NCBI RefSeq assembly: GCF_900169265.1
Contig: NZ_FXYX01000003.1
Location: forward strand, 1 to 64,000
Origin: Brevibacterium iodinum ATCC 49514
GTDB taxonomy: Bacteria > Actinomycetota > Actinomycetes > Actinomycetales > Brevibacteriaceae
DNA: 64,000 nucleotides
Reading direction: 5' to 3'
Both the position numbers and the translations under genes were made by a program. Position 1 is the stretch's first letter; each line of letters opens with the position of its first letter. This document shows positions 1 to 64,000 of the stretch, piece by piece. Below the pieces are notes generated by a model that was not told where the DNA came from, ran no database searches, and saw nothing but the letters and a program-made list of their open reading frames with translations.

Positions 1-43
1 ACATATCACCGACGTCGCCGACAAGCCCGGTTGGGTCGATTGA
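1..43 (+). CDS. C-terminal tail of an unidentified gene (partial)
   Basis: Reading from base 2, an open frame gives HITDVADKPGWVD and stops at TGA 41-43. A strong terminator follows 85 bases later, which fits the end of a transcription unit. The piece is too short to assign a family, and the frame could be chance. Confidence 0.35.
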   Translation, partial: HITDVADKPGWVD

Positions 44-127
44 CACCAGTAGAGTACGAAGCAATCATAGAGCCAGCTGCTCTCGCAGCTTGACACTCAA
101 ACTGTCACCTTTCTTTGCATCAGTCCC

Positions 128-172
128 CCCCGCGATCCCTGAGAAATCAGGGATCGTGGGGCGTTTTTGTTT
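128..172 (+). terminator. Rho-independent terminator
   Basis: A 15-pair stem (128-142 with 147-161, one G-T pair) closes on a GAAA tetraloop and is followed by TTTTTGTTTTG within a few bases. It is the only hairpin in the window with a clear U-tract. It probably ends the gene whose tail is at the window edge. Confidence 0.85.
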
Positions 173-265
173 TGTCGGGCGCCGTTGTGGGCTCGAATCC
201 TCTGTTTGTCACAAGCCGGCGTGCCCCGGCGGTCCACTGCATTCGTGTGGACGTCGGATCCTTGA

Positions 266-271
266 TAGGGT
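266..271 (+). promoter_or_regulatory. -10 element TAGGGT, leaderless layout
   Basis: TAGGGT lies exactly 6 bases before GTG 278, so transcription would start at or next to the start codon. This is one of a set of genes here with this spacing. No convincing -35 is visible. Confidence 0.4.
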
Positions 272-277
272 CCGCTC

Positions 278-909
278 GTGCGAAAAACTACTTCTCTCGT
301 GATTGCCGCCTGCTGCTGCCGCTGACCGGATGCGGCGCGAACGACCCCGGCACTTCAGACGACGCCAGCGAAGCTTCCGACCCCGGCAATTCCGCCACCG
401 ACGGCAACGGCTCCAAAGAAGGAGGGGCTGATTCGTCGGAGGCGCTGACGGAGAAGCTCACTGCAGCCAACCAGGACGGCACTGCCGAAGTGACGATCAC
501 GGCCCCAGAATCGTGGTACTCCTGGGGTCCGGGAGACAGGGTCAAGAGGGGCGTGATCATGTACACGTCCAATGAAGTCAGCGAAGATGAGTGGTTCCAG
601 GTCGAGGTGCGCGATGGGTGGCCGCACAAGTGCACACCCGAGAACCTGTCGTCGAAGAAGTGCGAAGTATTCGGAACCAACTACTTGGATTATGACACTC
701 TCGAGACCATCTCAATCGGCGGCTACGATGCGCCCGGGTTTGAGTACATCGACGACTTCGATACCTACCACACGCGGGAACAGCATCGACTTCTGGACGT
801 GGACGGGACTCAGCTGTCAATCGCGATCAAGACCTCTCCTGCTGAAGAAGAGTTCCCGCAGGTGGTTCTCGACATCCGCGACTCTCTCACGGTCGAGCAC
901 GTCGACTAG
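278..909 (+). pseudogene. Secreted lipoprotein gene with an apparent one-base frameshift in the signal peptide
   Basis: From GTG 278 the frame reads MRKTTSLVIAA and then runs into CCC-R-stop. One base over, the frame reads LLLPLTGCGAND and stays open to TAG 907-909. Restoring one C in the run at 309-310 joins them into a textbook lipoprotein signal: basic N-terminus, hydrophobic core, lipobox LTGC. The mature part is about 190 residues, with a Ser/Asp/Gly-rich linker and then a soluble domain I do not recognise. It is either a real frameshift mutant, a phase-variable gene or a sequencing error in a homopolymer. Reading the whole region from an ATG at 115 gives no signal peptide and is less likely. 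Confidence 0.7.
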
Positions 910-953
910 CGGCCCCCTCGGCATCGTCCTGTCCGCTCTTCCGCTGTCGGTGT

Positions 954-1010
954 CCGATCGTCGATAGTTCGGCAGCCGATCGTCGATAGTTCGGCAGCCG
1001 ATCGTCGATA
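954..1010. repeat. 22-bp tandem repeat array upstream of rbsK
   Basis: Two exact 22-bp units (954-975 and 976-997) and the first 13 bases of a third (998-1010) lie directly against rbsK. Each unit begins CCGATCGTCGATA. The partial third unit supplies the GATAAT -10 of rbsK. Such phased repeats are typical operator arrays; the regulator is unknown. Confidence 0.8.
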
Positions 1011-1012
1011 AT
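1007..1012 (+). promoter_or_regulatory. -10 element GATAAT of rbsK, leaderless layout
   Basis: GATAAT is 6 bases before ATG 1019 and is built from the end of the third copy of the 22-bp repeat. A protein bound to the array would therefore sit on the promoter. Confidence 0.45.
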
Positions 1013-1018
1013 GGAGCC

Positions 1019-1864
1019 ATGACCATCGACTGCTCCCTGACGGTCGTCGGCAGCATCAACGCCGATCTCACCGCCACCACCACCCGTCTTCCCGCCGCCG
1101 GCGAAACCGTGGGAGGCGGCCGTCTCAGCCGATCGCCCGGCGGAAAGGGCGCGAACCAGGCCGCCGCTGCCGCCCGCCTCGGCGCCCGGACCCGCATGAT
1201 CGGCGCGGTCGGTGCAGACTCCGACGGGCAGGCGATGCTGCACGCCCTCCGCGCAGCCGGAGTGAACACCGACGACATCGCCGAGGTGGCCGCCGAGACC
1301 GGGGCTGCGCTCATCATGGTCGACGCCGACGGTGAGAATCAGATCGCCGTGTGCGAAGGCGCGAATGCTTCAGTCAGTCTCGACGGAATCGAATTCGGCG
1401 CGGACGAAGCCGTGCTCACGCAGCTCGAGATCTCGCTTGACCTCATCAGCGAACTCGCGACCCGCGTGCCCGGGTTCCTCGCCGTCAATGCGGCCCCCGC
1501 ACTTCCTCTGCCCGCCGAGGTAGTCGACCGTGCCGATCTCATCATCGTTAATGAGTACGAACACTCCCAGTTGCCGCAGCTGCAGACGGCGAAGCTCGTG
1601 GCCGTCACTTATGGGGCGAAAGGATCAGCGCTGCTGGCCCGCGGTGAGCAGATCGCCTTCGCCGAGGCAGTCCCGGCGAAACCCGTGAGCACCGTCGGCG
1701 CCGGGGACGCCTACTGCGCTGCTTTGACCCTGGGGTTGACCAGCGGACTCGAACCGGAACGCGCGCTGCGGGCAGCCAATGCCGTCGGCGCCGCGGTCGT
1801 GAAAGTCGCCTCGGCGCAACCGCAATTCGATCGGTTTGAGACCTATCTGTCAGCACTCGACTGA
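1019..1864 (+). CDS. rbsK: PfkB-family sugar kinase, probable ribokinase
   Basis: This 281-residue cytoplasmic kinase should phosphorylate ribose or a similar sugar with ATP. The N-terminal strand VVGSINAD, the sugar-binding GGKGANQAAAA block (about residues 41-51) and the C-terminal STVGAGDAY motif with the catalytic base Asp (about 225-233) are the PfkB/ribokinase signatures; a VNEYE block sits at the usual middle position. It is slightly shorter than typical RbsK (about 300). The start follows GATAAT by 6 bases, so the mRNA may be leaderless. A DapA-family aldolase gene follows 55 bases downstream, so the pair might handle a sugar acid (keto-deoxy-gluconate kinase/aldolase type); substrate uncertain. 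Confidence 0.85.
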   Translation: MTIDCSLTVVGSINADLTATTTRLPAAGETVGGGRLSRSPGGKGANQAAAAARLGARTRMIGAVGADSDGQAMLHALRAAGVNTDDIAEVAAETGAALIMVDADGENQIAVCEGANASVSLDGIEFGADEAVLTQLEISLDLISELATRVPGFLAVNAAPALPLPAEVVDRADLIIVNEYEHSQLPQLQTAKLVAVTYGAKGSALLARGEQIAFAEAVPAKPVSTVGAGDAYCAALTLGLTSGLEPERALRAANAVGAAVVKVASAQPQFDRFETYLSALD

Positions 1865-1919
1865 CCTGACAGACTGAACACACACGGACCCAACAGCGGC
1901 AACCCCAGGAGGCCCGACG

Positions 1920-2840
1920 ATGAACGCCCCCACATATGACCCGTCCCTGTTCACAGGACTGAGCGCCTTCCCGCTCACTCCGTTGAAGGACGAAGCCATC
2001 GACGAGGACGCCTTCATCGGACTCATCGAACGTCTCGTCCTCGCCGGAGTCGACTCGATCACGGCGTTGGGCTCGACCGGTTCGTACGCGTACCTCAACC
2101 TCGACGAGCGTGCCCGGGTGTCCGAGGTGGCCGTCGAATCCGCTCTCGACATCCCGGTCTTCATCGGGGTCGGTGCGCTGCGGACGAGAGACGTTCTGGA
2201 CAATGTCGCCTCCGCCGAATCCGCCGGAGCGCAGGGACTGCTGCTGGCACCGGTGAGCTATCAGCCGCTGACCGAGGACGAGGTGTTCGCACTCTTCCGC
2301 ACGGTCGCCGAGTCCACCGACCTGCCTGTCGTCGTCTACGACAATCCGGGCACCACGCACTTCACGTTCACCACCGAGCTCTACTCGCGTCTGGCCGGGC
2401 TCGACGGTGTGGCCTCGATCAAGATCCCCGGAGCACCTGCCTCGCCCGCCGGATGGGACGAGCGCATCGGCGAGATCCGTGCGGCCATCGGCAGCGAGGT
2501 GACGATCGGCATCTCCGGCGATGCCCATGGTGCCGAGGGCCTCATCGCCGGCTGTGATGCCTGGTACACGGCAGTCGGCGGCACCATCCCAGAGCCGATG
2601 CTCGAGATCACCCGGGCCGCGGAACTCGGCAATGCGCAGCTCGCCCGCGAACTCTCGGCCGAGCTGCAGCCGCTGTGGGATCTGTTCACCGAATTCGGCG
2701 GAAGCCTGCGCGTGACCGCCGCCATCGCCGAACATCTCGGGCTCGTGGGTGCAGACACCTTGCCTCTGCCGGTGCGTGACCTCGATGCGGCAGCGAAGCG
2801 CAAGGTCGCCGAGGTGGCCGACAACCTCGATCTCGGCTGA
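1920..2840 (+). CDS. Dihydrodipicolinate synthase (DapA)-family aldolase/lyase
   Basis: 306 residues, the length of class I pyruvate-type aldolases of the DapA/NanA/KdgA superfamily. Visible signatures are LGSTGSYAYL (variant of the usual G-[ST]-TGE block, Glu replaced), VVYDNPG with the catalytic Tyr (about residue 142) and VASIKIPG with the Schiff-base Lys (about 168). A strong AGGAGG (1907-1912) sits 7 bases before ATG 1920. The missing Glu in the first motif and the kinase neighbour make a catabolic aldolase at least as likely as lysine biosynthesis, so I give no symbol. Confidence 0.8.
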   Translation: MNAPTYDPSLFTGLSAFPLTPLKDEAIDEDAFIGLIERLVLAGVDSITALGSTGSYAYLNLDERARVSEVAVESALDIPVFIGVGALRTRDVLDNVASAESAGAQGLLLAPVSYQPLTEDEVFALFRTVAESTDLPVVVYDNPGTTHFTFTTELYSRLAGLDGVASIKIPGAPASPAGWDERIGEIRAAIGSEVTIGISGDAHGAEGLIAGCDAWYTAVGGTIPEPMLEITRAAELGNAQLARELSAELQPLWDLFTEFGGSLRVTAAIAEHLGLVGADTLPLPVRDLDAAAKRKVAEVADNLDLG

Positions 2841-2876
2841 GTTTTCCCTGGCGACGTCGCAGACCGTTCGCCTCAG

Positions 2877-2938
2877 CGCCGAGCGCTCACTGTATAGCGT
2901 GAGCGGTCGACGTTAACTGAAGCGGTCGCTGAGTGTGT
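2877..2938. repeat. Palindromic repeat, copy A
   Basis: About 62 bp containing CGCCGAGCGCTCA, then GCGTGAGCGGTCGACG, then AAGCGGTCGCTGAGTGTG. It aligns, with an internal gap of roughly 18 bases, to copy B at 5216-5295 on the other side of the surface-protein gene. There is no gene in 2841-3045 apart from this element. Confidence 0.7.
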
Positions 2939-3045
2939 TCACCATCCGTCCATCTGCGGTTCGGAGCCGGTCCATTCCGGGTGCCTATGAATAGGTGTAC
3001 GCGGGTTCAGCCGGCCCGCGACGCCCAATCGATCCCGGAGAACCG

Positions 3046-5208
3046 ATGACGATCCCACTGTCCGCGAAGACGCTCACGGCCTCGGCGGCCGCTCTCCTGT
3101 TGGCCACCGGTTTCACCGTCGGCGGTACGACGCCGAGCACGAGCACCGCTTACGCAGCGGAAGTGGACGATCCCATCAGTTACTCGGCCTCGGACGCTCA
3201 GATCGAGATGGGCTTCCTCGGCTCCCACGAGACCGGACAGTTCGACGAATCCGCCGCCGAGATCACCGCCGTCCACGGCGATACCGTCTTCACCGTCAAC
3301 GCGCAGGCGGCCACCGTCGACGTCATCGACGCCTCCGACCCGACCAACCCGCAGAAGGTCTCCGAGATCACCGGCACCGGGGTGGCGAACTCGATCTCCA
3401 TCCGCGAGGACGGCCTCGGCGTCATCGCCCTCGAAGACGAGGACAAGACGCAGCCCGGAACCGTGATGTTCTTCGACGCGAACGACCCCGAGGCGGACAT
3501 CCTCGGCGAGGTTCCTGTCGGGTCCCTGCCAGATATGGTGACCGTCACTCCGGACGGCAGCCATGCCCTGGTCGCGAACGAGGGCGAACCGGCCGATGAT
3601 TTCTCGACCGATCCCGAAGGTTCGGTGTCCGTCATCGACCTCCCCGCCGAGGTGGCTGCGCCGTCGGATTCGGATGTGCACACCGCGGACTTCCACGAAT
3701 TCGAGGACGGGGGAGCGAAGACGCTGCCGGAGGATGTGCGGATCTTCGGACCCACACCCGAAGATGACCTGCCGATCTCGCGCAACCTCGAACCCGAATA
3801 CATCACCGTAGCTGGTGACAAGGCCTACGCCACCCTGCAGGAGGCGAACGCGATCGCGGTCGTCGACATCGCCTCGGCGACGGTGGAGGAGATCCTGCCG
3901 CTGGGATTGAAAGACCATGGTCAGGCGGGCAACGGACTTGATGCTTCGGACCGCGATCCCAAGGATGCCCCGACCGTGAACATCACGGAACACGAAGGTC
4001 TCAAGGGCGCGTATATGCCCGACACGATCTCGACGTTCACCTCGGGTGGCACCGACTATCTGGTGACCGCGAACGAGGGCGACTCCCGCGAATGGGGCGA
4101 CTTCGTCGATGCGGCCAGGGTCAAGGACCTCGGCGAGGACGGCCTCGCCCCGGTCTGTGAGACCTCGCCGCTGGCGGACAAAATCGGCGATGAGGATCTC
4201 GGACGACTGAACATCATCACGGATCTGGGCCTGAACGAGGCCGGGGACTGCTACGAGGAGCTCGTGGCTTTCGGCGGCCGGTCGTTCTCCGTGTGGACGA
4301 CGGATGGGAAGCTCGTCGCCGATTCGGGGGATGAGTTCGAACAGCTGACCGCCGAGGCGGTGCCGGAATTCTTCAACTCCAACCACTCCGAGTCGAACCT
4401 CGAAGGCCGCAGCGATGACAAAGGCCCCGAGCCTGAGGCGCTGACCATCGGCGAGGTGGGGGAGACGACCTACGCGTTCGTCGGCTTCGAGCGCATCGGC
4501 GGAATCGCCGCCTTCGACCTCAGCGACCCGAGCGCGCCGAAGTTCGCGACCTACTTCAACAATCGGGACTTCTCTGTCTCCGTAGAGGACGAGATCGGAG
4601 ATGTCTCGGATCCTGGTGCGCTGCTCGCGGGCGCCGGAGACCTCGGGCCGGAGGGCATTACGTTCCTCGGCGCCGATGAGTCGCCGACGGGTGAGGCTGC
4701 GCTCGTCGTCGGCAATGAGGTCTCAGGAACCACGAGCCTGTATTCGGTGGCGGACCTGGCCGACGGCGGTGGAGATGACGGCGCTGAAGACGACGGAGAC
4801 GAGAACGCTGGGTCTGACGAGGATGCGGGTGCCGGTGCGGACGCCGCGGCCGGCGCCGATGGTGCGGGCAGCGAATCCAACGCGGGATCGGACGCCGGCG
4901 GTACCGGTTCCGATTCAGCCGGCACCGGCTCGGATTCCGACGCCGACGGCACTGGCTTGGACTCCGACGCGGGAACCGCCGGTTCGAGTGCGTCGTCCGG
5001 ACCCGATGAGTCCGCCGACGGTGCCGAAGACACCGCGAACGCCGAGGGTTCTGCGGAAGGCTCCGAGGACTCTGCGGACTCCGATGGGGACCCGCTGCCG
5101 CGCACAGGCGCTGACCTTGGTCAGTACCTCATCCTCGGCGGCATCGCCCTCGGACTCATCGCCATCGGGGTCGCAGCCTTCCTGCTGACGCGCCGCCGCC
5201 GCCGCTGA
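3046..5208 (+). CDS. LPXTG-anchored choice-of-anchor I surface protein
   Basis: 720 residues. ATG 3046 follows GGAG at 3037-3040 and opens a Sec signal (MTIPLSAKTL, Ala-rich core, cleavage near AYA-AE). The body (about 45-570) is a repeat-rich beta-propeller-like domain of the choice-of-anchor I family, with ALVANEGEP, TANEGDSREWGD and GPEPEAL segments. A low-complexity Asp/Gly/Ser/Ala linker (about 580-680) leads to LPRTG (684-688), a hydrophobic segment and an Arg tail: a sortase cell-wall anchor. The protein should be displayed outside on peptidoglycan; substrate or ligand unknown. A start at GTG 2995 is open but would bury the signal peptide. Confidence 0.88.
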   Translation: MTIPLSAKTLTASAAALLLATGFTVGGTTPSTSTAYAAEVDDPISYSASDAQIEMGFLGSHETGQFDESAAEITAVHGDTVFTVNAQAATVDVIDASDPTNPQKVSEITGTGVANSISIREDGLGVIALEDEDKTQPGTVMFFDANDPEADILGEVPVGSLPDMVTVTPDGSHALVANEGEPADDFSTDPEGSVSVIDLPAEVAAPSDSDVHTADFHEFEDGGAKTLPEDVRIFGPTPEDDLPISRNLEPEYITVAGDKAYATLQEANAIAVVDIASATVEEILPLGLKDHGQAGNGLDASDRDPKDAPTVNITEHEGLKGAYMPDTISTFTSGGTDYLVTANEGDSREWGDFVDAARVKDLGEDGLAPVCETSPLADKIGDEDLGRLNIITDLGLNEAGDCYEELVAFGGRSFSVWTTDGKLVADSGDEFEQLTAEAVPEFFNSNHSESNLEGRSDDKGPEPEALTIGEVGETTYAFVGFERIGGIAAFDLSDPSAPKFATYFNNRDFSVSVEDEIGDVSDPGALLAGAGDLGPEGITFLGADESPTGEAALVVGNEVSGTTSLYSVADLADGGGDDGAEDDGDENAGSDEDAGAGADAAAGADGAGSESNAGSDAGGTGSDSAGTGSDSDADGTGLDSDAGTAGSSASSGPDESADGAEDTANAEGSAEGSEDSADSDGDPLPRTGADLGQYLILGGIALGLIAIGVAAFLLTRRRRR

Positions 5209-5215
5209 CACCAAA

Positions 5216-5295
5216 CGCCGACCGCTCATGGTGCCGTCGCTGTACCGCGTTATGCGGTGAGCGTTCGACGGCAGCATGAGCGGTCGGTGAATGTG
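5216..5295. repeat. Palindromic repeat, copy B
   Basis: About 80 bp with long arms CGACCGCTCATG and CATGAGCGGTCG at the outside and TGCCGTCG/CGACGGCA inside. It is the fuller relative of copy A (2877-2938) and lies between the convergent ends of the surface-protein gene and the siderophore gene. It may also work as a two-way terminator; there is no U-tract. Confidence 0.75.
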
Positions 5296-5320
5296 GGTGT
5301 CTCGGAGGCGGACGCTCGAC

Positions 5321-6145
5321 TCAGTCGATCTTGCCGATGGGTTCGCGCTTCTCGGCCTGGAACTGGTCCTCGGCACGGCCATCGGCCCAGTAGGCCGAGA
5401 TCGACAGTGCCTCGCGCGGCACTTCGCGTTCCTTGAGCACCTTGCGGATCGACTTGATCGCCTCGCGCTCGCCGTGGGCGAAGACCTGCGGGGTGCCGGC
5501 AAGCCACTCCAATTCCTGGACGCTGCTGATGAGCTCGTCATACGAGTCCACCCACTTCACCTCGATGCCGGCAGGCATCTCGGGCAGAACCCGGTCGGCC
5601 GCCTCGGCGACATGGGCGATGATGACTCCGCGCGCATCGGCAGGCATCGCCTCGAGGGCCGTGCTCACTGCGGGAATCGCTGACAGGTCGGCGATGAACA
5701 GGTGCCAATCGGACTCGGCGGCGGGAGCGTACTTGCCGCCGGCTCCGAAGAGCACGAGCCTGTCACCGGGAGCGGCGTTCTTCGCCCAGGGGCCGGCGAT
5801 CCCGGCATCGTCATGGATGACGAAGTCGATGCTCAGCCACTTCTCGTCGACGTCGATCTCACGGACCGTGTAGGTGCGGCGACTCGGCAGCTTCTCCGGA
5901 GCCTGCTCACGCAGCTCGTCGAGATCATAGGGCGGGACGAGCCCGTGGGCGGAGTCGGCGAAGAGGAGTTTGACGTACTTGTCGGTCGCATCGTTGACGG
6001 TGATGTTGTCGAAGGTGTCATCACCGCCGAAGCGGATCCGCACCAGGTGCGGGGTGACCTCGGTGACCTCGAGGACGGTGAGGATCGCCTGTGCGCGGGC
6101 AGGTCGGGCAGTGCGCTCGGGGGTGTTCGGTGCGGTCGTCATCAA
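5321..6145 (-). CDS. Siderophore-interacting protein (FAD-dependent ferric-siderophore reductase)
   Basis: 274 residues, the usual length of the SIP/ViuB family, which uses NAD(P)H and FAD to reduce iron in imported siderophores in the cytoplasm. The FAD-binding segment SRRTYTVREID (about residues 86-96) and the C-terminal ISAYWADGRAEDQF block are typical. A good SD (AGAAAGG) precedes ATG 6145; ATG 6142 is an equal alternative. An iron box lies 75 bases upstream, so transcription is probably repressed when iron is plentiful. No siderophore transporter lies next to it. Confidence 0.9.
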   Translation of the reverse strand: MMTTAPNTPERTARPARAQAILTVLEVTEVTPHLVRIRFGGDDTFDNITVNDATDKYVKLLFADSAHGLVPPYDLDELREQAPEKLPSRRTYTVREIDVDEKWLSIDFVIHDDAGIAGPWAKNAAPGDRLVLFGAGGKYAPAAESDWHLFIADLSAIPAVSTALEAMPADARGVIIAHVAEAADRVLPEMPAGIEVKWVDSYDELISSVQELEWLAGTPQVFAHGEREAIKSIRKVLKEREVPREALSISAYWADGRAEDQFQAEKREPIGKID

Positions 6146-6219
6146 CAGCCTTTCTCAAGCGGGGTACCCCTGCGGGCTCGAGGCCGGGTCCGGACGGCGG
6201 AGCCGCCTCGGCGCAGGAA

Positions 6220-6238
6220 TTCGGTTAGGCTCACCTTA
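6220..6238 (-). promoter_or_regulatory. DtxR/IdeR iron box
   Basis: Read on the minus strand the 19-mer is TAAGGTGAGCCTAACCGAA. It matches the known DtxR/IdeR consensus TTAGGTTAGCCTAACCTAA at 16 of 19 positions. It sits upstream of the siderophore-interacting protein gene, as expected for iron-dependent repression. Confidence 0.8.
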
Positions 6239-6261
6239 TCAAATGCCCTGCGATGCCACCC

Positions 6262-7593
6262 TCACCGGGCGCGTTCGGCCATCTCCCGGCGGCGGTCGTC
6301 GCGGACGCGTTTGAGTCCCTTGACAGACTTGAGCGAGTCGAGGATCGTGATGCCCGGCAGTGCGGAGTTCGGTCCCTTGCACTGCATGATGTCCTCCGGA
6401 TCCATGAGCACGACGCGGGTGCCTTCTTCGTCGAGGCGGGACAGCGCCTCGGTGAGCATGGTCCGGGCCACAGAATTGATCTCGTTGACTCGGCGCAGGT
6501 CGAGGACGAAGGTGTCGGTGGTCGATTCCGGTTCGTCCATCGCGCGCAGGACGTTCTCCGACCCGCTCCACTGGATGAGTCCCTGCAGACTGCAGATGCG
6601 CACCATCTTGCCCTGCGCGTCGACGAAGCGGCGGTCGCGGCGGATGATCGAACGGGCCGGTTCGGGGGCGTCCATGATGTGCAGGCTCAGCCGGTCCGAG
6701 AGGTCTCGGAAGATCTTGGCCCCGCGCACGCTCGTGCCGTGTCTGTCCAGGCGCGGAGAGAGGGTCGCAATGCCGACCTGACCGGGCATGACTCCGAAAA
6801 CTCCGCCGGAGACGCCGCTCTTTGCGGGCATCCCGATCTCCGTCATCCAGTCGCCCGCAGCGTCGTACATGCCGCAGGTCATCATGACCGCGAGCACATG
6901 CCGGTTGACCCTGGGGGAGAGCACCTGTTCGCCGGTCAGCGGGTTGAGGCCGCCTCCGGCCAGGGTGGCGGCCATGATCGCGAGGTCCTTGACCGTGACG
7001 AGGATCGAGCACTGTTCGATGTAGCCGCGGACCACCTCGTCGGGGTCGTCGTAGAAGATGTCGTAGGACCGGAGCATGTTCGCGATTGCGACATTGCGGT
7101 AGGCCTCACGCCATTCGCCGTCGGCGACGTCTTCGTCGATGGTCAGCTCCCGCCCGGCGAAGCGGGAGAGGCCGGAGCGGACGATCTCGGTGCGTTCGGC
7201 CAGGCTCGCTCCCGGATCGCCGAGGATGGAGTGGATGGTCATCGCTCCGGCGTTGATCATCGGGTTGAGCGGCCGACCCGACTTCTTGTCGAGGGAGAGC
7301 TCGTTGAACTTCTCCCCGCTGGGTTCGACGCCGACCTTTTCGAAGACTCCCGCCAGGCCCTCCTGTTCGAGGGCGAGGCCGTAGATGAACGGCTTCGACA
7401 TCGACTGGATGGAGAACGCATGCTCGGCATCGCCGGAGGTGTATTCGATGCCGTCGAGGGTGGAGATGCAGATAGCGAGCTTCTCCGGATCGGCGGCAGC
7501 GAGAGCCGGGATGTAGTCCGCATTCTCACCGGACCGGTCGGGACGGAAACGATCAAGCGTCTCATCGAGGAAATCCGGAATGGGCGATCGCAT
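6262..7593 (-). CDS. glsA: Glutaminase fused to a STAS domain
   Basis: 443 residues. The first 310 or so are a glutaminase of the serine beta-lactamase-like fold, hydrolysing glutamine to glutamate and ammonia: Ser-x-x-Lys as SMSK (S64, K67), then PMINAGAMT and MTCGMYDAAGDW. The last 100 or so form a STAS domain (TTDTFVLDLRRVNEINSVA ... ALSRLDEEGTRVVL), a fold used for nucleotide or partner sensing; this fusion is known in actinomycetes. ATG 7593 is chosen because AGGAGG lies 4 bases before it; a start 69 bases upstream is open but lacks support. Confidence 0.9.
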   Translation of the reverse strand: MRSPIPDFLDETLDRFRPDRSGENADYIPALAAADPEKLAICISTLDGIEYTSGDAEHAFSIQSMSKPFIYGLALEQEGLAGVFEKVGVEPSGEKFNELSLDKKSGRPLNPMINAGAMTIHSILGDPGASLAERTEIVRSGLSRFAGRELTIDEDVADGEWREAYRNVAIANMLRSYDIFYDDPDEVVRGYIEQCSILVTVKDLAIMAATLAGGGLNPLTGEQVLSPRVNRHVLAVMMTCGMYDAAGDWMTEIGMPAKSGVSGGVFGVMPGQVGIATLSPRLDRHGTSVRGAKIFRDLSDRLSLHIMDAPEPARSIIRRDRRFVDAQGKMVRICSLQGLIQWSGSENVLRAMDEPESTTDTFVLDLRRVNEINSVARTMLTEALSRLDEEGTRVVLMDPEDIMQCKGPNSALPGITILDSLKSVKGLKRVRDDRRREMAERAR

Positions 7594-7763
7594 GGCACCT
7601 CCTGTGGCAGTTGGGGTCGGTCGGCACAGCGTGGCTTGACGCAGACTGCCATTCTCACACACTCGCCCACGTTGCGCCGATGGTCAGTGACAGAGCTAAC
7701 GGAGCTCGGCGATTGTTCCAGGTCTGCCACCTCGTGTGCGGCATCTGCCATGCGTTTCAGCCA

Positions 7764-7769
7764 TAGGTT
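7764..7769 (+). promoter_or_regulatory. -10 element TAGGTT, leaderless layout
   Basis: TAGGTT is 6 bases before ATG 7776; there is no SD before that start. Transcription of the two exported-protein genes probably begins here. Confidence 0.45.
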
Positions 7770-7775
7770 GGAACC

Positions 7776-8633
7776 ATGACCCGTCCCAAGCTGTTCCTCC
7801 TCGTCGGCATCGCCTTCACCGCCGTTGCCGTCATCGTCGTCGGCGTGATCGTGACCGTGCTGGTGCTGCGATATTCCCAGCCCGGACCGGTTCCAGAGAG
7901 GCTGTCGGAGCATGCGCTGACCCCGCAGGAAACCGTCACCGAGGTGGCCCCGCGCACCGATGGGACCGTGCAGATCCGCCAAAGGCTCATCATCGAAACC
8001 CCGCCCGCTGATGAGGGACAAGTGGGCAACGGGTCAGTGAGACTGTGGATCACCACTGCCGGACTGGGGAAGAACCCACAGACCGGAAAGCGGATGTCGA
8101 TGCTGCCGAAGATCTCGTCGTTGAGTGCTGTCGAGCTGAGCACTTCTGCCGATTCGACGCAGGCCTCGCCGAAGACTCTGGGGGAGTTGGACATCGCCGT
8201 CGAAGAGGAGAAGGAACCGGGCTTCGACTATCCAGAGGCGCACTTCTCGTTCTCACCAAAGGATTCGGACGGAGAAGCAGGGCAGTGGAGCGAAGGTCGT
8301 CATGTCATTGAGCTGGAGTATGTCTTCGACAATGTGTTTCTGACCGTGGCTGGTGAAGAGTTCTTCGCCATTCCCGTGCCGAGCATCGGCAACAGCTATG
8401 CGGCCTTGGAACGGAATGTTCTGCGCATCGACACCGACGGGCCGGTGCACTGTCCGGCCGACAACGTCGACTTCGAACTCGGCGATGCCTGCGCGTTAGG
8501 GACGACGTCGACTAACGATGACAGCACAGAAGTGGTCTGGCGGAAATCGTATACGGACAGCCGCAAAGTCTTCGCGTTCAGCCCGCCGAGCGGAACGACC
8601 GTCACTCCGACAACCTCCTATGAGAGGCCGTGA
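7776..8633 (+). CDS. Membrane-anchored extracytoplasmic protein, DUF2207-like
   Basis: 285 residues. One long transmembrane segment (about 7-32) is followed by an all-extracellular region with beta-strand patterns and a Cys pair (HCPADNVDFELGDAC, about 233-247). The layout recalls the N-terminal domain of DUF2207 membrane proteins, but without their C-terminal membrane part; this likeness is by eye only. Its stop overlaps the start of the next gene, so the two are co-translated. No catalytic motif is visible. Confidence 0.65.
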   Translation: MTRPKLFLLVGIAFTAVAVIVVGVIVTVLVLRYSQPGPVPERLSEHALTPQETVTEVAPRTDGTVQIRQRLIIETPPADEGQVGNGSVRLWITTAGLGKNPQTGKRMSMLPKISSLSAVELSTSADSTQASPKTLGELDIAVEEEKEPGFDYPEAHFSFSPKDSDGEAGQWSEGRHVIELEYVFDNVFLTVAGEEFFAIPVPSIGNSYAALERNVLRIDTDGPVHCPADNVDFELGDACALGTTSTNDDSTEVVWRKSYTDSRKVFAFSPPSGTTVTPTTSYERP

Positions 8634-9367
8634 TGAGAATCGTTCAGCGAGGGCTCAGAGCCCGCCGCTTAGTCGCCACAGCGGCAGCGCTCGCCGTGAC
8701 CGCGACTTTCGCAACGGCTGTTCCATTGTCGCAGGCGGTCGATGCCGCGCCTAATCCGCTGCGTGGCAAGACCACAACTCACACGCTCGACATCGCAGAC
8801 GATGGCAGCTACTCGGTGCAGATGGCCACAGAGGTCGACTTGGCGCTGGAGACCACCTGGTCGTTCGGCGGCGATATCCATGACGGGTTCCGCCTGCCCG
8901 ATACCGATTCCCTGTTGCCGCCGTATCTGCGTGCGCACTATTCGAATCCGCAGGGGACCATCGATTCGACCCCTGCCGATGCGACCATCGAGTCAGAGAT
9001 GCATTCGGTCGATATCGGCTTCTCCACGGATGAGCTCGCTGGCGGATCGCACCGAGGAGTCCTCGACTACGAGGTTGCCGGGGCAGCGATGCCGGCAGCG
9101 AACGTGTACGGAGACGAGGACCGTGGCGTCGTCGTGTACTTCCGCCCGTTGGATCGCGGAGACCTCGTCATCGAGTCCGCGGCACCGATCACTGCCGTCG
9201 ACTGTGAGGTCTTCTCCCCGTACGGCGAGCCGTGCGGGGAGAAGAAGGGAGACGGCTGGACGGTATCGGGAGAGGATCTTCTGCACGATCACACCGTCAT
9301 CGACGCAGTGCGGATCACGATCGACGTCGACCCGAAGTCCCTGCCGACCCCGGAGATCGATTCCTGA
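8633..9367 (+). CDS. Secreted protein, partner of the preceding gene
   Basis: 244 residues with a clear Sec signal (MRIVQRGLRARR, Ala/Thr-rich core, cleavage near VDA-AP). The mature part starts like a DUF2207 domain (TTTHTLDIADDGSYSVQM) and holds a Cys pair (CEVFSPYGEPC) at the same relative place as its neighbour, suggesting distant paralogs. ATG 8633 is preferred: it shares one base with the upstream stop and has AGAGG 5 bases before it. GTG 8630 is possible. It ends at a shared hairpin terminator. Confidence 0.65.
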   Translation: MRIVQRGLRARRLVATAAALAVTATFATAVPLSQAVDAAPNPLRGKTTTHTLDIADDGSYSVQMATEVDLALETTWSFGGDIHDGFRLPDTDSLLPPYLRAHYSNPQGTIDSTPADATIESEMHSVDIGFSTDELAGGSHRGVLDYEVAGAAMPAANVYGDEDRGVVVYFRPLDRGDLVIESAAPITAVDCEVFSPYGEPCGEKKGDGWTVSGEDLLHDHTVIDAVRITIDVDPKSLPTPEIDS

Positions 9368-9406
9368 GTCCGTGCCGCCGGCCCGGACGTACCGTCGAAA
9401 CGAACC

Positions 9407-9434
9407 GAGCCCCTGCCGCGGTCGGCAGGGGCTC
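9407..9434. terminator. Bidirectional hairpin terminator
   Basis: A perfect 12-bp stem (GAGCCCCTGCCG / CGGCAGGGGCTC) with a CGGT loop lies between two convergent genes. There is no U-tract, as is common for actinobacterial hairpins. Confidence 0.7.
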
Positions 9435-9460
9435 GATGAGATCAAGCAGAAGGTCCGTGA

Positions 9461-9799
9461 TCAGCGATTTCCGGCAGATCCGTTGTCGCTGCCGAAACCA
9501 CCGTCGCCGCGATCATCTCTGCGGACTTCGTCTCCGCGGACATCATTTCTGGGAACATCGTCGCCGCGGGTCGTTCCACCGGTCTGGCCACGGTCCGAAC
9601 CGATCGCGTTGTCGGCGGCATCACGGGCCTTCTTGATCTTGTCCGAGTGCTTGCCGCCGGTCAGCGACTCTGCGACGCCTGCCGCTTTGTCGAGGATCGA
9701 ATCGGTGACCTTCTCGGCCTTCTCCGAATTGAGCTTGTCCTTGACCTTGGGGTCGTTGGCGAGGTTCTTGGCTTTGTCGAGGAACTTGTCGAATGCCAT
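9461..9799 (-). CDS. MT0933-like antitoxin-family protein
   Basis: 112 residues. The N-terminal half (MAFDKFLDKAKNLANDPKVK ... DKAAGVAESLTGGK) is the small helical Lys/Ala-rich domain of the MT0933 antitoxin family (as in Mycobacterium Rv0909). The tail is a run of Arg/Asp pentapeptides and Gly. ATG 9799 has AAGGA 7 bases before it. No toxin-like gene lies beside it, so an antitoxin role is doubtful here; orphan members are widespread in actinomycetes. Confidence 0.75.
   Translation of the reverse strand: MAFDKFLDKAKNLANDPKVKDKLNSEKAEKVTDSILDKAAGVAESLTGGKHSDKIKKARDAADNAIGSDRGQTGGTTRGDDVPRNDVRGDEVRRDDRGDGGFGSDNGSAGNR
9514..9573. repeat. 15-bp tandem repeat inside the MT0933-like gene
   Basis: Four degenerate 15-bp units (9514, 9529, 9544, 9559) encode RGDDV, PRNDV, RGDEV and RRDDR in the C-terminal tail. 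The unit count could vary by slippage. Confidence 0.7.
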
Positions 9800-9977
9800 G
9801 GCACGGTCCTTCGTGTCGGTCGAATGCTCTGTCGATGCTGATCGCGGGGATTGAACTGGGGACGCCTCGAAGCCTAGTGGGGCAGTCTGTGACGAAACTG
9901 GCAATCTGGCCCCACTTATCGGGGGAACTGAGTACGGCTGCCCCAAACCGGCTGGGCTCTGCCACCGCAGACCGGAC

Positions 9978-10019
9978 GCTACCCCAGCCCACCGGACTGC
10001 TACCCCAGCCCGCCGGACA
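9978..10019. repeat. 21-bp tandem duplication across the sulP stop codon
   Basis: Two units (9978-9998 and 9999-10019) differ at two bases. Each carries the TAG stop of the sulP gene in the same frame, so the last seven codons of that gene are present twice, the second set being downstream of the stop. Confidence 0.8.
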
Positions 10020-11571
10020 GTCGAGCGTGGAGCGCCTCGGTGTACTCATTCATGCCGCGGAGTTCGACCTTGGTGCCCAGCGCTTCGTACTTCGTCACGA
10101 TCGCGTCGAGAGCGGCCACGGTCGAGGCGTCCCAGACGTGCGATTCGGTCATGTCGATGACGACCCGACCCGGATCATGGGTGTAGTGGAACTGCGTGGT
10201 CAGGTCGTTCGAGGAAGCGAAGAAGAGCTCGCCGCGGACAACATAGTGGGCGACCGCCTCGGTGTCGGTGGGATCGGCGCCGGCCCCGTCCGCAGCGGTC
10301 CCGGCCTCGTCCGGATCGAGCGGGACGATCGTGCGTTCGACGGTGACGAAGTGGGCGACGCGGCGGACGAAGAGCACGCTGGCCACGAACACGCCGACGA
10401 CGACTCCGATGGCGAGGTTGCCGGTGGCGACGACGACCGCGACGGTGGCGATCATGACGAAGGTCTCGGACTTCGGCAGCGTGCGCAGCGTCGAGATCCG
10501 GATCGAATGCCACTCGAAGGTGTCGATGCAGACCATCATCATGATCGCAGCGAGCGCGACCATCGGGATCATGCCCACGATGTCGCCGAGGACGACGACG
10601 AGGACGAGCAGGAATGCTCCGGCCATGAATGTCGAGATCCGGGTCCTCGCCCCGGAGGCGCGGACGTTGATCATCGTCTGCCCGATCATCGCGCAGCCGC
10701 CCATCCCGCCGAAGAGGCCCGAGAGCATGTTCGCGGCCCCCTGCCCCCAGGACTCGCGGGTCTTGTTCGAGTGGGTGTCGGTGATCTCGTCGACGAGCTT
10801 CGCCGTCATCAGCGACTCCATCAGCCCGACCAGCGCCATTGCCAGCGAATACGGGGCGATCGTCGAAAGGGTCTGCCAGGTCAGCGGAACATGGGGGATG
10901 AAGAGCTCGGGCAGGCTGCGCGGCAGTTCGCCCTGGTCGCTGACGGTGGGAACGTCGATGGCGAAGACGACGGCGATGCCGGTGATGAGCACGATCGTGA
11001 CCAGCGGTGCCGGCACGACCTTTGTCAGCTTCGGCATGAACACGAGGACTGCGATGCCGATGGCCAGCAGCGGGTAGACCATCCAGGGGACCCCGATGAT
11101 ATGGGGAACTTGGGCTGCGAAGACGAGGATGGACAGGGCGTTGACGAAGCCGACCATCACGCTGCGGGGGATGAAGCGGATGAGCTTCGCAACCCCGAAG
11201 ACGGCGAGCAGGATCTGGAACACACCGGCGAGCATGACGGTGGCGATGAACATGTCCATCCCGTGTTCGCGGGCCACCGGAGCGATGACAAGGGCCACCG
11301 CGCCGGTCGCCGCGGAGATCATGGCCGGACGGCCGCCGAGGAAGGCGATCGAGGTGGCCATGATGAAGGCGGAGAACAGGCCCACCTTCGGGTCGACCCC
11401 GGCGATGATCGAGAACGCGATCGCTTCTGGAATGAGGGCCAGCCCGACGACGAGGCCGGCGAGGACCTCTCGGGTGAGCAGCCTCGGCGAGGTCAGTGCC
11501 GTGAGCACTGAGGGATCGGGGCGGTACCTTCGGGCGTCGTCGGTCGTTTCGGCGGGGATGGGAGTCGTCAC
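10000..11571 (-). CDS. SulP-family anion transporter with STAS domain
   Basis: 523 residues: ten or more hydrophobic helices (about 35-415) and a cytoplasmic STAS domain (about 445-520). SulP proteins carry sulfate, bicarbonate or dicarboxylates into the cell, often with Na+ or H+. The conserved half-helix SGLFGGMGGCAMIGQ and the STFMAG segment are visible. GTG 11571 has no SD but sits 7 bases after TAATGT. A second, distant SulP lies at 16.8 kb. Which anion it carries cannot be read from the sequence. Confidence 0.88.
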   Translation of the reverse strand: MTTPIPAETTDDARRYRPDPSVLTALTSPRLLTREVLAGLVVGLALIPEAIAFSIIAGVDPKVGLFSAFIMATSIAFLGGRPAMISAATGAVALVIAPVAREHGMDMFIATVMLAGVFQILLAVFGVAKLIRFIPRSVMVGFVNALSILVFAAQVPHIIGVPWMVYPLLAIGIAVLVFMPKLTKVVPAPLVTIVLITGIAVVFAIDVPTVSDQGELPRSLPELFIPHVPLTWQTLSTIAPYSLAMALVGLMESLMTAKLVDEITDTHSNKTRESWGQGAANMLSGLFGGMGGCAMIGQTMINVRASGARTRISTFMAGAFLLVLVVVLGDIVGMIPMVALAAIMMMVCIDTFEWHSIRISTLRTLPKSETFVMIATVAVVVATGNLAIGVVVGVFVASVLFVRRVAHFVTVERTIVPLDPDEAGTAADGAGADPTDTEAVAHYVVRGELFFASSNDLTTQFHYTHDPGRVVIDMTESHVWDASTVAALDAIVTKYEALGTKVELRGMNEYTEALHARLSGGLG

Positions 11572-11578
11572 GTCCGGA

Positions 11579-11584
11579 ACATTA
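11579..11584 (-). promoter_or_regulatory. -10 element TAATGT, leaderless layout
   Basis: On the minus strand TAATGT lies 7 bases before GTG 11571 of the first sulP, which has no SD. Confidence 0.4.
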
Positions 11585-11628
11585 CCCGAGAGGGGACACC
11601 GACCGATCGCCGAGGCGGCCCTGTCCGT

Positions 11629-12366
11629 CTACTCCAGCGTGACCCCGGATCCGTGGAGGCGGACCTTGAGCCCCGCCTCGGTGGCGGTGATATCGGTGAG
11701 TTCGAGTCCGGCAGGCAGGAAGTCGAGATCGATGACGATATCGGAGATCGCCGAGGTGAGGAACCCGGGCAGACGCTCGACGGAGATCTCCGCCGAGCCG
11801 AGGCGGATCGTCGATGCATCGACGACGGCCCGCCTGCCTTCGGCCTTCGGGTCGATGCCGATGAGCAGATCCTGGCCGAGCATCGGGCCTTTGAGGAAGA
11901 GCCCGCCGTCGACGGTCGTGAACGTCATCCCCTCCGGCAGGTTCGCGTGCTCGGCGGCGCGCTCGTCGAGAGTGGAGTGGGGGAGGACCGCGGTGGCATC
12001 GACAGTGCCGATGGGATGCGTCGTGTCGGTCGGGAGGTCGAAGAGCTTCGCGTCGACGTCGGTGAAGTCGACTCCCTCATAGGTCGCCTCATCAGCGGTG
12101 ATATGCACTTCATTCAGCGTTCCGGCGGCCATCTGGGTGAGCACGGGGAAGCCTTCGACCGAGACGTCGGCCTCACCGTAGTCCGTCAGGCCCTGCGCGA
12201 TGCGCTGCTCGGTCGTATAGTCGACGATCCGATCGGCCGCGATCGCTCCGATGATGAGGGTGAGGACGATGACGATCGCAGAGACGATGAACGTCGTCCT
12301 CCGGCGCCGCCGCGGCGGTCGACCGTTGTCAGGCTGAGGGTATTCGAGGGTCCTGGCCGTGGTCAT
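11629..12366 (-). CDS. LmeA-like (DUF2993) phospholipid-binding protein
   Basis: 245 residues. Arg-rich N-terminus, one membrane segment (about 28-48), then an extracytoplasmic DUF2993 domain. In mycobacteria the family member LmeA binds phospholipid and helps lipomannan elongation. ATG 12366 shares one base with the stop of lutC, so it is translationally coupled to the lactate operon; the functional reason is not evident. A lipid or envelope role is inferred from family only. Confidence 0.75.
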   Translation of the reverse strand: MTTARTLEYPQPDNGRPPRRRRRTTFIVSAIVIVLTLIIGAIAADRIVDYTTEQRIAQGLTDYGEADVSVEGFPVLTQMAAGTLNEVHITADEATYEGVDFTDVDAKLFDLPTDTTHPIGTVDATAVLPHSTLDERAAEHANLPEGMTFTTVDGGLFLKGPMLGQDLLIGIDPKAEGRRAVVDASTIRLGSAEISVERLPGFLTSAISDIVIDLDFLPAGLELTDITATEAGLKVRLHGSGVTLE

Positions 12367-13085
12367 CAGTCGCTGAGGATGATGACGTCGAGGGTGCGCG
12401 GACCGTGCACTCCCTCGACCCTGCTGAGTTCGATGTCGCTCGTCGCCGACGGGCCGGAGATGAAGGTCAGAGGCGCGTGGGCGTCGAGGCGGGCGATCCC
12501 TTCGGGCACGATGTCGACGATGTCGCGGGTGCGTACGACGCACACATGGTGGTCGGGCACAAGGGTGATCGCCCGGCGTCCGCACTCATCTGATCCGTCG
12601 AGGACGATGGTGCCCGTCTGCGCGATCGCCACCGCCGAGGCGGTCACTACTCCACCCTGAGCGTCGAGATCGTCGACGCTGAGTTCCTCACCCGGGGCAT
12701 CGACGCGGATCCCGCCGGAGAAACCGGCCAGCCAGGAGGAGTCGAGGCCGGTGGGCACGACGACCGAACCATGCGCCCCGATCAGCTGTGCGATCGTCTC
12801 GCTGGGATCGCCGGAGGCCCGGTGGACGTTGGCCTTGTAGTCGACGAGGCGGTCGATGAGGAGCTCGACGAGGTCCTCGCCCGTGTGCGTGCCCTCGTGG
12901 TGGTATCCGGAATCGGCGGCGGTGGCGGTAACCTCCGCCGAAGCGGTGTCAGCACCGTTCGCTGCCCCTGCACCGTTTGCGGGTGCGGAGCTGCCCGGCG
13001 TCGAGGACACGTACTCTCCGCCGCCGCGGCGACCGAGAGCCTCATTGATGCGGGCGAGGATCTCCTCGCGGGCGGTGTCGGTCAT
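12366..13085 (-). CDS. lutC: Lactate utilization protein C (LUD domain)
   Basis: 239 residues, third member of the LutABC L-lactate oxidase complex. The LUD-domain segment AQTGTIVLDGS ... RRAITLVPDHHVCVV is clear near residues 160-190, followed by ISGPSATSDIELSRVEGVHGP, the family end motif. An Ala/Gly/Ser-rich linker (about 25-60) is longer than in Bacillus. ATG 13085 overlaps the lutB stop by four bases. Confidence 0.88.
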   Translation of the reverse strand: MTDTAREEILARINEALGRRGGGEYVSSTPGSSAPANGAGAANGADTASAEVTATAADSGYHHEGTHTGEDLVELLIDRLVDYKANVHRASGDPSETIAQLIGAHGSVVVPTGLDSSWLAGFSGGIRVDAPGEELSVDDLDAQGGVVTASAVAIAQTGTIVLDGSDECGRRAITLVPDHHVCVVRTRDIVDIVPEGIARLDAHAPLTFISGPSATSDIELSRVEGVHGPRTLDVIILSD

Positions 13086-14605
13086 TTCTCGTCTTCCTCT
13101 TCGCGGCGATCCGCTTCCTCTTCGGCCCACTGCTGCCGGAAGCTCTTCTCCGGCAGGGCCGGGATGTCACGGCTCGACGTCCAGGCGCCAGCGATTCCCG
13201 GCAGAGAGTTGATCTGCTCACCGCCGGTGACCTTGTGCGCCAGGGGCAGACCCTTCTCGGCTGCGGTCATCCGCTTGCCGTCTCCCATCATCCATGACGC
13301 CCCGGTGAGGGCGGCATCGAGCTGGGACGACACGGGGGAGTGGTTGGCTTTGACATCCTCGTTGCGCAGGTGGACGAGGATATCAGGGATATTGATCTTC
13401 ACCGGGCACACGTCGTAGCAGGCTCCGCACAGGCTGGAGGCGTACGGCAGGGAACCGTTGCCCTGCTCTTCGACGCCGGTGAGCAGCGGGGAGAGGATCG
13501 CGCCGATCGGTCCCGGGTAGGTCGACCCGTAGGCGTGCCCACCGGTGCGTTCGTAGACGGGGCACACGTTCATGCATGCCGAGCAGCGGATGCAGTTGAG
13601 TGCGGTGCGCCCGTGCTCATCGGCAAGTGCCCGGGTGCGGCCGTTGTCGAGGAGGACGAGGTGGACGTTCTGCGGCCCGTCGCCTTCGGATCGGCCGGTC
13701 CAGAACGAGGTGTAGGGGTTCATCCGCTCACCCGTGGACGACCGCGGCAGCAGCTGCATGAACACTTCGAGATCGGCGAACTTCGGCAGCAGCTTCTCGA
13801 TGCCCATGACTGTGATGAGCGTCTCCGGCAGGGTCAGGCACATGCGGCCGTTGCCCTCGGATTCGACAACGCCGAGGGTGCCGGTCTCCGCGATGCCGAA
13901 GTTCGCTCCGGAGATCGCGACCTTCGTGGTGAGGAACTTGTGGCGCAGATGTTTGCGCGCCGCCTCGGCCAGCACCGCCGGTTCGTTCGTCAGCTCACCG
14001 GCATCGGGCATCTTGTCCATGAAGATCTCACGGATCTCATCCCGGTTGCGGTGGATGGCGGGGACGAGGATGTGGCTGGGCTTGTCCTCACCGAGCTGGA
14101 CGATGAGCTCTGCCAGGTCGGTTTCGAAAGCGTCGATGCCCTGCGTCTCCAGGTGTTCGTTGAGGCCGATCTCCTGCGTGGCCATCGACTTGACCTTGAT
14201 GACCTCCCGGCGACCGGACTCGAGCACCGGAGCATTGTCCTCGACGAGCTCGGTGACGATGGCGTTGGCCTCATCGGCGTCCCGGGCCCAGTGGATGACG
14301 CCGCCGGCGGCGGTGAACGCCTCTTCGAACTGCGCGAGGTACTCGGGCAGATTCTCCATCACCTCGTTCTTCGTGGCCTCACCAGCATCGCGGAGGGCCT
14401 CCCAGTCGTCGAGTTCGGAGACCACCTCGGCGCGCTTCTCCCGGATCGTCGAGGTCGCATGACCGATGTTGTTGCGCAGCTGCTGATTCGACAGGTGCTG
14501 ATGCGAAGCCTCCGGGAAGACTTCGGCTTCGATGATATTGCCCTGCCCGCCCGGCAGGTCGCTGCGTCGCTTCGACGGCAGCAGCGGCATTCCCAGAAAC
14601 GTCAT
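13082..14605 (-). CDS. lutB: Lactate utilization iron-sulfur protein B
   Basis: 507 residues, near the usual size. An N-terminal LUD domain (GIAETGTLGVVESEGNGRMC) is followed by two 4Fe-4S binding motifs, CIRCSACMNVCP and CGACYDVCPV, that pass electrons from lactate. The C-terminus is Glu/Arg-rich. It overlaps lutA and lutC by four bases each, so all three are made together. Confidence 0.92.
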   Translation of the reverse strand: MTFLGMPLLPSKRRSDLPGGQGNIIEAEVFPEASHQHLSNQQLRNNIGHATSTIREKRAEVVSELDDWEALRDAGEATKNEVMENLPEYLAQFEEAFTAAGGVIHWARDADEANAIVTELVEDNAPVLESGRREVIKVKSMATQEIGLNEHLETQGIDAFETDLAELIVQLGEDKPSHILVPAIHRNRDEIREIFMDKMPDAGELTNEPAVLAEAARKHLRHKFLTTKVAISGANFGIAETGTLGVVESEGNGRMCLTLPETLITVMGIEKLLPKFADLEVFMQLLPRSSTGERMNPYTSFWTGRSEGDGPQNVHLVLLDNGRTRALADEHGRTALNCIRCSACMNVCPVYERTGGHAYGSTYPGPIGAILSPLLTGVEEQGNGSLPYASSLCGACYDVCPVKINIPDILVHLRNEDVKANHSPVSSQLDAALTGASWMMGDGKRMTAAEKGLPLAHKVTGGEQINSLPGIAGAWTSSRDIPALPEKSFRQQWAEEEADRREEEDEK

Positions 14606-15597
14606 CGCAGGCTCCCTCCACTCACTTCGGCTCCTTCACCCGGCACCCGCAGCGGGTCCTCCTTCGTCGAGGCGAGGATCCGGGCCAGATGCACCGCGGC
14701 CTGACCGACGCGGAACCCGGATTGGGATCGGCTCGGCTCCACCGGTGAGGTACCCTGTTCGCCGGGCGTCAGGTGGTGGTCGTCGTCGGCGCCGACGACG
14801 GTCGTCAGCTTCTCAGTCGTGTGTCCTTGAGCATCGGTCGAGCTCGTCTCCTTGACGTGGACGGCGGTGACGTCCGGGGCACCGTCGAAGCTGCCGGTGC
14901 GTTCGAAGCGGGAGATCCCGCCGCCGATGTGCAGCAGGCAGGAGGCGTCGCCGCCGGTGCAGACGTCGGCGTTCGTGGCCTGGATGGTGCGCACCTTGTC
15001 CGCGAGCATCGCCGAGGACACTTCGGGGTTCTTCACGGAGAAGGTGCCGCCGAACCCGCAGCACGAATCGGCCAGGGGCAATTCGACGAAGTCGATGCCC
15101 TCGACGGACCGGACGAGGGAGGACTGCCGGTCGCCGAGGCGCAGCAGCCGCATTCCGTGACACGAGGGGTGGTAGGTCACGCGGTGCGGGAAGTACGAAC
15201 CGAGGTCGGCCGCGGCATCCGTGACGCCCTCGACGTCGGTGAGGAACTGGGTGAGCTCATAGGTGCGGTCGGCCACGTCGGCGGCTTCCGAGGCCAGGGC
15301 GTCGTTGCCCATCCTTCTCGCGACCATCGGCTGCTGGTGGCCCAGGGAGGCCACGCAGGAGGCGGAGGGGGCGACCGCGACGTCCCATTCGGTGTCGGTG
15401 AAGGCACGGACGTGGTTGGCGATGACCGGTTCGGCCTGCGCGAACTTGCCGGAGTTGATGTGCATCTGCCCGCAGCAGGACTGGCCTTCGGGAAAGATCA
15501 CTTCGTGGCCGAGGCGGCGCAGTACCCGCACGGTTGCCTGTGCAACCTCGGGATACATCGCATCGACGATGCAGGTGGCGAACAGTGCGATCCTCAT
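14602..15597 (-). CDS. lutA: Lactate utilization protein A (CCG-domain oxidoreductase)
   Basis: 331 residues. It carries the two cysteine-rich CCG motifs that bind an iron-sulfur cluster: SCCGQMH (about 40) and SCCGFGG (about 180). The family is normally about 240 residues; here about 55 extra low-complexity residues (HVKETSSTDAQGH onward) precede the usual VHLARILAS end, and a further tail follows. GGAGG lies 5 bases before ATG 15597. With lutB and lutC it oxidises L-lactate to pyruvate in the cytoplasm. Confidence 0.9.
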   Translation of the reverse strand: MRIALFATCIVDAMYPEVAQATVRVLRRLGHEVIFPEGQSCCGQMHINSGKFAQAEPVIANHVRAFTDTEWDVAVAPSASCVASLGHQQPMVARRMGNDALASEAADVADRTYELTQFLTDVEGVTDAAADLGSYFPHRVTYHPSCHGMRLLRLGDRQSSLVRSVEGIDFVELPLADSCCGFGGTFSVKNPEVSSAMLADKVRTIQATNADVCTGGDASCLLHIGGGISRFERTGSFDGAPDVTAVHVKETSSTDAQGHTTEKLTTVVGADDDHHLTPGEQGTSPVEPSRSQSGFRVGQAAVHLARILASTKEDPLRVPGEGAEVSGGSLR

Positions 15598-15700
15598 CTG
15601 ACCTCCAAGCCGGACGATATGCGGTTGCAGCAGCCAGGATCGCACTCCGACCGAGCGAGGTCGGAAACGGTCCTTGTCACTCCGTGCTCTGACCGTAGCA

Positions 15701-15742
15701 CCGCGCCGCGACAGCGCAAACACCTGCGCTGTCGCGGCGCGG
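15701..15742. promoter_or_regulatory. 18-bp perfect inverted repeat between divergent genes
   Basis: Arms 15701-15718 and 15725-15742 (CCGCGCCGCGACAGCGCA and its complement) enclose a 6-base loop. It lies between lutA (minus) and the gene at 15887 (plus), where no terminator is expected, so an operator or a leader hairpin of the lut mRNA is possible. A smaller inverted repeat CCGACC/GGTCGG is at 15647-15664. Nothing else is seen in this 289-base gap. Confidence 0.6.
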
Positions 15743-15874
15743 CCGGGTGCCGAACCGATGCGGAACGACTCCGCTCGCACCGGTGGTGCAGCGATTTACG
15801 TCGCATCCGTCTGCGCTAAATTCCCGCACCGAGGCGGCCCGCTGACACCCATTTACCTGGGCCGTCGCCCACCC

Positions 15875-15880
15875 TAGGAT
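15875..15880 (+). promoter_or_regulatory. -10 element TAGGAT, leaderless layout
   Basis: TAGGAT is 6 bases before ATG 15887; no SD is present. Confidence 0.4.
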
Positions 15881-15886
15881 GACGCT

Positions 15887-16803
15887 ATGGAATCCCAGCG
15901 CACACCGAACATCCGAGCGGTCTCCGCCCGAATCAACTCATTCCACTCGTCGATCTACTTCTCGCAGACCGTCGGCGCCGTCTACGCGAAGCAGGGACTC
16001 GAACCCGGCGTCGAAGGCAATATGGCCGCCCGCTCCGCACCGCTGGGCCGGGTGAACCCCGGAGTCGTCAGCGCAGCCTATTACAACTACTCCCCGAATT
16101 TCGTCGCCGAGATGCTTCCCCGCCTGTGGGACACTGTCACTCCGGAGCAGATGGTCCGGGCCCGCTTCGACGCGGTGAGTGCGTTCATGGCCGAGCTCTT
16201 CGGCGACCGTGATGACATCGCCCTGCTCACCGAGGCGGCCACGCAGCTGTCGGAGGCGCTCGCCCCCGTGCTCGCGGCCATGGACTTCGCCGGGCGCACA
16301 CTGTCGGCGGCCACCGCCGATGTCATCGGCGCTCACGAGCCGAGCACCGCGTTCGAGGCGCTGTGGGATGTGGCGACCGTGGCGCGCGAGTTCCGCGGCG
16401 ACGGTCACGTCGCCTCGCTGGTGACCGCCGGTGTTCCCGGCATCGACGCGCTCATGCTCGATGTCGCGACCGGCGCCGGATTCCGTCCGCGAGCGGCGCA
16501 GAAGACCCGCGGCTACACCGATGAGGAATGGCAGACCGCACCAAGCTCGCCGAGGCGGGGCTTATCACCGTGGAGACCGACGATCGCGGCTTTGACCTGC
16601 CCGTCATCACCGAGGCGGGACGTGAGCTCAAGGAGCAGGTCGAGCAGCTCACCGACGGCACCGTGACCGCTGCCTGGTCCGTGCTCGATGATGATCAGAT
16701 CGAAGCGCTGCTCTCACCGAGCCGCACCATCATCAAGGTCATCGCCCAATCCGGGGCGTTCCCCGCGAACATCTTCGCGCGACCGGAGAAGAAGGCCGGC
16801 TAA
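15887..16803 (+). pseudogene. SCO6745-family gene with an apparent one-base frameshift
   Basis: The first frame gives about 215 residues (ARINSFHSSIYFSQ ... GYTDEEW) and then turns into Arg/Ser-rich nonsense. The frame one base over, open from 16528, continues with ADRTKLAEAGLITVETDDRG to TAA 16801-16803. Adding one G to the GG at 16530-16531 makes a single protein of about 305 residues with the layout of the SCO6745 family: alpha-helical body and a C-terminal winged-helix-like part. Function of the family is not established. Its stop overlaps the stop of the convergent sulP. Confidence 0.7.
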
Positions 16804-18467
16804 CTCTGCGCCCGCGCCCGCTCCACATGGGAGCGGGCATGGGCGATCGCCGAGGGCAGATCGTCGAAGAGATGCGCTTGGTGACGCAGGGCTCGCAGCA
16901 CCCCGACCTGCCGAAACAGGCCCGCATGCCCGTCCTTGACGCCCTTGATGAGCACCGTCTTTCCACGGCGTTCGAACCCTGTGACGATATCGGCGAGGAT
17001 ATGGGCGCCGGTGGCGTCGACGAGTTCGAGCTGAGACATCCGCAGCACGACCACGCTCACGCCGTCGAGGGCCATGACCTCATCGAAGATCCGATCGGCG
17101 GAGGCGAAGAACAGCGGTCCCCGGAAGGCGACGACCGCAATCGACTCATCGCCGGCCCGGGCATCGTCGGACTCGGAGAGGCGCTCGATGCCCACGGTCG
17201 TCGTCGCTGAGAGCTTGCGCAGGGCGAAGTATGCGGCCACGATGACACCGATTCCCACAGCCACGATGAGGTCGAAGGAGACCGTGATGAGCGCGGTGAT
17301 GACGAATCCTGCGGCATCGGACTTCGTCGAGGCCAGGATCGATCGCATCGTGCCGACATTGATCATCCGCACTGCGGTGACGAAGAGGACGCCGCCGAGG
17401 GCCGCGAGCGGGATCCGGCTGACCGGGGCTGCGGCGACGAGCACGATGAGCAGCAGCACGAAGGCATGGACGATCGAGGCCAGTCGGGTGCGTGCTCCCG
17501 CGCGGATGTTCACCGAGGTGCGGGCGATGGCGCCGGTGGCGGGGATGCCGCCGAAGAGCGATGACCCGATCGACGCGATGCCCTGACCGACGAGTTCACG
17601 GTCGGGCTGGTACGTACCGGCATCCGACATCGACGAGGCGACCCGAGCCGAGAGCAGTGATTCGATCGCCGCCAGCGCAGCGATCGTCCCGGCAGCCGGA
17701 AGCAGGCTGGGCAGGGCAGTGAGGTCGAAACTCGGCAGGCTCGGGGCCGGCAGGGACTGCGGGATGGCGCTGATCGTCGCCAGGGGATTCGGGACGAGTC
17801 CGGCGAGGACGGTGACGACGATGATGCCGATGAGCGAACCGGGGATCGCATGGTGGATCTTCGGCGCGATGATCATGCACACGGCCACGATCGCCACGGC
17901 GGTCAGGGAATACGGCAGATACGACCAGTCGGCCGAGGACACGAGCTGCACCGCGGCGACGAAGGCGTTCGTGCTCACTTCACCGGGAGCGAGATCGGCA
18001 GGAGTCGTCACGAACGGCACCTGCTGAAGGAAGATGATGGCCGCGATGCCCACGGTGAAGCCTTCGATCACCGGCCACGGGATGAACGACACGCTGCGGC
18101 CCAGCCGCAGCAGACCGGCGAGAGCGACGATGATGCCGGCGACGAGGGTGACCGCGATGACCGCATCGGCCCCGTGGCTGGCGACGATGGGCACGAGCAC
18201 GACCGCCATGGCTCCCGTGGGGCCGGAGACCTGCAGGTGCGAACCGCCGAAGACGGCGGCGAGGAAACCCGCGATGATCGCGGTGATGAGGCCCTGTTCG
18301 GCGCTCAGGCCCGAACTGACACCGAAGCCCAATGCCAAGGGCAGGGCGACGATGCCGACGGTGGCGCCGGCGAGCAGATCCTTCGGCCAGGACCGCCGGG
18401 ACTCACGGTAATCGGCGGGAGAGGGCAGCAGCGACCGCGCATGCCGAGTCAGGGGCGTGGCGTTCAT
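16800..18467 (-). CDS. SulP-family anion transporter with STAS domain (second copy)
   Basis: 555 residues: hydrophobic core (about 30-430) and C-terminal STAS domain (about 445-540, IAVVAFRGPLFFASADRIFDE ... VDATGAHIL). The VSGPTGAMAV and GIPATGAIARTSVN segments are SulP hallmarks. It differs clearly from the SulP at 10 kb. ATG 18467 overlaps the arsR stop by four bases, so the transporter is co-expressed with an ArsR-family repressor, which implies control by an ion or small ligand. Confidence 0.88.
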   Translation of the reverse strand: MNATPLTRHARSLLPSPADYRESRRSWPKDLLAGATVGIVALPLALGFGVSSGLSAEQGLITAIIAGFLAAVFGGSHLQVSGPTGAMAVVLVPIVASHGADAVIAVTLVAGIIVALAGLLRLGRSVSFIPWPVIEGFTVGIAAIIFLQQVPFVTTPADLAPGEVSTNAFVAAVQLVSSADWSYLPYSLTAVAIVAVCMIIAPKIHHAIPGSLIGIIVVTVLAGLVPNPLATISAIPQSLPAPSLPSFDLTALPSLLPAAGTIAALAAIESLLSARVASSMSDAGTYQPDRELVGQGIASIGSSLFGGIPATGAIARTSVNIRAGARTRLASIVHAFVLLLIVLVAAAPVSRIPLAALGGVLFVTAVRMINVGTMRSILASTKSDAAGFVITALITVSFDLIVAVGIGVIVAAYFALRKLSATTTVGIERLSESDDARAGDESIAVVAFRGPLFFASADRIFDEVMALDGVSVVVLRMSQLELVDATGAHILADIVTGFERRGKTVLIKGVKDGHAGLFRQVGVLRALRHQAHLFDDLPSAIAHARSHVERARAQS

Positions 18468-18835
18468 GCAGTGTCCGTCCCGGGGATCCGGGGCAGGGAG
18501 CGGGCCTCGGCGAGGCGCTGCTCGTCGTCTTCGAGCATGTTCAGCAGCAGACCCCTGGCCACCGCGAGCAGTTCGGCGGTGCGCCGGTCGGCCAGTCGGT
18601 AGTAGACATGACTGGCCCGGCGTTCGGACTCGACGAGGCGGTGTCGGCGGAGGACTGCGAGGTGCTGAGACAGGTGTGATGTTTCGAGCCCGGTCTCGTT
18701 CTGCAGCTCGGCCACACTGACCTCGTCATTGCCGGAGAGGAGTTCGAGGATGCGGATGCGAAAAGGGTGAGCGAGGCCCTTGAAGAGGTTCGCCTTGACC
18801 TCGTACAGGGGCGTCTGGGACTGATTCAATGCCAT
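18464..18835 (-). CDS. ArsR-family transcriptional regulator
   Basis: 123 residues with one winged-helix domain: AHPFRIRILELLSG, recognition helix ETSHLSQHLAVLRRH, wing SHVYYRLAD. From ATG 18835 the protein has no cysteine, so it lacks the metal-thiol sensor seen in ArsR/CadC; another ligand or metal chemistry is likely. A palindrome covers the start codon, which suggests self-repression. It is the first gene of a two-gene unit with the SulP transporter. A TTG 27 bases upstream is open but less likely. Confidence 0.85.
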   Translation of the reverse strand: MALNQSQTPLYEVKANLFKGLAHPFRIRILELLSGNDEVSVAELQNETGLETSHLSQHLAVLRRHRLVESERRASHVYYRLADRRTAELLAVARGLLLNMLEDDEQRLAEARSLPRIPGTDTA

Positions 18836-18849
18836 GATGAAATCATCAT
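18834..18849. promoter_or_regulatory. Palindromic operator over the arsR start
   Basis: ATGATGA-AA-TCATCAT is a 7-bp inverted repeat covering the ATG of arsR, and it contains the possible -10 TATGAT (minus strand, 18845-18850). The place and AT-rich palindrome fit an ArsR autoregulatory site. Confidence 0.6.
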
Positions 18850-18916
18850 ATCGTGGACACAAGGAAACCGGTTCGCAGTCTCACGAGACAGCCGGTGGGA
18901 GTCTCGGGCAGTGAAA

Positions 18917-18946
18917 AGCCCGGTCCCGCAACTGCGGAACCGGGCT
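18917..18946 (-). terminator. Terminator of orn
   Basis: An AGCCCGGT/ACCGGGCT stem extended by CCGCA/TGCGG pairs (one mismatch), followed on the minus strand by TTTC. It lies just after orn and before arsR. Confidence 0.7.
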
Positions 18947-18990
18947 CTGCTCACGATCGCTGTGCTCACAATCGCCCGGGAAGGCGGCGG

Positions 18991-19611
18991 TCAGCTCTCG
19001 TCGGTCTGCTTCGGGTAGTTCTCGGCCACCTCGGCGGCGATCGACTTCGCCTCATCGGAACTCGGACCCTCGGCGGAGAACACGGCCTTCCGGTAGTACT
19101 GGAGCTCGATGATCGAGTCGATGATGTCTCCGAGTGCACGGTGGCCACCGTGCTTGGCCGGTGCCTGGAAGTAGGCGCGCGGGAACCACTGCTTGGACAG
19201 TTCCTTGATCGAGGAGACATCGATGATCCGGTAGTGCAGGTACTCGACGAGTTCGGGCATCTGCTTGGTGAGGAACACCTTGTCGGTGCCGACCGAGTTC
19301 CCTCCCAGCGGTGCCTTGCCGGCCTCGGGGACATGCTTCTTCACGTATTCGAGGACCCGGGTCTGCGCCTCGGTGACGGTGGTGCCCGCGTCGAGCTCAG
19401 TGATCAGGCCCGAGGTGGTGTGCATGTTCGTGACGAATTCGTTCATGTTCGCCCGTGCATCCGCCGAGGGCTTGATGACGATGTCGATTCCGTCGTCGAG
19501 GGGGTTGAGCTCGAAGTCGGTGACGATCGCAGCCACCTCGATGAGTTCGTCCCGCACCTCGTCGAGGCCGGTCATTTCGCAGTCGATCCACACAATTCTG
19601 TTGTTGCTCAC
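18991..19611 (-). CDS. orn: Oligoribonuclease (DEDDh 3'-5' exonuclease)
   Basis: 206 residues. It degrades short RNA, in practice dinucleotides including pGpG. The first acidic motif WIDCEMTGLD (D10, E12) and the C-terminal KHGGHRALGDI (His and Asp of DEDDh) are visible. The C-terminal tail is Glu/Ser-rich. GTG 19611 lies 6 bases after TAAGCT, so the message may be leaderless. It forms a single-gene unit with its own terminator. Confidence 0.93.
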   Translation of the reverse strand: MSNNRIVWIDCEMTGLDEVRDELIEVAAIVTDFELNPLDDGIDIVIKPSADARANMNEFVTNMHTTSGLITELDAGTTVTEAQTRVLEYVKKHVPEAGKAPLGGNSVGTDKVFLTKQMPELVEYLHYRIIDVSSIKELSKQWFPRAYFQAPAKHGGHRALGDIIDSIIELQYYRKAVFSAEGPSSDEAKSIAAEVAENYPKQTDES

Positions 19612-19617
19612 CCGCCC

Positions 19618-19623
19618 AGCTTA
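19618..19623 (-). promoter_or_regulatory. -10 element TAAGCT of orn, leaderless layout
   Basis: On the minus strand TAAGCT ends 6 bases before GTG 19611. The remaining 19624-19882 gap holds only GC-rich sequence and a possible -10 TAAACT at 19822-19827 for the next plus-strand gene. Confidence 0.4.
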
Positions 19624-19882
19624 GGGCAGACAGCAGGGAACGGGACATCCCGGGGTGCAATCGGAGCCCCTCGGCGGCCGGGTCACGGCCGCCTCGGCGA
19701 GGGTGGAGGTCTGGGCGAGGGGGAACGTCGGACTGGTCGGGAACGGCCCGGGGGAGAGTTGGGCGTGTGAACGTCGACACACACTGAGCGTGCGCACAGA
19801 GTCGATGTCCGGTATGTGACTTAAACTTGAAGAGTCCCCGAACTGGGGTGCCATTTTTGCTCGGCTGAGGGAAGGTTCGCTC

Positions 19883-21502
19883 GTGCGTTACACATTCGCT
19901 GTGATTCTCATGGTGGTGGGTGTCGTCGTCGGTGGCCTCGGCATCCTGCAGAAGACCCTGTGGGCTCCGGAGGATACGATCACTGCCACCGCACAGATCG
20001 ATGCCGACAAACCGGCAGTCATCGTCGACCCCGGAATGCTCAACCTCTACGAAACCCCGACCACACTCACGGTCAAAGGCAGCGGCGACCTCACGATCGC
20101 CCAAGCCCCGATCGAGAACGTCGAAGCCTGGGCGGGACAGTCCGCCTATGACCGCGTCACCGGACTCGCCGAAGGCGGCAAGCTCACGACGAAGGCGACC
20201 GATGGTGAGGGCAAGGTTCCCAACCCCGCCGGGGCCGATCTGTGGCAGTCGGAAGTCACCGGCACCGATTCGGTTGAGCTGGAGTGGAACGACGAGGCCA
20301 ACCGCACCGGATTCCTCGTCGCCGGTGACGGCGAAGCCGGAGCGGTCAAATCCGTGACCCTCACCTGGCCCAACCATGCCGAGACTCCCTGGGCGCTCCC
20401 GCTGATGATCATCGGCGGTGTCCTCTTCGTCGTCGGCGTCGTCCTCCTCTTCCTCGGTGCGAACAATTCGAAGAAGGAAGCGAACCGCCGCAAGGCGCGC
20501 CAGGAGCGCCGCCGCAAGCTCGCCGAATACGGCACCGCCTTCGCCGTCGTCCCTGTGCTCGCACTCAGTGCCTGTGGTCCCGAAGAGCTGCCGAAGCCCG
20601 AGCCCTCCGAGGCTCCGAGCTCCGCGGCCGCGGGTGTCACCGATGACCAGGCCAAGCGGATCCTCGACTCCGTGGCCGCCGACGTCAAAGCCGCGGACAA
20701 GAAGACCGAAAAGAAGGCACTGGCCGAACGCGCCGCCGGTCCCGCGCTCAAGCAGCGTGAAGACCTGTACAAGGTGAAAGACGACGTCGAAGACCAGAAG
20801 ATGGCGCCGGAGGTGGCCAGCGAAGAGATCGTCGCCAACTACACCTCGGCCACCGATGCCTGGCCGCGCGTGACCAGCCTGATCACCTCCGCCGGTGGGA
20901 ATTCGCAGCTGCTCGTGCTGACCCAGGAGGATCCGCGCAGCAACTACAAACTGTGGTCGCAGACCCAGCTGACGGCCGGCACGAAGCTGCCCGAACTGCC
21001 CGACTCACGTCAGGGCGCGAAGATGCTCGAACCCGGATCCAAGGACTTCGTCACCACTCCGGAGAAGGCCGTCGCCGACTACGCGAAGGCCCTCGGCAGC
21101 GGAGCGGACTCGAAGGAGGCGAAGAAGTTCGAGTCCGATGACTTCTCGAAGTCCATCTGGAAGAACCAGAAGGACCAGAAGGCCAGCGCCGAAGAAGGCA
21201 AGGCCGAAGTCGACTACAAGTACACTCCGGGCAAAGAACTCGTTGCCCAGGGCACCGCCGGCGACGCCGCCATCGTCACCGGAGTCATCGATGCCGAATC
21301 GACGATCAGCCCCGAGTCGAAGGAGGGTCGCACCGGCACCCTGTCGCTGTCGTCGCCGCAGAAGGAACTCGTCGGCTCCGCGACGACCAAGGAGCCGGTG
21401 ACGACGAAGACCACCCAGGTGCTCACCTTCCTCGTCCCCAAGGACGGCAAGGTCAAGCTCATCGGCGGTCTCGAGACTCTCGCCGGAGCCGAAGCAGGCT
21501 GA
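19883..21502 (+). CDS. Membrane protein with internal lipobox, paralog 1
   Basis: 539 residues; no named family recognised. Order: membrane helix (5-23), extracytoplasmic beta-rich domain (about 28-170), membrane helix (about 172-193), short very basic cytoplasmic link (KKEANRRKARQERRRKLA), then a third hydrophobic stretch ending in a lipobox-like LSAC (about 230-234), a Pro/Glu/Ser linker and a soluble domain (about 255-539). It looks like a membrane protein fused to a complete lipoprotein. GTG 19883 has GAAGG about 8 bases upstream. The gene two places downstream has the same plan, and a thioredoxin-like gene lies between. Confidence 0.75.
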   Translation: MRYTFAVILMVVGVVVGGLGILQKTLWAPEDTITATAQIDADKPAVIVDPGMLNLYETPTTLTVKGSGDLTIAQAPIENVEAWAGQSAYDRVTGLAEGGKLTTKATDGEGKVPNPAGADLWQSEVTGTDSVELEWNDEANRTGFLVAGDGEAGAVKSVTLTWPNHAETPWALPLMIIGGVLFVVGVVLLFLGANNSKKEANRRKARQERRRKLAEYGTAFAVVPVLALSACGPEELPKPEPSEAPSSAAAGVTDDQAKRILDSVAADVKAADKKTEKKALAERAAGPALKQREDLYKVKDDVEDQKMAPEVASEEIVANYTSATDAWPRVTSLITSAGGNSQLLVLTQEDPRSNYKLWSQTQLTAGTKLPELPDSRQGAKMLEPGSKDFVTTPEKAVADYAKALGSGADSKEAKKFESDDFSKSIWKNQKDQKASAEEGKAEVDYKYTPGKELVAQGTAGDAAIVTGVIDAESTISPESKEGRTGTLSLSSPQKELVGSATTKEPVTTKTTQVLTFLVPKDGKVKLIGGLETLAGAEAG

Positions 21503-21653
21503 GGCGGAAGGGTCGGCACCGTGGTGTTCCTTCCCTGACGGCTGAGGAAATAGCCGTGGGCGCACCGGTGTTGATACGTTCTGTTGGATAAGCATGGACC
21601 AGGTGCGTCACGGCTTGCGCCGAGCCCACCGACCGCGTCACAAAGGAGACCAC

Positions 21654-22637
21654 GTGTCAATGGATCCCTCGCAGGAGAGCACGCAGCCAAACCAGGGACT
21701 CGACCTGTCGGCGGTGCGCAGCAAGAACATGCCCGCCGAGCAGGGCGGTCAGGCCGGTCACGCCGCCGGTGCGGGAGCCGGTGCTAACGGTGCTGCCGGT
21801 GACCAGGCCGGTGGGGACCCGGATGCGGTCGCCGTTCCGGGACTGGTCTTCGACGTCGACGAATCGACGTTCACCAGCCTGGTGGCGCTCTCCGACCGCG
21901 TGCCCGTCGTCATCGACCTGTGGGCCGAATGGTGCGAACCCTGCAAACAGCTCTCGCCGATCCTCGAACGCGTCGTCACCGCGTACGGGGGACGTCTGGT
22001 CCTGGCCAAGGTCGACGTCGATGCGAACCCGCGTCTGCAGCAGGCCTTCGGTGTTCAGTCGATCCCCACGGTCGTCGCCCTCATCAAGGGTCAGCCCGTG
22101 CCGCTGTTCCAGAGCGCTCTGCCCGAACCTCAGGTCCAGGCGTACTTCGACGAGCTGCTCAAGCTCGCCGGTGAGAACGGTGTGACCGGGCATGCGGCCG
22201 TCGGGGGAGCCGAGCCCGAACCGGCCGGCCCCGCCCACCCGGAGGCCGAAGAGGCACTCGCCAAGGGCGACTTCGACACCGCCGAGAAACTGTTCAAAGC
22301 CGCGCTGGCGAACTCTCCCGCCGATGAGGAGGCGAAGTTCGGTCTCGCCCGTGCGGGCCTGGGCCGCCGCCTCATCGACCAGGAACCGACCGGTCTCATC
22401 GCCGCCGCCGATGCGGACCCCAAGAACGTCGAGGCCGCGAAGGCCGCGGCCGACGCCGAAGTGGTCAGCGGCAATGCCGGCAGCGCCTTCAACCGACTCA
22501 TCTCTCTCATCCGCACCACCGCGGGTGATGAGAAGGAATCCCTACGCCTGCGGGTCCTCGATCTCTTCGAGGTCCTCGGCTCCGACGACCCAGCCGTGAC
22601 CAAGGCTCGGACCGCACTCATGAGGGCACTGTTCTGA
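21654..22637 (+). CDS. Thioredoxin-domain TPR protein (YbbN/CnoX-like)
   Basis: 327 residues. A disordered Gly/Ala-rich N-terminus (1-60) leads to a thioredoxin fold with LWAEWCEPCKQL (C94, C97; CEPC instead of CGPC) and the cis-Pro loop SIPTVVAL; the rest is helical, TPR-like (AEEALAKGDFDTAEKLFKAA). YbbN/CnoX proteins are cytoplasmic co-chaperones that protect cysteines. GTG 21654 is chosen: AGGAG lies 5 bases upstream; ATG 21660 is the alternative. It has no signal peptide, so it acts inside, between two genes for exported domains. Confidence 0.85.
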   Translation: MSMDPSQESTQPNQGLDLSAVRSKNMPAEQGGQAGHAAGAGAGANGAAGDQAGGDPDAVAVPGLVFDVDESTFTSLVALSDRVPVVIDLWAEWCEPCKQLSPILERVVTAYGGRLVLAKVDVDANPRLQQAFGVQSIPTVVALIKGQPVPLFQSALPEPQVQAYFDELLKLAGENGVTGHAAVGGAEPEPAGPAHPEAEEALAKGDFDTAEKLFKAALANSPADEEAKFGLARAGLGRRLIDQEPTGLIAAADADPKNVEAAKAAADAEVVSGNAGSAFNRLISLIRTTAGDEKESLRLRVLDLFEVLGSDDPAVTKARTALMRALF

Positions 22638-24469
22638 TCCAGCGAATCCGACTCATCACCGCCATCCTCTTCGGCGCAGCGGCACTCACGCTCGCCGGAC
22701 TGGTCATCTCTGCGCTCTCGGTCGTCGGCACCGACGAGATCACCGAGACTCCGACCTTCAAGGTCAAGGACGGTGCCTACGCCGTCGTCCTCGATGAGGC
22801 GATCGTGCCCTATTCGGGTTCGAGCGTGACCGTGACGGCGAACAACTCGAAGGGCACGGAGCTGTTCGTCGGCACCGCCAGCGGGGTCGACGCCGACAGC
22901 TACCTCGATGGGGTGGCGCAGGAGCAGATCAGTGATGTGTCGTTCCCGAATTCCGCGACCCATCGGTTCACTCCCGGCGACGCGAAGCCGGACGCCGATA
23001 TCGCCGATCGCGACTGGTGGATCAGCACGGACACGGGCAAGACGGTCGCGAAGACCTTCGACCTCGATGCCGAACCGCAGGTGCTCATCATCGCTCCTGC
23101 GAACTCCGATGACAGTCTTGATGGAACGACGGTGAGTCTCCAGATGCGCGGCAAGGGCGTGTTCGCACTCAGCCTGCTCGGCATTGCCGGGACTATCATG
23201 CTCGCCGGATTCTCGGTGTTCCTCTTCATGCGCTGGTGGGCCTCGCGCATCCGCCCGCCGAAGAAGGACGTCGGACTCCCGAGCGGCAGCGGACCCGGGG
23301 GAGGCAGCGGACCTGACAGCAGCGACAGCGGACCAGGAGGCGGCACCGGTTCCGGCCGCGACGGCGGGGGACCGGCCGCTGACCGCACAGCCAAGGGCGA
23401 GCCGGGACCCGCGACCCAGCCGATCTCGACAGTGCAGCCGGACACGGGCGGCCAGGCGCCACCTCGGCGACGGGATCTGCGGAACCGGCGGTCCTTCCGC
23501 GCAGTGACGGCCTCCGTCTTGGGCACCGGGCTCGTGCTCAGCGGCTGTGCGAATATGCCGATCGCCAAACCCAGCAGCCCGGACACCACCCCGTACGAGC
23601 GCACGGCGGTGCGCCCCGGTGAGGCCGGGAAGTTCATGACGAACTACACGGAATCGCTGGACAAGACCCTCGGCGACAAGGGCTCCGACCTCGACAAGAT
23701 CCAGGCGGCACCGCTCATCGACCACACCCGTGCGCAGATCCAGATCGCGGACAAGGCGAAGCAGAAGCTGCGCGCACCGAACTTCACCGAGGTTGTCGCC
23801 GGCAGCCCGAACTTCACCGAATACCCGATGTGGTTCTACGCCTTCGGGACCGCGGACAAGAAGTCCACGGATGGGGACAAGCAGCTGACCCAGGTGATGC
23901 TGGTGACGCGGGAATCGGCGTCGACCGATCCGCTCGTGCGTTCGGCGTCCTATATTCCCACCGAGCAGATGCCCGCCCTCATGGCCGATGACCGCGGCGC
24001 CGTGGAGACGGGGTCGGAGGACTTCTCCGAGGATCTGACGACCGCGTCCGGTGACGTCTCATCGTTCCTCGTCGACGGCAAGGCGAAATCCGGGGGTCCC
24101 GAGGGACTCAAGGAAGGCGGATTCAAGGGGTTCCGTGACTACCTGGGTGACCTGCGGGACAAGGACTCCGGCTTCGACAAGGTCGACGTCGACTGCAAGC
24201 CCTATGAGGACCTCAAGTTCGAGGACATGACCTTGAGCACCGAGAACGGCGCGATCGGAATGGGCGAAGTGCGGTGCACCCTGACGATCAAGGCACCGTC
24301 GGACTACGCACTCGACCTCGGCGACACCGTCGAAGCCGTGAAGACGAACGATAAAGAGGGCGACACCATCAAGGTCGACACCGCGCACCCCTATGTGCTG
24401 ATGAAGACCGGAGACGAACTCACCGCCGTCGCCACCGACTGGAACGTCCTGTCCTCCAAGGTGGAGTGA
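22634..24469 (+). CDS. Membrane protein with internal lipobox, paralog 2, apparent CTG start
   Basis: About 611 residues with the same plan as the gene at 19883: membrane helix (about 5-27), outside domain, helix (about 175-200), Gly/Pro-rich basic linker, third hydrophobic stretch with lipobox VLSGC (about 295-305), soluble C-terminal domain. No ATG, GTG or TTG exists in frame before 22805, and starting there would delete the first helix that matches paralog 1. CTG 22634 overlaps the upstream TGA by three bases and has GAGGG (22622-22626) 7 bases before it, so it is the best start. Function unknown. Confidence 0.7.
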   Translation: MIQRIRLITAILFGAAALTLAGLVISALSVVGTDEITETPTFKVKDGAYAVVLDEAIVPYSGSSVTVTANNSKGTELFVGTASGVDADSYLDGVAQEQISDVSFPNSATHRFTPGDAKPDADIADRDWWISTDTGKTVAKTFDLDAEPQVLIIAPANSDDSLDGTTVSLQMRGKGVFALSLLGIAGTIMLAGFSVFLFMRWWASRIRPPKKDVGLPSGSGPGGGSGPDSSDSGPGGGTGSGRDGGGPAADRTAKGEPGPATQPISTVQPDTGGQAPPRRRDLRNRRSFRAVTASVLGTGLVLSGCANMPIAKPSSPDTTPYERTAVRPGEAGKFMTNYTESLDKTLGDKGSDLDKIQAAPLIDHTRAQIQIADKAKQKLRAPNFTEVVAGSPNFTEYPMWFYAFGTADKKSTDGDKQLTQVMLVTRESASTDPLVRSASYIPTEQMPALMADDRGAVETGSEDFSEDLTTASGDVSSFLVDGKAKSGGPEGLKEGGFKGFRDYLGDLRDKDSGFDKVDVDCKPYEDLKFEDMTLSTENGAIGMGEVRCTLTIKAPSDYALDLGDTVEAVKTNDKEGDTIKVDTAHPYVLMKTGDELTAVATDWNVLSSKVE

Positions 24470-24499
24470 ACCGCGCTCAGCCGCGGTTCGCGCGATTTG

Positions 24500-25027
24500 T
24501 CAGCCGTGGCTGGCGCGGCGGCCGACTCGCAGCAGCCACCACAGGCCGATGAGCGGCAGGAGCAGCGGAATATAACCGTATCCGCTGCCGAAGTTCGACC
24601 ACACCGACGGCTTCGCGAAGTCCTCGGGGTGGGTGTGGCTGAGGATGCCGACGACGATGACGCCGAGGAACTCGATCGCACAGGCCGCGACGGCGATCCG
24701 GTGTGAGACGCGGTTGCCGATGACCAGGCAGACCGTGGCGAGGATGTAGATGACCGCGGCCAGCGCGGACAGCGAGTACGCGATCGGCGCGACATCGAAT
24801 TCGCGGATGAGCTGGTAGCCCGCGCGGGCCGTGGCCGAGAGCGCGAAGACCCCGTACACGGCAGTCAGCGCCCGTCCCGGTCCGGTATGCATCGCCGAGA
24901 ACGGTGACCGTCCCGTCTTTCCCCTCGCCGAGGCGGCCGAGGAGTCCGGGTTGTCCGCCGCGTTCGCGCTGCCTGCTGAGTCCGCATCGTCGGCGGAATC
25001 CCCGCCGAACCGATTGCTCCTGGTCAC
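24500..25027 (-). CDS. Small integral membrane protein
   Basis: 175 residues: hydrophilic Asp/Ser/Ala-rich N-terminus (about 45) and four membrane segments (from VYGVFALSATARAGY to YIPLLLPLIGLWWLL). GTG 25027 overlaps the stop of the upstream gene by four bases, so both are one unit. It resembles uncharacterised actinobacterial membrane proteins; no catalytic motif. It ends convergent to the paralog 2 gene, 30 bases away. Confidence 0.7.
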   Translation of the reverse strand: MTRSNRFGGDSADDADSAGSANAADNPDSSAASARGKTGRSPFSAMHTGPGRALTAVYGVFALSATARAGYQLIREFDVAPIAYSLSALAAVIYILATVCLVIGNRVSHRIAVAACAIEFLGVIVVGILSHTHPEDFAKPSVWSNFGSGYGYIPLLLPLIGLWWLLRVGRRASHG

Positions 25028-25374
25028 TGCCAAATCTGGTCCAATCTCTCGATCATCACGATCACCGTCAGTCCTGCCGCGGCCAGCACACCCGGCCCCC
25101 AACGGCTCAGTTCCGCAAACGCCCAGAACCCGGCCAGCGCCATGACCATGATCGCTGTGATGATGTAGCCGAAGTAGAGCAGCGGGTCGACATCATGCGT
25201 GGAGCCGAAGGTCGCAATCGAGACGATCAGCTGCACGATGAGCAGCAGCAGAAGCAGAGCGGCACCGCCGAGCAGAGCCTTGCCGGCCGGACGGTTGCGG
25301 ATGGTCTCGACGATCGACCACAGGGTCAGGATGCCGGTGGCGGCATAGAGGACGATGGTGAAAACGGTGAACAC
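25024..25374 (-). CDS. Small four-helix membrane protein
   Basis: 116 residues, nearly all hydrophobic (four helices, including KALLGGAALLLLLLIVQLIV). GTG 25374 lacks an SD but follows TAAACT by 7 bases. An open frame extends far upstream, but it covers the antisense of iscS and is not coding. First gene of a two-gene membrane unit divergent from iscS. Confidence 0.65.
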   Translation of the reverse strand: MFTVFTIVLYAATGILTLWSIVETIRNRPAGKALLGGAALLLLLLIVQLIVSIATFGSTHDVDPLLYFGYIITAIMVMALAGFWAFAELSRWGPGVLAAAGLTVIVMIERLDQIWQ

Positions 25375-25381
25375 GGAGACC

Positions 25382-25387
25382 AGTTTA
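25382..25387 (-). promoter_or_regulatory. -10 element TAAACT, leaderless layout
   Basis: On the minus strand TAAACT is 7 bases before GTG 25374. With the iscS -10 at 25477 it forms a divergent promoter pair in a 114-base gap. Confidence 0.45.
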
Positions 25388-25476
25388 GTCGGCCATACCA
25401 GCCGGCAACTCGTCCGGATGTGTCGCTTGGCAGGTGAGATGCCGCACGGATCCTGGCCGTAGCCTGGCTCACGCCC

Positions 25477-25482
25477 TAAAAT
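25477..25482 (+). promoter_or_regulatory. -10 element TAAAAT of iscS, leaderless layout
   Basis: TAAAAT is 6 bases before GTG 25489. It is the best -10 match among the leaderless candidates. Confidence 0.5.
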
Positions 25483-25488
25483 GGCAGG

Positions 25489-26700
25489 GTGCCCATCTAT
25501 CTCGATCACGCAGCCACCTCGCCGATGCCCGCCGAGGTGCTCGAGGTGTACACGAAGGAGCTGGCCCGTCGGGCCAACCCCTCGGCCCTCCATGCGGTCG
25601 GACAGGCGGCACGGATGCGCATCGAAGAAGCACGCGAAGGAATTGCCCGCGCGGTCGGTGCGGCCACCTCGTCGGAGGTGATCTTCACATCCGGAGGCAC
25701 CGAGGCCGACAATTTCGCTCTCAAGGGCCTCTACCTCGCCCGCAACAACGGAACGTTCACGGAGCCTGCCCGCCCGCGGGTGCTGACGACGACGATCGAA
25801 CATCCCGCGATCCTCGAGACCGTGGAGTGGCTGGAGAGCCTCGGCGCCGAAGCCGTGTACCTCGACGTCGACTCGGCGGGGCGTCTCGATTTGGACGCGG
25901 CGACCGCTGAACTGCGCCGCGACCCAGAACGCACCGCGCTCATCAGCGTGATGGCCGCGAACAACGAGATCGGCACTCTGCAGCCGATCGCCGAGATCGG
26001 TGAGATCGCCGCCGAACTCGGCATTCCCTTCCACATCGACGCCGTGCAGGCACTCGGACAGATTCCGCTCGACTTCGCCGCACTCAAGGCGACGGCCATG
26101 ACGATCACCGCGCACAAGATCGGCGGTCCCGTCGGCATCGGCGCACTCCTGCTCGACCGCGCAGCGAGCCCGACGCCCATCCTCCACGGCGGGGGACAGG
26201 AGCGCAGCGTGCGTTCGGGCACCCTCGACGTCGCCGGTGCCGTTGCCTTCGCCGCCGCTGTCGACCTCGTCACTGCAGACCTTGAGTCCCGGGCGGCCCG
26301 ACTGTCGTGGCTGCGCGACCGCCTCATCGCGGGAATCGAATCGAGCATCGACGGTGCCGTGCTCTCGGGCCCGCGCGGAGCGGACCGCCTGCCGGCCAAC
26401 GCCCATTTCACGTTCCCGGGCTGCGAAGGGGACTCACTGCTGTTCGGTCTCGATGCCAGGGGATTGGCCACCTCGACGGGATCGGCCTGCTCTGCCGGCG
26501 TCTCCCGTCCCTCCCATGTGCTCTTGGCCTGCGGGATGGATGAGGACAGCGCCCGCACCACCCAACGCTTCACGCTCGGTCACGACACGACCGAAGCCGA
26601 CGTCGATGCCCTGCTCGCGGCCGTTCCCGAGGTCGTCGACCAGGCACGCCGAGCCGGGATGGTTTCGGCAACACCCCGATGGATGCAAGGAGCATCATGA
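25489..26700 (+). CDS. Cysteine desulfurase
   Basis: 403 residues, PLP-dependent enzyme taking sulfur from cysteine as a protein persulfide. The PLP lysine is in TAHKIGG (K210), and the persulfide Cys is in [11 protein letters not shown] (C334). [10 protein letters not shown] and [10 protein letters not shown] are further family blocks. GTG 25489 fits a leaderless start. The stop overlaps mnmA, so its main client is probably tRNA 2-thiouridine formation by MnmA; it is iscS-like in sequence but no Fe-S scaffold gene is near. Confidence 0.92.
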
Positions 26701-27911
26701 GAGTACTCGTCGCCATGTCCGGCGGAGTCGATTCCTCCGTCGCAGCCGCCCGTGCCGTCGACGCCGGACACGAAGTCGTCGGCGTTCACCTCGCTCTGTC
26801 CCGAATGCCTGGGACCCTGCGCACCGGATCGCGCGGCTGCTGCACGATCGAAGACTCCCGCGACGCCCACCGCGTGGCGGGAATGCTCGACATCCCTTTC
26901 TACGTCTGGGATTTCTCCGAGCGGTTCAAAGAAGACATCGTCGATGACTTCATCGCCGAATACGCCGCCGGACGCACTCCGAACCCCTGCATGCGCTGCA
27001 ATGAGCGCATCAAGTTCGCAGCCCTCCTCGACCGGGCCTTGGCGCTCGGCTTCGACGCCATCGCCACCGGCCACTACGCCGAGGTGCTGCGTGACGACGA
27101 GGGCCGGCCCGAACTGCACCGCGGTGAGGATCTGGCCAAGGACCAGTCCTACGTCCTCGGTGTGCTCACCTCCGATCAGCTCGAGCACTGCTACTTCCCG
27201 ATCGGGGCGACCGTGTCGAAGGCCGAAGTGCGCGCCGAGGCGGCCGAGCGCGGTTTCTCCGTGGCCAACAAGCCCGACTCCTACGACATCTGCTTCATCC
27301 CCGACGGGGACACGAAGGCGTGGCTGGCCGACAAGATTCCGATGCGTCCCGGACTCATCAAGGACTCCGAAGGTGAGGTTCTCGGCGAGCACGACGGGGC
27401 GATGACGTACACGATCGGTCAGCGCAAGGGGCTGGGCATCGAGAAGCCCGCTCGTGATGGCAAGCCGCGCTTCGTCACCGGCCTCGACCCGGCGACGAAC
27501 ACCGTCACCGTCGGGTCGCGCGCCGACCTCGCGGTCTCGCATCTGACCGGCATCCGCACCTCGTGGGCCGGTGCAGCGCCGTCGGACATGGGTTCGACTC
27601 CGGAGACCGGGATCGACTGCGAAGTGCAGATTCGTGCCCACGCCGATCCGGTGGCGGCCCGTGCCTGGCTCGGCGAGTTCGTCGCCGAGGCGCCCGAGCA
27701 TGAAGTCAACCCCATCGTCGACGAGGTCGAGGTGCCTGCCGCACGTCCGGCCGGGCAGCTCATGTACGTCGACGTCGATGAGGAGCTGTCCGGAGTGGCC
27801 CCGGGGCAGACCATGGTGGTCTACCGCGGCACCCGTGTGCTCGGCCAGGCCACCATCGACTCCACGGCGAAGGACCGCATCACCCCGGCACCCGAGTTCG
27901 CCGGAGCCTGA
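26697..27911 (+). CDS. mnmA: tRNA-specific 2-thiouridylase MnmA
   Basis: 404 residues. It activates U34 of tRNA Glu/Gln/Lys with ATP and inserts sulfur. The PP-loop MSGGVDSS (7-14), nucleophile in NPCMRCN (C98) and the persulfide Cys in [11 protein letters not shown] (C199) are all present. AAGGAG precedes ATG 26697, which overlaps the desulfurase stop by four bases: sulfur donor and user are coupled. Confidence 0.95.
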
Positions 27912-27965
27912 GCCGCTTCCGCAAGTCGAGGCGAGGGCTGGGGGGCCGATGTCGGCCACTGGCGA

Positions 27966-27971
27966 TACTCT
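27966..27971 (+). promoter_or_regulatory. -10 element TACTCT
   Basis: TACTCT is 6 bases before ATG 27978 (GATACT, two bases upstream, is an alternative register). A G-rich stretch before the ATG could instead act as a ribosome site. Confidence 0.3.
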
Positions 27972-27977
27972 GGGGGC

Positions 27978-30021
27978 ATGAAGGAAAGTCCCCAAGATGT
28001 CGTCACGGCACCTTATGGAACCTGGTCTTCACCTCTGGGCGCCGCCGAGGTGGCTGCCGGTGCCGCTCCGATCTTCGATGCCGCCTTCCGCGGAGACGAG
28101 ATCTTCTATTCGACGAAGATTCCCGCCGAGAAGGCCCGCACCGGCCTCGTCCGTACGTCACTGTCACGTCCGGGAGAGCGAGAGCAGGTCATTCCGACCG
28201 GGTTCAACATCCGCTCCGCCGTCCACGAATACGGGGGAGCCTCGTGGGCTCTCGACCAGAACAGCGAGGTTATCTACTTCGTCAACGCCGCAGATCAGCG
28301 CGTCTGGCAGATCATTCCCGGGCGAGCCCCGCATGCCCTGACCCCGGATAGTTCGGGGCGGATCCGCTACGGAGATCTGCGCATGAGTCCGTGGGGATTG
28401 CTGTGCGTGCGCGAGGACTGCCGGGCCACCCGTCGTGAACGCGCGATCGTGCTGCTGACCAAGCACGGGACGACGAATGTGCTTTCGACACACTCTCATT
28501 TCATGGCCTGGCCCAGGCTCTCACCCGACGGCAGCACCTTGGCATTCATCGGCTGGGAGCACCCGAACATGCCCTGGGACGGAACTACCCTGTGGCTGGT
28601 CGATGTGCGCACGCCGGCCACGCCTGCGGTTGCCGTGCTCAGCGGCGACGGGATCGAACGCCCGCGCAGGTCCGATCCGAGCATGCCGAGCCCGACCGAT
28701 CCGGGCATCTCCCTGCTCCAGCCGGAGTTCACCTCCGATTCCTCGCTTCACGTCATCTCAGACCATCAAGGGCACTGGTCGTTATTCGAGCTCGACTTCG
28801 ACCCCGTCGCCGCGCGTCCCCTGGTCACCGACGACCGTCAGGCGCCGGCGCCCGAAAGAATCGGATTCGACCGGCTGCGACCGGTCATCGACACCGGCGA
28901 GGAGATCGGCGGCGCCCTCTGGCAGCTGGGCACGCGGTGGCACCTCAACGACGGGGATGAAGTGTGGGCGCATTCTCAGGCGGCCACCGCAACACTCGTG
29001 CGCCGCCGGCTGAGCCTATCCGACAAAACGCTCACCCCTTCCGACACGACTTGGGAGACCATCGATACGACAGGGGAGACCTTCGGCACGATCGAACTCC
29101 TCGACCTCGGACGCACCCACCTGCTGCTGACGGTGAAGTCGACCAGGCGCCCCGGAGTCCTCTATGCCGTCGACCGGGCGACAGGACTGTTCACCGAGAT
29201 CGCCAGCGAACGCCTCGACACCCACCAGGGCTACTACTCCCGCGCGCAGGTCGGTGAGCTCGGAGGAGTGCCCGTCGTCATCCACCCGCCCCACAACCCT
29301 CGCTTCGCAGCTCCCGTCGACGAACTCCCGCCCTTCGTGGTCTCGATCCACGGTGGACCGACGGGGCAGGCGACCCCGGAGATGACGGCCCGCACGAGCT
29401 TCTTCACCTCCCAGGGCATCGGCGTCCTCGAAGTCAACTACGGCGGGTCGACCGGATTCGGCCGTGCCTGGCGTGACCGGCTGCGCGGCGGGTGGGGAGT
29501 CATCGACGTCGAGGACACCGTCGCCGCTGTCAACGGACTCGTCGCAGCCGGACTCGCCGATCCGAATCGCATCGCCATCTCCGGAGCCTCCTCGGGCGGG
29601 TGGACGGTGCTGTCCGCCCTGGCCTCGACGAACGTGTTCGCCTGCGGCACCTCGTATTTCGGAGTCACCGACCTCATGCGCTTCGTCGTCGACACCCACG
29701 ACTTCGAATCCCACTACATCGACGGCCTCGTCGGGCCCTGGCCCGCAGCTCAGGACGAGTACATCACTCGGTCGCCGATTCGCCGGACCAGCGATATCAC
29801 GGTGCCCGTGGCCGTCATGCAAGGCGACCGCGACCCGATCGTCCCACCCTCACAGGCGCAGGAATTCGTCGATACACTCGAACTGGCCGGAGTGGAGTAC
29901 ATTTACCGTCTGTACAAGGGCGAGTCCCACGGCTTCGTCCGCGCCGAAACCATCATCGATTCCCTGGAAAGCGAGTTCGGATTCTATGTCGACGTCTTCG
30001 GAATCCCCCGAGCCCACCAGC

Positions 30022-30029
<8 letters not shown>
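27978..30029 (+). CDS. S9-family prolyl oligopeptidase
   Basis: 683 residues. N-terminal beta-propeller (about 30-400) and C-terminal alpha/beta hydrolase. Catalytic Ser in SGASSGGW (about 537), Asp in MQGDRDPIVP (about 618), His in KGESHGFV (about 655). IHGGP (oxyanion loop) and NYGGSTGFGR are typical of acyl-peptide hydrolase/dipeptidyl peptidase types. There is no signal peptide, so it probably clears short peptides in the cytoplasm. It overlaps the next gene by 8 bases. Confidence 0.88.
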
Positions 30030-33419
<3,390 letters not shown>

Positions 33420-33588
33420 GATGTGCCCGGGCCTCGTGCCTGGTCCCTGGTGCCTCGCTGCCGGAGGGAATACTTCGCGGGTCCTGGAGTTTCCATGGTG
33501 CGGCTGTGATTCGTTCGTGACCGAACTCGAAGTCGGGGCTCAGACTCAGCCAAGCTCAGAGACAGCTTCGAGTGGAAGAGTGTGGGAC

Positions 33589-34149
33589 ATGAGATGGATC
33601 CCCAAAGTTCTCGCCGGTACCTGCGTGGTCGTCGCCGCGGCCCTGACCGCAGTGCCGGTTACGGCGGGCCTGGCCGACCTGGTGCTGGGGCCGGGACCGA
33701 ACAGCACCAAACGCAATGCGCAGCCTGAACTGACGTCCATGCGCACTCCGGCCGCCCCGGTCACCGCGCGGACCGAGGAGTCGACGATCACGCTCGCCGG
33801 CATCTCGACGGAGGATTACGAGGTCATCGAAGGCACGATCGTCGACGATTCTGCAGTCGGCACCTCGCTCACCGGCACCGCCTCGGCGAACACCGGATCG
33901 TCCGGTGCTGTCACACCGAACGGATCGGCTTTCACCACAAGTCAGGCGGCCGGCAGACTGTCAGCCGGCACGGACCTCGTCGCCGCCACCGCGGCCGACG
34001 CCCGGACCCGCATCGCCGATCTCGCCGCCGACCTCCAGGCCGGAGTCTCAGCCGGAGAGTTCACCCAGGCCGACGCCGACCGCGTCGTGGCCGACATGGC
34101 CGGATACATCCAAGGCACCCGCACCTGGCCCGAACGCTTCCCCGCCTAA
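33589..34149 (+). CDS. Exported protein of unknown function
   Basis: 186 residues. N-terminal signal or anchor (MRWIPKVLAGTCVVVAAALT), Thr/Ser-rich low-complexity middle, helical C-terminus (TAADARTRIADLAADLQAGV). No family recognised. The start is uncertain; ATG 33589 is used because the signal begins there. The 169 bases between ligA and this gene show nothing clear. The stop lies 6 bases before a very large palindrome. Confidence 0.6.
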   Translation: MRWIPKVLAGTCVVVAAALTAVPVTAGLADLVLGPGPNSTKRNAQPELTSMRTPAAPVTARTEESTITLAGISTEDYEVIEGTIVDDSAVGTSLTGTASANTGSSGAVTPNGSAFTTSQAAGRLSAGTDLVAATAADARTRIADLAADLQAGVSAGEFTQADADRVVADMAGYIQGTRTWPERFPA

Positions 34150-34155
34150 TAATTA

Positions 34156-34211
34156 CTACCTGACGGCGGCCCAGCAACCTCGCGCGAGGTTGCTGGGCCG
34201 CCGTCAGGTAG
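34156..34211. repeat. Perfect 56-bp palindrome
   Basis: Positions 34156-34211 read the same on both strands: 28-base arms starting CTACCTGACGGCGGCCCAGC, with no spacer and no mismatch. It follows the stop at 34149 by 6 bases, so a U-less terminator is the simplest role, but the arms are exceptionally long. Confidence 0.9.
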
Positions 34212-34262
34212 TCCTGAGGGAAGGTCACAGCGCAACGGCGGGAGCGGGCCCGGGGGAGAGAC

Positions 34263-34268
34263 TAGACT
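34263..34268 (+). promoter_or_regulatory. -10 element TAGACT of gatCAB
   Basis: TAGACT lies 34 bases before ATG 34303, which has its own SD-like GGCAGGG. This start is leadered, unlike many others here. No clear -35. Confidence 0.35.
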
Positions 34269-34302
34269 GGGGGCGAGTGAAAACGACGATGAAAGGCAGG
34301 GA

Positions 34303-34608
34303 ATGACGGAGTCTTCCGCAATCACCCCCGAACAGGTGGAGCATCTGGCTTCACTGTCTCGGATCGCCATGAGCGACGATGAGCTGAAATCGCTCGCCGG
34401 TGATCTGAGCACAATTCTGGGAAACGTCGCCAGGGTCAACGAAGTGGCCGGCGACGATGTGCCCGCAACCAGCCACCCCATCCCGCTGACGAACGTCATG
34501 CGCCCCGACGTCGTGGGCGAGACGCTCTCCAGCGAACAGGCACTGGCCTCGGCCCCGGCCGCCGAGGACGACAAGTTCCTCGTCCCGCAGATCCTCGGAG
34601 AGGAATGA
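34303..34608 (+). CDS. gatC: Asp-tRNA(Asn)/Glu-tRNA(Gln) amidotransferase subunit C
   Basis: 101 residues, normal length. [21 protein letters not shown] is the family N-terminus, and PTSHP-like PATSHPIPL with the LVP end is conserved. GatC belts GatA to GatB. First gene of the gatCAB unit, with a one-base gap to gatA. Confidence 0.93.
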
Positions 34609-34609
34609 G

Positions 34610-36112
34610 ATGACTGAACTGACGAACAAGAGCGCCCTCGAACTCGCCGCAGGACTGAAATCCGGCGAGTTCTCCTCCGTCGACGTCACACAGGCGCACC
34701 TCGACCGCATCTCCGCCACCGAGGATGACTTCAACTCCTTCATCACCGTCACCGACGAACTCGCTCTGGAGACCGCGAAGGCCGTCGACGCCAAGCGTTC
34801 CGCCGGTGAGGACCTGCACGCCCTCGCCGGTGTTCCGGTGGCGCTGAAAGACCTCGTCGTCACAGAAGGCACGCGTACGACCGCCGGGTCGAAGATGCTC
34901 GAGAACTGGGTTCCGCCCTACGAATCGACCGTGCACAACAAGGTCAAGGCCGCAGGACTGCCGGTGCTCGGCAAGACCAACCTCGACGAATTCGCCATGG
35001 GCTCGACGACGGAGCACTCGGCCTTCGGCAACACGCGCAACCCGTGGAACCTCGACCATGTGCCCGGAGGATCGTCGGGAGGCGCGGCCGCAGCGCTGGC
35101 CGGTTTCCAGGCCCCGCTGTCGGTGGGCACCGACACCGGCGGATCCGTCCGCCAGCCCGCCGCGTTCACCGGCACCGTCGGCGTCAAGCCGACCTACGGG
35201 TCGATCTCGCGCTTCGGCATCATCGCCATGGCCTCGAGCCTCGACCAGGTCGGACCGATGGGCCGAAACGTCGCCGACGCCGCAGCCCTGCACGAGCTGC
35301 TGGCCGGACATGATCCGCTCGACTCGACCTCGCTGCCCGATGAGGTCGGCGGATTCCTGAGCGCCGCCCAGACCAGCGAGCTCAAGGGCAAGAAGCTCGG
35401 TGTCATCAAGCAGCTGGCCGGTGAAGGATACCAGGACGGAGTCCGCACCGCGTTCACGGCAGCGCTGGAAACCGCTGCCGCTGCCGGAGCCGAGATCGTC
35501 GAGGTCGACTGCCCGTCGATCTCCTACGCCCTCGACGCCTACTACCTCATCATGCCCTCCGAGGTGTCTTCGAACCTCGCCCGCTATGACGGCATGCGCT
35601 ACGGCCTGCGCGTCGAACCGGAATCCGGTCCCGTCACCGCCGAGACCGTCATGTCGGCCACTCGTGCCGCAGGCTTCGGATCGGAGGTCAAGCGCCGCAT
35701 CATCCTCGGCACCTACGCTCTGTCGGCCGGCTACTACGACGCCTACTACGGTTCGGCGCAGAAGATCCGCACCCTGGTCCAGAACGACTTCGCGAAGGCC
35801 TTCGCCGACTGCGACGTCCTCGTGTCCCCGACGACCCCGACGACCGCACTGAAGTTCGGTGCGGAGAAGGCCGCCGACCCGATGTCCCTCTACCTCGGCG
35901 ACGTGGCGACGATCCCGGCGAACCTCGCCGGCATACCCGGTCTGTCCCTGCCCGCTGGCCTGGCCGATGGTCTGCCCGTCGGCTTCCAGATCCTGGCTCC
36001 GGCCCGTGAGGACATCAAGCTCTACGAGGTGGCCGGACCACTGGAAGCCGCACTAGAATCCGACGGCGGACGCGTGCTCGACACTCTCGCGGAAGGACTG
36101 AACGCCAAGTGA
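34610..36112 (+). CDS. gatA: Glutamyl-tRNA(Gln) amidotransferase subunit A
   Basis: 500 residues. Amidase-signature enzyme releasing ammonia from glutamine. The Ser-cisSer-Lys triad is present: K80 in VALKD, S155 in GGSSGG, S179 in [18 protein letters not shown] precedes ATG 34610. It overlaps gatB by four bases. Confidence 0.96.
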
Positions 36113-37590
36113 AATACGAAGACGCGATCAAGAAATACGATCCGGTCATCGGCATCGAGGTCCACGTCGAACTCGGCACCGCGACCAAGATGTTCGACGC
36201 CGCCCCCAACACCTTCGGCGGGGGACCGAACACGAACGTGACCCCCACTTCCCTCGGGCTGCCCGGGTCCCTGCCCGTGGTCAACGAGAAGGGGGTGGAG
36301 TACGCGATCAAGATCGGTCTGGCACTCGGCTGCGAGATCGCCGAAACCTGCCGGTTCGCCCGCAAGAACTACTTCTACCCGGACGTGCCCAAGGACTTCC
36401 AGACCAGCCAGTCCGATGAGCCCATCGCGGCCGAAGGCCAGGTCGAGGTCGAGCTCGAAGACGGCACCTTCGTGACCGTCCCCGTCGAGCGAGCTCACAT
36501 GGAGGAAGACGCCGGCAAGAACACCCACGTGGGAGGGGCCACCGGCCGCATCCAGGGCGCCGACCATTCCCTCGTCGACTACAACCGTGCCGGTGTGCCG
36601 CTCGTGGAGATCGTCACCCACCCGATCACCGGGACGGGGGAGCGGGCCGCCGAGGTGGCCGCCGCCTATGTGCGGACCCTGAGGGACATCTTCCGCGCCC
36701 TCGACGTCTCCGAAGCGCGCATGGAACAGGGCAATGTCCGCGCCGACGTCAACGTATCCCTGCGGGAGAATCCCGAGGCACCGCTGGGCACCCGTACGGA
36801 GACGAAGAACGTCAACTCCTTCCGCTCGATCGAACGCGCAGTGCGCTTCGAGATCGCCCGCCAGGCGACCCTCCTCGAGGCGGGGGAGAAGGTCGTCCAG
36901 GAGACCCGTCACTTCCACGAGGAGACCGGAGAGACCTCCTCGGGGCGTCCGAAGTCCGACGCCGACGACTACCGGTACTTCCCCGAGCCCGACCTCGTCC
37001 CGCTGCAGCCGTCCCGAGAATGGGTCGAGGAGCTGCGGGCGAGCCTGCCCGAGCTGCCGGCGCAGAAGCGCCGCCGCCTCCTCGGGGAATGGAAGTTCTC
37101 CGACCTGGAGATGCGCGACATCGTCAACGCTGGACTTCTCGAAGCCATCGAGGACACCGTCACCGCCGGTGCGAAGCCGGCCGCGGCACGCAAGTGGTGG
37201 ACCGGTGAGGTCGCCCGCCTGGCCAACCAGGAGGACAAGCACCCCACCGAGATCGTCACACCCGCACAGGTGGCAGGACTCGTCGATCTCATCAACGAGG
37301 GCAAGCTCAACGACAAGCTGGCCAAGGATGTGCTCACCGGAGTCGTCGCCGGCGAAGGCGAGCCCGCCGAGGTGATGAAGGCCCGCGACCTCGAAATCGT
37401 CGAGGACACCGGTGCACTCGAAGCCGCCGTCGAGGAGGCCATCGCGGCCAACCCCGATGTGGTCGAGAAGATCAAGGGCGGAAAGATGCAGGCCATCGGC
37501 GCGCTCATGGGCCCGATCATGAAGGCCACTCGCGGACAGGCCGATGCCGGAAAGGCCAAGAACCTCATCCTCGCCAAGTTGGGCGTCTGA
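36109..37590 (+). CDS. gatB: Aspartyl/glutamyl-tRNA amidotransferase subunit B
   Basis: 493 residues. Kinase/transamidase subunit that activates misacylated Glu-tRNA(Gln). [48 protein letters not shown] and [17 protein letters not shown] are family blocks, and the C-terminal YqeY-like helical tail is complete ([14 protein letters not shown]). GTG 36109 overlaps the gatA stop. Confidence 0.96.
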
Positions 37591-37659
37591 GTCCAGGTCC
37601 GACTCCGATCCTGGTCGACGCCGGCGCCTGACAGCGCCGAGCAGGACTCAGGATTGATC

Positions 37660-37730
37660 CAGCCACACCCTCTAGACTGTGCGTCCAAGGGAACCGATCG
37701 GTTCTCCAAGCACAGCGGAGGGTGTGGCTG
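37660..37730. repeat. Nested inverted repeats after gatB
   Basis: Outer arms CAGCCACACCCTC/GAGGGTGTGGCTG (37660-37672, 37718-37730), middle arms CTGTGC/GCACAG (37677-37682, 37710-37715) and a perfect inner palindrome GAACCGATCGGTTC (37691-37704). It may terminate gatCAB; the inner palindrome also looks like an operator for the next gene. Confidence 0.75.
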
Positions 37731-37797
37731 TTCGCATTCCCCGCAGCAGATGGCCCGCAGGGCCGAGTGTGTGACCCACACGCATGGAGGTGAAACG

Positions 37798-38832
37798 GTG
37801 TCTGAGTGGAAGTCGCTGTGGAAGAGCGAATGCGGTAAGTCCGCCCCGATCTATCGTGTGCTGGTGCCCGAGAGTGTCAACGAGGCAGTGCTGCGGGCCT
37901 GGAATGCGCGCGGTTACCGCTACTCCGCCGGAGCACCGAGCGCCATGATGCTCAGCGGCGGGATGAGCCGGAACTTCTTCCGCTCCAGTGCCCTGTTCAA
38001 AGGCGGAACCGCTGCTGGCACCGCTGTCACCGCTGGTTTCGCAGCCCCTGGGGGACTGGCGCTGGTCTCGGGGTTCGCCGATGCGGCACTGACCTTCGGC
38101 GGGATGGGCGCGGCCACAGCCTTGGGCACCGGAATCTTCGCCGCCGTCACCGGCCCCAAATACCTGCGTGATCCGAAGCGACTGAGCCGCAAGAACCGGC
38201 GCAAGGTCTCAGGCGCCCAGTGGGTGACTCCGGCCAGTCTCGGCTATCTGCCCGGGCGCAAGGAGGGCCGGGACACCGACGAGCAGCGTCTGTTCCATCT
38301 CGCCGTCACAATCGCTCGCAAGATCGTGCGCACCCGCGCGTGGACCCACCCGATCCTCAAAGACCACGTGTCCCGCGTCGACCTCGACCATGCTGTGGCC
38401 TCCATCGGAGTGCGGCTGCAGGAACTCGTCAGCCTGCGCGAGGAGATCGAAGGCATCCGCGATGCGGGAACCGCGAAGTCGGTGGAGACCTATCTGTCGA
38501 AGCTGGCCGTCGCATTCTCGTCGATGGCCCGCCGCGTGGAGTCGATGCACGAATACTACGAGCGCCTCCTCGAACTCGACCAGCAGCTGATGCTGCTGCA
38601 CAACTCCGAACGCTCCCGCGAGCTCGGCGATCGGGTGCTCGACGTGCTGTCTCGCACCGCAGCTGATGATTCAGCCGATTGGCAGTTCAGGGAGCTGCGC
38701 ATCGATGCGGATTCGCAGTCGTCGATCATCTCCGGGCTCGTCGCCGAACTCGACCAGACTGCCGATGATTTCGACGACTTCGACTCCCGCTTGGCTGCGG
38801 CTCAAAAGTCCGTGGACGAACTCGAGGCTTGA
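37798..38832 (+). CDS. Unknown protein with Gly/Ala-rich hydrophobic core and coiled-coil tail
   Basis: 344 residues. N-terminal soluble part (SEWKSLWKSECGKSAPIYRVL, about 1-65), a hydrophobic Gly/Ala stretch (about 68-115, perhaps two membrane helices), a basic patch (KRLSRKNRRKVS), then a helical C-terminal half with heptad-like Leu/Glu spacing (about 190-340). GGAGG lies 8 bases before GTG 37798. No family recognised; membrane-tethered coiled coil is an inference. Confidence 0.65.
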   Translation: MSEWKSLWKSECGKSAPIYRVLVPESVNEAVLRAWNARGYRYSAGAPSAMMLSGGMSRNFFRSSALFKGGTAAGTAVTAGFAAPGGLALVSGFADAALTFGGMGAATALGTGIFAAVTGPKYLRDPKRLSRKNRRKVSGAQWVTPASLGYLPGRKEGRDTDEQRLFHLAVTIARKIVRTRAWTHPILKDHVSRVDLDHAVASIGVRLQELVSLREEIEGIRDAGTAKSVETYLSKLAVAFSSMARRVESMHEYYERLLELDQQLMLLHNSERSRELGDRVLDVLSRTAADDSADWQFRELRIDADSQSSIISGLVAELDQTADDFDDFDSRLAAAQKSVDELEA

Positions 38833-38908
38833 GTTCGGCCCTGGTTCAGTGGTCGGCCGATCCTGGTTCGCCGACGTGTCTCAGCTCGTCGGCCCGCCCG
38901 CTCCCGGC

Positions 38909-39481
38909 TCAGTGACCGAAGGGATCGGGGTCGACTCCCGGCATCCAGGACAGGCCCGGCTGATCATAGCCGTGAGCCTCCTGGGCCTTCTTCCACTTCT
39001 TCGACCACCGCTTGTCGAGGCGGTCGACGTAGAGGGTGCCCTGCAGGTGGTCGTATTCGTGCTGCATTATGCGGGCGAACCACCCGTCAGCGCTCAGGGT
39101 CACCGGTTCGCCTTTCTCGTCGAAGCCGTTGACGGTGACCCTGTCGGCACGTTTGAGGGGGAAATCGAGACTCGGAACCGACAGGCATCCTTCGGTCTCA
39201 TCGTCGGGATCGGGACGGGTGTCGGGAACCTTCGAGGCAATGAGCACGGGATTGACGAAGGTGCCGCGACGACGCACACCATAGTCATCGTCGGCGTTGA
39301 ACACGAAGATGGACTTGCCGACACCGATCTGCGGTGCGGCCAGTCCGACACCGTTGCTGGCGTCGAGCGTCTCGTGCATGTCTGCGACGAGTTCGGCAAG
39401 GTCTTCGTCGAACTCGGTGATCTTCTCGGCACGACGATGCAGAACGGGCTCGCCGTAGACGACGATGGGATGAATAGCCAT
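38909..39481 (-). CDS. def: Peptide deformylase
   Basis: 190 residues. It removes the formyl group from nascent proteins using a bound metal. All three motifs are present: GVGLAAPQIG (about 46-55), EGCLSVPS (metal Cys, about 100) and QHEYDHLQG (metal His and Glu, about 142). The C-terminus is longer than minimal forms (KRWSKKWKKAQEAHGY). ATG 39481 lies 7 bases after TACGAT and has no SD. Confidence 0.94.
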   Translation of the reverse strand: MAIHPIVVYGEPVLHRRAEKITEFDEDLAELVADMHETLDASNGVGLAAPQIGVGKSIFVFNADDDYGVRRRGTFVNPVLIASKVPDTRPDPDDETEGCLSVPSLDFPLKRADRVTVNGFDEKGEPVTLSADGWFARIMQHEYDHLQGTLYVDRLDKRWSKKWKKAQEAHGYDQPGLSWMPGVDPDPFGH

Positions 39482-39488
39482 GAGGACA

Positions 39489-39494
39489 ATCGTA
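39489..39494 (-). promoter_or_regulatory. -10 element TACGAT of def, leaderless layout
   Basis: On the minus strand TACGAT is 7 bases before ATG 39481. Confidence 0.45.
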
Positions 39495-39747
39495 TCGGTC
39501 ACCTGAGACCGTCTCAGACTCCGCCCGATCGCAGCGCTCGGGCGCGATCTCGGGGGGAGGGCCGCCTCGGTGATCGTGTCCACCGATTGCTCAGCGGTTG
39601 ATCGCATCCCGCGCTCAAGTGGGTGGATGGATATGCGGCTATCTCGGGTATGTGATAGGTGTTGTCATAAAGTTTCGCCCCCAGCGAACACAGATTGTTG
39701 AGCAACATATCTGGGAACACGTTCAGGGTCGGCGTGGTTATGATGAG

Positions 39748-39817
39748 GGCAAGCCGTCTCGGACCACGAGATGAAAGCTGTCGCTCAACCCTTGCCGGAA
39801 CAGCTCTGCCGAGTGGT
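39748..39817 (+). ncRNA. Possible structured leader (pseudoknot) of cysK
   Basis: Two complementary pairs interleave: GGCAAG 39748-39753 with CTTGCC 39791-39796, and AGCTGT 39776-39781 with ACAGCT 39800-39805. CTCGG 39758-39762 can also pair with CCGAG 39809-39813. Interleaving implies an H-type pseudoknot in the leader, if this stretch is transcribed; TATGAT at 39739-39744 may be the -10, placing transcription start inside or at the edge of the structure. The rest of the 384-base gap shows nothing clear. Confidence 0.3.
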
Positions 39818-39865
39818 GAGAGGCCTGTGACGGCGGGTGCACACAGAAGCGTGAAAGGACTTACT

Positions 39866-40792
39866 TTGACCATCTTCAACAACGTCTCCGATCTGGTCGG
39901 CCGTACTCCGCTGATCCGCGTCAACAAGGCCAGCGAGCGCTCCGGTGCCGAAATCGTTGCGAAGCTCGAATCGTACAACCCGGGCAACTCCGTCAAGGAC
40001 CGCATCGGTGTGGCGATGATCGACGCAGCCGAGAAGTCCGGCGAACTGCAGCCCGGCGGCACGATTGTCGAAGCCACCTCCGGCAACACCGGCATCGCTC
40101 TGGCGATGGTCGGCACCTCCCGCGGCTACAAGGTCAAGCTGACGATGCCCGAGTCGATGTCGAAGGAACGTCGCGCTCTGCTGCGCGCCTTCGGTGCCGA
40201 ACTCGTCCTCACCGACAAGGCCGACGGAATGAAGGGCGCTGTCGCCAAGGCCGAGGAGCTCGCCGCAGGCGGTGCCGTTCTCGTGCGCCAGTTCGAGAAC
40301 CAGGCAAACGCTGAGATCCACAAGGCCACCACCGGCCCCGAGATCCTCGCTGACACCGACGGCAAGGTCGACATCTTCGTCGCCGGCATCGGCACCGGCG
40401 GCACCATCACCGGCGCAGGCGCCGCCCTGCGCGAGGCCAACCCGGATGTGAAGATCGTCGCCGTCGAGCCCGCCGCCTCGCCGCTTCTGACCGAAGGCAA
40501 GGCCGGACCGCACGCGATCCAGGGACTCGGTGCGAACTTCGTGCCGAAGGTGCTCAACACCGAGATCTACGACGAGGTCGCCACCGTCGACAACGATGCG
40601 GCCATCGAGCGCGCCCGTGAGGTCGCGAAGGAAGAGGGCCTGCTCGTGGGCATCTCCTCTGGTGCCGCACTGGCGGCCGCCGAGGCAGTCGCCGCACGCC
40701 CGGAGAACGCCGGCAAGCGCGTCGTCGTCATCCTCCCCGACTTCGGTGAGCGCTACCTGTCGACACCGCTGTTCTCCGAATACCTCGACTGA
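39866..40792 (+). CDS. cysK: Cysteine synthase A (O-acetylserine sulfhydrylase)
   Basis: 308 residues, standard length. It makes cysteine from O-acetylserine and sulfide with PLP. PLP lysine in [11 protein letters not shown] (K44), substrate loop [10 protein letters not shown], phosphate-binding [10 protein letters not shown]. The start is TTG 39866, with AAAGGA about 6 bases upstream; upstream in-frame codons lie in the leader. cysE follows, so the pair can form the cysteine synthase complex. Confidence 0.94.
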
Positions 40793-40803
40793 CATCGAGT
40801 GAT

Positions 40804-40843
40804 CAGCGTGAGGGCGTCAGACTTCGGTTTGGCGCCCTCGCTG
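40804..40843. terminator. Hairpin after cysK
   Basis: GAGGGCG/CGCCCTC stem extended by CAGC/GCTG with one bulge. No U-tract. It may reduce read-through into cysE, which starts 95 bases later. Confidence 0.5.
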
Positions 40844-40938
40844 TCTGAGGAGTTCTGCGTCAGAGAGGCGTGGGAATTCTTTCGACCGGATCCGACTTGC
40901 ACGAGATAGACCGAGACTGATGAGCAAGGGAGTCAACG

Positions 40939-41613
40939 ATGAAGGCACTGTGGGCAACGGCCGCGGCCGCCGTGGGTGCGGCAGCCTATGGACTGAGCCG
41001 ACCCGGTGTGCGCGAGACGCTCAAAGAAGACCTTGAGACCGTGAAGCGACGCGACCCGGCGGCACGCAATGATTTCGTCTCCCTGGTCTCCTACCCCGGC
41101 ATGCACGCCATCTGGGCGCACCGCGGACTGCACCGGCTGTGGCAGCACGACGCGGGAAAGGTACCGGCTCGACTGATGTCCCAGCTCGTGCGGACGCTGA
41201 CCGGGGTCGAGATCCATCCGGGAGCGGAGATCGGGCGTCGATTCTTCATCGACCATGCCAACGGCGTCGTCATCGGCGAGACCTCGGAAATCGGCGACGA
41301 CGTCATGCTCTACCACCAGGTCACGCTCGGCGGCACGTCGATGGCGCAGACGAAGCGCCACCCGACGATCGGCAACCATGTGCTCGTCGGGGCCGGCGCG
41401 AAGATCCTCGGCCCGGTCGTCGTCGGCGACAATTCCGCGGTCGGAGCCAACGCGGTCGTCGTCAAGGACGTCCCGGCCGACTCGAGTGCCGTGGGCATCC
41501 CCGCAACTGTGCGCTCGAAGAAGAAGGACGGGGCCGCCTCGGCGAAGGAAGGGGCCGAAGCCTCGACGAAGCGCCCGGACTTCGTCCTCGAGGACCCGGC
41601 CCTCTGGATCTGA
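40939..41613 (+). CDS. cysE: Serine O-acetyltransferase
   Basis: 224 residues. It acetylates serine for cysteine synthesis. Left-handed beta-helix hexapeptides run from [26 protein letters not shown] to [11 protein letters not shown], with the [17 protein letters not shown] block typical of the short (EpsC-type) enzymes. The N-terminus has an Ala-rich hydrophobic stretch; the C-terminus is extended with a Lys/Ala/Glu linker and ends WI, and an Ile C-terminus is what CysK binds. GGGAG precedes ATG 40939. Confidence 0.92.
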
Positions 41614-41681
41614 GGCTCTCGCAACTTCTGTCTGTGCGCATCTTCCTCCGGTGCGCGTACCCCTCGCGATGAGGGTTCGGT

Positions 41682-41747
41682 GTCTCCTGCGGGTGGATCC
41701 ATCGTGATAAGTGCAGAGATATCGATCTGGATCCACCCGCAGGAGAC
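41682..41747. repeat. Flanking palindrome, left copy
   Basis: Perfect 19-bp arms GTCTCCTGCGGGTGGATCC (41682-41700) and its complement (41729-41747) around a 28-base loop. A close relative in the same orientation lies at 42909-42976, on the other side of the nuclease-like gene. Confidence 0.85.
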
Positions 41748-41755
41748 GGTTGTTC

Positions 41756-42727
41756 TCAATGTGACAGCTTTCGTTCGGCCATGAGGTGTCTCAGCCGTCT
41801 GGCGAACGAGTCCATATCGCTGCGCTTCGCCACCCTCAGAAGCACCCACCCTTCGGCCTCGAGCAGTTCCCGGCGACGTATGTCCTGTGCATACTGCCCA
41901 GGCGACGATCGGTGATGGTCGCCTTCGTACTCGATCGCGATCCGCAGCTCTGGGTAGCCGAGATCGGGGTGAAGCACGCAGCCGTCGATCGCGCTGCAGA
42001 CGGCGGGGTGCACCACTGGTTCGGGGAAGTCGTGATCGGTCAGCCAGAGGCGCAGCCAGGTCTCCTGCGGCGACTCGACTGTCGGTCGAACGAGAGCGAG
42101 CGCCTTTCGTGCCTTGCGGCGTTGTGGAACTCGGGGAAGATTGTCGATGTCCGAGAGTAACCGTTCGATGGTGATGTAGGGGCCGCTGGCCTGTCTGCCG
42201 GTCGCGGCATCGCAGAGGGCTACCAGTTCGTTGAGGCTGAGCAGCGGTGTGAGTGAGGCGACGAGGCGAGGAATGGTGACGAGCGGCAGTCTCAGGAGAT
42301 CGATCCATTCGGTTGCCAGCCTCGTCGGTCGGCTGACGACGAGGCCGGGGCGTTTGATGCGCTGGCCGCGCGTAGGTGTGGCGACGTAGATGTTTCTGTC
42401 TTTGATCTGACTCGGCAGCGGAAGTCCATACAGGCGTGCTGCCGTCAGGTGGTCCGCGGCCAAGGCGGGGTGGAGTCTGCGAATGCCGGTCATATACATC
42501 CAGGTCTTGAGCCATTCATGGTCGGCCCATTGCGGTGTCGGCGCGTCGGTCAGTGATTCGGTGTCGACCCAGATACCGCGGAAGATCTGGATGAAGCGAT
42601 CGTGCTCAGTCAGTGCATAGGCCGAGATGCCCCGCTCGGCTGCTTCGGCGGCGGTGAAAGGCAGGGGCACAGATTTGAAGACGACACTCTGTTTCGTTGA
42701 TTGCCACATGCCGCCAAGACTCCGCAT
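41756..42727 (-). CDS. AbiEi-like / DUF559 endonuclease-fold protein
   Basis: 323 residues. The N-terminal 60 or so resemble the winged-helix AbiEi antitoxin domain (FTAAEAAERGISAYAL ... IFRGIWV). The C-terminus carries a Vsr/DUF559-type nuclease pattern: PELRIAIEYEGDHHR, then QYAQDIRRRELLEAEGWVLLRV. ATG 42727 is chosen for the AGGA 7 bases upstream; ATG 42709 and ATG 42880 are open. No AbiEii toxin gene is present, so it is a stand-alone protein of a type common in actinomycetes. Target and activity unknown. Confidence 0.72.
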   Translation of the reverse strand: MRSLGGMWQSTKQSVVFKSVPLPFTAAEAAERGISAYALTEHDRFIQIFRGIWVDTESLTDAPTPQWADHEWLKTWMYMTGIRRLHPALAADHLTAARLYGLPLPSQIKDRNIYVATPTRGQRIKRPGLVVSRPTRLATEWIDLLRLPLVTIPRLVASLTPLLSLNELVALCDAATGRQASGPYITIERLLSDIDNLPRVPQRRKARKALALVRPTVESPQETWLRLWLTDHDFPEPVVHPAVCSAIDGCVLHPDLGYPELRIAIEYEGDHHRSSPGQYAQDIRRRELLEAEGWVLLRVAKRSDMDSFARRLRHLMAERKLSH

Positions 42728-42908
42728 GCGGAAGTCCTGTGTCGAGGTTCGCGATGTCTCTTGTGGATAGTTTTCTGGCGTAGGTGCGGTTGTGGGTGTG
42801 AGTCGATCCTCGCGGAACCGGTGTTCAGACGGCTTCGCTCCCGTGCTGCCCACAGGTGGAAGTGTCGCAGTCGACTTCATGCGGATCCTGATGAGCGACA
42901 GCCAGCGT

Positions 42909-42976
42909 GTCTCCTCCGGGTGGATCCATCCCGAAATCGAAAGCAGGATCGCGGCGGATCCGCCCACAGGAAACAC
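42909..42976. repeat. Flanking palindrome, right copy
   Basis: Left arm GTCTCCTCCGGGTGGATCC (42909-42927) differs from the left-copy arm at one base; right arm GGATCCGCCCACAGGAAAC differs at three. The loop is of similar length but unrelated sequence. The 377-base gap 42728-43104 also holds TGTCGC/GCGACA arms (42863-42899) and the promoter region of the monooxygenase gene. Confidence 0.8.
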
Positions 42977-43020
42977 TTCACTCGGGACGGGAGTACTTTT
43001 GCGACCACTTCTGTTAAGAT

Positions 43021-43051
43021 TTCAACTAGTTACTTCAAAATTGAAGCTAGT
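43021..43051. promoter_or_regulatory. AT-rich palindromic operator, probably for MarR
   Basis: TTCAACTAGTTACTTCAAAA is followed by TTGAAGCTAGT: CTTCAA/TTGAAG arms around AA, with ACTAGT/CTAGT half-sites outside. It is far more AT-rich than its surroundings, lies just after a possible -10 TAAGAT (43015-43020) and before an operon that ends with a MarR gene. Confidence 0.6.
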
Positions 43052-43104
43052 CCAATCGGCCGGGCGACCGCGAGAACCGCAGCAGCCCAGATGCAGGAGG
43101 CGTC

Positions 43105-44295
43105 ATGGAATTCGGAATCTTCACCATCGGGGATGTCACCACTGACCCCACCGACGGCACTACTGTCAGCGAGAACCAGCGGATCAAGAACACCGTCGAG
43201 ATCGCCAAGAAGGCTGAAGAGGTCGGCCTCGACGTCTTCGCTACTGGGCAGCACCACAACCCGCCGTTCGTGGCTCCGGCCAACCCGCCGGTCCTGCTGG
43301 CCAACATCGCCGCACAGACGGAGAGGCTCGAACTCTCCACGGCGACCACGCTCATCACCACGACCGATCCCGTGCGCATCGCCGAAGACTACTCCTACGC
43401 GCAGCACCTCTCCGACGGTCGCATCAGTCTGATCATGGGCCGCGGCAACACCGGTCCCGTCTACCCGTGGTTCGGCAAGGACATCCGTGCCGGCATCCCG
43501 CTGGCGGTCGAGAACTACAACCTGCTCTACCGTCTCTGGCGTGAGAAGAACCTCGATTGGGAAGGCAAGTTCCGCACGCCGCTCAACGGCTTCACCGTCA
43601 CCCCGACCCCGCTGGACGAAGTGCCGCCGTTCGTCTGGCACGGATCGATCCGCAGCCCCGAGGTCGCCGAACAGGCCGCCTACTACGGCGACGGGTTCTT
43701 CCACAACAACATCTTCTGGCCGACCTCGCACACCGCGCGGATGATTCAGCTCTACCGTCAGCGCTATGAGTACTACGGCCACGGAACGGCCAGCCAGGCG
43801 ATCGTCGGCCTCGGCGGTCAGGTATTCATGCGCAAGAACTCCCAGGACGCCGTCCGCGAGTTCCGTCCCTACTTCGACAACGCCCCGGTCTACGGCCACG
43901 GGCCCAGCCTCGAGGACTTCTCGACGCAGACTCCGCTGACCGTCGGGTCACCCCAGCAGGTCATCGAGCGCACCCTGAGCTTCCGCGACTGGGCCGGCGA
44001 CTACCAGCGCCAGCTTTTCCTCATCGACCATGCCGGCCTGCCGCAGAAGACCGTGCTCGAACAGCTCGACCTCCTCGGCGAAGAGGTCATCCCGGTGCTG
44101 CGCGAGGAGTTCGCCAAGGGGCGTCCCGCCGACGTCCCCGATGCGCCGACCCACGAATCGCTGGTCATCCGTCGCCGCGAAGGTCGCGACCCGATCCCCG
44201 GTGGTGGAGAAGGCTCGCGTGCCTTCGAAGACCGCCAGGCCCGCGCCGCTGAAGCTGCCCAGAACTCTGCCAAGGAAGGGGGTGACCAAGCATGA
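43105..44295 (+). CDS. CE1758-family FMN-dependent luciferase-like monooxygenase
   Basis: 396 residues, bacterial luciferase-like TIM barrel that uses FMNH2 and O2. MEFGIFTIGD, FATGQHHNPPF, TTTDPVRIAEDYSYAQHLSDGR and MGRGNTGPVYPWFG are family blocks. The last 50 residues are charged and probably disordered. AGGAGG lies 4 bases before ATG 43105. It overlaps an FMN reductase gene by four bases, which supplies reduced flavin. Substrate unknown. Confidence 0.88.
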   Translation: MEFGIFTIGDVTTDPTDGTTVSENQRIKNTVEIAKKAEEVGLDVFATGQHHNPPFVAPANPPVLLANIAAQTERLELSTATTLITTTDPVRIAEDYSYAQHLSDGRISLIMGRGNTGPVYPWFGKDIRAGIPLAVENYNLLYRLWREKNLDWEGKFRTPLNGFTVTPTPLDEVPPFVWHGSIRSPEVAEQAAYYGDGFFHNNIFWPTSHTARMIQLYRQRYEYYGHGTASQAIVGLGGQVFMRKNSQDAVREFRPYFDNAPVYGHGPSLEDFSTQTPLTVGSPQQVIERTLSFRDWAGDYQRQLFLIDHAGLPQKTVLEQLDLLGEEVIPVLREEFAKGRPADVPDAPTHESLVIRRREGRDPIPGGGEGSRAFEDRQARAAEAAQNSAKEGGDQA

Positions 44296-45002
44296 CGAAG
44301 ACGATGAACATCGTGGCCGTGACCACCTCGCTGAGCGAGGACTCGACCACGCTCAAGCTCGCGAACCGGATCCTCGGTCAGGCCGCCTCGGCGGGGGAAT
44401 CGGTGGGCATCGACGTGACCACGGACGTCATCAACGTCCGCAGCCTCGCCACCGCGCTGACCGATATGACCCTGACCGGGTTCCGGTCCGAAGCGTTGGA
44501 GCAGGCCTTCGCGACCATCGCCGCCGCCGATGCGATCGTCACCGTCGCACCGGTGTACAAGGCCGCCCCCGTCGGCCTGCACACCCTGTTCTGGCAGCTC
44601 GTCGACGACAAGGCGCTGAGCCGCAAACCCGTGCTCATCGCCTCCACCGGCGGAACCGCCCGCCATTCGCTGGCCGGGGACGCGGTGCTGCGGCCGATGC
44701 TGTCCTACCTCAAGGGCATCGTCGTGCCCACCACGGTGTTCGCCGCGACCGACGACTGGGGAACCGTCGAAGGCGGCCGCGCGCTGACCGCCCGGATCCG
44801 TCAGGCGGGGGAGGAGCTCGTGTCCCTGAGTGCAACGATCATCGGGGCCGGAAATGACGACCTCGCCGAGGTGGCCGACCCCGATTCGCACGCAGGTGCA
44901 GGGGCGGGCGCGACCGGGGGCACCTCCTCGGCGAATCGCGGAATCGTCGACGAATTCGCCCCGGCGAACGTCACTCCCTTCGCGCAGCTGCTCGAGGGCT
45001 GA
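44292..45002 (+). CDS. CE1759-family FMN reductase
   Basis: 236 residues. Flavodoxin-like NAD(P)H:FMN reductase: MNIVAVTTSLSEDSTT (phosphate loop), APVYKAAPVGLHTLFWQL (flavin site). It should feed FMNH2 to the monooxygenase made from the same message. The C-terminal 40 residues are Gly/Ala-rich. ATG 44292 overlaps the upstream stop. Confidence 0.88.
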   Translation: MTKTMNIVAVTTSLSEDSTTLKLANRILGQAASAGESVGIDVTTDVINVRSLATALTDMTLTGFRSEALEQAFATIAAADAIVTVAPVYKAAPVGLHTLFWQLVDDKALSRKPVLIASTGGTARHSLAGDAVLRPMLSYLKGIVVPTTVFAATDDWGTVEGGRALTARIRQAGEELVSLSATIIGAGNDDLAEVADPDSHAGAGAGATGGTSSANRGIVDEFAPANVTPFAQLLEG

Positions 45003-45003
45003 G

Positions 45004-45468
45004 ATGACGGAGATCAGATTCGGGCTCGGCAGGGAGACGCTGGCGCAGAATGCGTGGCGGACCTATTTCGAGACTTCGCAGCGTCTCCGTCAGGCCCTCG
45101 AGGTCCAGCTCAAGGACGATGCGGGGCTCGACGTCAGCGACTACAACACTCTGCTCCTGCTGTGGGAAGCGCCGGAGCGGACGCTGACGATGAGCGCACT
45201 GGCGAAGAAGCTCGTCTTCTCGCCGTCGCGGCTGAACTACCGGATCAAGGTCCTCGTCGACGCGGGGCTGGTGACGAAGACTCAGTGTCCCGGGGACGGG
45301 CGTGCTCACAATGTGGCGCTGACCGAGGCAGGGGCCCGGGCGTTCCTGTCCGCCGGCTCTCAGCACAAGAGCTATGTCGACGAGGTCTTCTTCGATCATG
45401 TCAGCGACGCCGAGCTCGAAGTGATTGAGGCCGTCTTCACTCGGATCGGGAAAGCGCTGCCCGAGTGA
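45004..45468 (+). CDS. MarR-family transcriptional regulator
   Basis: 154 residues. Winged helix with ALAKKLVFSPSRLNYRIKVLVDAGLV (recognition helix) and the wing PGDGRAHNVALTEAG. No cysteine in the N-terminal sensor position of OhrR types. It is third in the monooxygenase operon, one base after the reductase stop, and probably represses the operon through the palindrome at 43021-43051. Confidence 0.87.
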   Translation: MTEIRFGLGRETLAQNAWRTYFETSQRLRQALEVQLKDDAGLDVSDYNTLLLLWEAPERTLTMSALAKKLVFSPSRLNYRIKVLVDAGLVTKTQCPGDGRAHNVALTEAGARAFLSAGSQHKSYVDEVFFDHVSDAELEVIEAVFTRIGKALPE

Positions 45469-45523
45469 CGAGGCCCGTCATCTCAGAGTGACGAAGCCCT
45501 CGGCACCGGGCAGGGCTGCGTGC

Positions 45524-45529
45524 CACAAT
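45524..45529 (+). promoter_or_regulatory. Weak -10 element CACAAT
   Basis: CACAAT is 6 bases before ATG 45536. It lacks the usual first TA, so this is the weakest member of the leaderless set. Confidence 0.25.
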
Positions 45530-45535
45530 GAGGGC

Positions 45536-46480
45536 ATGTCCATCACCACAATCGCCTTCCCGAACTCCGAGCTCCGCAACCGTGTGATCGCTCGGATCCC
45601 CGCTCACCAGCGCGCCAACGTCGACCTCGTCGTCTTCTCCGACGCCGAACGGTCGGCCAAGCTCAGCCGTGACGATGTCGACGTCGTGATCCTGCCGTAC
45701 CTGAATTCTGGGCCGACGATCGAGCTGCTCGACGAGCTGCCCAACCTGCGCCTCGTCATCACGCAGACGACCGGATACGACCCCGTCGCCCACCTGCCCG
45801 AGCGTGGAATCCAGGTCGCGACCGCCTCCGGTGTGCACACCGGAGGCACCGCCGAGCTCGCGGTGGCACTGACCCTGGCCAGTCTGCGTGGAATCGACGA
45901 CGCCGTGCGCTCGCAGGTCTCGCGGGTATGGGAACATCAGCGTTACCGCTCGCTGCAGGACCGACGGGTGATGATCATCGGCGTCGGCGAGATCGGCTCG
46001 GCCATCGCCGACCGCTTCGACCCCTTCGAGGTCCAGCTCACCCGCGTCGCCTCGACCGCACGTGAGGATGAGCGCGGGAAGATCCACGGCGTCGACGAGC
46101 TGCCGGAACTTCTGCCCCACACCGAGGTGGTCGTGCTCATCACTCCGCTCAACGAGGGCACCCACCGCCTCGTCGATGAGAAGTTCCTCAGCCTGCTTCC
46201 CGACAATGCGCTCATCGTCAACGTCGCCCGCGGCAAGGTCGTCGATACGGACGCACTCGTAGCAGAGCTCGCCACGGGCCGACTCCATGCCGCACTCGAC
46301 GTCACCGACCCGGAGCCGCTGCCGCGCAACCACGCGCTGTGGGGCACCCCGAACACCCTCATCACACCCCATGTCGGAGGTGACACCTCGGCGTTCGAAC
46401 CACGGGTCGTGAAGATCCTCGCCGAGCAGGTCAGGCGGATCAACGACGGTGAGCAGCCGGTCAACCTCATCAAGGCCTGA
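45536..46480 (+). CDS. D-2-hydroxyacid dehydrogenase (first copy)
   Basis: 314 residues. NAD(P)H-dependent reduction of a 2-ketoacid or the reverse. Nucleotide loop IGVGEIGSAI; catalytic Arg in VNVARGKVVD, Glu in DVTDPEPLP and His in ITPHVGG are all present. Substrate is not evident from the sequence. It stands alone between marR and ilvD. ATG 45536 fits the first conserved strand. Confidence 0.87.
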   Translation: MSITTIAFPNSELRNRVIARIPAHQRANVDLVVFSDAERSAKLSRDDVDVVILPYLNSGPTIELLDELPNLRLVITQTTGYDPVAHLPERGIQVATASGVHTGGTAELAVALTLASLRGIDDAVRSQVSRVWEHQRYRSLQDRRVMIIGVGEIGSAIADRFDPFEVQLTRVASTAREDERGKIHGVDELPELLPHTEVVVLITPLNEGTHRLVDEKFLSLLPDNALIVNVARGKVVDTDALVAELATGRLHAALDVTDPEPLPRNHALWGTPNTLITPHVGGDTSAFEPRVVKILAEQVRRINDGEQPVNLIKA

Positions 46481-46585
46481 GATGCCGTGAGCTGGGGCCC
46501 GAGGCGCAGCGAACCGCGGGCCTGAGTCGCCGGCAATAGGTCACGCGAATCTGACCTAAGCAGGGCCGGAACACAGCCTCGCGGT

Positions 46586-46633
46586 CGGACTCTCGCATGG
46601 TTCCCACAAGAGGTTCCACCATGCGAGAGTCCG
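46586..46633. promoter_or_regulatory. 16-bp perfect hairpin upstream of ilvD
   Basis: CGGACTCTCGCATGGT pairs with its complement at 46618-46633 across a 16-base loop. It lies 36 bases before ATG 46670 and upstream of the likely ilvD -10. It may terminate the dehydrogenase gene or bind a regulator; no U-tract. Confidence 0.6.
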
Positions 46634-46657
46634 GCGTGCGGATGCTGAAATCGGGCG

Positions 46658-46663
46658 TAGCAT
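46658..46663 (+). promoter_or_regulatory. -10 element TAGCAT of ilvD, leaderless layout
   Basis: TAGCAT is 6 bases before ATG 46670. Confidence 0.45.
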
Positions 46664-46669
46664 GCCTGC

Positions 46670-48382
46670 ATGAGCATCGATACAGACAACACCACTCCCG
46701 ACATCAAACCCCGTTCTCGCGATGTCACGGATGGCCTCGAAGCCACCGCCGCGCGCGGAATGCTGCGCGCCGTCGGCATGGGCGACGACGACTGGGTGAA
46801 GCCGCAGGTCGCGATCGCGACCTCGTGGAATGAGATCACCCCCTGCAACATGTCGCTGCAGCGTCTCGGTTCGGCTGCCAAGGAAGGCGTCCACGAGGCC
46901 GGTGGCTTCCCCCTGGAATTCGGCACCATCTCCGTCTCGGACGGAATCTCGATGGGCCACGAGGGAATGCACTACTCGCTGGTCTCCCGCGAGGTCATCA
47001 CTGACTCCGTGGAGACCGTGATGAGCGCCGAACGCCTCGACGGCTCCGTGCTCATGGCCGGCTGCGACAAGTCGATCCCCGGAATGCTCATGGCCTCCGC
47101 CCGCCTCGGGCTCTCGAGCGTCTTCCTCTACAACGGTTCGATCATGCCCGGAACCGCGAAGATGGAGGATGGCTCGGAGAGGGAAGTCACCCTCATCGAC
47201 GCCTTCGAAGCCGTCGGCGCCTGCCGTGCGGGCACCATGTCCCAGAAGGATGTCGACGCCATCGAGCGGGCCGTCTGCCCTGGTGAGGGTGCCTGTGGCG
47301 GAATGTACACCGCGAACACGATGGCTTCGGCCGCCGAGGCCATGGGCATGTCCCTGCCGGGTTCGGCCGCTCCGCCGGCCATCCACCGCAACCGCACGAT
47401 GTTCGCCCGCAAGTCGGGTGAGGCTGTCGTCAATATGCTGCGCCAGGGCATCACCACGAAGGACATCATCACCCGCGAATCGCTGCACAATGCGATCGCC
47501 GTGGTCATGGCCTTCGGCGGTTCGACGAACGCGGTTCTCCACCTGCTGGCCATCGCCCACGAGGCGGGAGTGGAACTCGCGCTCGATGACTTCAACCGCA
47601 TCGGAGACAAGGTTCCGCACCTGGGCAACGTCAAGCCCTTCGGCCAGTACGTGATGAATGATGTCTTCAAGATCGGCGGCGTGCCCGTGATCATGAAGGC
47701 CCTCCTCGACGCCGGTCTGCTCAACGGCGACTGCCTGACCGTGACGGGCAAGACCGTGGCCGAGAACCTCGAGTCGATCAACCCGCCGGACCCGGACGGG
47801 AAGATCCTGCGCGCGCTCAACAACCCGATCCACGCCACCGGCGGCCTCACCGTGCTGCAGGGATCGCTGGCGCCTGAAGGCGCCGTCGTGAAGTCCGCGG
47901 GCTTCGACGCCGACGTCTTCGAAGGCACCGCTCGCGTCTTCGACCAGGAGCAGCCGGCGATGGACGCCGTGCTGAACGGAGAGCTGAAGAAGGGCGACGT
48001 CGTCGTCATCCGCTATGAAGGACCCAAGGGCGGACCCGGAATGCGCGAGATGCTCGCGATCACCGGCGCCATCAAGGGCGCGGGCATCGGCAAGGACGTC
48101 CTGCTGCTCACCGATGGTCGCTTTTCCGGCGGTTCGACCGGTCTGTGCATCGGCCACATCGCCCCCGAGGCGGTCGACGGCGGTCCGATCGCGCTCGTCG
48201 AGGACGGGGACAAGATCACCGTCGACATCGCGGCTCGTTCGATCGAACTCCACGTCGACGAAGAGGTGCTGGCCGAGCGTCGCAAGTCCTGGACGCTACC
48301 CGAAAACCACCGTCTCACCGGTGTGCTCGGCAAGTACGCAAAGCTCGTGCAGTCGGCGTCGAAGGGCGCGGTCTGCTTCTGA
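46670..48382 (+). CDS. ilvD: Dihydroxy-acid dehydratase
   Basis: 570 residues, standard length. Fe-S enzyme of valine, isoleucine and leucine synthesis. Cluster cysteines in [17 protein letters not shown] and [14 protein letters not shown]; the ligand loop [10 protein letters not shown] and GRFSGG block are intact. No other ilv gene lies near. ATG 46670 fits the family N-terminus. Confidence 0.96.
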
Positions 48383-48452
48383 CCCACCTCAAGGTCCGTT
48401 GCTGATTCCGCTCACCTTCGTGTGACGCTCAGCAATACGGTGCGGTTCCCCC

Positions 48453-48496
48453 ATCGCCGAGGCGGTGCAGACTCAAGTCTGCACCGCCTCGGCGAT
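48453..48496. terminator. 21-bp perfect hairpin after ilvD
   Basis: Arms 48453-48473 and 48476-48496 pair without mismatch around a 2-base loop. Each arm contains the GCCGAGGCGG word that recurs across the window. No U-tract; an I-shaped terminator is likely. Confidence 0.75.
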
Positions 48497-48640
48497 TTCG
48501 GTGCGCAACGTTCCCGAAGGCAGCACTGACCGTTCCGACCCGGCGACACGAGACTGCAGTCACCGAAAAGTTACTTCGGCGTGTCGCGCGGATTTCCGGG
48601 GGACACGGCGCCTTGTCGCAATCAATACTGCAAGGGAGGT

Positions 48641-48669
48641 TTGTGCAACAGGTCACATGGGGATACAGT
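48641..48669 (+). promoter_or_regulatory. Promoter of the peptide transporter operon
   Basis: TTGTGC (48641-48646), 17-base spacer, TACAGT (48664-48669). It is one of the few places with both boxes at good spacing. Transcription would start near 48676, leaving about 200 bases of leader that contain a small ORF. The rest of 48497-48763 shows nothing else. Confidence 0.45.
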
Positions 48670-48763
48670 GCGATTTACGTTCAGTCTTCTGTGATGAATC
48701 ATTGATGGTTCACTCATAGTGGCTGATCAGAGGAAAATTCGCGCAAGGGAACCTTGAACGTTG

Positions 48764-48871
48764 ATGACTGTCACCACCTTCCCGATTCGCCATGAGATCT
48801 ATTCCCAGCTTCCCGGCCCGATGCACCATTCCGCGGATCACAGTGAGGGCAGTCTGATCCCTGCGTCGTAG
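48764..48871 (+). CDS. Possible 35-residue leader peptide
   Basis: ATG 48764 to TAG 48869-48871, sequence beginning MTVTTFPIRHEIYSQLPGPM. GGGAA lies about 13 bases upstream. The stop is 8 bases before the permease ATG, which has no SD of its own, so this small ORF may carry ribosomes into the permease gene. No similarity recognised; may be spurious. Confidence 0.35.
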   Translation: MTVTTFPIRHEIYSQLPGPMHHSADHSEGSLIPAS

Positions 48872-48879
48872 TCGGCACC

Positions 48880-49863
48880 ATGGGAAAGTACGTCCTGCGG
48901 CGGTTCATCAACTACTTCATCCTCGCGTTCATAGCGACGGTCACCGCCTACATCACCTCCAGCTCATTCATGGATCCGGCCTCCCGGTACCGTGGTCAGA
49001 ATCCGCCGCTGTCAGAAGATTCGATTCGGTCCATCCTCAACGGCCACGGCACGAACCCCGAAGTCCCGATCCTCGAGAGGACCTGGCAGTGGTTGACGAA
49101 CATCTTCCTCCACGGTGATTTCGGCACGACGGTCCACAACTCACCGGTGCTGCAGGAGATCCTCGTTCGGGCAGGTGTCAGCCTCAAGCTCCTGCTCATC
49201 GGATCGATCATCGGAGCCATCCTCGGCGTGATCCTCGGAGTCTGGGGAGCCGTCAAGCAGTACAAGGCATCCGACCAGGTCGTGACCTACGCGTCCTACC
49301 TCATCATCGCCACTCCGACATTCGTCATCGGCGTGATCCTCATGATCATCGCCACCGGATTCAACAATGCCCTCGGCACGACCCTCATCCGCTTCTCGGG
49401 TGATTACTCGGCGAATATCGACCCTGGCTTCTTCCCCTGGTTCACCGACCAGGTGTCACATATGCTGCTGCCGACCCTGGCGCTCGTGCTCATGGGCGCC
49501 GCGACGTACTCGCGCTACCAGCGTTCGGTCATGCTCGACGTGCTTGCATCGGACTTCATCCGCACCGCCAGGTCCAAAGGGCGCACCCGCAGAACCGCGT
49601 TGGTCAAGCACGGCGTGCGCGTCGCACTCATCCCGATGTCGACGTACTTCGCCTACGCGTTCGGCACCCTGGTCGCCGGGTCGTCGATGCTCGAGGTCGT
49701 CTTCTCGTGGAACGGCATGGGCCAGTTCACCATCAATTCGATCCTGCAGTCCGATATCAACGCGGCCGCAGGCTCCGTTCTCTTCGTCGCGGTGCTCACG
49801 CTCCTGGCCTCGACCTTGTCCGAGGTGCTCTATGCCGCACTCGACCCGAGAGTGAGGATCTGA
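48880..49863 (+). CDS. Peptide/nickel ABC transporter permease (DppB-like)
   Basis: 327 residues, six membrane segments. BPD-type permease with the EAA-like loop DVLASDFIRTARSKGRTRRTALVKHGVRVALIP (about 220-250). N-terminal MGKYVLRRFINYFIL is typical of DppB. No SD before ATG 48880. One-base gap to the second permease. Confidence 0.88.
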   Translation: MGKYVLRRFINYFILAFIATVTAYITSSSFMDPASRYRGQNPPLSEDSIRSILNGHGTNPEVPILERTWQWLTNIFLHGDFGTTVHNSPVLQEILVRAGVSLKLLLIGSIIGAILGVILGVWGAVKQYKASDQVVTYASYLIIATPTFVIGVILMIIATGFNNALGTTLIRFSGDYSANIDPGFFPWFTDQVSHMLLPTLALVLMGAATYSRYQRSVMLDVLASDFIRTARSKGRTRRTALVKHGVRVALIPMSTYFAYAFGTLVAGSSMLEVVFSWNGMGQFTINSILQSDINAAAGSVLFVAVLTLLASTLSEVLYAALDPRVRI

Positions 49864-49864
49864 C

Positions 49865-50782
49865 TTGGCAACTGATATTCCGATCTCCACAGATCCCGAC
49901 ACCGGGGTGGTGACGAAGCGTTCGAAGCCGACCTCTCGGGCGATGCTCATCTGGCGCCGCCTGCGCTCGACCCCACGTTTCTGGGTCGGAGGGATCCTGC
50001 TCGCATTCTTTGTTCTCTTCGCTCTGTTCGGCAACACCATCAACATCTACTCGCCGACCGACCAGGATGTCTTCGCACTCAATGAGGGCCCGAGCGCCCA
50101 GCATTGGTTCGGTACGAACACGATCGGCCAGGACATCTACGCTCAGACCGTCGTGGGACTGCAGAAATCCCTGCTCATCGGCATCATCGCCGGGCCGTGT
50201 GCGAGCATTCTGGCCGCCATCATCGGATCGGCGGCAGGCTATTTCGGTGGTCGAGTCGAGACGATCATCGTCTGGTTCATCAACCTGCTGCTCGTGTTGC
50301 CGTCCTTCTTCATCCTTGTGCTCATGGCGCCTCTGCTGAGGCAGCTGTCGTGGACGGCCATCGTCGTCTTCCTCGTGCTCTTCGGTTGGATGATCATGGC
50401 TCAAGTCGTGCGCAACCAGACCAAGGCGATCAAGGATCGCGACTTCGTCCGAGCCGCCCGCTATATGGGCGTTTCGACTCCGAAGATCCTCAGCCGTCAC
50501 ATCATTCCCAACGTGGCCTCGATCCTCATCGTCGATGCGACGCTCGGGGTCGTCTCCGCGATCCTTGCCGAGACCTCCCTGAGCTACTTCAATCTGGGCA
50601 TTCAGAAACCCGACGTGTCGATCGGCACTCTGCTGGCCGAAGGCTCCGGAGCGGCGGCCACGCGTCCCTGGCTGTTCGTCTTCCCCGCCGGGGTGCTTGT
50701 GCTCATGCTCTTCGCGATCAGCCTCATGGCCGATGCCCTGCGGGATGCGATCGATCCGACCTCAGGAGTCAACCGTGACTGA
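49865..50782 (+). CDS. Peptide/nickel ABC transporter permease (DppC-like)
   Basis: 305 residues. N-terminal cytoplasmic part, membrane segment FWVGGILLAFFVLFALF, FGTNTIGQDIYAQ (DppC hallmark), and the EAA loop DFVRAARYMGVSTPKILSRHI. Start is TTG 49865 with GAGG upstream. It pairs with DppB to form the channel. Confidence 0.88.
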   Translation: MATDIPISTDPDTGVVTKRSKPTSRAMLIWRRLRSTPRFWVGGILLAFFVLFALFGNTINIYSPTDQDVFALNEGPSAQHWFGTNTIGQDIYAQTVVGLQKSLLIGIIAGPCASILAAIIGSAAGYFGGRVETIIVWFINLLLVLPSFFILVLMAPLLRQLSWTAIVVFLVLFGWMIMAQVVRNQTKAIKDRDFVRAARYMGVSTPKILSRHIIPNVASILIVDATLGVVSAILAETSLSYFNLGIQKPDVSIGTLLAEGSGAAATRPWLFVFPAGVLVLMLFAISLMADALRDAIDPTSGVNRD

Positions 50783-52880
50783 AACCCTCGACATCGACCT
50801 CGCCCCCGTCACCGCGGCAGAACCCATCCTTGAGGTCAGAGACCTGACGGTGACCTTCCCCAACCCCAAGGGCGACGTTCAAGCGGTGCGCGGGGTCAAC
50901 TACGAGGTCAGACCGGGCGAGTTCCTCGGCATCGTCGGCGAATCCGGCTCAGGCAAATCCGTTTCCTCGATGGCTGTGATGGGTCTGCTTCCCTCCACCG
51001 CTCAGATCGCCGGCTCCATCCGGTACCGCGGCCAGTCTCTTCTCGACATGAACGACCACCAGATGTCGAAGCTGCGTGGCCGCGAGATCGCCATGGTCTT
51101 CCAAGACCCGCTGTCGGCACTGACTCCCGTCTATACGATCGGAGAACAGATCTCCGAGGGTCTGATCATCCATGACCCGAGCCTGTCGAAAGAGGCCGCG
51201 AACGATAGGGCGATCGAACTGCTCAGAATCGTCGGCATCCCAGGGGCGGAGCGGCGGGTGAAGTCATATCCGCACGAGTTCTCCGGAGGCATGCGGCAGC
51301 GAGCCATGATCGCCATTGCGATCGCCAATGATCCCGATCTCATCATCGCCGACGAGCCGACGACGGCATTGGACGTGACGATTCAGGCTCAGATCCTCGA
51401 CGTGCTGCAGAAAGCACGCGAGATCACCGGTGCCGCGATCGTGCTGATCACCCACGACCTCGGCGTGGTAGCTGGAAACGCCGACCGAATCGCTGTCATG
51501 TACGCCGGCCGCCTCGTCGAGACCGGGGGAGTGGAGCAGGTCTTCCACAGCCCGCAGATGCCCTATACGACAGGACTGCTGCGTTCGGTGCCGAACCTTG
51601 CCACAGCGGGAACCCAGAGACTCGTTCCGCTCGAGGGCAAACCGCCTTCGCTGTCGAATCTCGCGCCGGGGTGCCCGTTCGCACCGCGTTGTCCGATCGC
51701 GGTCGACAGATGCCGCGAGGTCGAGCCCGAACTCGTCGAACACGGTGTCACCGGCGTGCAGGCGGCCTGCCACCGTGCCGACGAGATCGCCCGGGGCGAT
51801 CTGAAAGCCAAGGACATCTACCCGCGCCCCGACCCGGTGGCGACTCGAGTGAAAGACGACGCAGCACCGAACATCCTTGAGGTCACCGGTCTGCAGAAGC
51901 ACTTCCCTCTGCTCAAAGGTGCCGTGTTCAAGCGACAGATCGGCACGGTGAAAGCCGTCGACGGAATCGATCTCGAGATCAAGGCCGGCCAGACCCTCGG
52001 ACTGGTGGGCGAATCGGGCTGCGGGAAGTCGACGACGATCGGTGAAGTCCTGGAGATGGTCGCCCCGCAGAAGGGGCGGCTGGTCATCAACGGCATCGAT
52101 GTCGCGGACCTGAACAAGCGTGAACGTCTGGCCATGCGCAGAGACGTCCAGGTCGTCTTCCAGGATCCGATGGCCGCCATCGACCCGCGGCTGCCGGTCG
52201 GCGAAGTGATCGCCGAACCGCTGACCGTGCACAAAGTGTCGGCTCAGGAGCGCAACGACAAGGTTGCCGAGATGCTCGAACTCGTCGGCCTCGACGCGTC
52301 GATGGCCGAACGCTATCCGCATGAGTTCTCCGGTGGGCAGCGGCAGCGCATCGGCATCGCTCGGGCCTTGGTGACGAACCCGAAGCTGCTTGTCCTCGAC
52401 GAACCCGTCTCGGCTCTGGACGTCTCCGTCCAAGCAGGTGTCATCAATCTGCTCGAAGACCTGCGTGACACCTTGGGACTGTCCTATCTGTTCGTCGCTC
52501 ACGACCTCGCGGTCGTCCGCCAGATATCGGACTATGTCGCCGTGATGTATCTCGGTCGGATCGTCGAGTACGGCGAATCCGACGCGCTCTATCGGCAGCC
52601 GCGGCACCCCTATACACGTGCACTGATGTCAGCGATCCCCGTCCCCGACCCCGAAGTCGAACGGTCTCGGGAACGGGTGCTGCTCACCGGAGATCTGCCG
52701 AGCCCGACCGATGAGATCTCCGGCTGCAACTTCCGCACCAGGTGCCCGCTGTTCAACCTGCTGCCGGACGGGGACAGGCAGATGTGCCTGACCGATGACC
52801 CCCGTCCGCGGTCACTGGAAGGCGACCTCGTCGCCTGCCACCATGCGGAGCGGATCACGGAGCTCGACACCGCGACCTGA
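50775..52880 (+). CDS. Fused dipeptide ABC transporter ATPase (DppD-DppF)
   Basis: 701 residues carrying both ATPases in one chain. Domain 1: Walker A GESGSGKS (about 54-61), signature FSGGMRQR, Walker B LIIADEPTTALD. Domain 2: GESGCGKST (about 413-421), FSGGQRQR, LLVLDEPVSALD. Each has the oligopeptide C-terminal Cys motif (CPFAPRC; RTRCPLF), which can hold an Fe-S cluster in this family. AGGAG precedes GTG 50775, which overlaps the permease gene by 8 bases. Confidence 0.9.
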   Translation: MTETLDIDLAPVTAAEPILEVRDLTVTFPNPKGDVQAVRGVNYEVRPGEFLGIVGESGSGKSVSSMAVMGLLPSTAQIAGSIRYRGQSLLDMNDHQMSKLRGREIAMVFQDPLSALTPVYTIGEQISEGLIIHDPSLSKEAANDRAIELLRIVGIPGAERRVKSYPHEFSGGMRQRAMIAIAIANDPDLIIADEPTTALDVTIQAQILDVLQKAREITGAAIVLITHDLGVVAGNADRIAVMYAGRLVETGGVEQVFHSPQMPYTTGLLRSVPNLATAGTQRLVPLEGKPPSLSNLAPGCPFAPRCPIAVDRCREVEPELVEHGVTGVQAACHRADEIARGDLKAKDIYPRPDPVATRVKDDAAPNILEVTGLQKHFPLLKGAVFKRQIGTVKAVDGIDLEIKAGQTLGLVGESGCGKSTTIGEVLEMVAPQKGRLVINGIDVADLNKRERLAMRRDVQVVFQDPMAAIDPRLPVGEVIAEPLTVHKVSAQERNDKVAEMLELVGLDASMAERYPHEFSGGQRQRIGIARALVTNPKLLVLDEPVSALDVSVQAGVINLLEDLRDTLGLSYLFVAHDLAVVRQISDYVAVMYLGRIVEYGESDALYRQPRHPYTRALMSAIPVPDPEVERSRERVLLTGDLPSPTDEISGCNFRTRCPLFNLLPDGDRQMCLTDDPRPRSLEGDLVACHHAERITELDTAT

Positions 52881-52932
52881 AGCCGCACCCCTAGCCCACC
52901 TCGAGGAACACCACACTAGAAATGAGGAACTC

Positions 52933-54630
52933 ATGAGAATGAGGAAGAAGGCGACAATGGTCGTCGCCGCGACCGCTGCGCTGGGCCTGGCACTGTCCGG
53001 CTGCCAGCAGGCGAACAAGGACTCCGGCGGAGTCGACAGCGACAAGGCGGACAAGGAGATCTCCGGACTCCCCACCACCGACTACCAGAAAGCCGGATAC
53101 GACGAGGTCAAGGACGGCGGCACGCTGACCTACCCGATCACCGAGATCCCCGCGAGCCTCAACTACTACCACGCCGACGGCGCCCACGTGGACAACAACA
53201 ACATCTACGGCACCACCTTGGGCGGACCGGTCAAGATCAAGGATGACGGCACCTGGGAAGTCGACAAGAACTACGCCGAGAGCGTCGAGATCGCCAGCGA
53301 GGATCCTCTGGTCATCGACGTCAAGCTCAATAAGGACGCCGTCTGGGAGGACGGCACACCGATCGACGTCGACGACTACAAGGCGTTCTGGCAGACTCGC
53401 GACGGAAACCACGACGAGTTCGAGGTCGCTTCGACCAAGGGCTACGAGGACATCGAGAAGATCGAATCCGGCAAGGACAAGCACGACGTCAAGGTCACCT
53501 TCAAGACCCCGAACATCGATTGGCCGAACTACATCGGCGCCTTCCTGCCCAATGAGATCACCGAGGATGCCGACTCCTTCAACAAGGACTACACGAAGAA
53601 AGTCCTGCCTTCGAACGGTCCCTACAAGGCCGACAAGGTCGACACGAAGTCCGGCGTCATCACCATGGTCAAGAACGACAAATGGTGGGGACAGGAACCC
53701 AAACTCGACAAGGTGATCTTCAAGGTCGTCTCTCAGGCACAGCAGGCTCAGGAATATGCCAACAAGGAGATCGACCTTGTCGATGTCGGCACCGATGGCG
53801 ACTCCTACAAGACCGCCGGCAAGCGCGAAGACGGAGAGATGTACAAGTCGCAGGGCATGGAATACACACACCTGACGATGAATGCGAAGAAGGGTGCGCT
53901 CAAGGAGCAGGAAGTCCGTGACGCGATCGGTCATGCGATCAACCGCGAAGCCATCGCCCAGGCTGCGATCGGCCCCGTCGAAGCACCGGTGACTCTCATC
54001 AACAACGTCACATTCATGCCCGGCCAGGAGGGCTACCGGGACAACACCGCCGGCAGCCTCGACTTCGACCAGGAGAAGGCGAAGAAGATCCTCGACGACG
54101 CCGGCTGGAAAGAAGGCGACGGGGGAGTCCGCGAGAAGGACGGAGAGAAGCTCAAGTTCAAGATCGTCGTTCCCGCCGATACCGCTTCGAATGCCCAGCG
54201 TGCCGAACAGTTGATGAAGGACCTCAACGAGATCGGCTTCAAGGTCGAAATCGAAACCGTTCCGGTCGCCGCGTATTTCGCCGACCACGTGCTCAACGGC
54301 AACTTCGAGATGGCGACGTTCACCTGGCAGGGTACAGCCTTCCCGATCTCCTCGGGATCGAACCTGTTCTACCCGGCGGATTCCGCGCAGAACCACTCGA
54401 AGATCTCAAGCGATGCGATCGGCGAGAAGTTCAAGGCTGCGACGAAATCACTCGATCCGGCCGAGGCGAAGAAGCTGGCGAACGAGGGCGATGCCGAGGT
54501 GCTCAAGCTCAAGCCGCTCATCCCCTTCTACCCGACACCATATGTGTGGGGCGTGAGGAATGACGTCCTCAACCTCGGACCGCGACAGCTCGAAACACCC
54601 GACTGGACCGAGATCGGCTTCAAGAAGTGA
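52933..54630 (+). CDS. Peptide-binding lipoprotein, family 5 substrate-binding protein
   Basis: 565 residues. Lipoprotein signal MRMRKKATMVVAATAALGLA with lipobox LSGC (about 20-23). Family 5 (DppA/OppA) fold: GGTLTYPITEIPASLN start, VEIASEDPLVIDVKL, EVRDAIGHAINREAIAQ, WKEGDGGVREKDGEKLKF. Lys/Asp-rich surface. It captures peptides outside and feeds the DppB/C channel. GAGGAA precedes ATG 52933. Last gene of the operon. Confidence 0.9.
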   Translation: MRMRKKATMVVAATAALGLALSGCQQANKDSGGVDSDKADKEISGLPTTDYQKAGYDEVKDGGTLTYPITEIPASLNYYHADGAHVDNNNIYGTTLGGPVKIKDDGTWEVDKNYAESVEIASEDPLVIDVKLNKDAVWEDGTPIDVDDYKAFWQTRDGNHDEFEVASTKGYEDIEKIESGKDKHDVKVTFKTPNIDWPNYIGAFLPNEITEDADSFNKDYTKKVLPSNGPYKADKVDTKSGVITMVKNDKWWGQEPKLDKVIFKVVSQAQQAQEYANKEIDLVDVGTDGDSYKTAGKREDGEMYKSQGMEYTHLTMNAKKGALKEQEVRDAIGHAINREAIAQAAIGPVEAPVTLINNVTFMPGQEGYRDNTAGSLDFDQEKAKKILDDAGWKEGDGGVREKDGEKLKFKIVVPADTASNAQRAEQLMKDLNEIGFKVEIETVPVAAYFADHVLNGNFEMATFTWQGTAFPISSGSNLFYPADSAQNHSKISSDAIGEKFKAATKSLDPAEAKKLANEGDAEVLKLKPLIPFYPTPYVWGVRNDVLNLGPRQLETPDWTEIGFKK

Positions 54631-54662
54631 TGCACTGATCGATCGAAGCATTCCGAGACTGC

Positions 54663-54697
54663 CGGCCCCGTGGGATCACGTTCCCCACGGGGCCGGT
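54663..54697. terminator. Hairpin terminator of the transporter operon
   Basis: CCGGCCCCGTGGG/CCCACGGGGCCGG, 13 perfect pairs, 9-base loop, weak T-rich tail. It also faces the end of the minus-strand pseudogene. Confidence 0.75.
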
Positions 54698-54707
54698 CCT
54701 GCTGTGT

Positions 54708-55176
54708 TCAGACGAGTCCGACTGCCACCAGGAGCACCAGCACCAGAGTCACCCCGATGACGCCCAGACTCCATCGAGTGCTGACGTGATCGGCAACGCC
54801 GGACGGACCGCTTCGCACAGCCGTTTCAGGCGCATGGGCCTGGGTATGCTCCCATCGACGCAGCAGCTCGAACGCGGGGTGATTGTCCAGAGACTCCGGT
54901 CGGGTTCCGCCGGTCAGTCCGGAATCGATCTTCCGTCGCGGCATTCCGGGAGCGTTCCACGGTCGGATGCACTTCGTCGGCTCCGACGACGAGAGCCGGC
55001 CGCCAGAGGATGATGAACGCGAGCCAGCCGATGAGTACAAGTCCTGGACCGAAACGACCGACGGTGTCCCACGCCCCGCGCAGCAGCGCGTCGCCGAGGA
55101 GGAAAGCGAGGAATGCTCACACGATGACCGTGATGATGGGGCCGCTGCGTTGTCTCAGGATGATCGGTGCACTCAC
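54708..55176 (-). pseudogene. Degenerate PH-domain membrane protein gene
   Basis: From GTG 55176 the frame reads SAPIILRQRSGPIITVIV, then TGA (55117-55119), then continues open with AFLAFLLGDALLRGAWDTV and GPGLVLIGWLAFIILWRPAL: the two N-terminal helices of the Cfp6-type PH-domain family. After GADEV the expected PH core is missing, and the family end (NAPGMPRRKI ... RWSLGVIGVTLVLVLLVAVG) appears in another frame. So there is one nonsense codon, one internal deletion of perhaps 35-45 codons, and a frame change. The promoter TAGGCT-N6-GTG is still intact. Confidence 0.75.
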
Positions 55177-55182
55177 CAGCCC

Positions 55183-55188
55183 AGCCTA
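55183..55188 (-). promoter_or_regulatory. -10 element TAGGCT of the PH-domain pseudogene
   Basis: On the minus strand TAGGCT is 6 bases before GTG 55176. A TAGGAT on the plus strand (55196-55201) probably serves the gene at 55233. Confidence 0.4.
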
Positions 55189-55232
55189 TCGGCTCTAGGA
55201 TGTAGGTCACACGACTTCAGGAGAGGAACACA

Positions 55233-56174
55233 ATGCGCATCGTCGTTCTCGATGACTATCAGCAGGTGGCATGCAGGTTCGCGGACTGGAGCGGTCTCGA
55301 CGCCGAGGTCGAGTTCATCGATCGTCCCATCGTCGACGACGATGACCTGGTGCAGGTCCTCTCCGGCGCCGAGGTGGCTGTGGCGATGCGAGAGAGAACC
55401 GCCTTCACCGCCGTCCGGCTGGAACGGCTGCCGAACTTGCGTCTGCTCGTGACCACGGGACGGGTCAACGCCTCCATCGACGTGGAGGCGGCGCGTGCGC
55501 AGGGGATCGTGGTCTGCGGAACCGAGTCGACCACCTCGGCGACACCCGAGCTGACCTGGGGGCTCATCCTTTCCGTTCTGCGCAGCATCCCGGCCGAGGA
55601 CGCCGCCGTCCGAGGCGGCGGTTGGCAGTCGACCGTCGGGGGAGACCTCGATGGGCACCGCCTCGGCGTGGTCGGTCTGGGACGTCTGGGAACGAAGGTC
55701 GCGCGGGTCGGTGCGGCCTTCGGCATGGACGTCGTGGCGTGGAGCCAGAACCTCGACGCGGAACGGGCGGACGCCTTGGGCGTGCGCGCGGTGAGCAAGG
55801 ACGAACTGTTCTCCACCGCCGACGTGGTGACTCTTCATTACAAACTCAGCGAGCGCAGCCGAGGACTCGTGGGAGCCGCCGAACTCGCGGCGATGAAGTC
55901 CGACAGCATCCTCGTCAACACCTCGCGCGCCGGACTCGTCGACACCGACGCACTCATCACCGTGCTGGAGGCCGGTGGGATCCGTGGCGCCGGACTCGAC
56001 GTCCACGACGAAGAGCCGCTGCCGGTGGACCATCGCCTGCGCAGCGCACCGCGCACCGTGCTCACCCCGCACCTGGGATACGTCACCGAAGACACCTATC
56101 GGATCTTCTTCACTCAGGCAGTCGAGGACATCGCAGCCTGGATCGCAGGAGAGCCGATCCGCGTGCTGGGCTGA
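55233..56174 (+). CDS. D-2-hydroxyacid dehydrogenase (second copy)
   Basis: 313 residues. Nucleotide loop VGLGRLGTKV; catalytic Arg in VNTSRAGLVD, Glu in DVHDEEPLP, His in LTPHLGYV. AGGAGAG precedes ATG 55233. It lies 85 bases before benzoylformate decarboxylase in the same direction, so it may oxidise a 2-hydroxyacid such as D-mandelate to the 2-ketoacid used by that enzyme, or reduce it. It is only distantly like the copy at 45.5 kb. Confidence 0.87.
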   Translation: MRIVVLDDYQQVACRFADWSGLDAEVEFIDRPIVDDDDLVQVLSGAEVAVAMRERTAFTAVRLERLPNLRLLVTTGRVNASIDVEAARAQGIVVCGTESTTSATPELTWGLILSVLRSIPAEDAAVRGGGWQSTVGGDLDGHRLGVVGLGRLGTKVARVGAAFGMDVVAWSQNLDAERADALGVRAVSKDELFSTADVVTLHYKLSERSRGLVGAAELAAMKSDSILVNTSRAGLVDTDALITVLEAGGIRGAGLDVHDEEPLPVDHRLRSAPRTVLTPHLGYVTEDTYRIFFTQAVEDIAAWIAGEPIRVLG

Positions 56175-56259
56175 TGCGCCAACGGATATGGTGAGGTGAG
56201 AGAGGCGCCACACAACTCGACCCCTCCGCGAGAGCACCACGAACGAAAGCAGAGGCACC

Positions 56260-57906
56260 ATGGCCGACCAATCCGACAGAGACGACGGAGAGATGACAGT
56301 CCTCGACGCGAGTCTGGAGGTCTTCCGTGCTCACGGGATGACGACGATCTTCGGAAATCCGGGTTCGAACGAGCTGCCGTTCCTCGCAGGACTCGGCGAG
56401 GATTTCCGGTTCGTCCTCGGTCTGCATGAGCAGGTCGTCGTCGGCATGGCCGAAGGATACGCACGGGCCGCGGGAGGACCGGCGCTGGTCAATCTGCACG
56501 CCGCCTCAGGGTCGGGCAACGGCATGGGTGCGCTGACGAACGCCCGCTACGGCCACGTTCCGCTCGTCGTCCTCGCAGGTCAGCAGGTGCGCCGCACCGT
56601 CGGTCAGGAGACGATGCTCGCCAGCGTCGATGCTTCGACCCTGCCTGCTCCGCTGGTGAAGTACTCACACGAGCCGCTGTCGGCCACCGACGTGCCGCGC
56701 ACACTCTCGCAGGCGGCGCTCGAGGCCACGACTCACCCGAGCGGTCCCGTCTACGTCTCGGTTCCGCTCGACGACTGGGACGAACCGGCCCTTCCCGATG
56801 ACGCACTGTTGGCAAAGCGTTCGGTGGCGACGGCGGGAACCATGCCGGAGTCGCTGCGCCGCGAACTCACCGACGTCCTCGACGGGGCGAAGAACCTTGC
56901 CCTCGTCCTCGGCCCGCAGGTCGATGCCGCCGCAGTCGCTGATCCGAGCGTCTATGAGGATGCCATGGTTCTGGCCGAACGCCTCGATGCCTCCGTCTTC
57001 GTCGCCCCATCACCGACACGCTGCCCGTTCCCGACGACGCACCCGAACTTCGAAAGCGTCCTCGTCCCGGGCATCAAGTCGGTGCGCGACCGGTTGTCCG
57101 GCCACGATGTCGTCCTTGTCATCGGTGCAGCCACGTTCCGGTACCACCGCTGGGAGCCGGCGAACTATCTGGAGCCGGGTACCGAGGTCATCCAGATCAC
57201 CCAAGATCCGAGGGAAGCGACGCGGGCACCGTTCGGTCGCGCCGTCGTCGCGGACGTCGCGACTGCGCTCGCCGACTTGGCGGAGGCGACGGCGGATCGA
57301 GGAACGCGCCGAGGCGACCGCGGGTCCCGAACCGTGACCGCGCCCGCCCGAACGGAGCAGGGGATGTCCGGCGTCGAGGTGCTCGCCGTGCTCAACGATC
57401 ATGTCGACGACAGCGTCGTCTACGTCAATGAGACGACCACGCTCGACCTCGAATACCTCGAGCGGATCGTCATCGACAGACCGGGCATGTACCACTTCCC
57501 GGCCTCGGGAGGGCTCGGCTTCGGTCTGCCGGTCGCGGTGGGGATGGCGATCGGTGACCCCCAGAAGACCATTGTCGCCACCGTCGGCGACGGGTCTGCG
57601 AACTACGGACTCACGGCCCTGTACACCGCAGCGCAGCTGGGAACGAAGACGATCTTCGTCATCGTCAACAACTCCGGCTACGGTGCGCTGTCCGGATTCG
57701 CCAAGCGGATGGGAGTTCCCGATACCCCAGGGCTGACTCTGGGCGCGATCGACTTCGTGTCGTTGGCACAGGGCTACGGAGTCCCGGCCAACCGGACCAC
57801 GACCCGAGAGGAATTCGAGATTGCCTACCGTGAGGCCCTGCAGGCCGACGGGCCGGTGCTCATCGACGCCGTCGTCCTCGGTGTCGATGGCAAGCCGGCG
57901 GAGTGA
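56260..57906 (+). CDS. mdlC: Benzoylformate decarboxylase (ThDP enzyme)
   Basis: 548 residues. It decarboxylates benzoylformate to benzaldehyde using thiamine diphosphate and Mg. FGNPGSNELPF holds S36; H80 in VNLHAASGSGNG and H296 in FRYHRWEP match the Ser/His/His set known for the Pseudomonas putida enzyme; E57 activates ThDP; GDGSANYGL ... VIVNNSGYG is the metal/ThDP motif. The 10-residue N-terminal extension is acidic. Relatives (phenylpyruvate or oxalyl-CoA types) are less likely given S and both His. Confidence 0.88.
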   Translation: MADQSDRDDGEMTVLDASLEVFRAHGMTTIFGNPGSNELPFLAGLGEDFRFVLGLHEQVVVGMAEGYARAAGGPALVNLHAASGSGNGMGALTNARYGHVPLVVLAGQQVRRTVGQETMLASVDASTLPAPLVKYSHEPLSATDVPRTLSQAALEATTHPSGPVYVSVPLDDWDEPALPDDALLAKRSVATAGTMPESLRRELTDVLDGAKNLALVLGPQVDAAAVADPSVYEDAMVLAERLDASVFVAPSPTRCPFPTTHPNFESVLVPGIKSVRDRLSGHDVVLVIGAATFRYHRWEPANYLEPGTEVIQITQDPREATRAPFGRAVVADVATALADLAEATADRGTRRGDRGSRTVTAPARTEQGMSGVEVLAVLNDHVDDSVVYVNETTTLDLEYLERIVIDRPGMYHFPASGGLGFGLPVAVGMAIGDPQKTIVATVGDGSANYGLTALYTAAQLGTKTIFVIVNNSGYGALSGFAKRMGVPDTPGLTLGAIDFVSLAQGYGVPANRTTTREEFEIAYREALQADGPVLIDAVVLGVDGKPAE

Positions 57907-57912
57907 CAGAAC

Positions 57913-57954
57913 GACGAAGCCGCCGGAGAGTCGGAACTCTCCGGCGGCTTCGTC
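57913..57954. terminator. 19-bp perfect hairpin, bidirectional terminator
   Basis: Arms 57913-57931 and 57936-57954 pair without mismatch around a CGGA loop, between the convergent mdlC and aldo/keto reductase genes. Confidence 0.8.
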
Positions 57955-58047
57955 ATTGCTCGACCTGACTGCTCAACCGGCCACGTCGGTCACGACCGTT
58001 GGTCGGGGTGGGCCGCCTCGGCGAGGTTTTGGGCGAAGCTGACCGGG

Positions 58048-58884
<837 letters not shown>

Positions 58885-58970
58885 TCACGGGGCCGGAATG
58901 ATCTGCGGAACGTCCTTGGGGATGTCTCCGCGGATTCGGGAATCTGAAGGTGATCCCCGAGCGACTCTAT

Positions 58971-58985
58971 AACGACAGTGTCGTT
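58971..58985. promoter_or_regulatory. Palindromic operator upstream of the aldo/keto reductase
   Basis: AACGAC-AGT-GTCGTT. On the minus strand it runs directly into TATAGA, a likely -10 (58964-58969 region), so a bound repressor would block the promoter. The regulator is not encoded beside it. Confidence 0.55.
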
Positions 58986-59093
58986 GGCGATCATTCCCGA
59001 TTTCTCTCTGTTTCTTCATTTTTCGATGCCGCCACGAGCGATCAGTGTCGAGACTGGCACACGTTGTGACCGTGGAAGCGAGTGTGAGACCGA

Positions 59094-59099
59094 TAGGTT
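59094..59099 (+). promoter_or_regulatory. -10 element TAGGTT, leaderless layout
   Basis: TAGGTT is 6 bases before ATG 59106, the same element and spacing as at 7764. Confidence 0.45.
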
Positions 59100-59105
59100 C
59101 GAGAC

Positions 59106-60053
59106 ATGGGGGAACGAAGAGCACATCATCGCCGCCGGATCGCGTCTGTCGCTGCCGTCATTGTTGCGGCGGTCGGGCTGTCCGGGTGTTTCGGACCAGA
59201 TCTCAGCGACCGTGCGCACGACATCGGCGCGGTGCTGTCGACTAAGGCGGGGGTCGAAGATGTCAGCACCGTTTACCAGAACGGCTTCGATTCGGGTCGG
59301 TTGCTGGCTCACACCGTCACAATGTCCACCGATGCGACACACAATCAAGCCCTCGAGGTGGCCGCCGCGTTCGATCAGGAGACCGGTCCGGATTTCGATC
59401 GCTATGACCAGGAGCTCACGCTCCTGGTTTCGGATCAGGAACTTGATATCAGAGACAACACGAGTAGTGACATCATGGCGGAGCGAACGTCGCATCTTCT
59501 TATCCTCGCTGCATCACTGTCCGCCGATCGAATCGAGTGGAATAGACAGTCGAAGCAGAGTACCTTCGAAGACTCACTGGAGCTGAGCGACGCGCAGACT
59601 GACCCCTTCCGGACAATCAGTGCGGTACGGACAGAGCTCGGCTCCGAAGACTTCCAACTGAGGACCAGAGCTCCGTCCCAGGCTGAGTGGAATGTGGATT
59701 TCCCGTTCTCAGAGCAGGCGCAGAACCGTCTGGAGACTGCAATCAGCCCGATCCTTGACCAGAATGATGAGATCAGGATCGAAGACGACCAGGTGTCGAG
59801 CTATTTTGTTGAAATCCCTGACGGACCAGAAGCGGTCAGTCAGCTGAGAGACAAAATCGAACGCATTGACGTTGTCAACACTCAGTCTTGGGATTTCCAC
59901 TGGACTCTCAACGCGGGGCCGAACAATCAGTGGAATCCAGGGTGGGTCAATGTGGGCGGATGCGACTATGGCGATGAACCAGACTCGCAGTCCACCACAG
60001 GGGCACAGACGGTTGAGGATCAGCTGCGAGCTCTGTACGACACGTGCCAGTGA
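59106..60053 (+). CDS. Lipoprotein of unknown function
   Basis: 315 residues. Signal MGERRAHHRRRIASVAAVIV with lipobox LSGC (about 25-28). The mature part is acidic with alternating helices and strands and no family I recognise; one late Cys pair (GGCDYGDE, DTCQ at the end) may form a disulfide. Base composition is a little lower in GC than its neighbours in the second half. It converges on the EIIC gene with a 3-base gap. Confidence 0.7.
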   Translation: MGERRAHHRRRIASVAAVIVAAVGLSGCFGPDLSDRAHDIGAVLSTKAGVEDVSTVYQNGFDSGRLLAHTVTMSTDATHNQALEVAAAFDQETGPDFDRYDQELTLLVSDQELDIRDNTSSDIMAERTSHLLILAASLSADRIEWNRQSKQSTFEDSLELSDAQTDPFRTISAVRTELGSEDFQLRTRAPSQAEWNVDFPFSEQAQNRLETAISPILDQNDEIRIEDDQVSSYFVEIPDGPEAVSQLRDKIERIDVVNTQSWDFHWTLNAGPNNQWNPGWVNVGGCDYGDEPDSQSTTGAQTVEDQLRALYDTCQ

Positions 60054-60056
60054 GTG

Positions 60057-61427
<1,371 letters not shown>

Positions 61428-61543
61428 CGGTTTCCTCCTCGGAAGTGGGGCAGTTGGACACGAGTCGCCGTAGACTTGTGACGCAGATCGCAGAACGTGA
61501 AATCGACGCGGGCGCATGGACGCCGGAGATGAAGGTGACAGAC

Positions 61544-61777
61544 ATGGACAAAGCAGCACAGATCCTCGCCGGACTGGGCGGTGCCGACAACATCGACGAC
61601 ATCGAAGCGTGCATCACTCGCCTGCGCGTCGAGGTCGACGATGACTCTCTCGTCAACGAACAGGCGCTCACAGCAGCCGGTGCGTTCGGCGTGGTGGTGC
61701 AGGGAAGCGCGGTCCAGGTCGTCGTCGGCCCGGAGGCCGACAACCTCGTCGATGACATCGAAGACCTCATGGGCTGA
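61544..61777 (+). CDS. PTS EIIB subunit, glucose type
   Basis: 77 residues. The phosphorylated Cys is C23 in IEACITRLRV; GAFGVVVQGSAVQVVVGPEA completes the fold. AAGG lies 8 bases before ATG 61544 (GTG 61535 is possible). It passes phosphate from EIIA to the sugar in EIIC. Confidence 0.9.
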   Translation: MDKAAQILAGLGGADNIDDIEACITRLRVEVDDDSLVNEQALTAAGAFGVVVQGSAVQVVVGPEADNLVDDIEDLMG

Positions 61778-61900
61778 GTCACGTCTTCGTCTCCTCTGCT
61801 CGCCGGTGAGCATCTGCTGGTCGACAGTGATCCTTGTCTGTAGTCTGAGGTCAGTCTAGGCGAAGTACACCTGATTTTGGAGAAAGGCGGCCTGCTGACT

Positions 61901-62353
61901 ATGGCAGTCACGATCGCTGCACCCATCACCGGCACGGTGATCCCATTGACGGAGGTTCCCGACCCCGTCTTCGCAAAAGCGCTCGTCGGTCCCGGAGCGG
62001 CCATCGACCCCGGCGAGGCCGCGAACCTGACCGTCACGGCTCCTGTCTCAGGAAAGCTGACGAGCCTCAAGCCCCACGCGTTCGTCATCTCCCACCGGCC
62101 CGATCAGGGTGTGCTCGTCCACCTGGGCATCGACACCGTTCACCTGAAGGGAGCGGGTTTCACGCTCCGTGCCGAGGCAGGGCAGCAGGTCGAGGCCGGC
62201 GAAGAGATCGTCGTCTGGGACTTGGAGGCCGCACGGGAGGCGGAGAAGTCCGTGATCGTTCCGGTCGTCGTCCTCGAAGCCGACGTCGAGGACCTGACCC
62301 TCGCCGAGGCGGGACCGATCTCTGCCGGCGATGCCCTCATCCGAATCGGCTGA
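61901..62353 (+). CDS. PTS EIIA subunit, glucose type (Crr-like)
   Basis: 150 residues. Active His H74 in VLVHLGIDTV and the assisting His H59 in KPHAFVI are present; ITGTVIPLTEVPDPVFA is the family start. ATG 61901 is used; TTG 61877 is open. Free EIIA can also regulate other uptake systems. It ends 6 bases from the convergent apt. Confidence 0.92.
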   Translation: MAVTIAAPITGTVIPLTEVPDPVFAKALVGPGAAIDPGEAANLTVTAPVSGKLTSLKPHAFVISHRPDQGVLVHLGIDTVHLKGAGFTLRAEAGQQVEAGEEIVVWDLEAAREAEKSVIVPVVVLEADVEDLTLAEAGPISAGDALIRIG

Positions 62354-62359
62354 GGCGTC

Positions 62360-62878
62360 TCACTCCGCGAAGAGGGTATGAACCTCGCCCGTATGCTCGC
62401 GTCCGCCGAGCGCGGTGAGCTCAAGGACGACGGCTGAGCCGATGACCTCAGCGCCGAGATCGGCGACCAGGGACTGGGCCGCTGTGAGCGTTCCGCCGGT
62501 GGCGAGGATGTCATCGATGAGGAGGACGCGCTCGCCCTTCTCCAGGACATCGGGACCTTCGATCGTGGCGGTGCCGTATTCGAGCGTGTACGACACGGCA
62601 GCCGCTGGGCGGGGGAGTTTTCCGGCCTTGCGGATCGGCAGGATTCCGACTCCCGTCATCGCGGAGACGGCACCCGCGAAGAGGAAGCCACGGGCCTCGA
62701 GCCCGCCGACGATATCGAACTGTCCGGCGAAAGGTTCGATGAGCGCCTCGGTGACGACCCGCATCGCCGGACCGTCGGCGAGCAGCGGGGAGATGTCGCG
62801 GAAGACCACTCCCGGTTCGGGATAGTCGGGAATCGAGGTGATGAGGCTCTGGGCGCGGGAGAGATCGGATTGAGTCAC
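62360..62878 (-). CDS. apt: Adenine phosphoribosyltransferase
   Basis: 172 residues. It makes AMP from adenine and PRPP. PRPP loop VLLIDDILATGGT (about 120-132), GLEARGFLFAG and FRDISPLL are typical. GTG 62878 has no SD and lies 6 bases after TATCGT. Confidence 0.94.
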   Translation of the reverse strand: MTQSDLSRAQSLITSIPDYPEPGVVFRDISPLLADGPAMRVVTEALIEPFAGQFDIVGGLEARGFLFAGAVSAMTGVGILPIRKAGKLPRPAAAVSYTLEYGTATIEGPDVLEKGERVLLIDDILATGGTLTAAQSLVADLGAEVIGSAVVLELTALGGREHTGEVHTLFAE

Positions 62879-62884
62879 GGCACA

Positions 62885-62890
62885 ACGATA
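62885..62890 (-). promoter_or_regulatory. -10 element TATCGT of apt, leaderless layout
   Basis: On the minus strand TATCGT is 6 bases before GTG 62878. Confidence 0.4.
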
Positions 62891-62967
62891 CTCGGTGGCG
62901 GCATTGCGCCCTCTGCATGCACCGGCACAATGGGAGGTGCCGGGGGTCGCTGGGGATCGGAGGAACC

Positions 62968-63582
62968 ATGACAACGGATGAGACGCACGGTCGAATCGCC
63001 GAGGCGTTCGCCCGGGTTCCGCGCGAACGCTTCCTGCCGATAGCGGAACGTCAGAATGCCTTAGACAATGTGCCCCTGTCGATCGGGCGCGGGCAGACGA
63101 ATTCGCAGCCGAGCACCGTCGCGGACATGCTCCGGCTGCTTGATCCGCAGCCGGGTGAGACCGTCCTCGACCTCGGATCAGGCTCCGGGTGGACCTCGAT
63201 GCTGCTCGCCGTCCTCGTCGGGCCGGCCGGGCGTGTGCGCGGGGTCGAACGGCATCCCGAGCTCGTCGACTCCTCGCAGGCGGCCATCGACGCCGTCACC
63301 GCTGATGCCCCAGACCAGGAGACCCTCGCCGAGGTGGCCATCCACGCAGCCATTCCGGGTGCCCTCGGTCTCCCGGCTGAGGCCCCGTTCGACCGGATCC
63401 TCGTCTCCGCCGGGACAGAGACACTGCCCGACCAGCTCGTCGATCAGCTGGCCTTCGGCGCCACGATGGTCATTCCCGTCGCAGGGGAGATGCTCCGAGT
63501 CGTCCGTGACGGGCCAGGTGCCGACGAGCTGGCGATCACTCGTCACGGCCGGTACCGGTTCGTGCCGCTGATCAGCGAGTGA
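62968..63582 (+). CDS. pcm: Protein-L-isoaspartate O-methyltransferase-like protein
   Basis: 204 residues. SAM-dependent methyltransferase of the PCMT type: VPRERFLP, PLSIGRGQTNSQPSTVADML, VLDLGSGSGWTSMLLAVLVG (SAM loop), and PFDRILVSAGTETLP. The usual repair role is on damaged aspartyl residues. GGAGGA precedes ATG 62968. It ends 2 bases from the convergent ABC gene. Confidence 0.88.
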   Translation: MTTDETHGRIAEAFARVPRERFLPIAERQNALDNVPLSIGRGQTNSQPSTVADMLRLLDPQPGETVLDLGSGSGWTSMLLAVLVGPAGRVRGVERHPELVDSSQAAIDAVTADAPDQETLAEVAIHAAIPGALGLPAEAPFDRILVSAGTETLPDQLVDQLAFGATMVIPVAGEMLRVVRDGPGADELAITRHGRYRFVPLISE

Positions 63583-63584
63583 CC

Positions 63585-64000
63585 TCACACGAGGGAGTCG
63601 CGCCAGGCCTGGTGCAGCTGCGCGAACTTGCCCGTTCCGGAGATGAGTTCGTCGGGTGTCCCGTCCTCGATGATCCGACCGGACTCCATGACGAGCACGC
63701 GATCGGCGATCTCGACGGTGGACAGCCGGTGGGCGATGATGATCGCGGTCCTGCCCTCGAGCACCGTGGCCAGAGCGTTCTGCACCAACCGCTCCGAGGG
63801 GATGTCGAGGTGTGCGGTCGCCTCGTCGAGGACGACGACATCCGGATCGGCGAGGAACACCCGGGCGAACGACACCAGTTGGCGCTGTCCCGAACTCAGC
63901 CGGCCGCCGCGTTTCTTCACATCCGTGGCATACCCTTCGGGCAGCCTGCGGATGTACGCGTCCAGGCCCACCGCCGTCGCCGCCGCCACGACGTCGTCAT
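63585..64000 (-). CDS. ABC exporter ATP-binding domain (5' part outside the window)
   Basis: About 138 C-terminal residues; the frame runs off the window edge. Signature [20 protein letters not shown], Walker [15 protein letters not shown]-loop [10 protein letters not shown]. The pattern is that of fused permease-ATPase exporters of the lipid/drug type. Substrate cannot be told from this part. Confidence 0.88.

Follow-up and report, generated by a model that had tools for sequence, protein, structure and literature searches.

In-frame fusions of a two-helix membrane protein and a lipoprotein with a retained internal lipobox in Brevibacterium

In a 64,000-nucleotide stretch of Brevibacterium iodinum ATCC 49514 (the window), two homologous genes, A and B, each join in one reading frame a membrane protein with two transmembrane (TM) helices and a lipoprotein, and the lipobox of the lipoprotein has been retained within the fused chain. 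The sequences themselves show that the two parts are fused, how widely the fusion has spread, that the lipobox is retained, and that most A genes have no start codon in their link. The reading that we prefer, at a probability of roughly 0.68, is that the fused chain would be processed by Lgt and Lsp into a membrane protein and a lipoprotein that act as partners. What is new here is the internal lipobox retained after fusion; our literature search, which was limited in scope and does not prove absence from print, found no case of an internal lipobox.

Layout of the locus and the start of gene B

One stretch holds three genes in a row on the + strand: A (19883-21502), T (21654 or 21660 to 22637) and B (22634-24469). 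Both long open reading frames and the T gene lie at the coordinates given in the initial annotation, which had also recognized a thioredoxin-TPR gene between A and B; T matches thioredoxin (PF00085) and TPR_20 (PF14561) above the Pfam cut-offs and contains a WCEPC motif. The features are as follows.

19883..21502, + strand: gene A, GTG start, 539 aa; two-TM membrane protein and lipoprotein, fused
19886..19957, + strand: A TM helix 1, residues 2-25 (structure model; KD19 2.62)
19958..20392, + strand: A beta-rich extracytoplasmic domain, residues 26-170 (structure model)
20393..20482, + strand: A TM helix 2, residues 171-200 (KD19 2.89); in the model the helix extends to 206
20483..20572, + strand: A basic link, then a signal-like segment inside the chain (uncharged over 216-230) that closes with the lipobox LSA/C
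20573..21499, + strand: A lipoprotein part, beginning at Cys231; both of its domains (249-366 and, more weakly, 382-539) are modelled as NTF2-like
21654..22637, + strand: gene T, thioredoxin-TPR of YbbN/CnoX type, WCEPC; start GTG 21654 (AAAGGAGA directly 5') or ATG 21660
22623..22636, + strand: Shine-Dalgarno-like AGGG 7 nt 5' of the CTG start of B; this CTG shares nucleotides with the TGA of T (CTGA)
22634..24469, + strand: gene B, homologous fused two-TM membrane protein and lipoprotein, probable CTG start, 611 aa
22637..22726, + strand: B TM helix 1, residues 2-31 (structure model)
23162..23242, + strand: B TM helix 2, residues 177-203 (structure model)
23243..23545, + strand: B link, Gly/Pro/Ser-rich and variable in length, with a basic stretch and a signal-like segment (290-304) ending in the lipobox LSG/C
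23546..24466, + strand: B lipoprotein part, beginning at Cys305, with a pair of domains modelled as NTF2-like

The plan common to A and B is a TM helix, a beta-rich outer domain, a second TM helix, a basic or Gly/Pro link, a signal-like helix with a lipobox, and a soluble domain. The lipobox Cys codons are 20573-20575 in A (LSAC, Cys231) and 23546-23548 in B (LSGC, Cys305, numbered from CTG 22634). That A and B are paralogues, as had been proposed, is confirmed by their alignment over the whole length (hhalign probability 99.2, E 1.7e-19, 523 columns). Among the best 80 of 212 candidates, the closest named relatives of gene A are those of B. permense and B. sediminis, at 99% identity.

In the structure models, the first C-terminal domain of A and B is predicted to have the NTF2-like arrangement of helices on a curved beta sheet, and the second is modelled as NTF2-like more weakly (A 382-539). 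Two cysteines of B, Cys521 and Cys548, are invariant across 20 aligned rows. The junction is modelled without a confident helix in A, where pLDDT is under 50 at residues 205-248, and likewise in B. No Pfam cut-off was reached by the membrane or lipoprotein parts of A and B of the window or by ten split-gene proteins, no NCBIfam cut-off was reached by A and B of the window, and a PDB sequence search with A gave no match up to E 1. The CDC50-like matches of the N-terminal (N) domain were set aside, as most cover about 60-70 residues and the two that align 141-144 residues do so at an rmsd of 9.5-12.8.

The start first given for B, GTG 22805, very probably does not hold. TM helix 1 of B is encoded 5' of this codon, and ATG, GTG and TTG are all absent between the preceding in-frame stop and GTG 22805 in the frame of B; the sole usable start there is CTG 22634. 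Thus, B probably begins at a CUG inside the stop of T. Across 20 genomes (the window and 19 named loci), the single candidate before a conserved Arg6 is a CTG overlapping the TGA of T, and the Arg of the C-terminal MRALF of T is encoded by AGG in 20/20, which places AGGG 7 nt before the CTG. In the other 12 Brevibacterium loci examined, this Arg of T is encoded by CGN (one reads MRSLF) and the start of B is conventional. As the 20 CTG-start genomes form a single group of close relatives, their CTG start may go back to one event.

Fusion of two ancestral genes

In all 18 loci from 15 other Micrococcales families (one or two genomes each, from whole-genome searches and fetched loci), the N part and the C-terminal (C) part are separate adjoining open reading frames, with T beside them. 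Furthermore, in 26 of 31 split pairs, drawn from the other families, the outgroups and the split Brevibacterium genes, a candidate start of C overlaps the stop of N by 4 nt. Judged by these relatives, the plan of A and B is one of in-frame gene fusions rather than a wholly new system design.

We rejected a frameshift or misassembly in a single genome as the cause, because A is a single open reading frame in 33 of the 37 Brevibacterium genomes (28 through one full-length match and 5 more on inspection of the locus); among the remaining four, G013 is split (locus L084), G014 and G031 run out at the end of a contig, and in G032 the frame breaks within the N domain. Gene A is also a single frame in 77 of 80 named loci (30 Brevibacterium and 47 Micrococcaceae), the other three being split (L150) or at a contig edge (L148, L195); these 80 are the best matches to a fused query among 212 candidates, so the set is biased to fused forms. 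In family f19, A is fused in 12/12 loci, of which eight are all the matching f19 genomes, unselected, and four were chosen for long open frames. The counted loci L079-L198 contain many strains twice, as named and unnamed copies, so the counts are not independent, and other Micrococcaceae genomes such as G104 lie outside them. The initial annotation had named homologues encoded by two separate genes, with a fusion only here, as the outcome that would tell against its plan; the split homologues do exist, in 18/18 loci of 15 families, but the fusion is not confined to this genome, being found in Brevibacterium, Micrococcaceae and f19.

The link of A (from TM helix 2 to the signal helix) has a ratio of non-synonymous to synonymous changes of 0.79 in frame, compared with 6.0 and 30 in the shifted frames, over 30 Brevibacterium loci, and the outer domain of A has 2.98 non-synonymous changes per synonymous change against the 0.79 of the link. 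Because the link changes mostly synonymously in frame, the layout is not that of a chance open reading frame, and a constraint at the protein level is indicated. In a tree of 60 rows with a midpoint root, the fused A proteins of Brevibacterium, Micrococcaceae and f19 fall on one side of a branch with an SH-aLRT of 98, and this clustering suggests one old fusion, later split in L084.

Among 31 named loci, gene B is a single fused gene in 24 and a split pair in 7. As to whether the triplet is conserved, the trio of membrane protein, lipoprotein and T recurs across Micrococcales, whereas the B pair was found in Brevibacterium alone among the Micrococcales stretches fetched. A recent duplication within Brevibacterium as the origin of B is unsupported, since B groups with the outgroup clusters f45, f33 and f26 (SH-aLRT 98), a placement weakened by long branches and midpoint rooting. 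In these outgroups the gene order is T-N-C (f45 and f33) or N-C followed by a mutase and then T (f26).

The internal lipobox and its processing

Named Brevibacterium keep the lipobox Cys in all fused genes, both A (30/30) and B (24/24), as do the f19 fusions (12/12); this is a sign of use, not of cleavage, in loci that are related rather than independent. Among 24 split relatives outside Brevibacterium, the lipobox is present by a permissive motif. The median number of uncharged residues before the Cys is 15 in A, 15 in B and 16 in f19, compared with 17 in split B and 16 (range 3-19) in the other split genes; the ranges are 15-18 for A and B together, 15-17 for f19 and 15-17 for split B. The one split Brevibacterium A scored 5 uncharged residues, the motif having been matched at an earlier AAAC. 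In the window, the signal-like segment is less hydrophobic (KD19 of 1.58 in A and 1.37 in B) than TM helices 1 and 2 (2.18-2.89), and the f19 median is 1.97.

In 26 of 30 A genes, no in-frame ATG, GTG or TTG occurs from the end of the N match to codon -13 before the Cys, and none occurs in the link of A of the window. In genomes with such a start-less link, the lipoprotein is thus most likely made only from the fused chain.

The path that we propose begins with two ancestrally overlapping genes, encoding N (two TM helices and a beta-rich outer domain) and C (a lipoprotein with tandem NTF2-like domains), which fused in frame to give A and B. With the link on the inner side, the third hydrophobic segment would cross outward and present the lipobox at the outer face, where Lgt would lipidate the internal Cys before Lsp (signal peptidase II) cuts. 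A single chain would thereby yield membrane protein and lipoprotein as a 1:1 pair. The least certain step is the last, in which N and C would form an envelope complex, with the CnoX-like T helping from the inner side. The idea that one gene yields a membrane protein and a lipoprotein was already put forward in the initial annotation, and cleavage at the internal Cys is supported by the conservation of the lipobox and the length of the segment; the topology, the lipidation, the cleavage itself and the partnership of the two halves are what we infer.

The named Micrococcaceae fusions are an exception, as the lipobox Cys has been lost in 47/47 and these proteins are without any Cys at all; their segment has a median of 25 uncharged residues and an Ala-rich end. 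In that lineage the fused form would therefore not need lipidation, and the same loss speaks for the Cys being in use wherever it has been retained. The longer run and the absent Cys (0/47) would also suit a different account of the fused chain, in which it stays uncut and the third segment is a membrane anchor. The product would be a three-TM protein with a lipidated or idle Cys, its C-terminal domain lying outside as it does in the actinobacterial Rieske protein. Three TM domains precede the outer domain of that protein, as described in PMC5449189, and the third is weakly hydrophobic, so low hydrophobicity by itself is no proof of cutting. However, in fusions that retain the Cys, this segment is as long as a signal peptide (15-18 uncharged residues), and an idle Cys would hardly persist in 66/66 sequences (30 A, 24 B and 12 f19), albeit related ones; we consider an uncut chain unlikely. 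An internal start from which the lipoprotein of B is made, or also made, so that the long open reading frame is only partly a polyprotein, appears similarly improbable, although such initiation is possible for B, given that an in-frame ATG, GTG or TTG occurs in the link of 21/24 B fusions and that L133 and L134 carry an ATG after AGAGGA or AAGAGGA, just 5' of the signal helix. The link of B of the window has only GTGs without a clear Shine-Dalgarno sequence, the nearer of them bordering the hydrophobic segment, and an internal start is at odds with most A genes, 26/30 of which have none.

For the Micrococcaceae alone, we give even odds to a switch in which signal peptidase I replaced signal peptidase II at the internal site; this would likewise free the C domain. 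Across the 47 aligned proteins, Ala occupies position -3 in 37 and position -1 in 40, and position -2 is far more variable (H of 1.25, 0.81 and 2.63 for -3, -1 and -2, respectively), a pattern that a signal peptidase I site would be expected to have, but this site was located by eye in the alignment. Furthermore, AxA occurs in the c-region of 43/47 proteins against 41.6 expected from shuffling the same Ala-rich stretch, so the presence of AxA alone is uninformative and its count was rejected as proof of signal peptidase I. Whether processing by Lgt and Lsp and this switch belong together, in an old, multi-family class of polyproteins whose membrane protein and lipoprotein would be parted at a lipobox within the chain, one lineage having since changed to signal peptidase I, is a question on which we are evenly divided.

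Known systems, gene T and the gene neighbourhood

Like the bacterial lipoprotein precursors that are substrates of Lgt and Lsp, A and B have a basic n-region, a short h-region, a lipobox with Cys at +1 (LSAC or LSGC) and a soluble C-terminal domain. In those precursors the signal peptide is N-terminal, whereas in A and B it is internal, after a two-TM protein, and it lies near a gene start only in the split relatives. In the FbcH cytochrome b/c1 polyprotein of Bradyrhizobium japonicum, too, one chain with an internal signal sequence combines a membrane protein with a protein for export; FbcH involves signal peptidase I and haem proteins, whereas A and B have a lipobox and an NTF2-like domain. 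The actinobacterial Rieske protein, as described in PMC5449189, resembles A and B in its two TM helices, cytoplasmic link, weakly hydrophobic third segment and outer domain, and differs from them in that A and B carry the Cys of a lipobox; no Rieske model was among the Pfam matches of A or B with E up to 1. Basic stretches precede the third segment throughout, with RRSF or RRSL in part of the B family only, and no twin-arginine motif appears to be consistent.

If processing by Lgt and Lsp is correct, lipoprotein signal peptides can be processed within multi-pass chains and would be missed by annotation confined to N-termini. The occurrence of one pair in split, lipobox-bearing fused and Cys-less fused forms provides a natural comparison, and a recurrent Micrococcales envelope module of membrane protein, lipoprotein and CnoX-like protein is indicated.

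Gene T has the N-terminal thioredoxin fold and C-terminal TPR of the YbbN/CnoX chaperedoxins, and its PDB matches include ybbN (3qou) and a chaperedoxin (9wcw), aligned across the thioredoxin part only. It differs from these proteins in being linked to an envelope gene pair and in its variable CxxC, which is absent in Micrococcaceae. T follows C in 118/120 loci (L079-L198), and in the remaining two the contig breaks off. The description of T as a CEPC thioredoxin is right for the window, but the CxxC is not conserved across the loci of relatives, being kept in 19/31 named Brevibacterium, 0/47 named Micrococcaceae, 6/18 other Micrococcales and 5/12 f19 loci; these counts weaken the case for T as a conserved redox partner. 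CnoX proteins exist with and without CxxC, and that of E. coli is described as a holdase that passes clients to GroEL/DnaK (PMC6282202). As its CxxC is so often lost, T may be more a holdase or scaffold than a reductase, serving the N-C envelope complex from the inner side, and we take this as a working guess, the least certain of our proposals.

The outer neighbours include an AI-2E-type transporter and an OYE reductase (L117), a thiamine phosphate synthase (L099), and a thiolase, MeaB and a mutase (L217); they vary by family, so no function can be deduced from them. Finally, family f37, which is probably Streptomyces, has a lone lipoprotein homologous by profile to the C domain of A and B (E 2e-20 to 7e-30), with neither N nor T beside it in L212-L214. 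This homologue adjoins the iron permease EfeU in 9/14 loci, and an efeUOB-like cluster has been described in S. lividans (PMC4736821).

Candidate translation starts of gene B and integrity of gene A

The second of the two fused genes, gene B, appears from its sequence to start at a CUG that overlaps the stop codon of T, the thioredoxin-TPR gene between A and B (window 22620-22640). Within the same interval, an AGG arginine codon of T contributes to a Shine-Dalgarno-like AGGG for this CUG. The arrangement is common to 19 named relatives but is absent from 12 other Brevibacterium loci. Furthermore, the B genes of L133, L134 and L130 each have an in-frame ATG directly 5' of the signal helix, preceded in L133 and L134 by purine-rich stretches, and the B product may be made there both as the fusion and alone. 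In one near relative, gene A (G032:C1:2588781-2590396, part of L049) is broken by an apparent frame change within the membrane-protein domain.

Cysteines of T and of the fused proteins

In the Micrococcaceae (L151-L198), none of the 47 loci has a CxxC in the thioredoxin domain of T, and a pattern match found YSPES at the position of this motif in 33 of 48 T ORFs, with 13 ORFs unresolved by the pattern. Within the lipoprotein part of B (window 23546-24466), Cys521 and Cys548 are invariant in an alignment of 20 rows, and a disulphide between them is possible. In the A proteins of named Brevibacterium (n = 30), the lipobox cysteine is the only cysteine.

Separately encoded lipoproteins

Where the lipoprotein is encoded by its own gene, the signal peptides of L113 and L107 carry RRSFL and RRRLVL, respectively, ahead of the lipobox, and look Tat-like by eye. 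A lipoprotein homologue is also present in family f37, probably Streptomyces (L212-L214 and L219-L229), where it adjoins the iron permease EfeU in 9 of the 14 loci.
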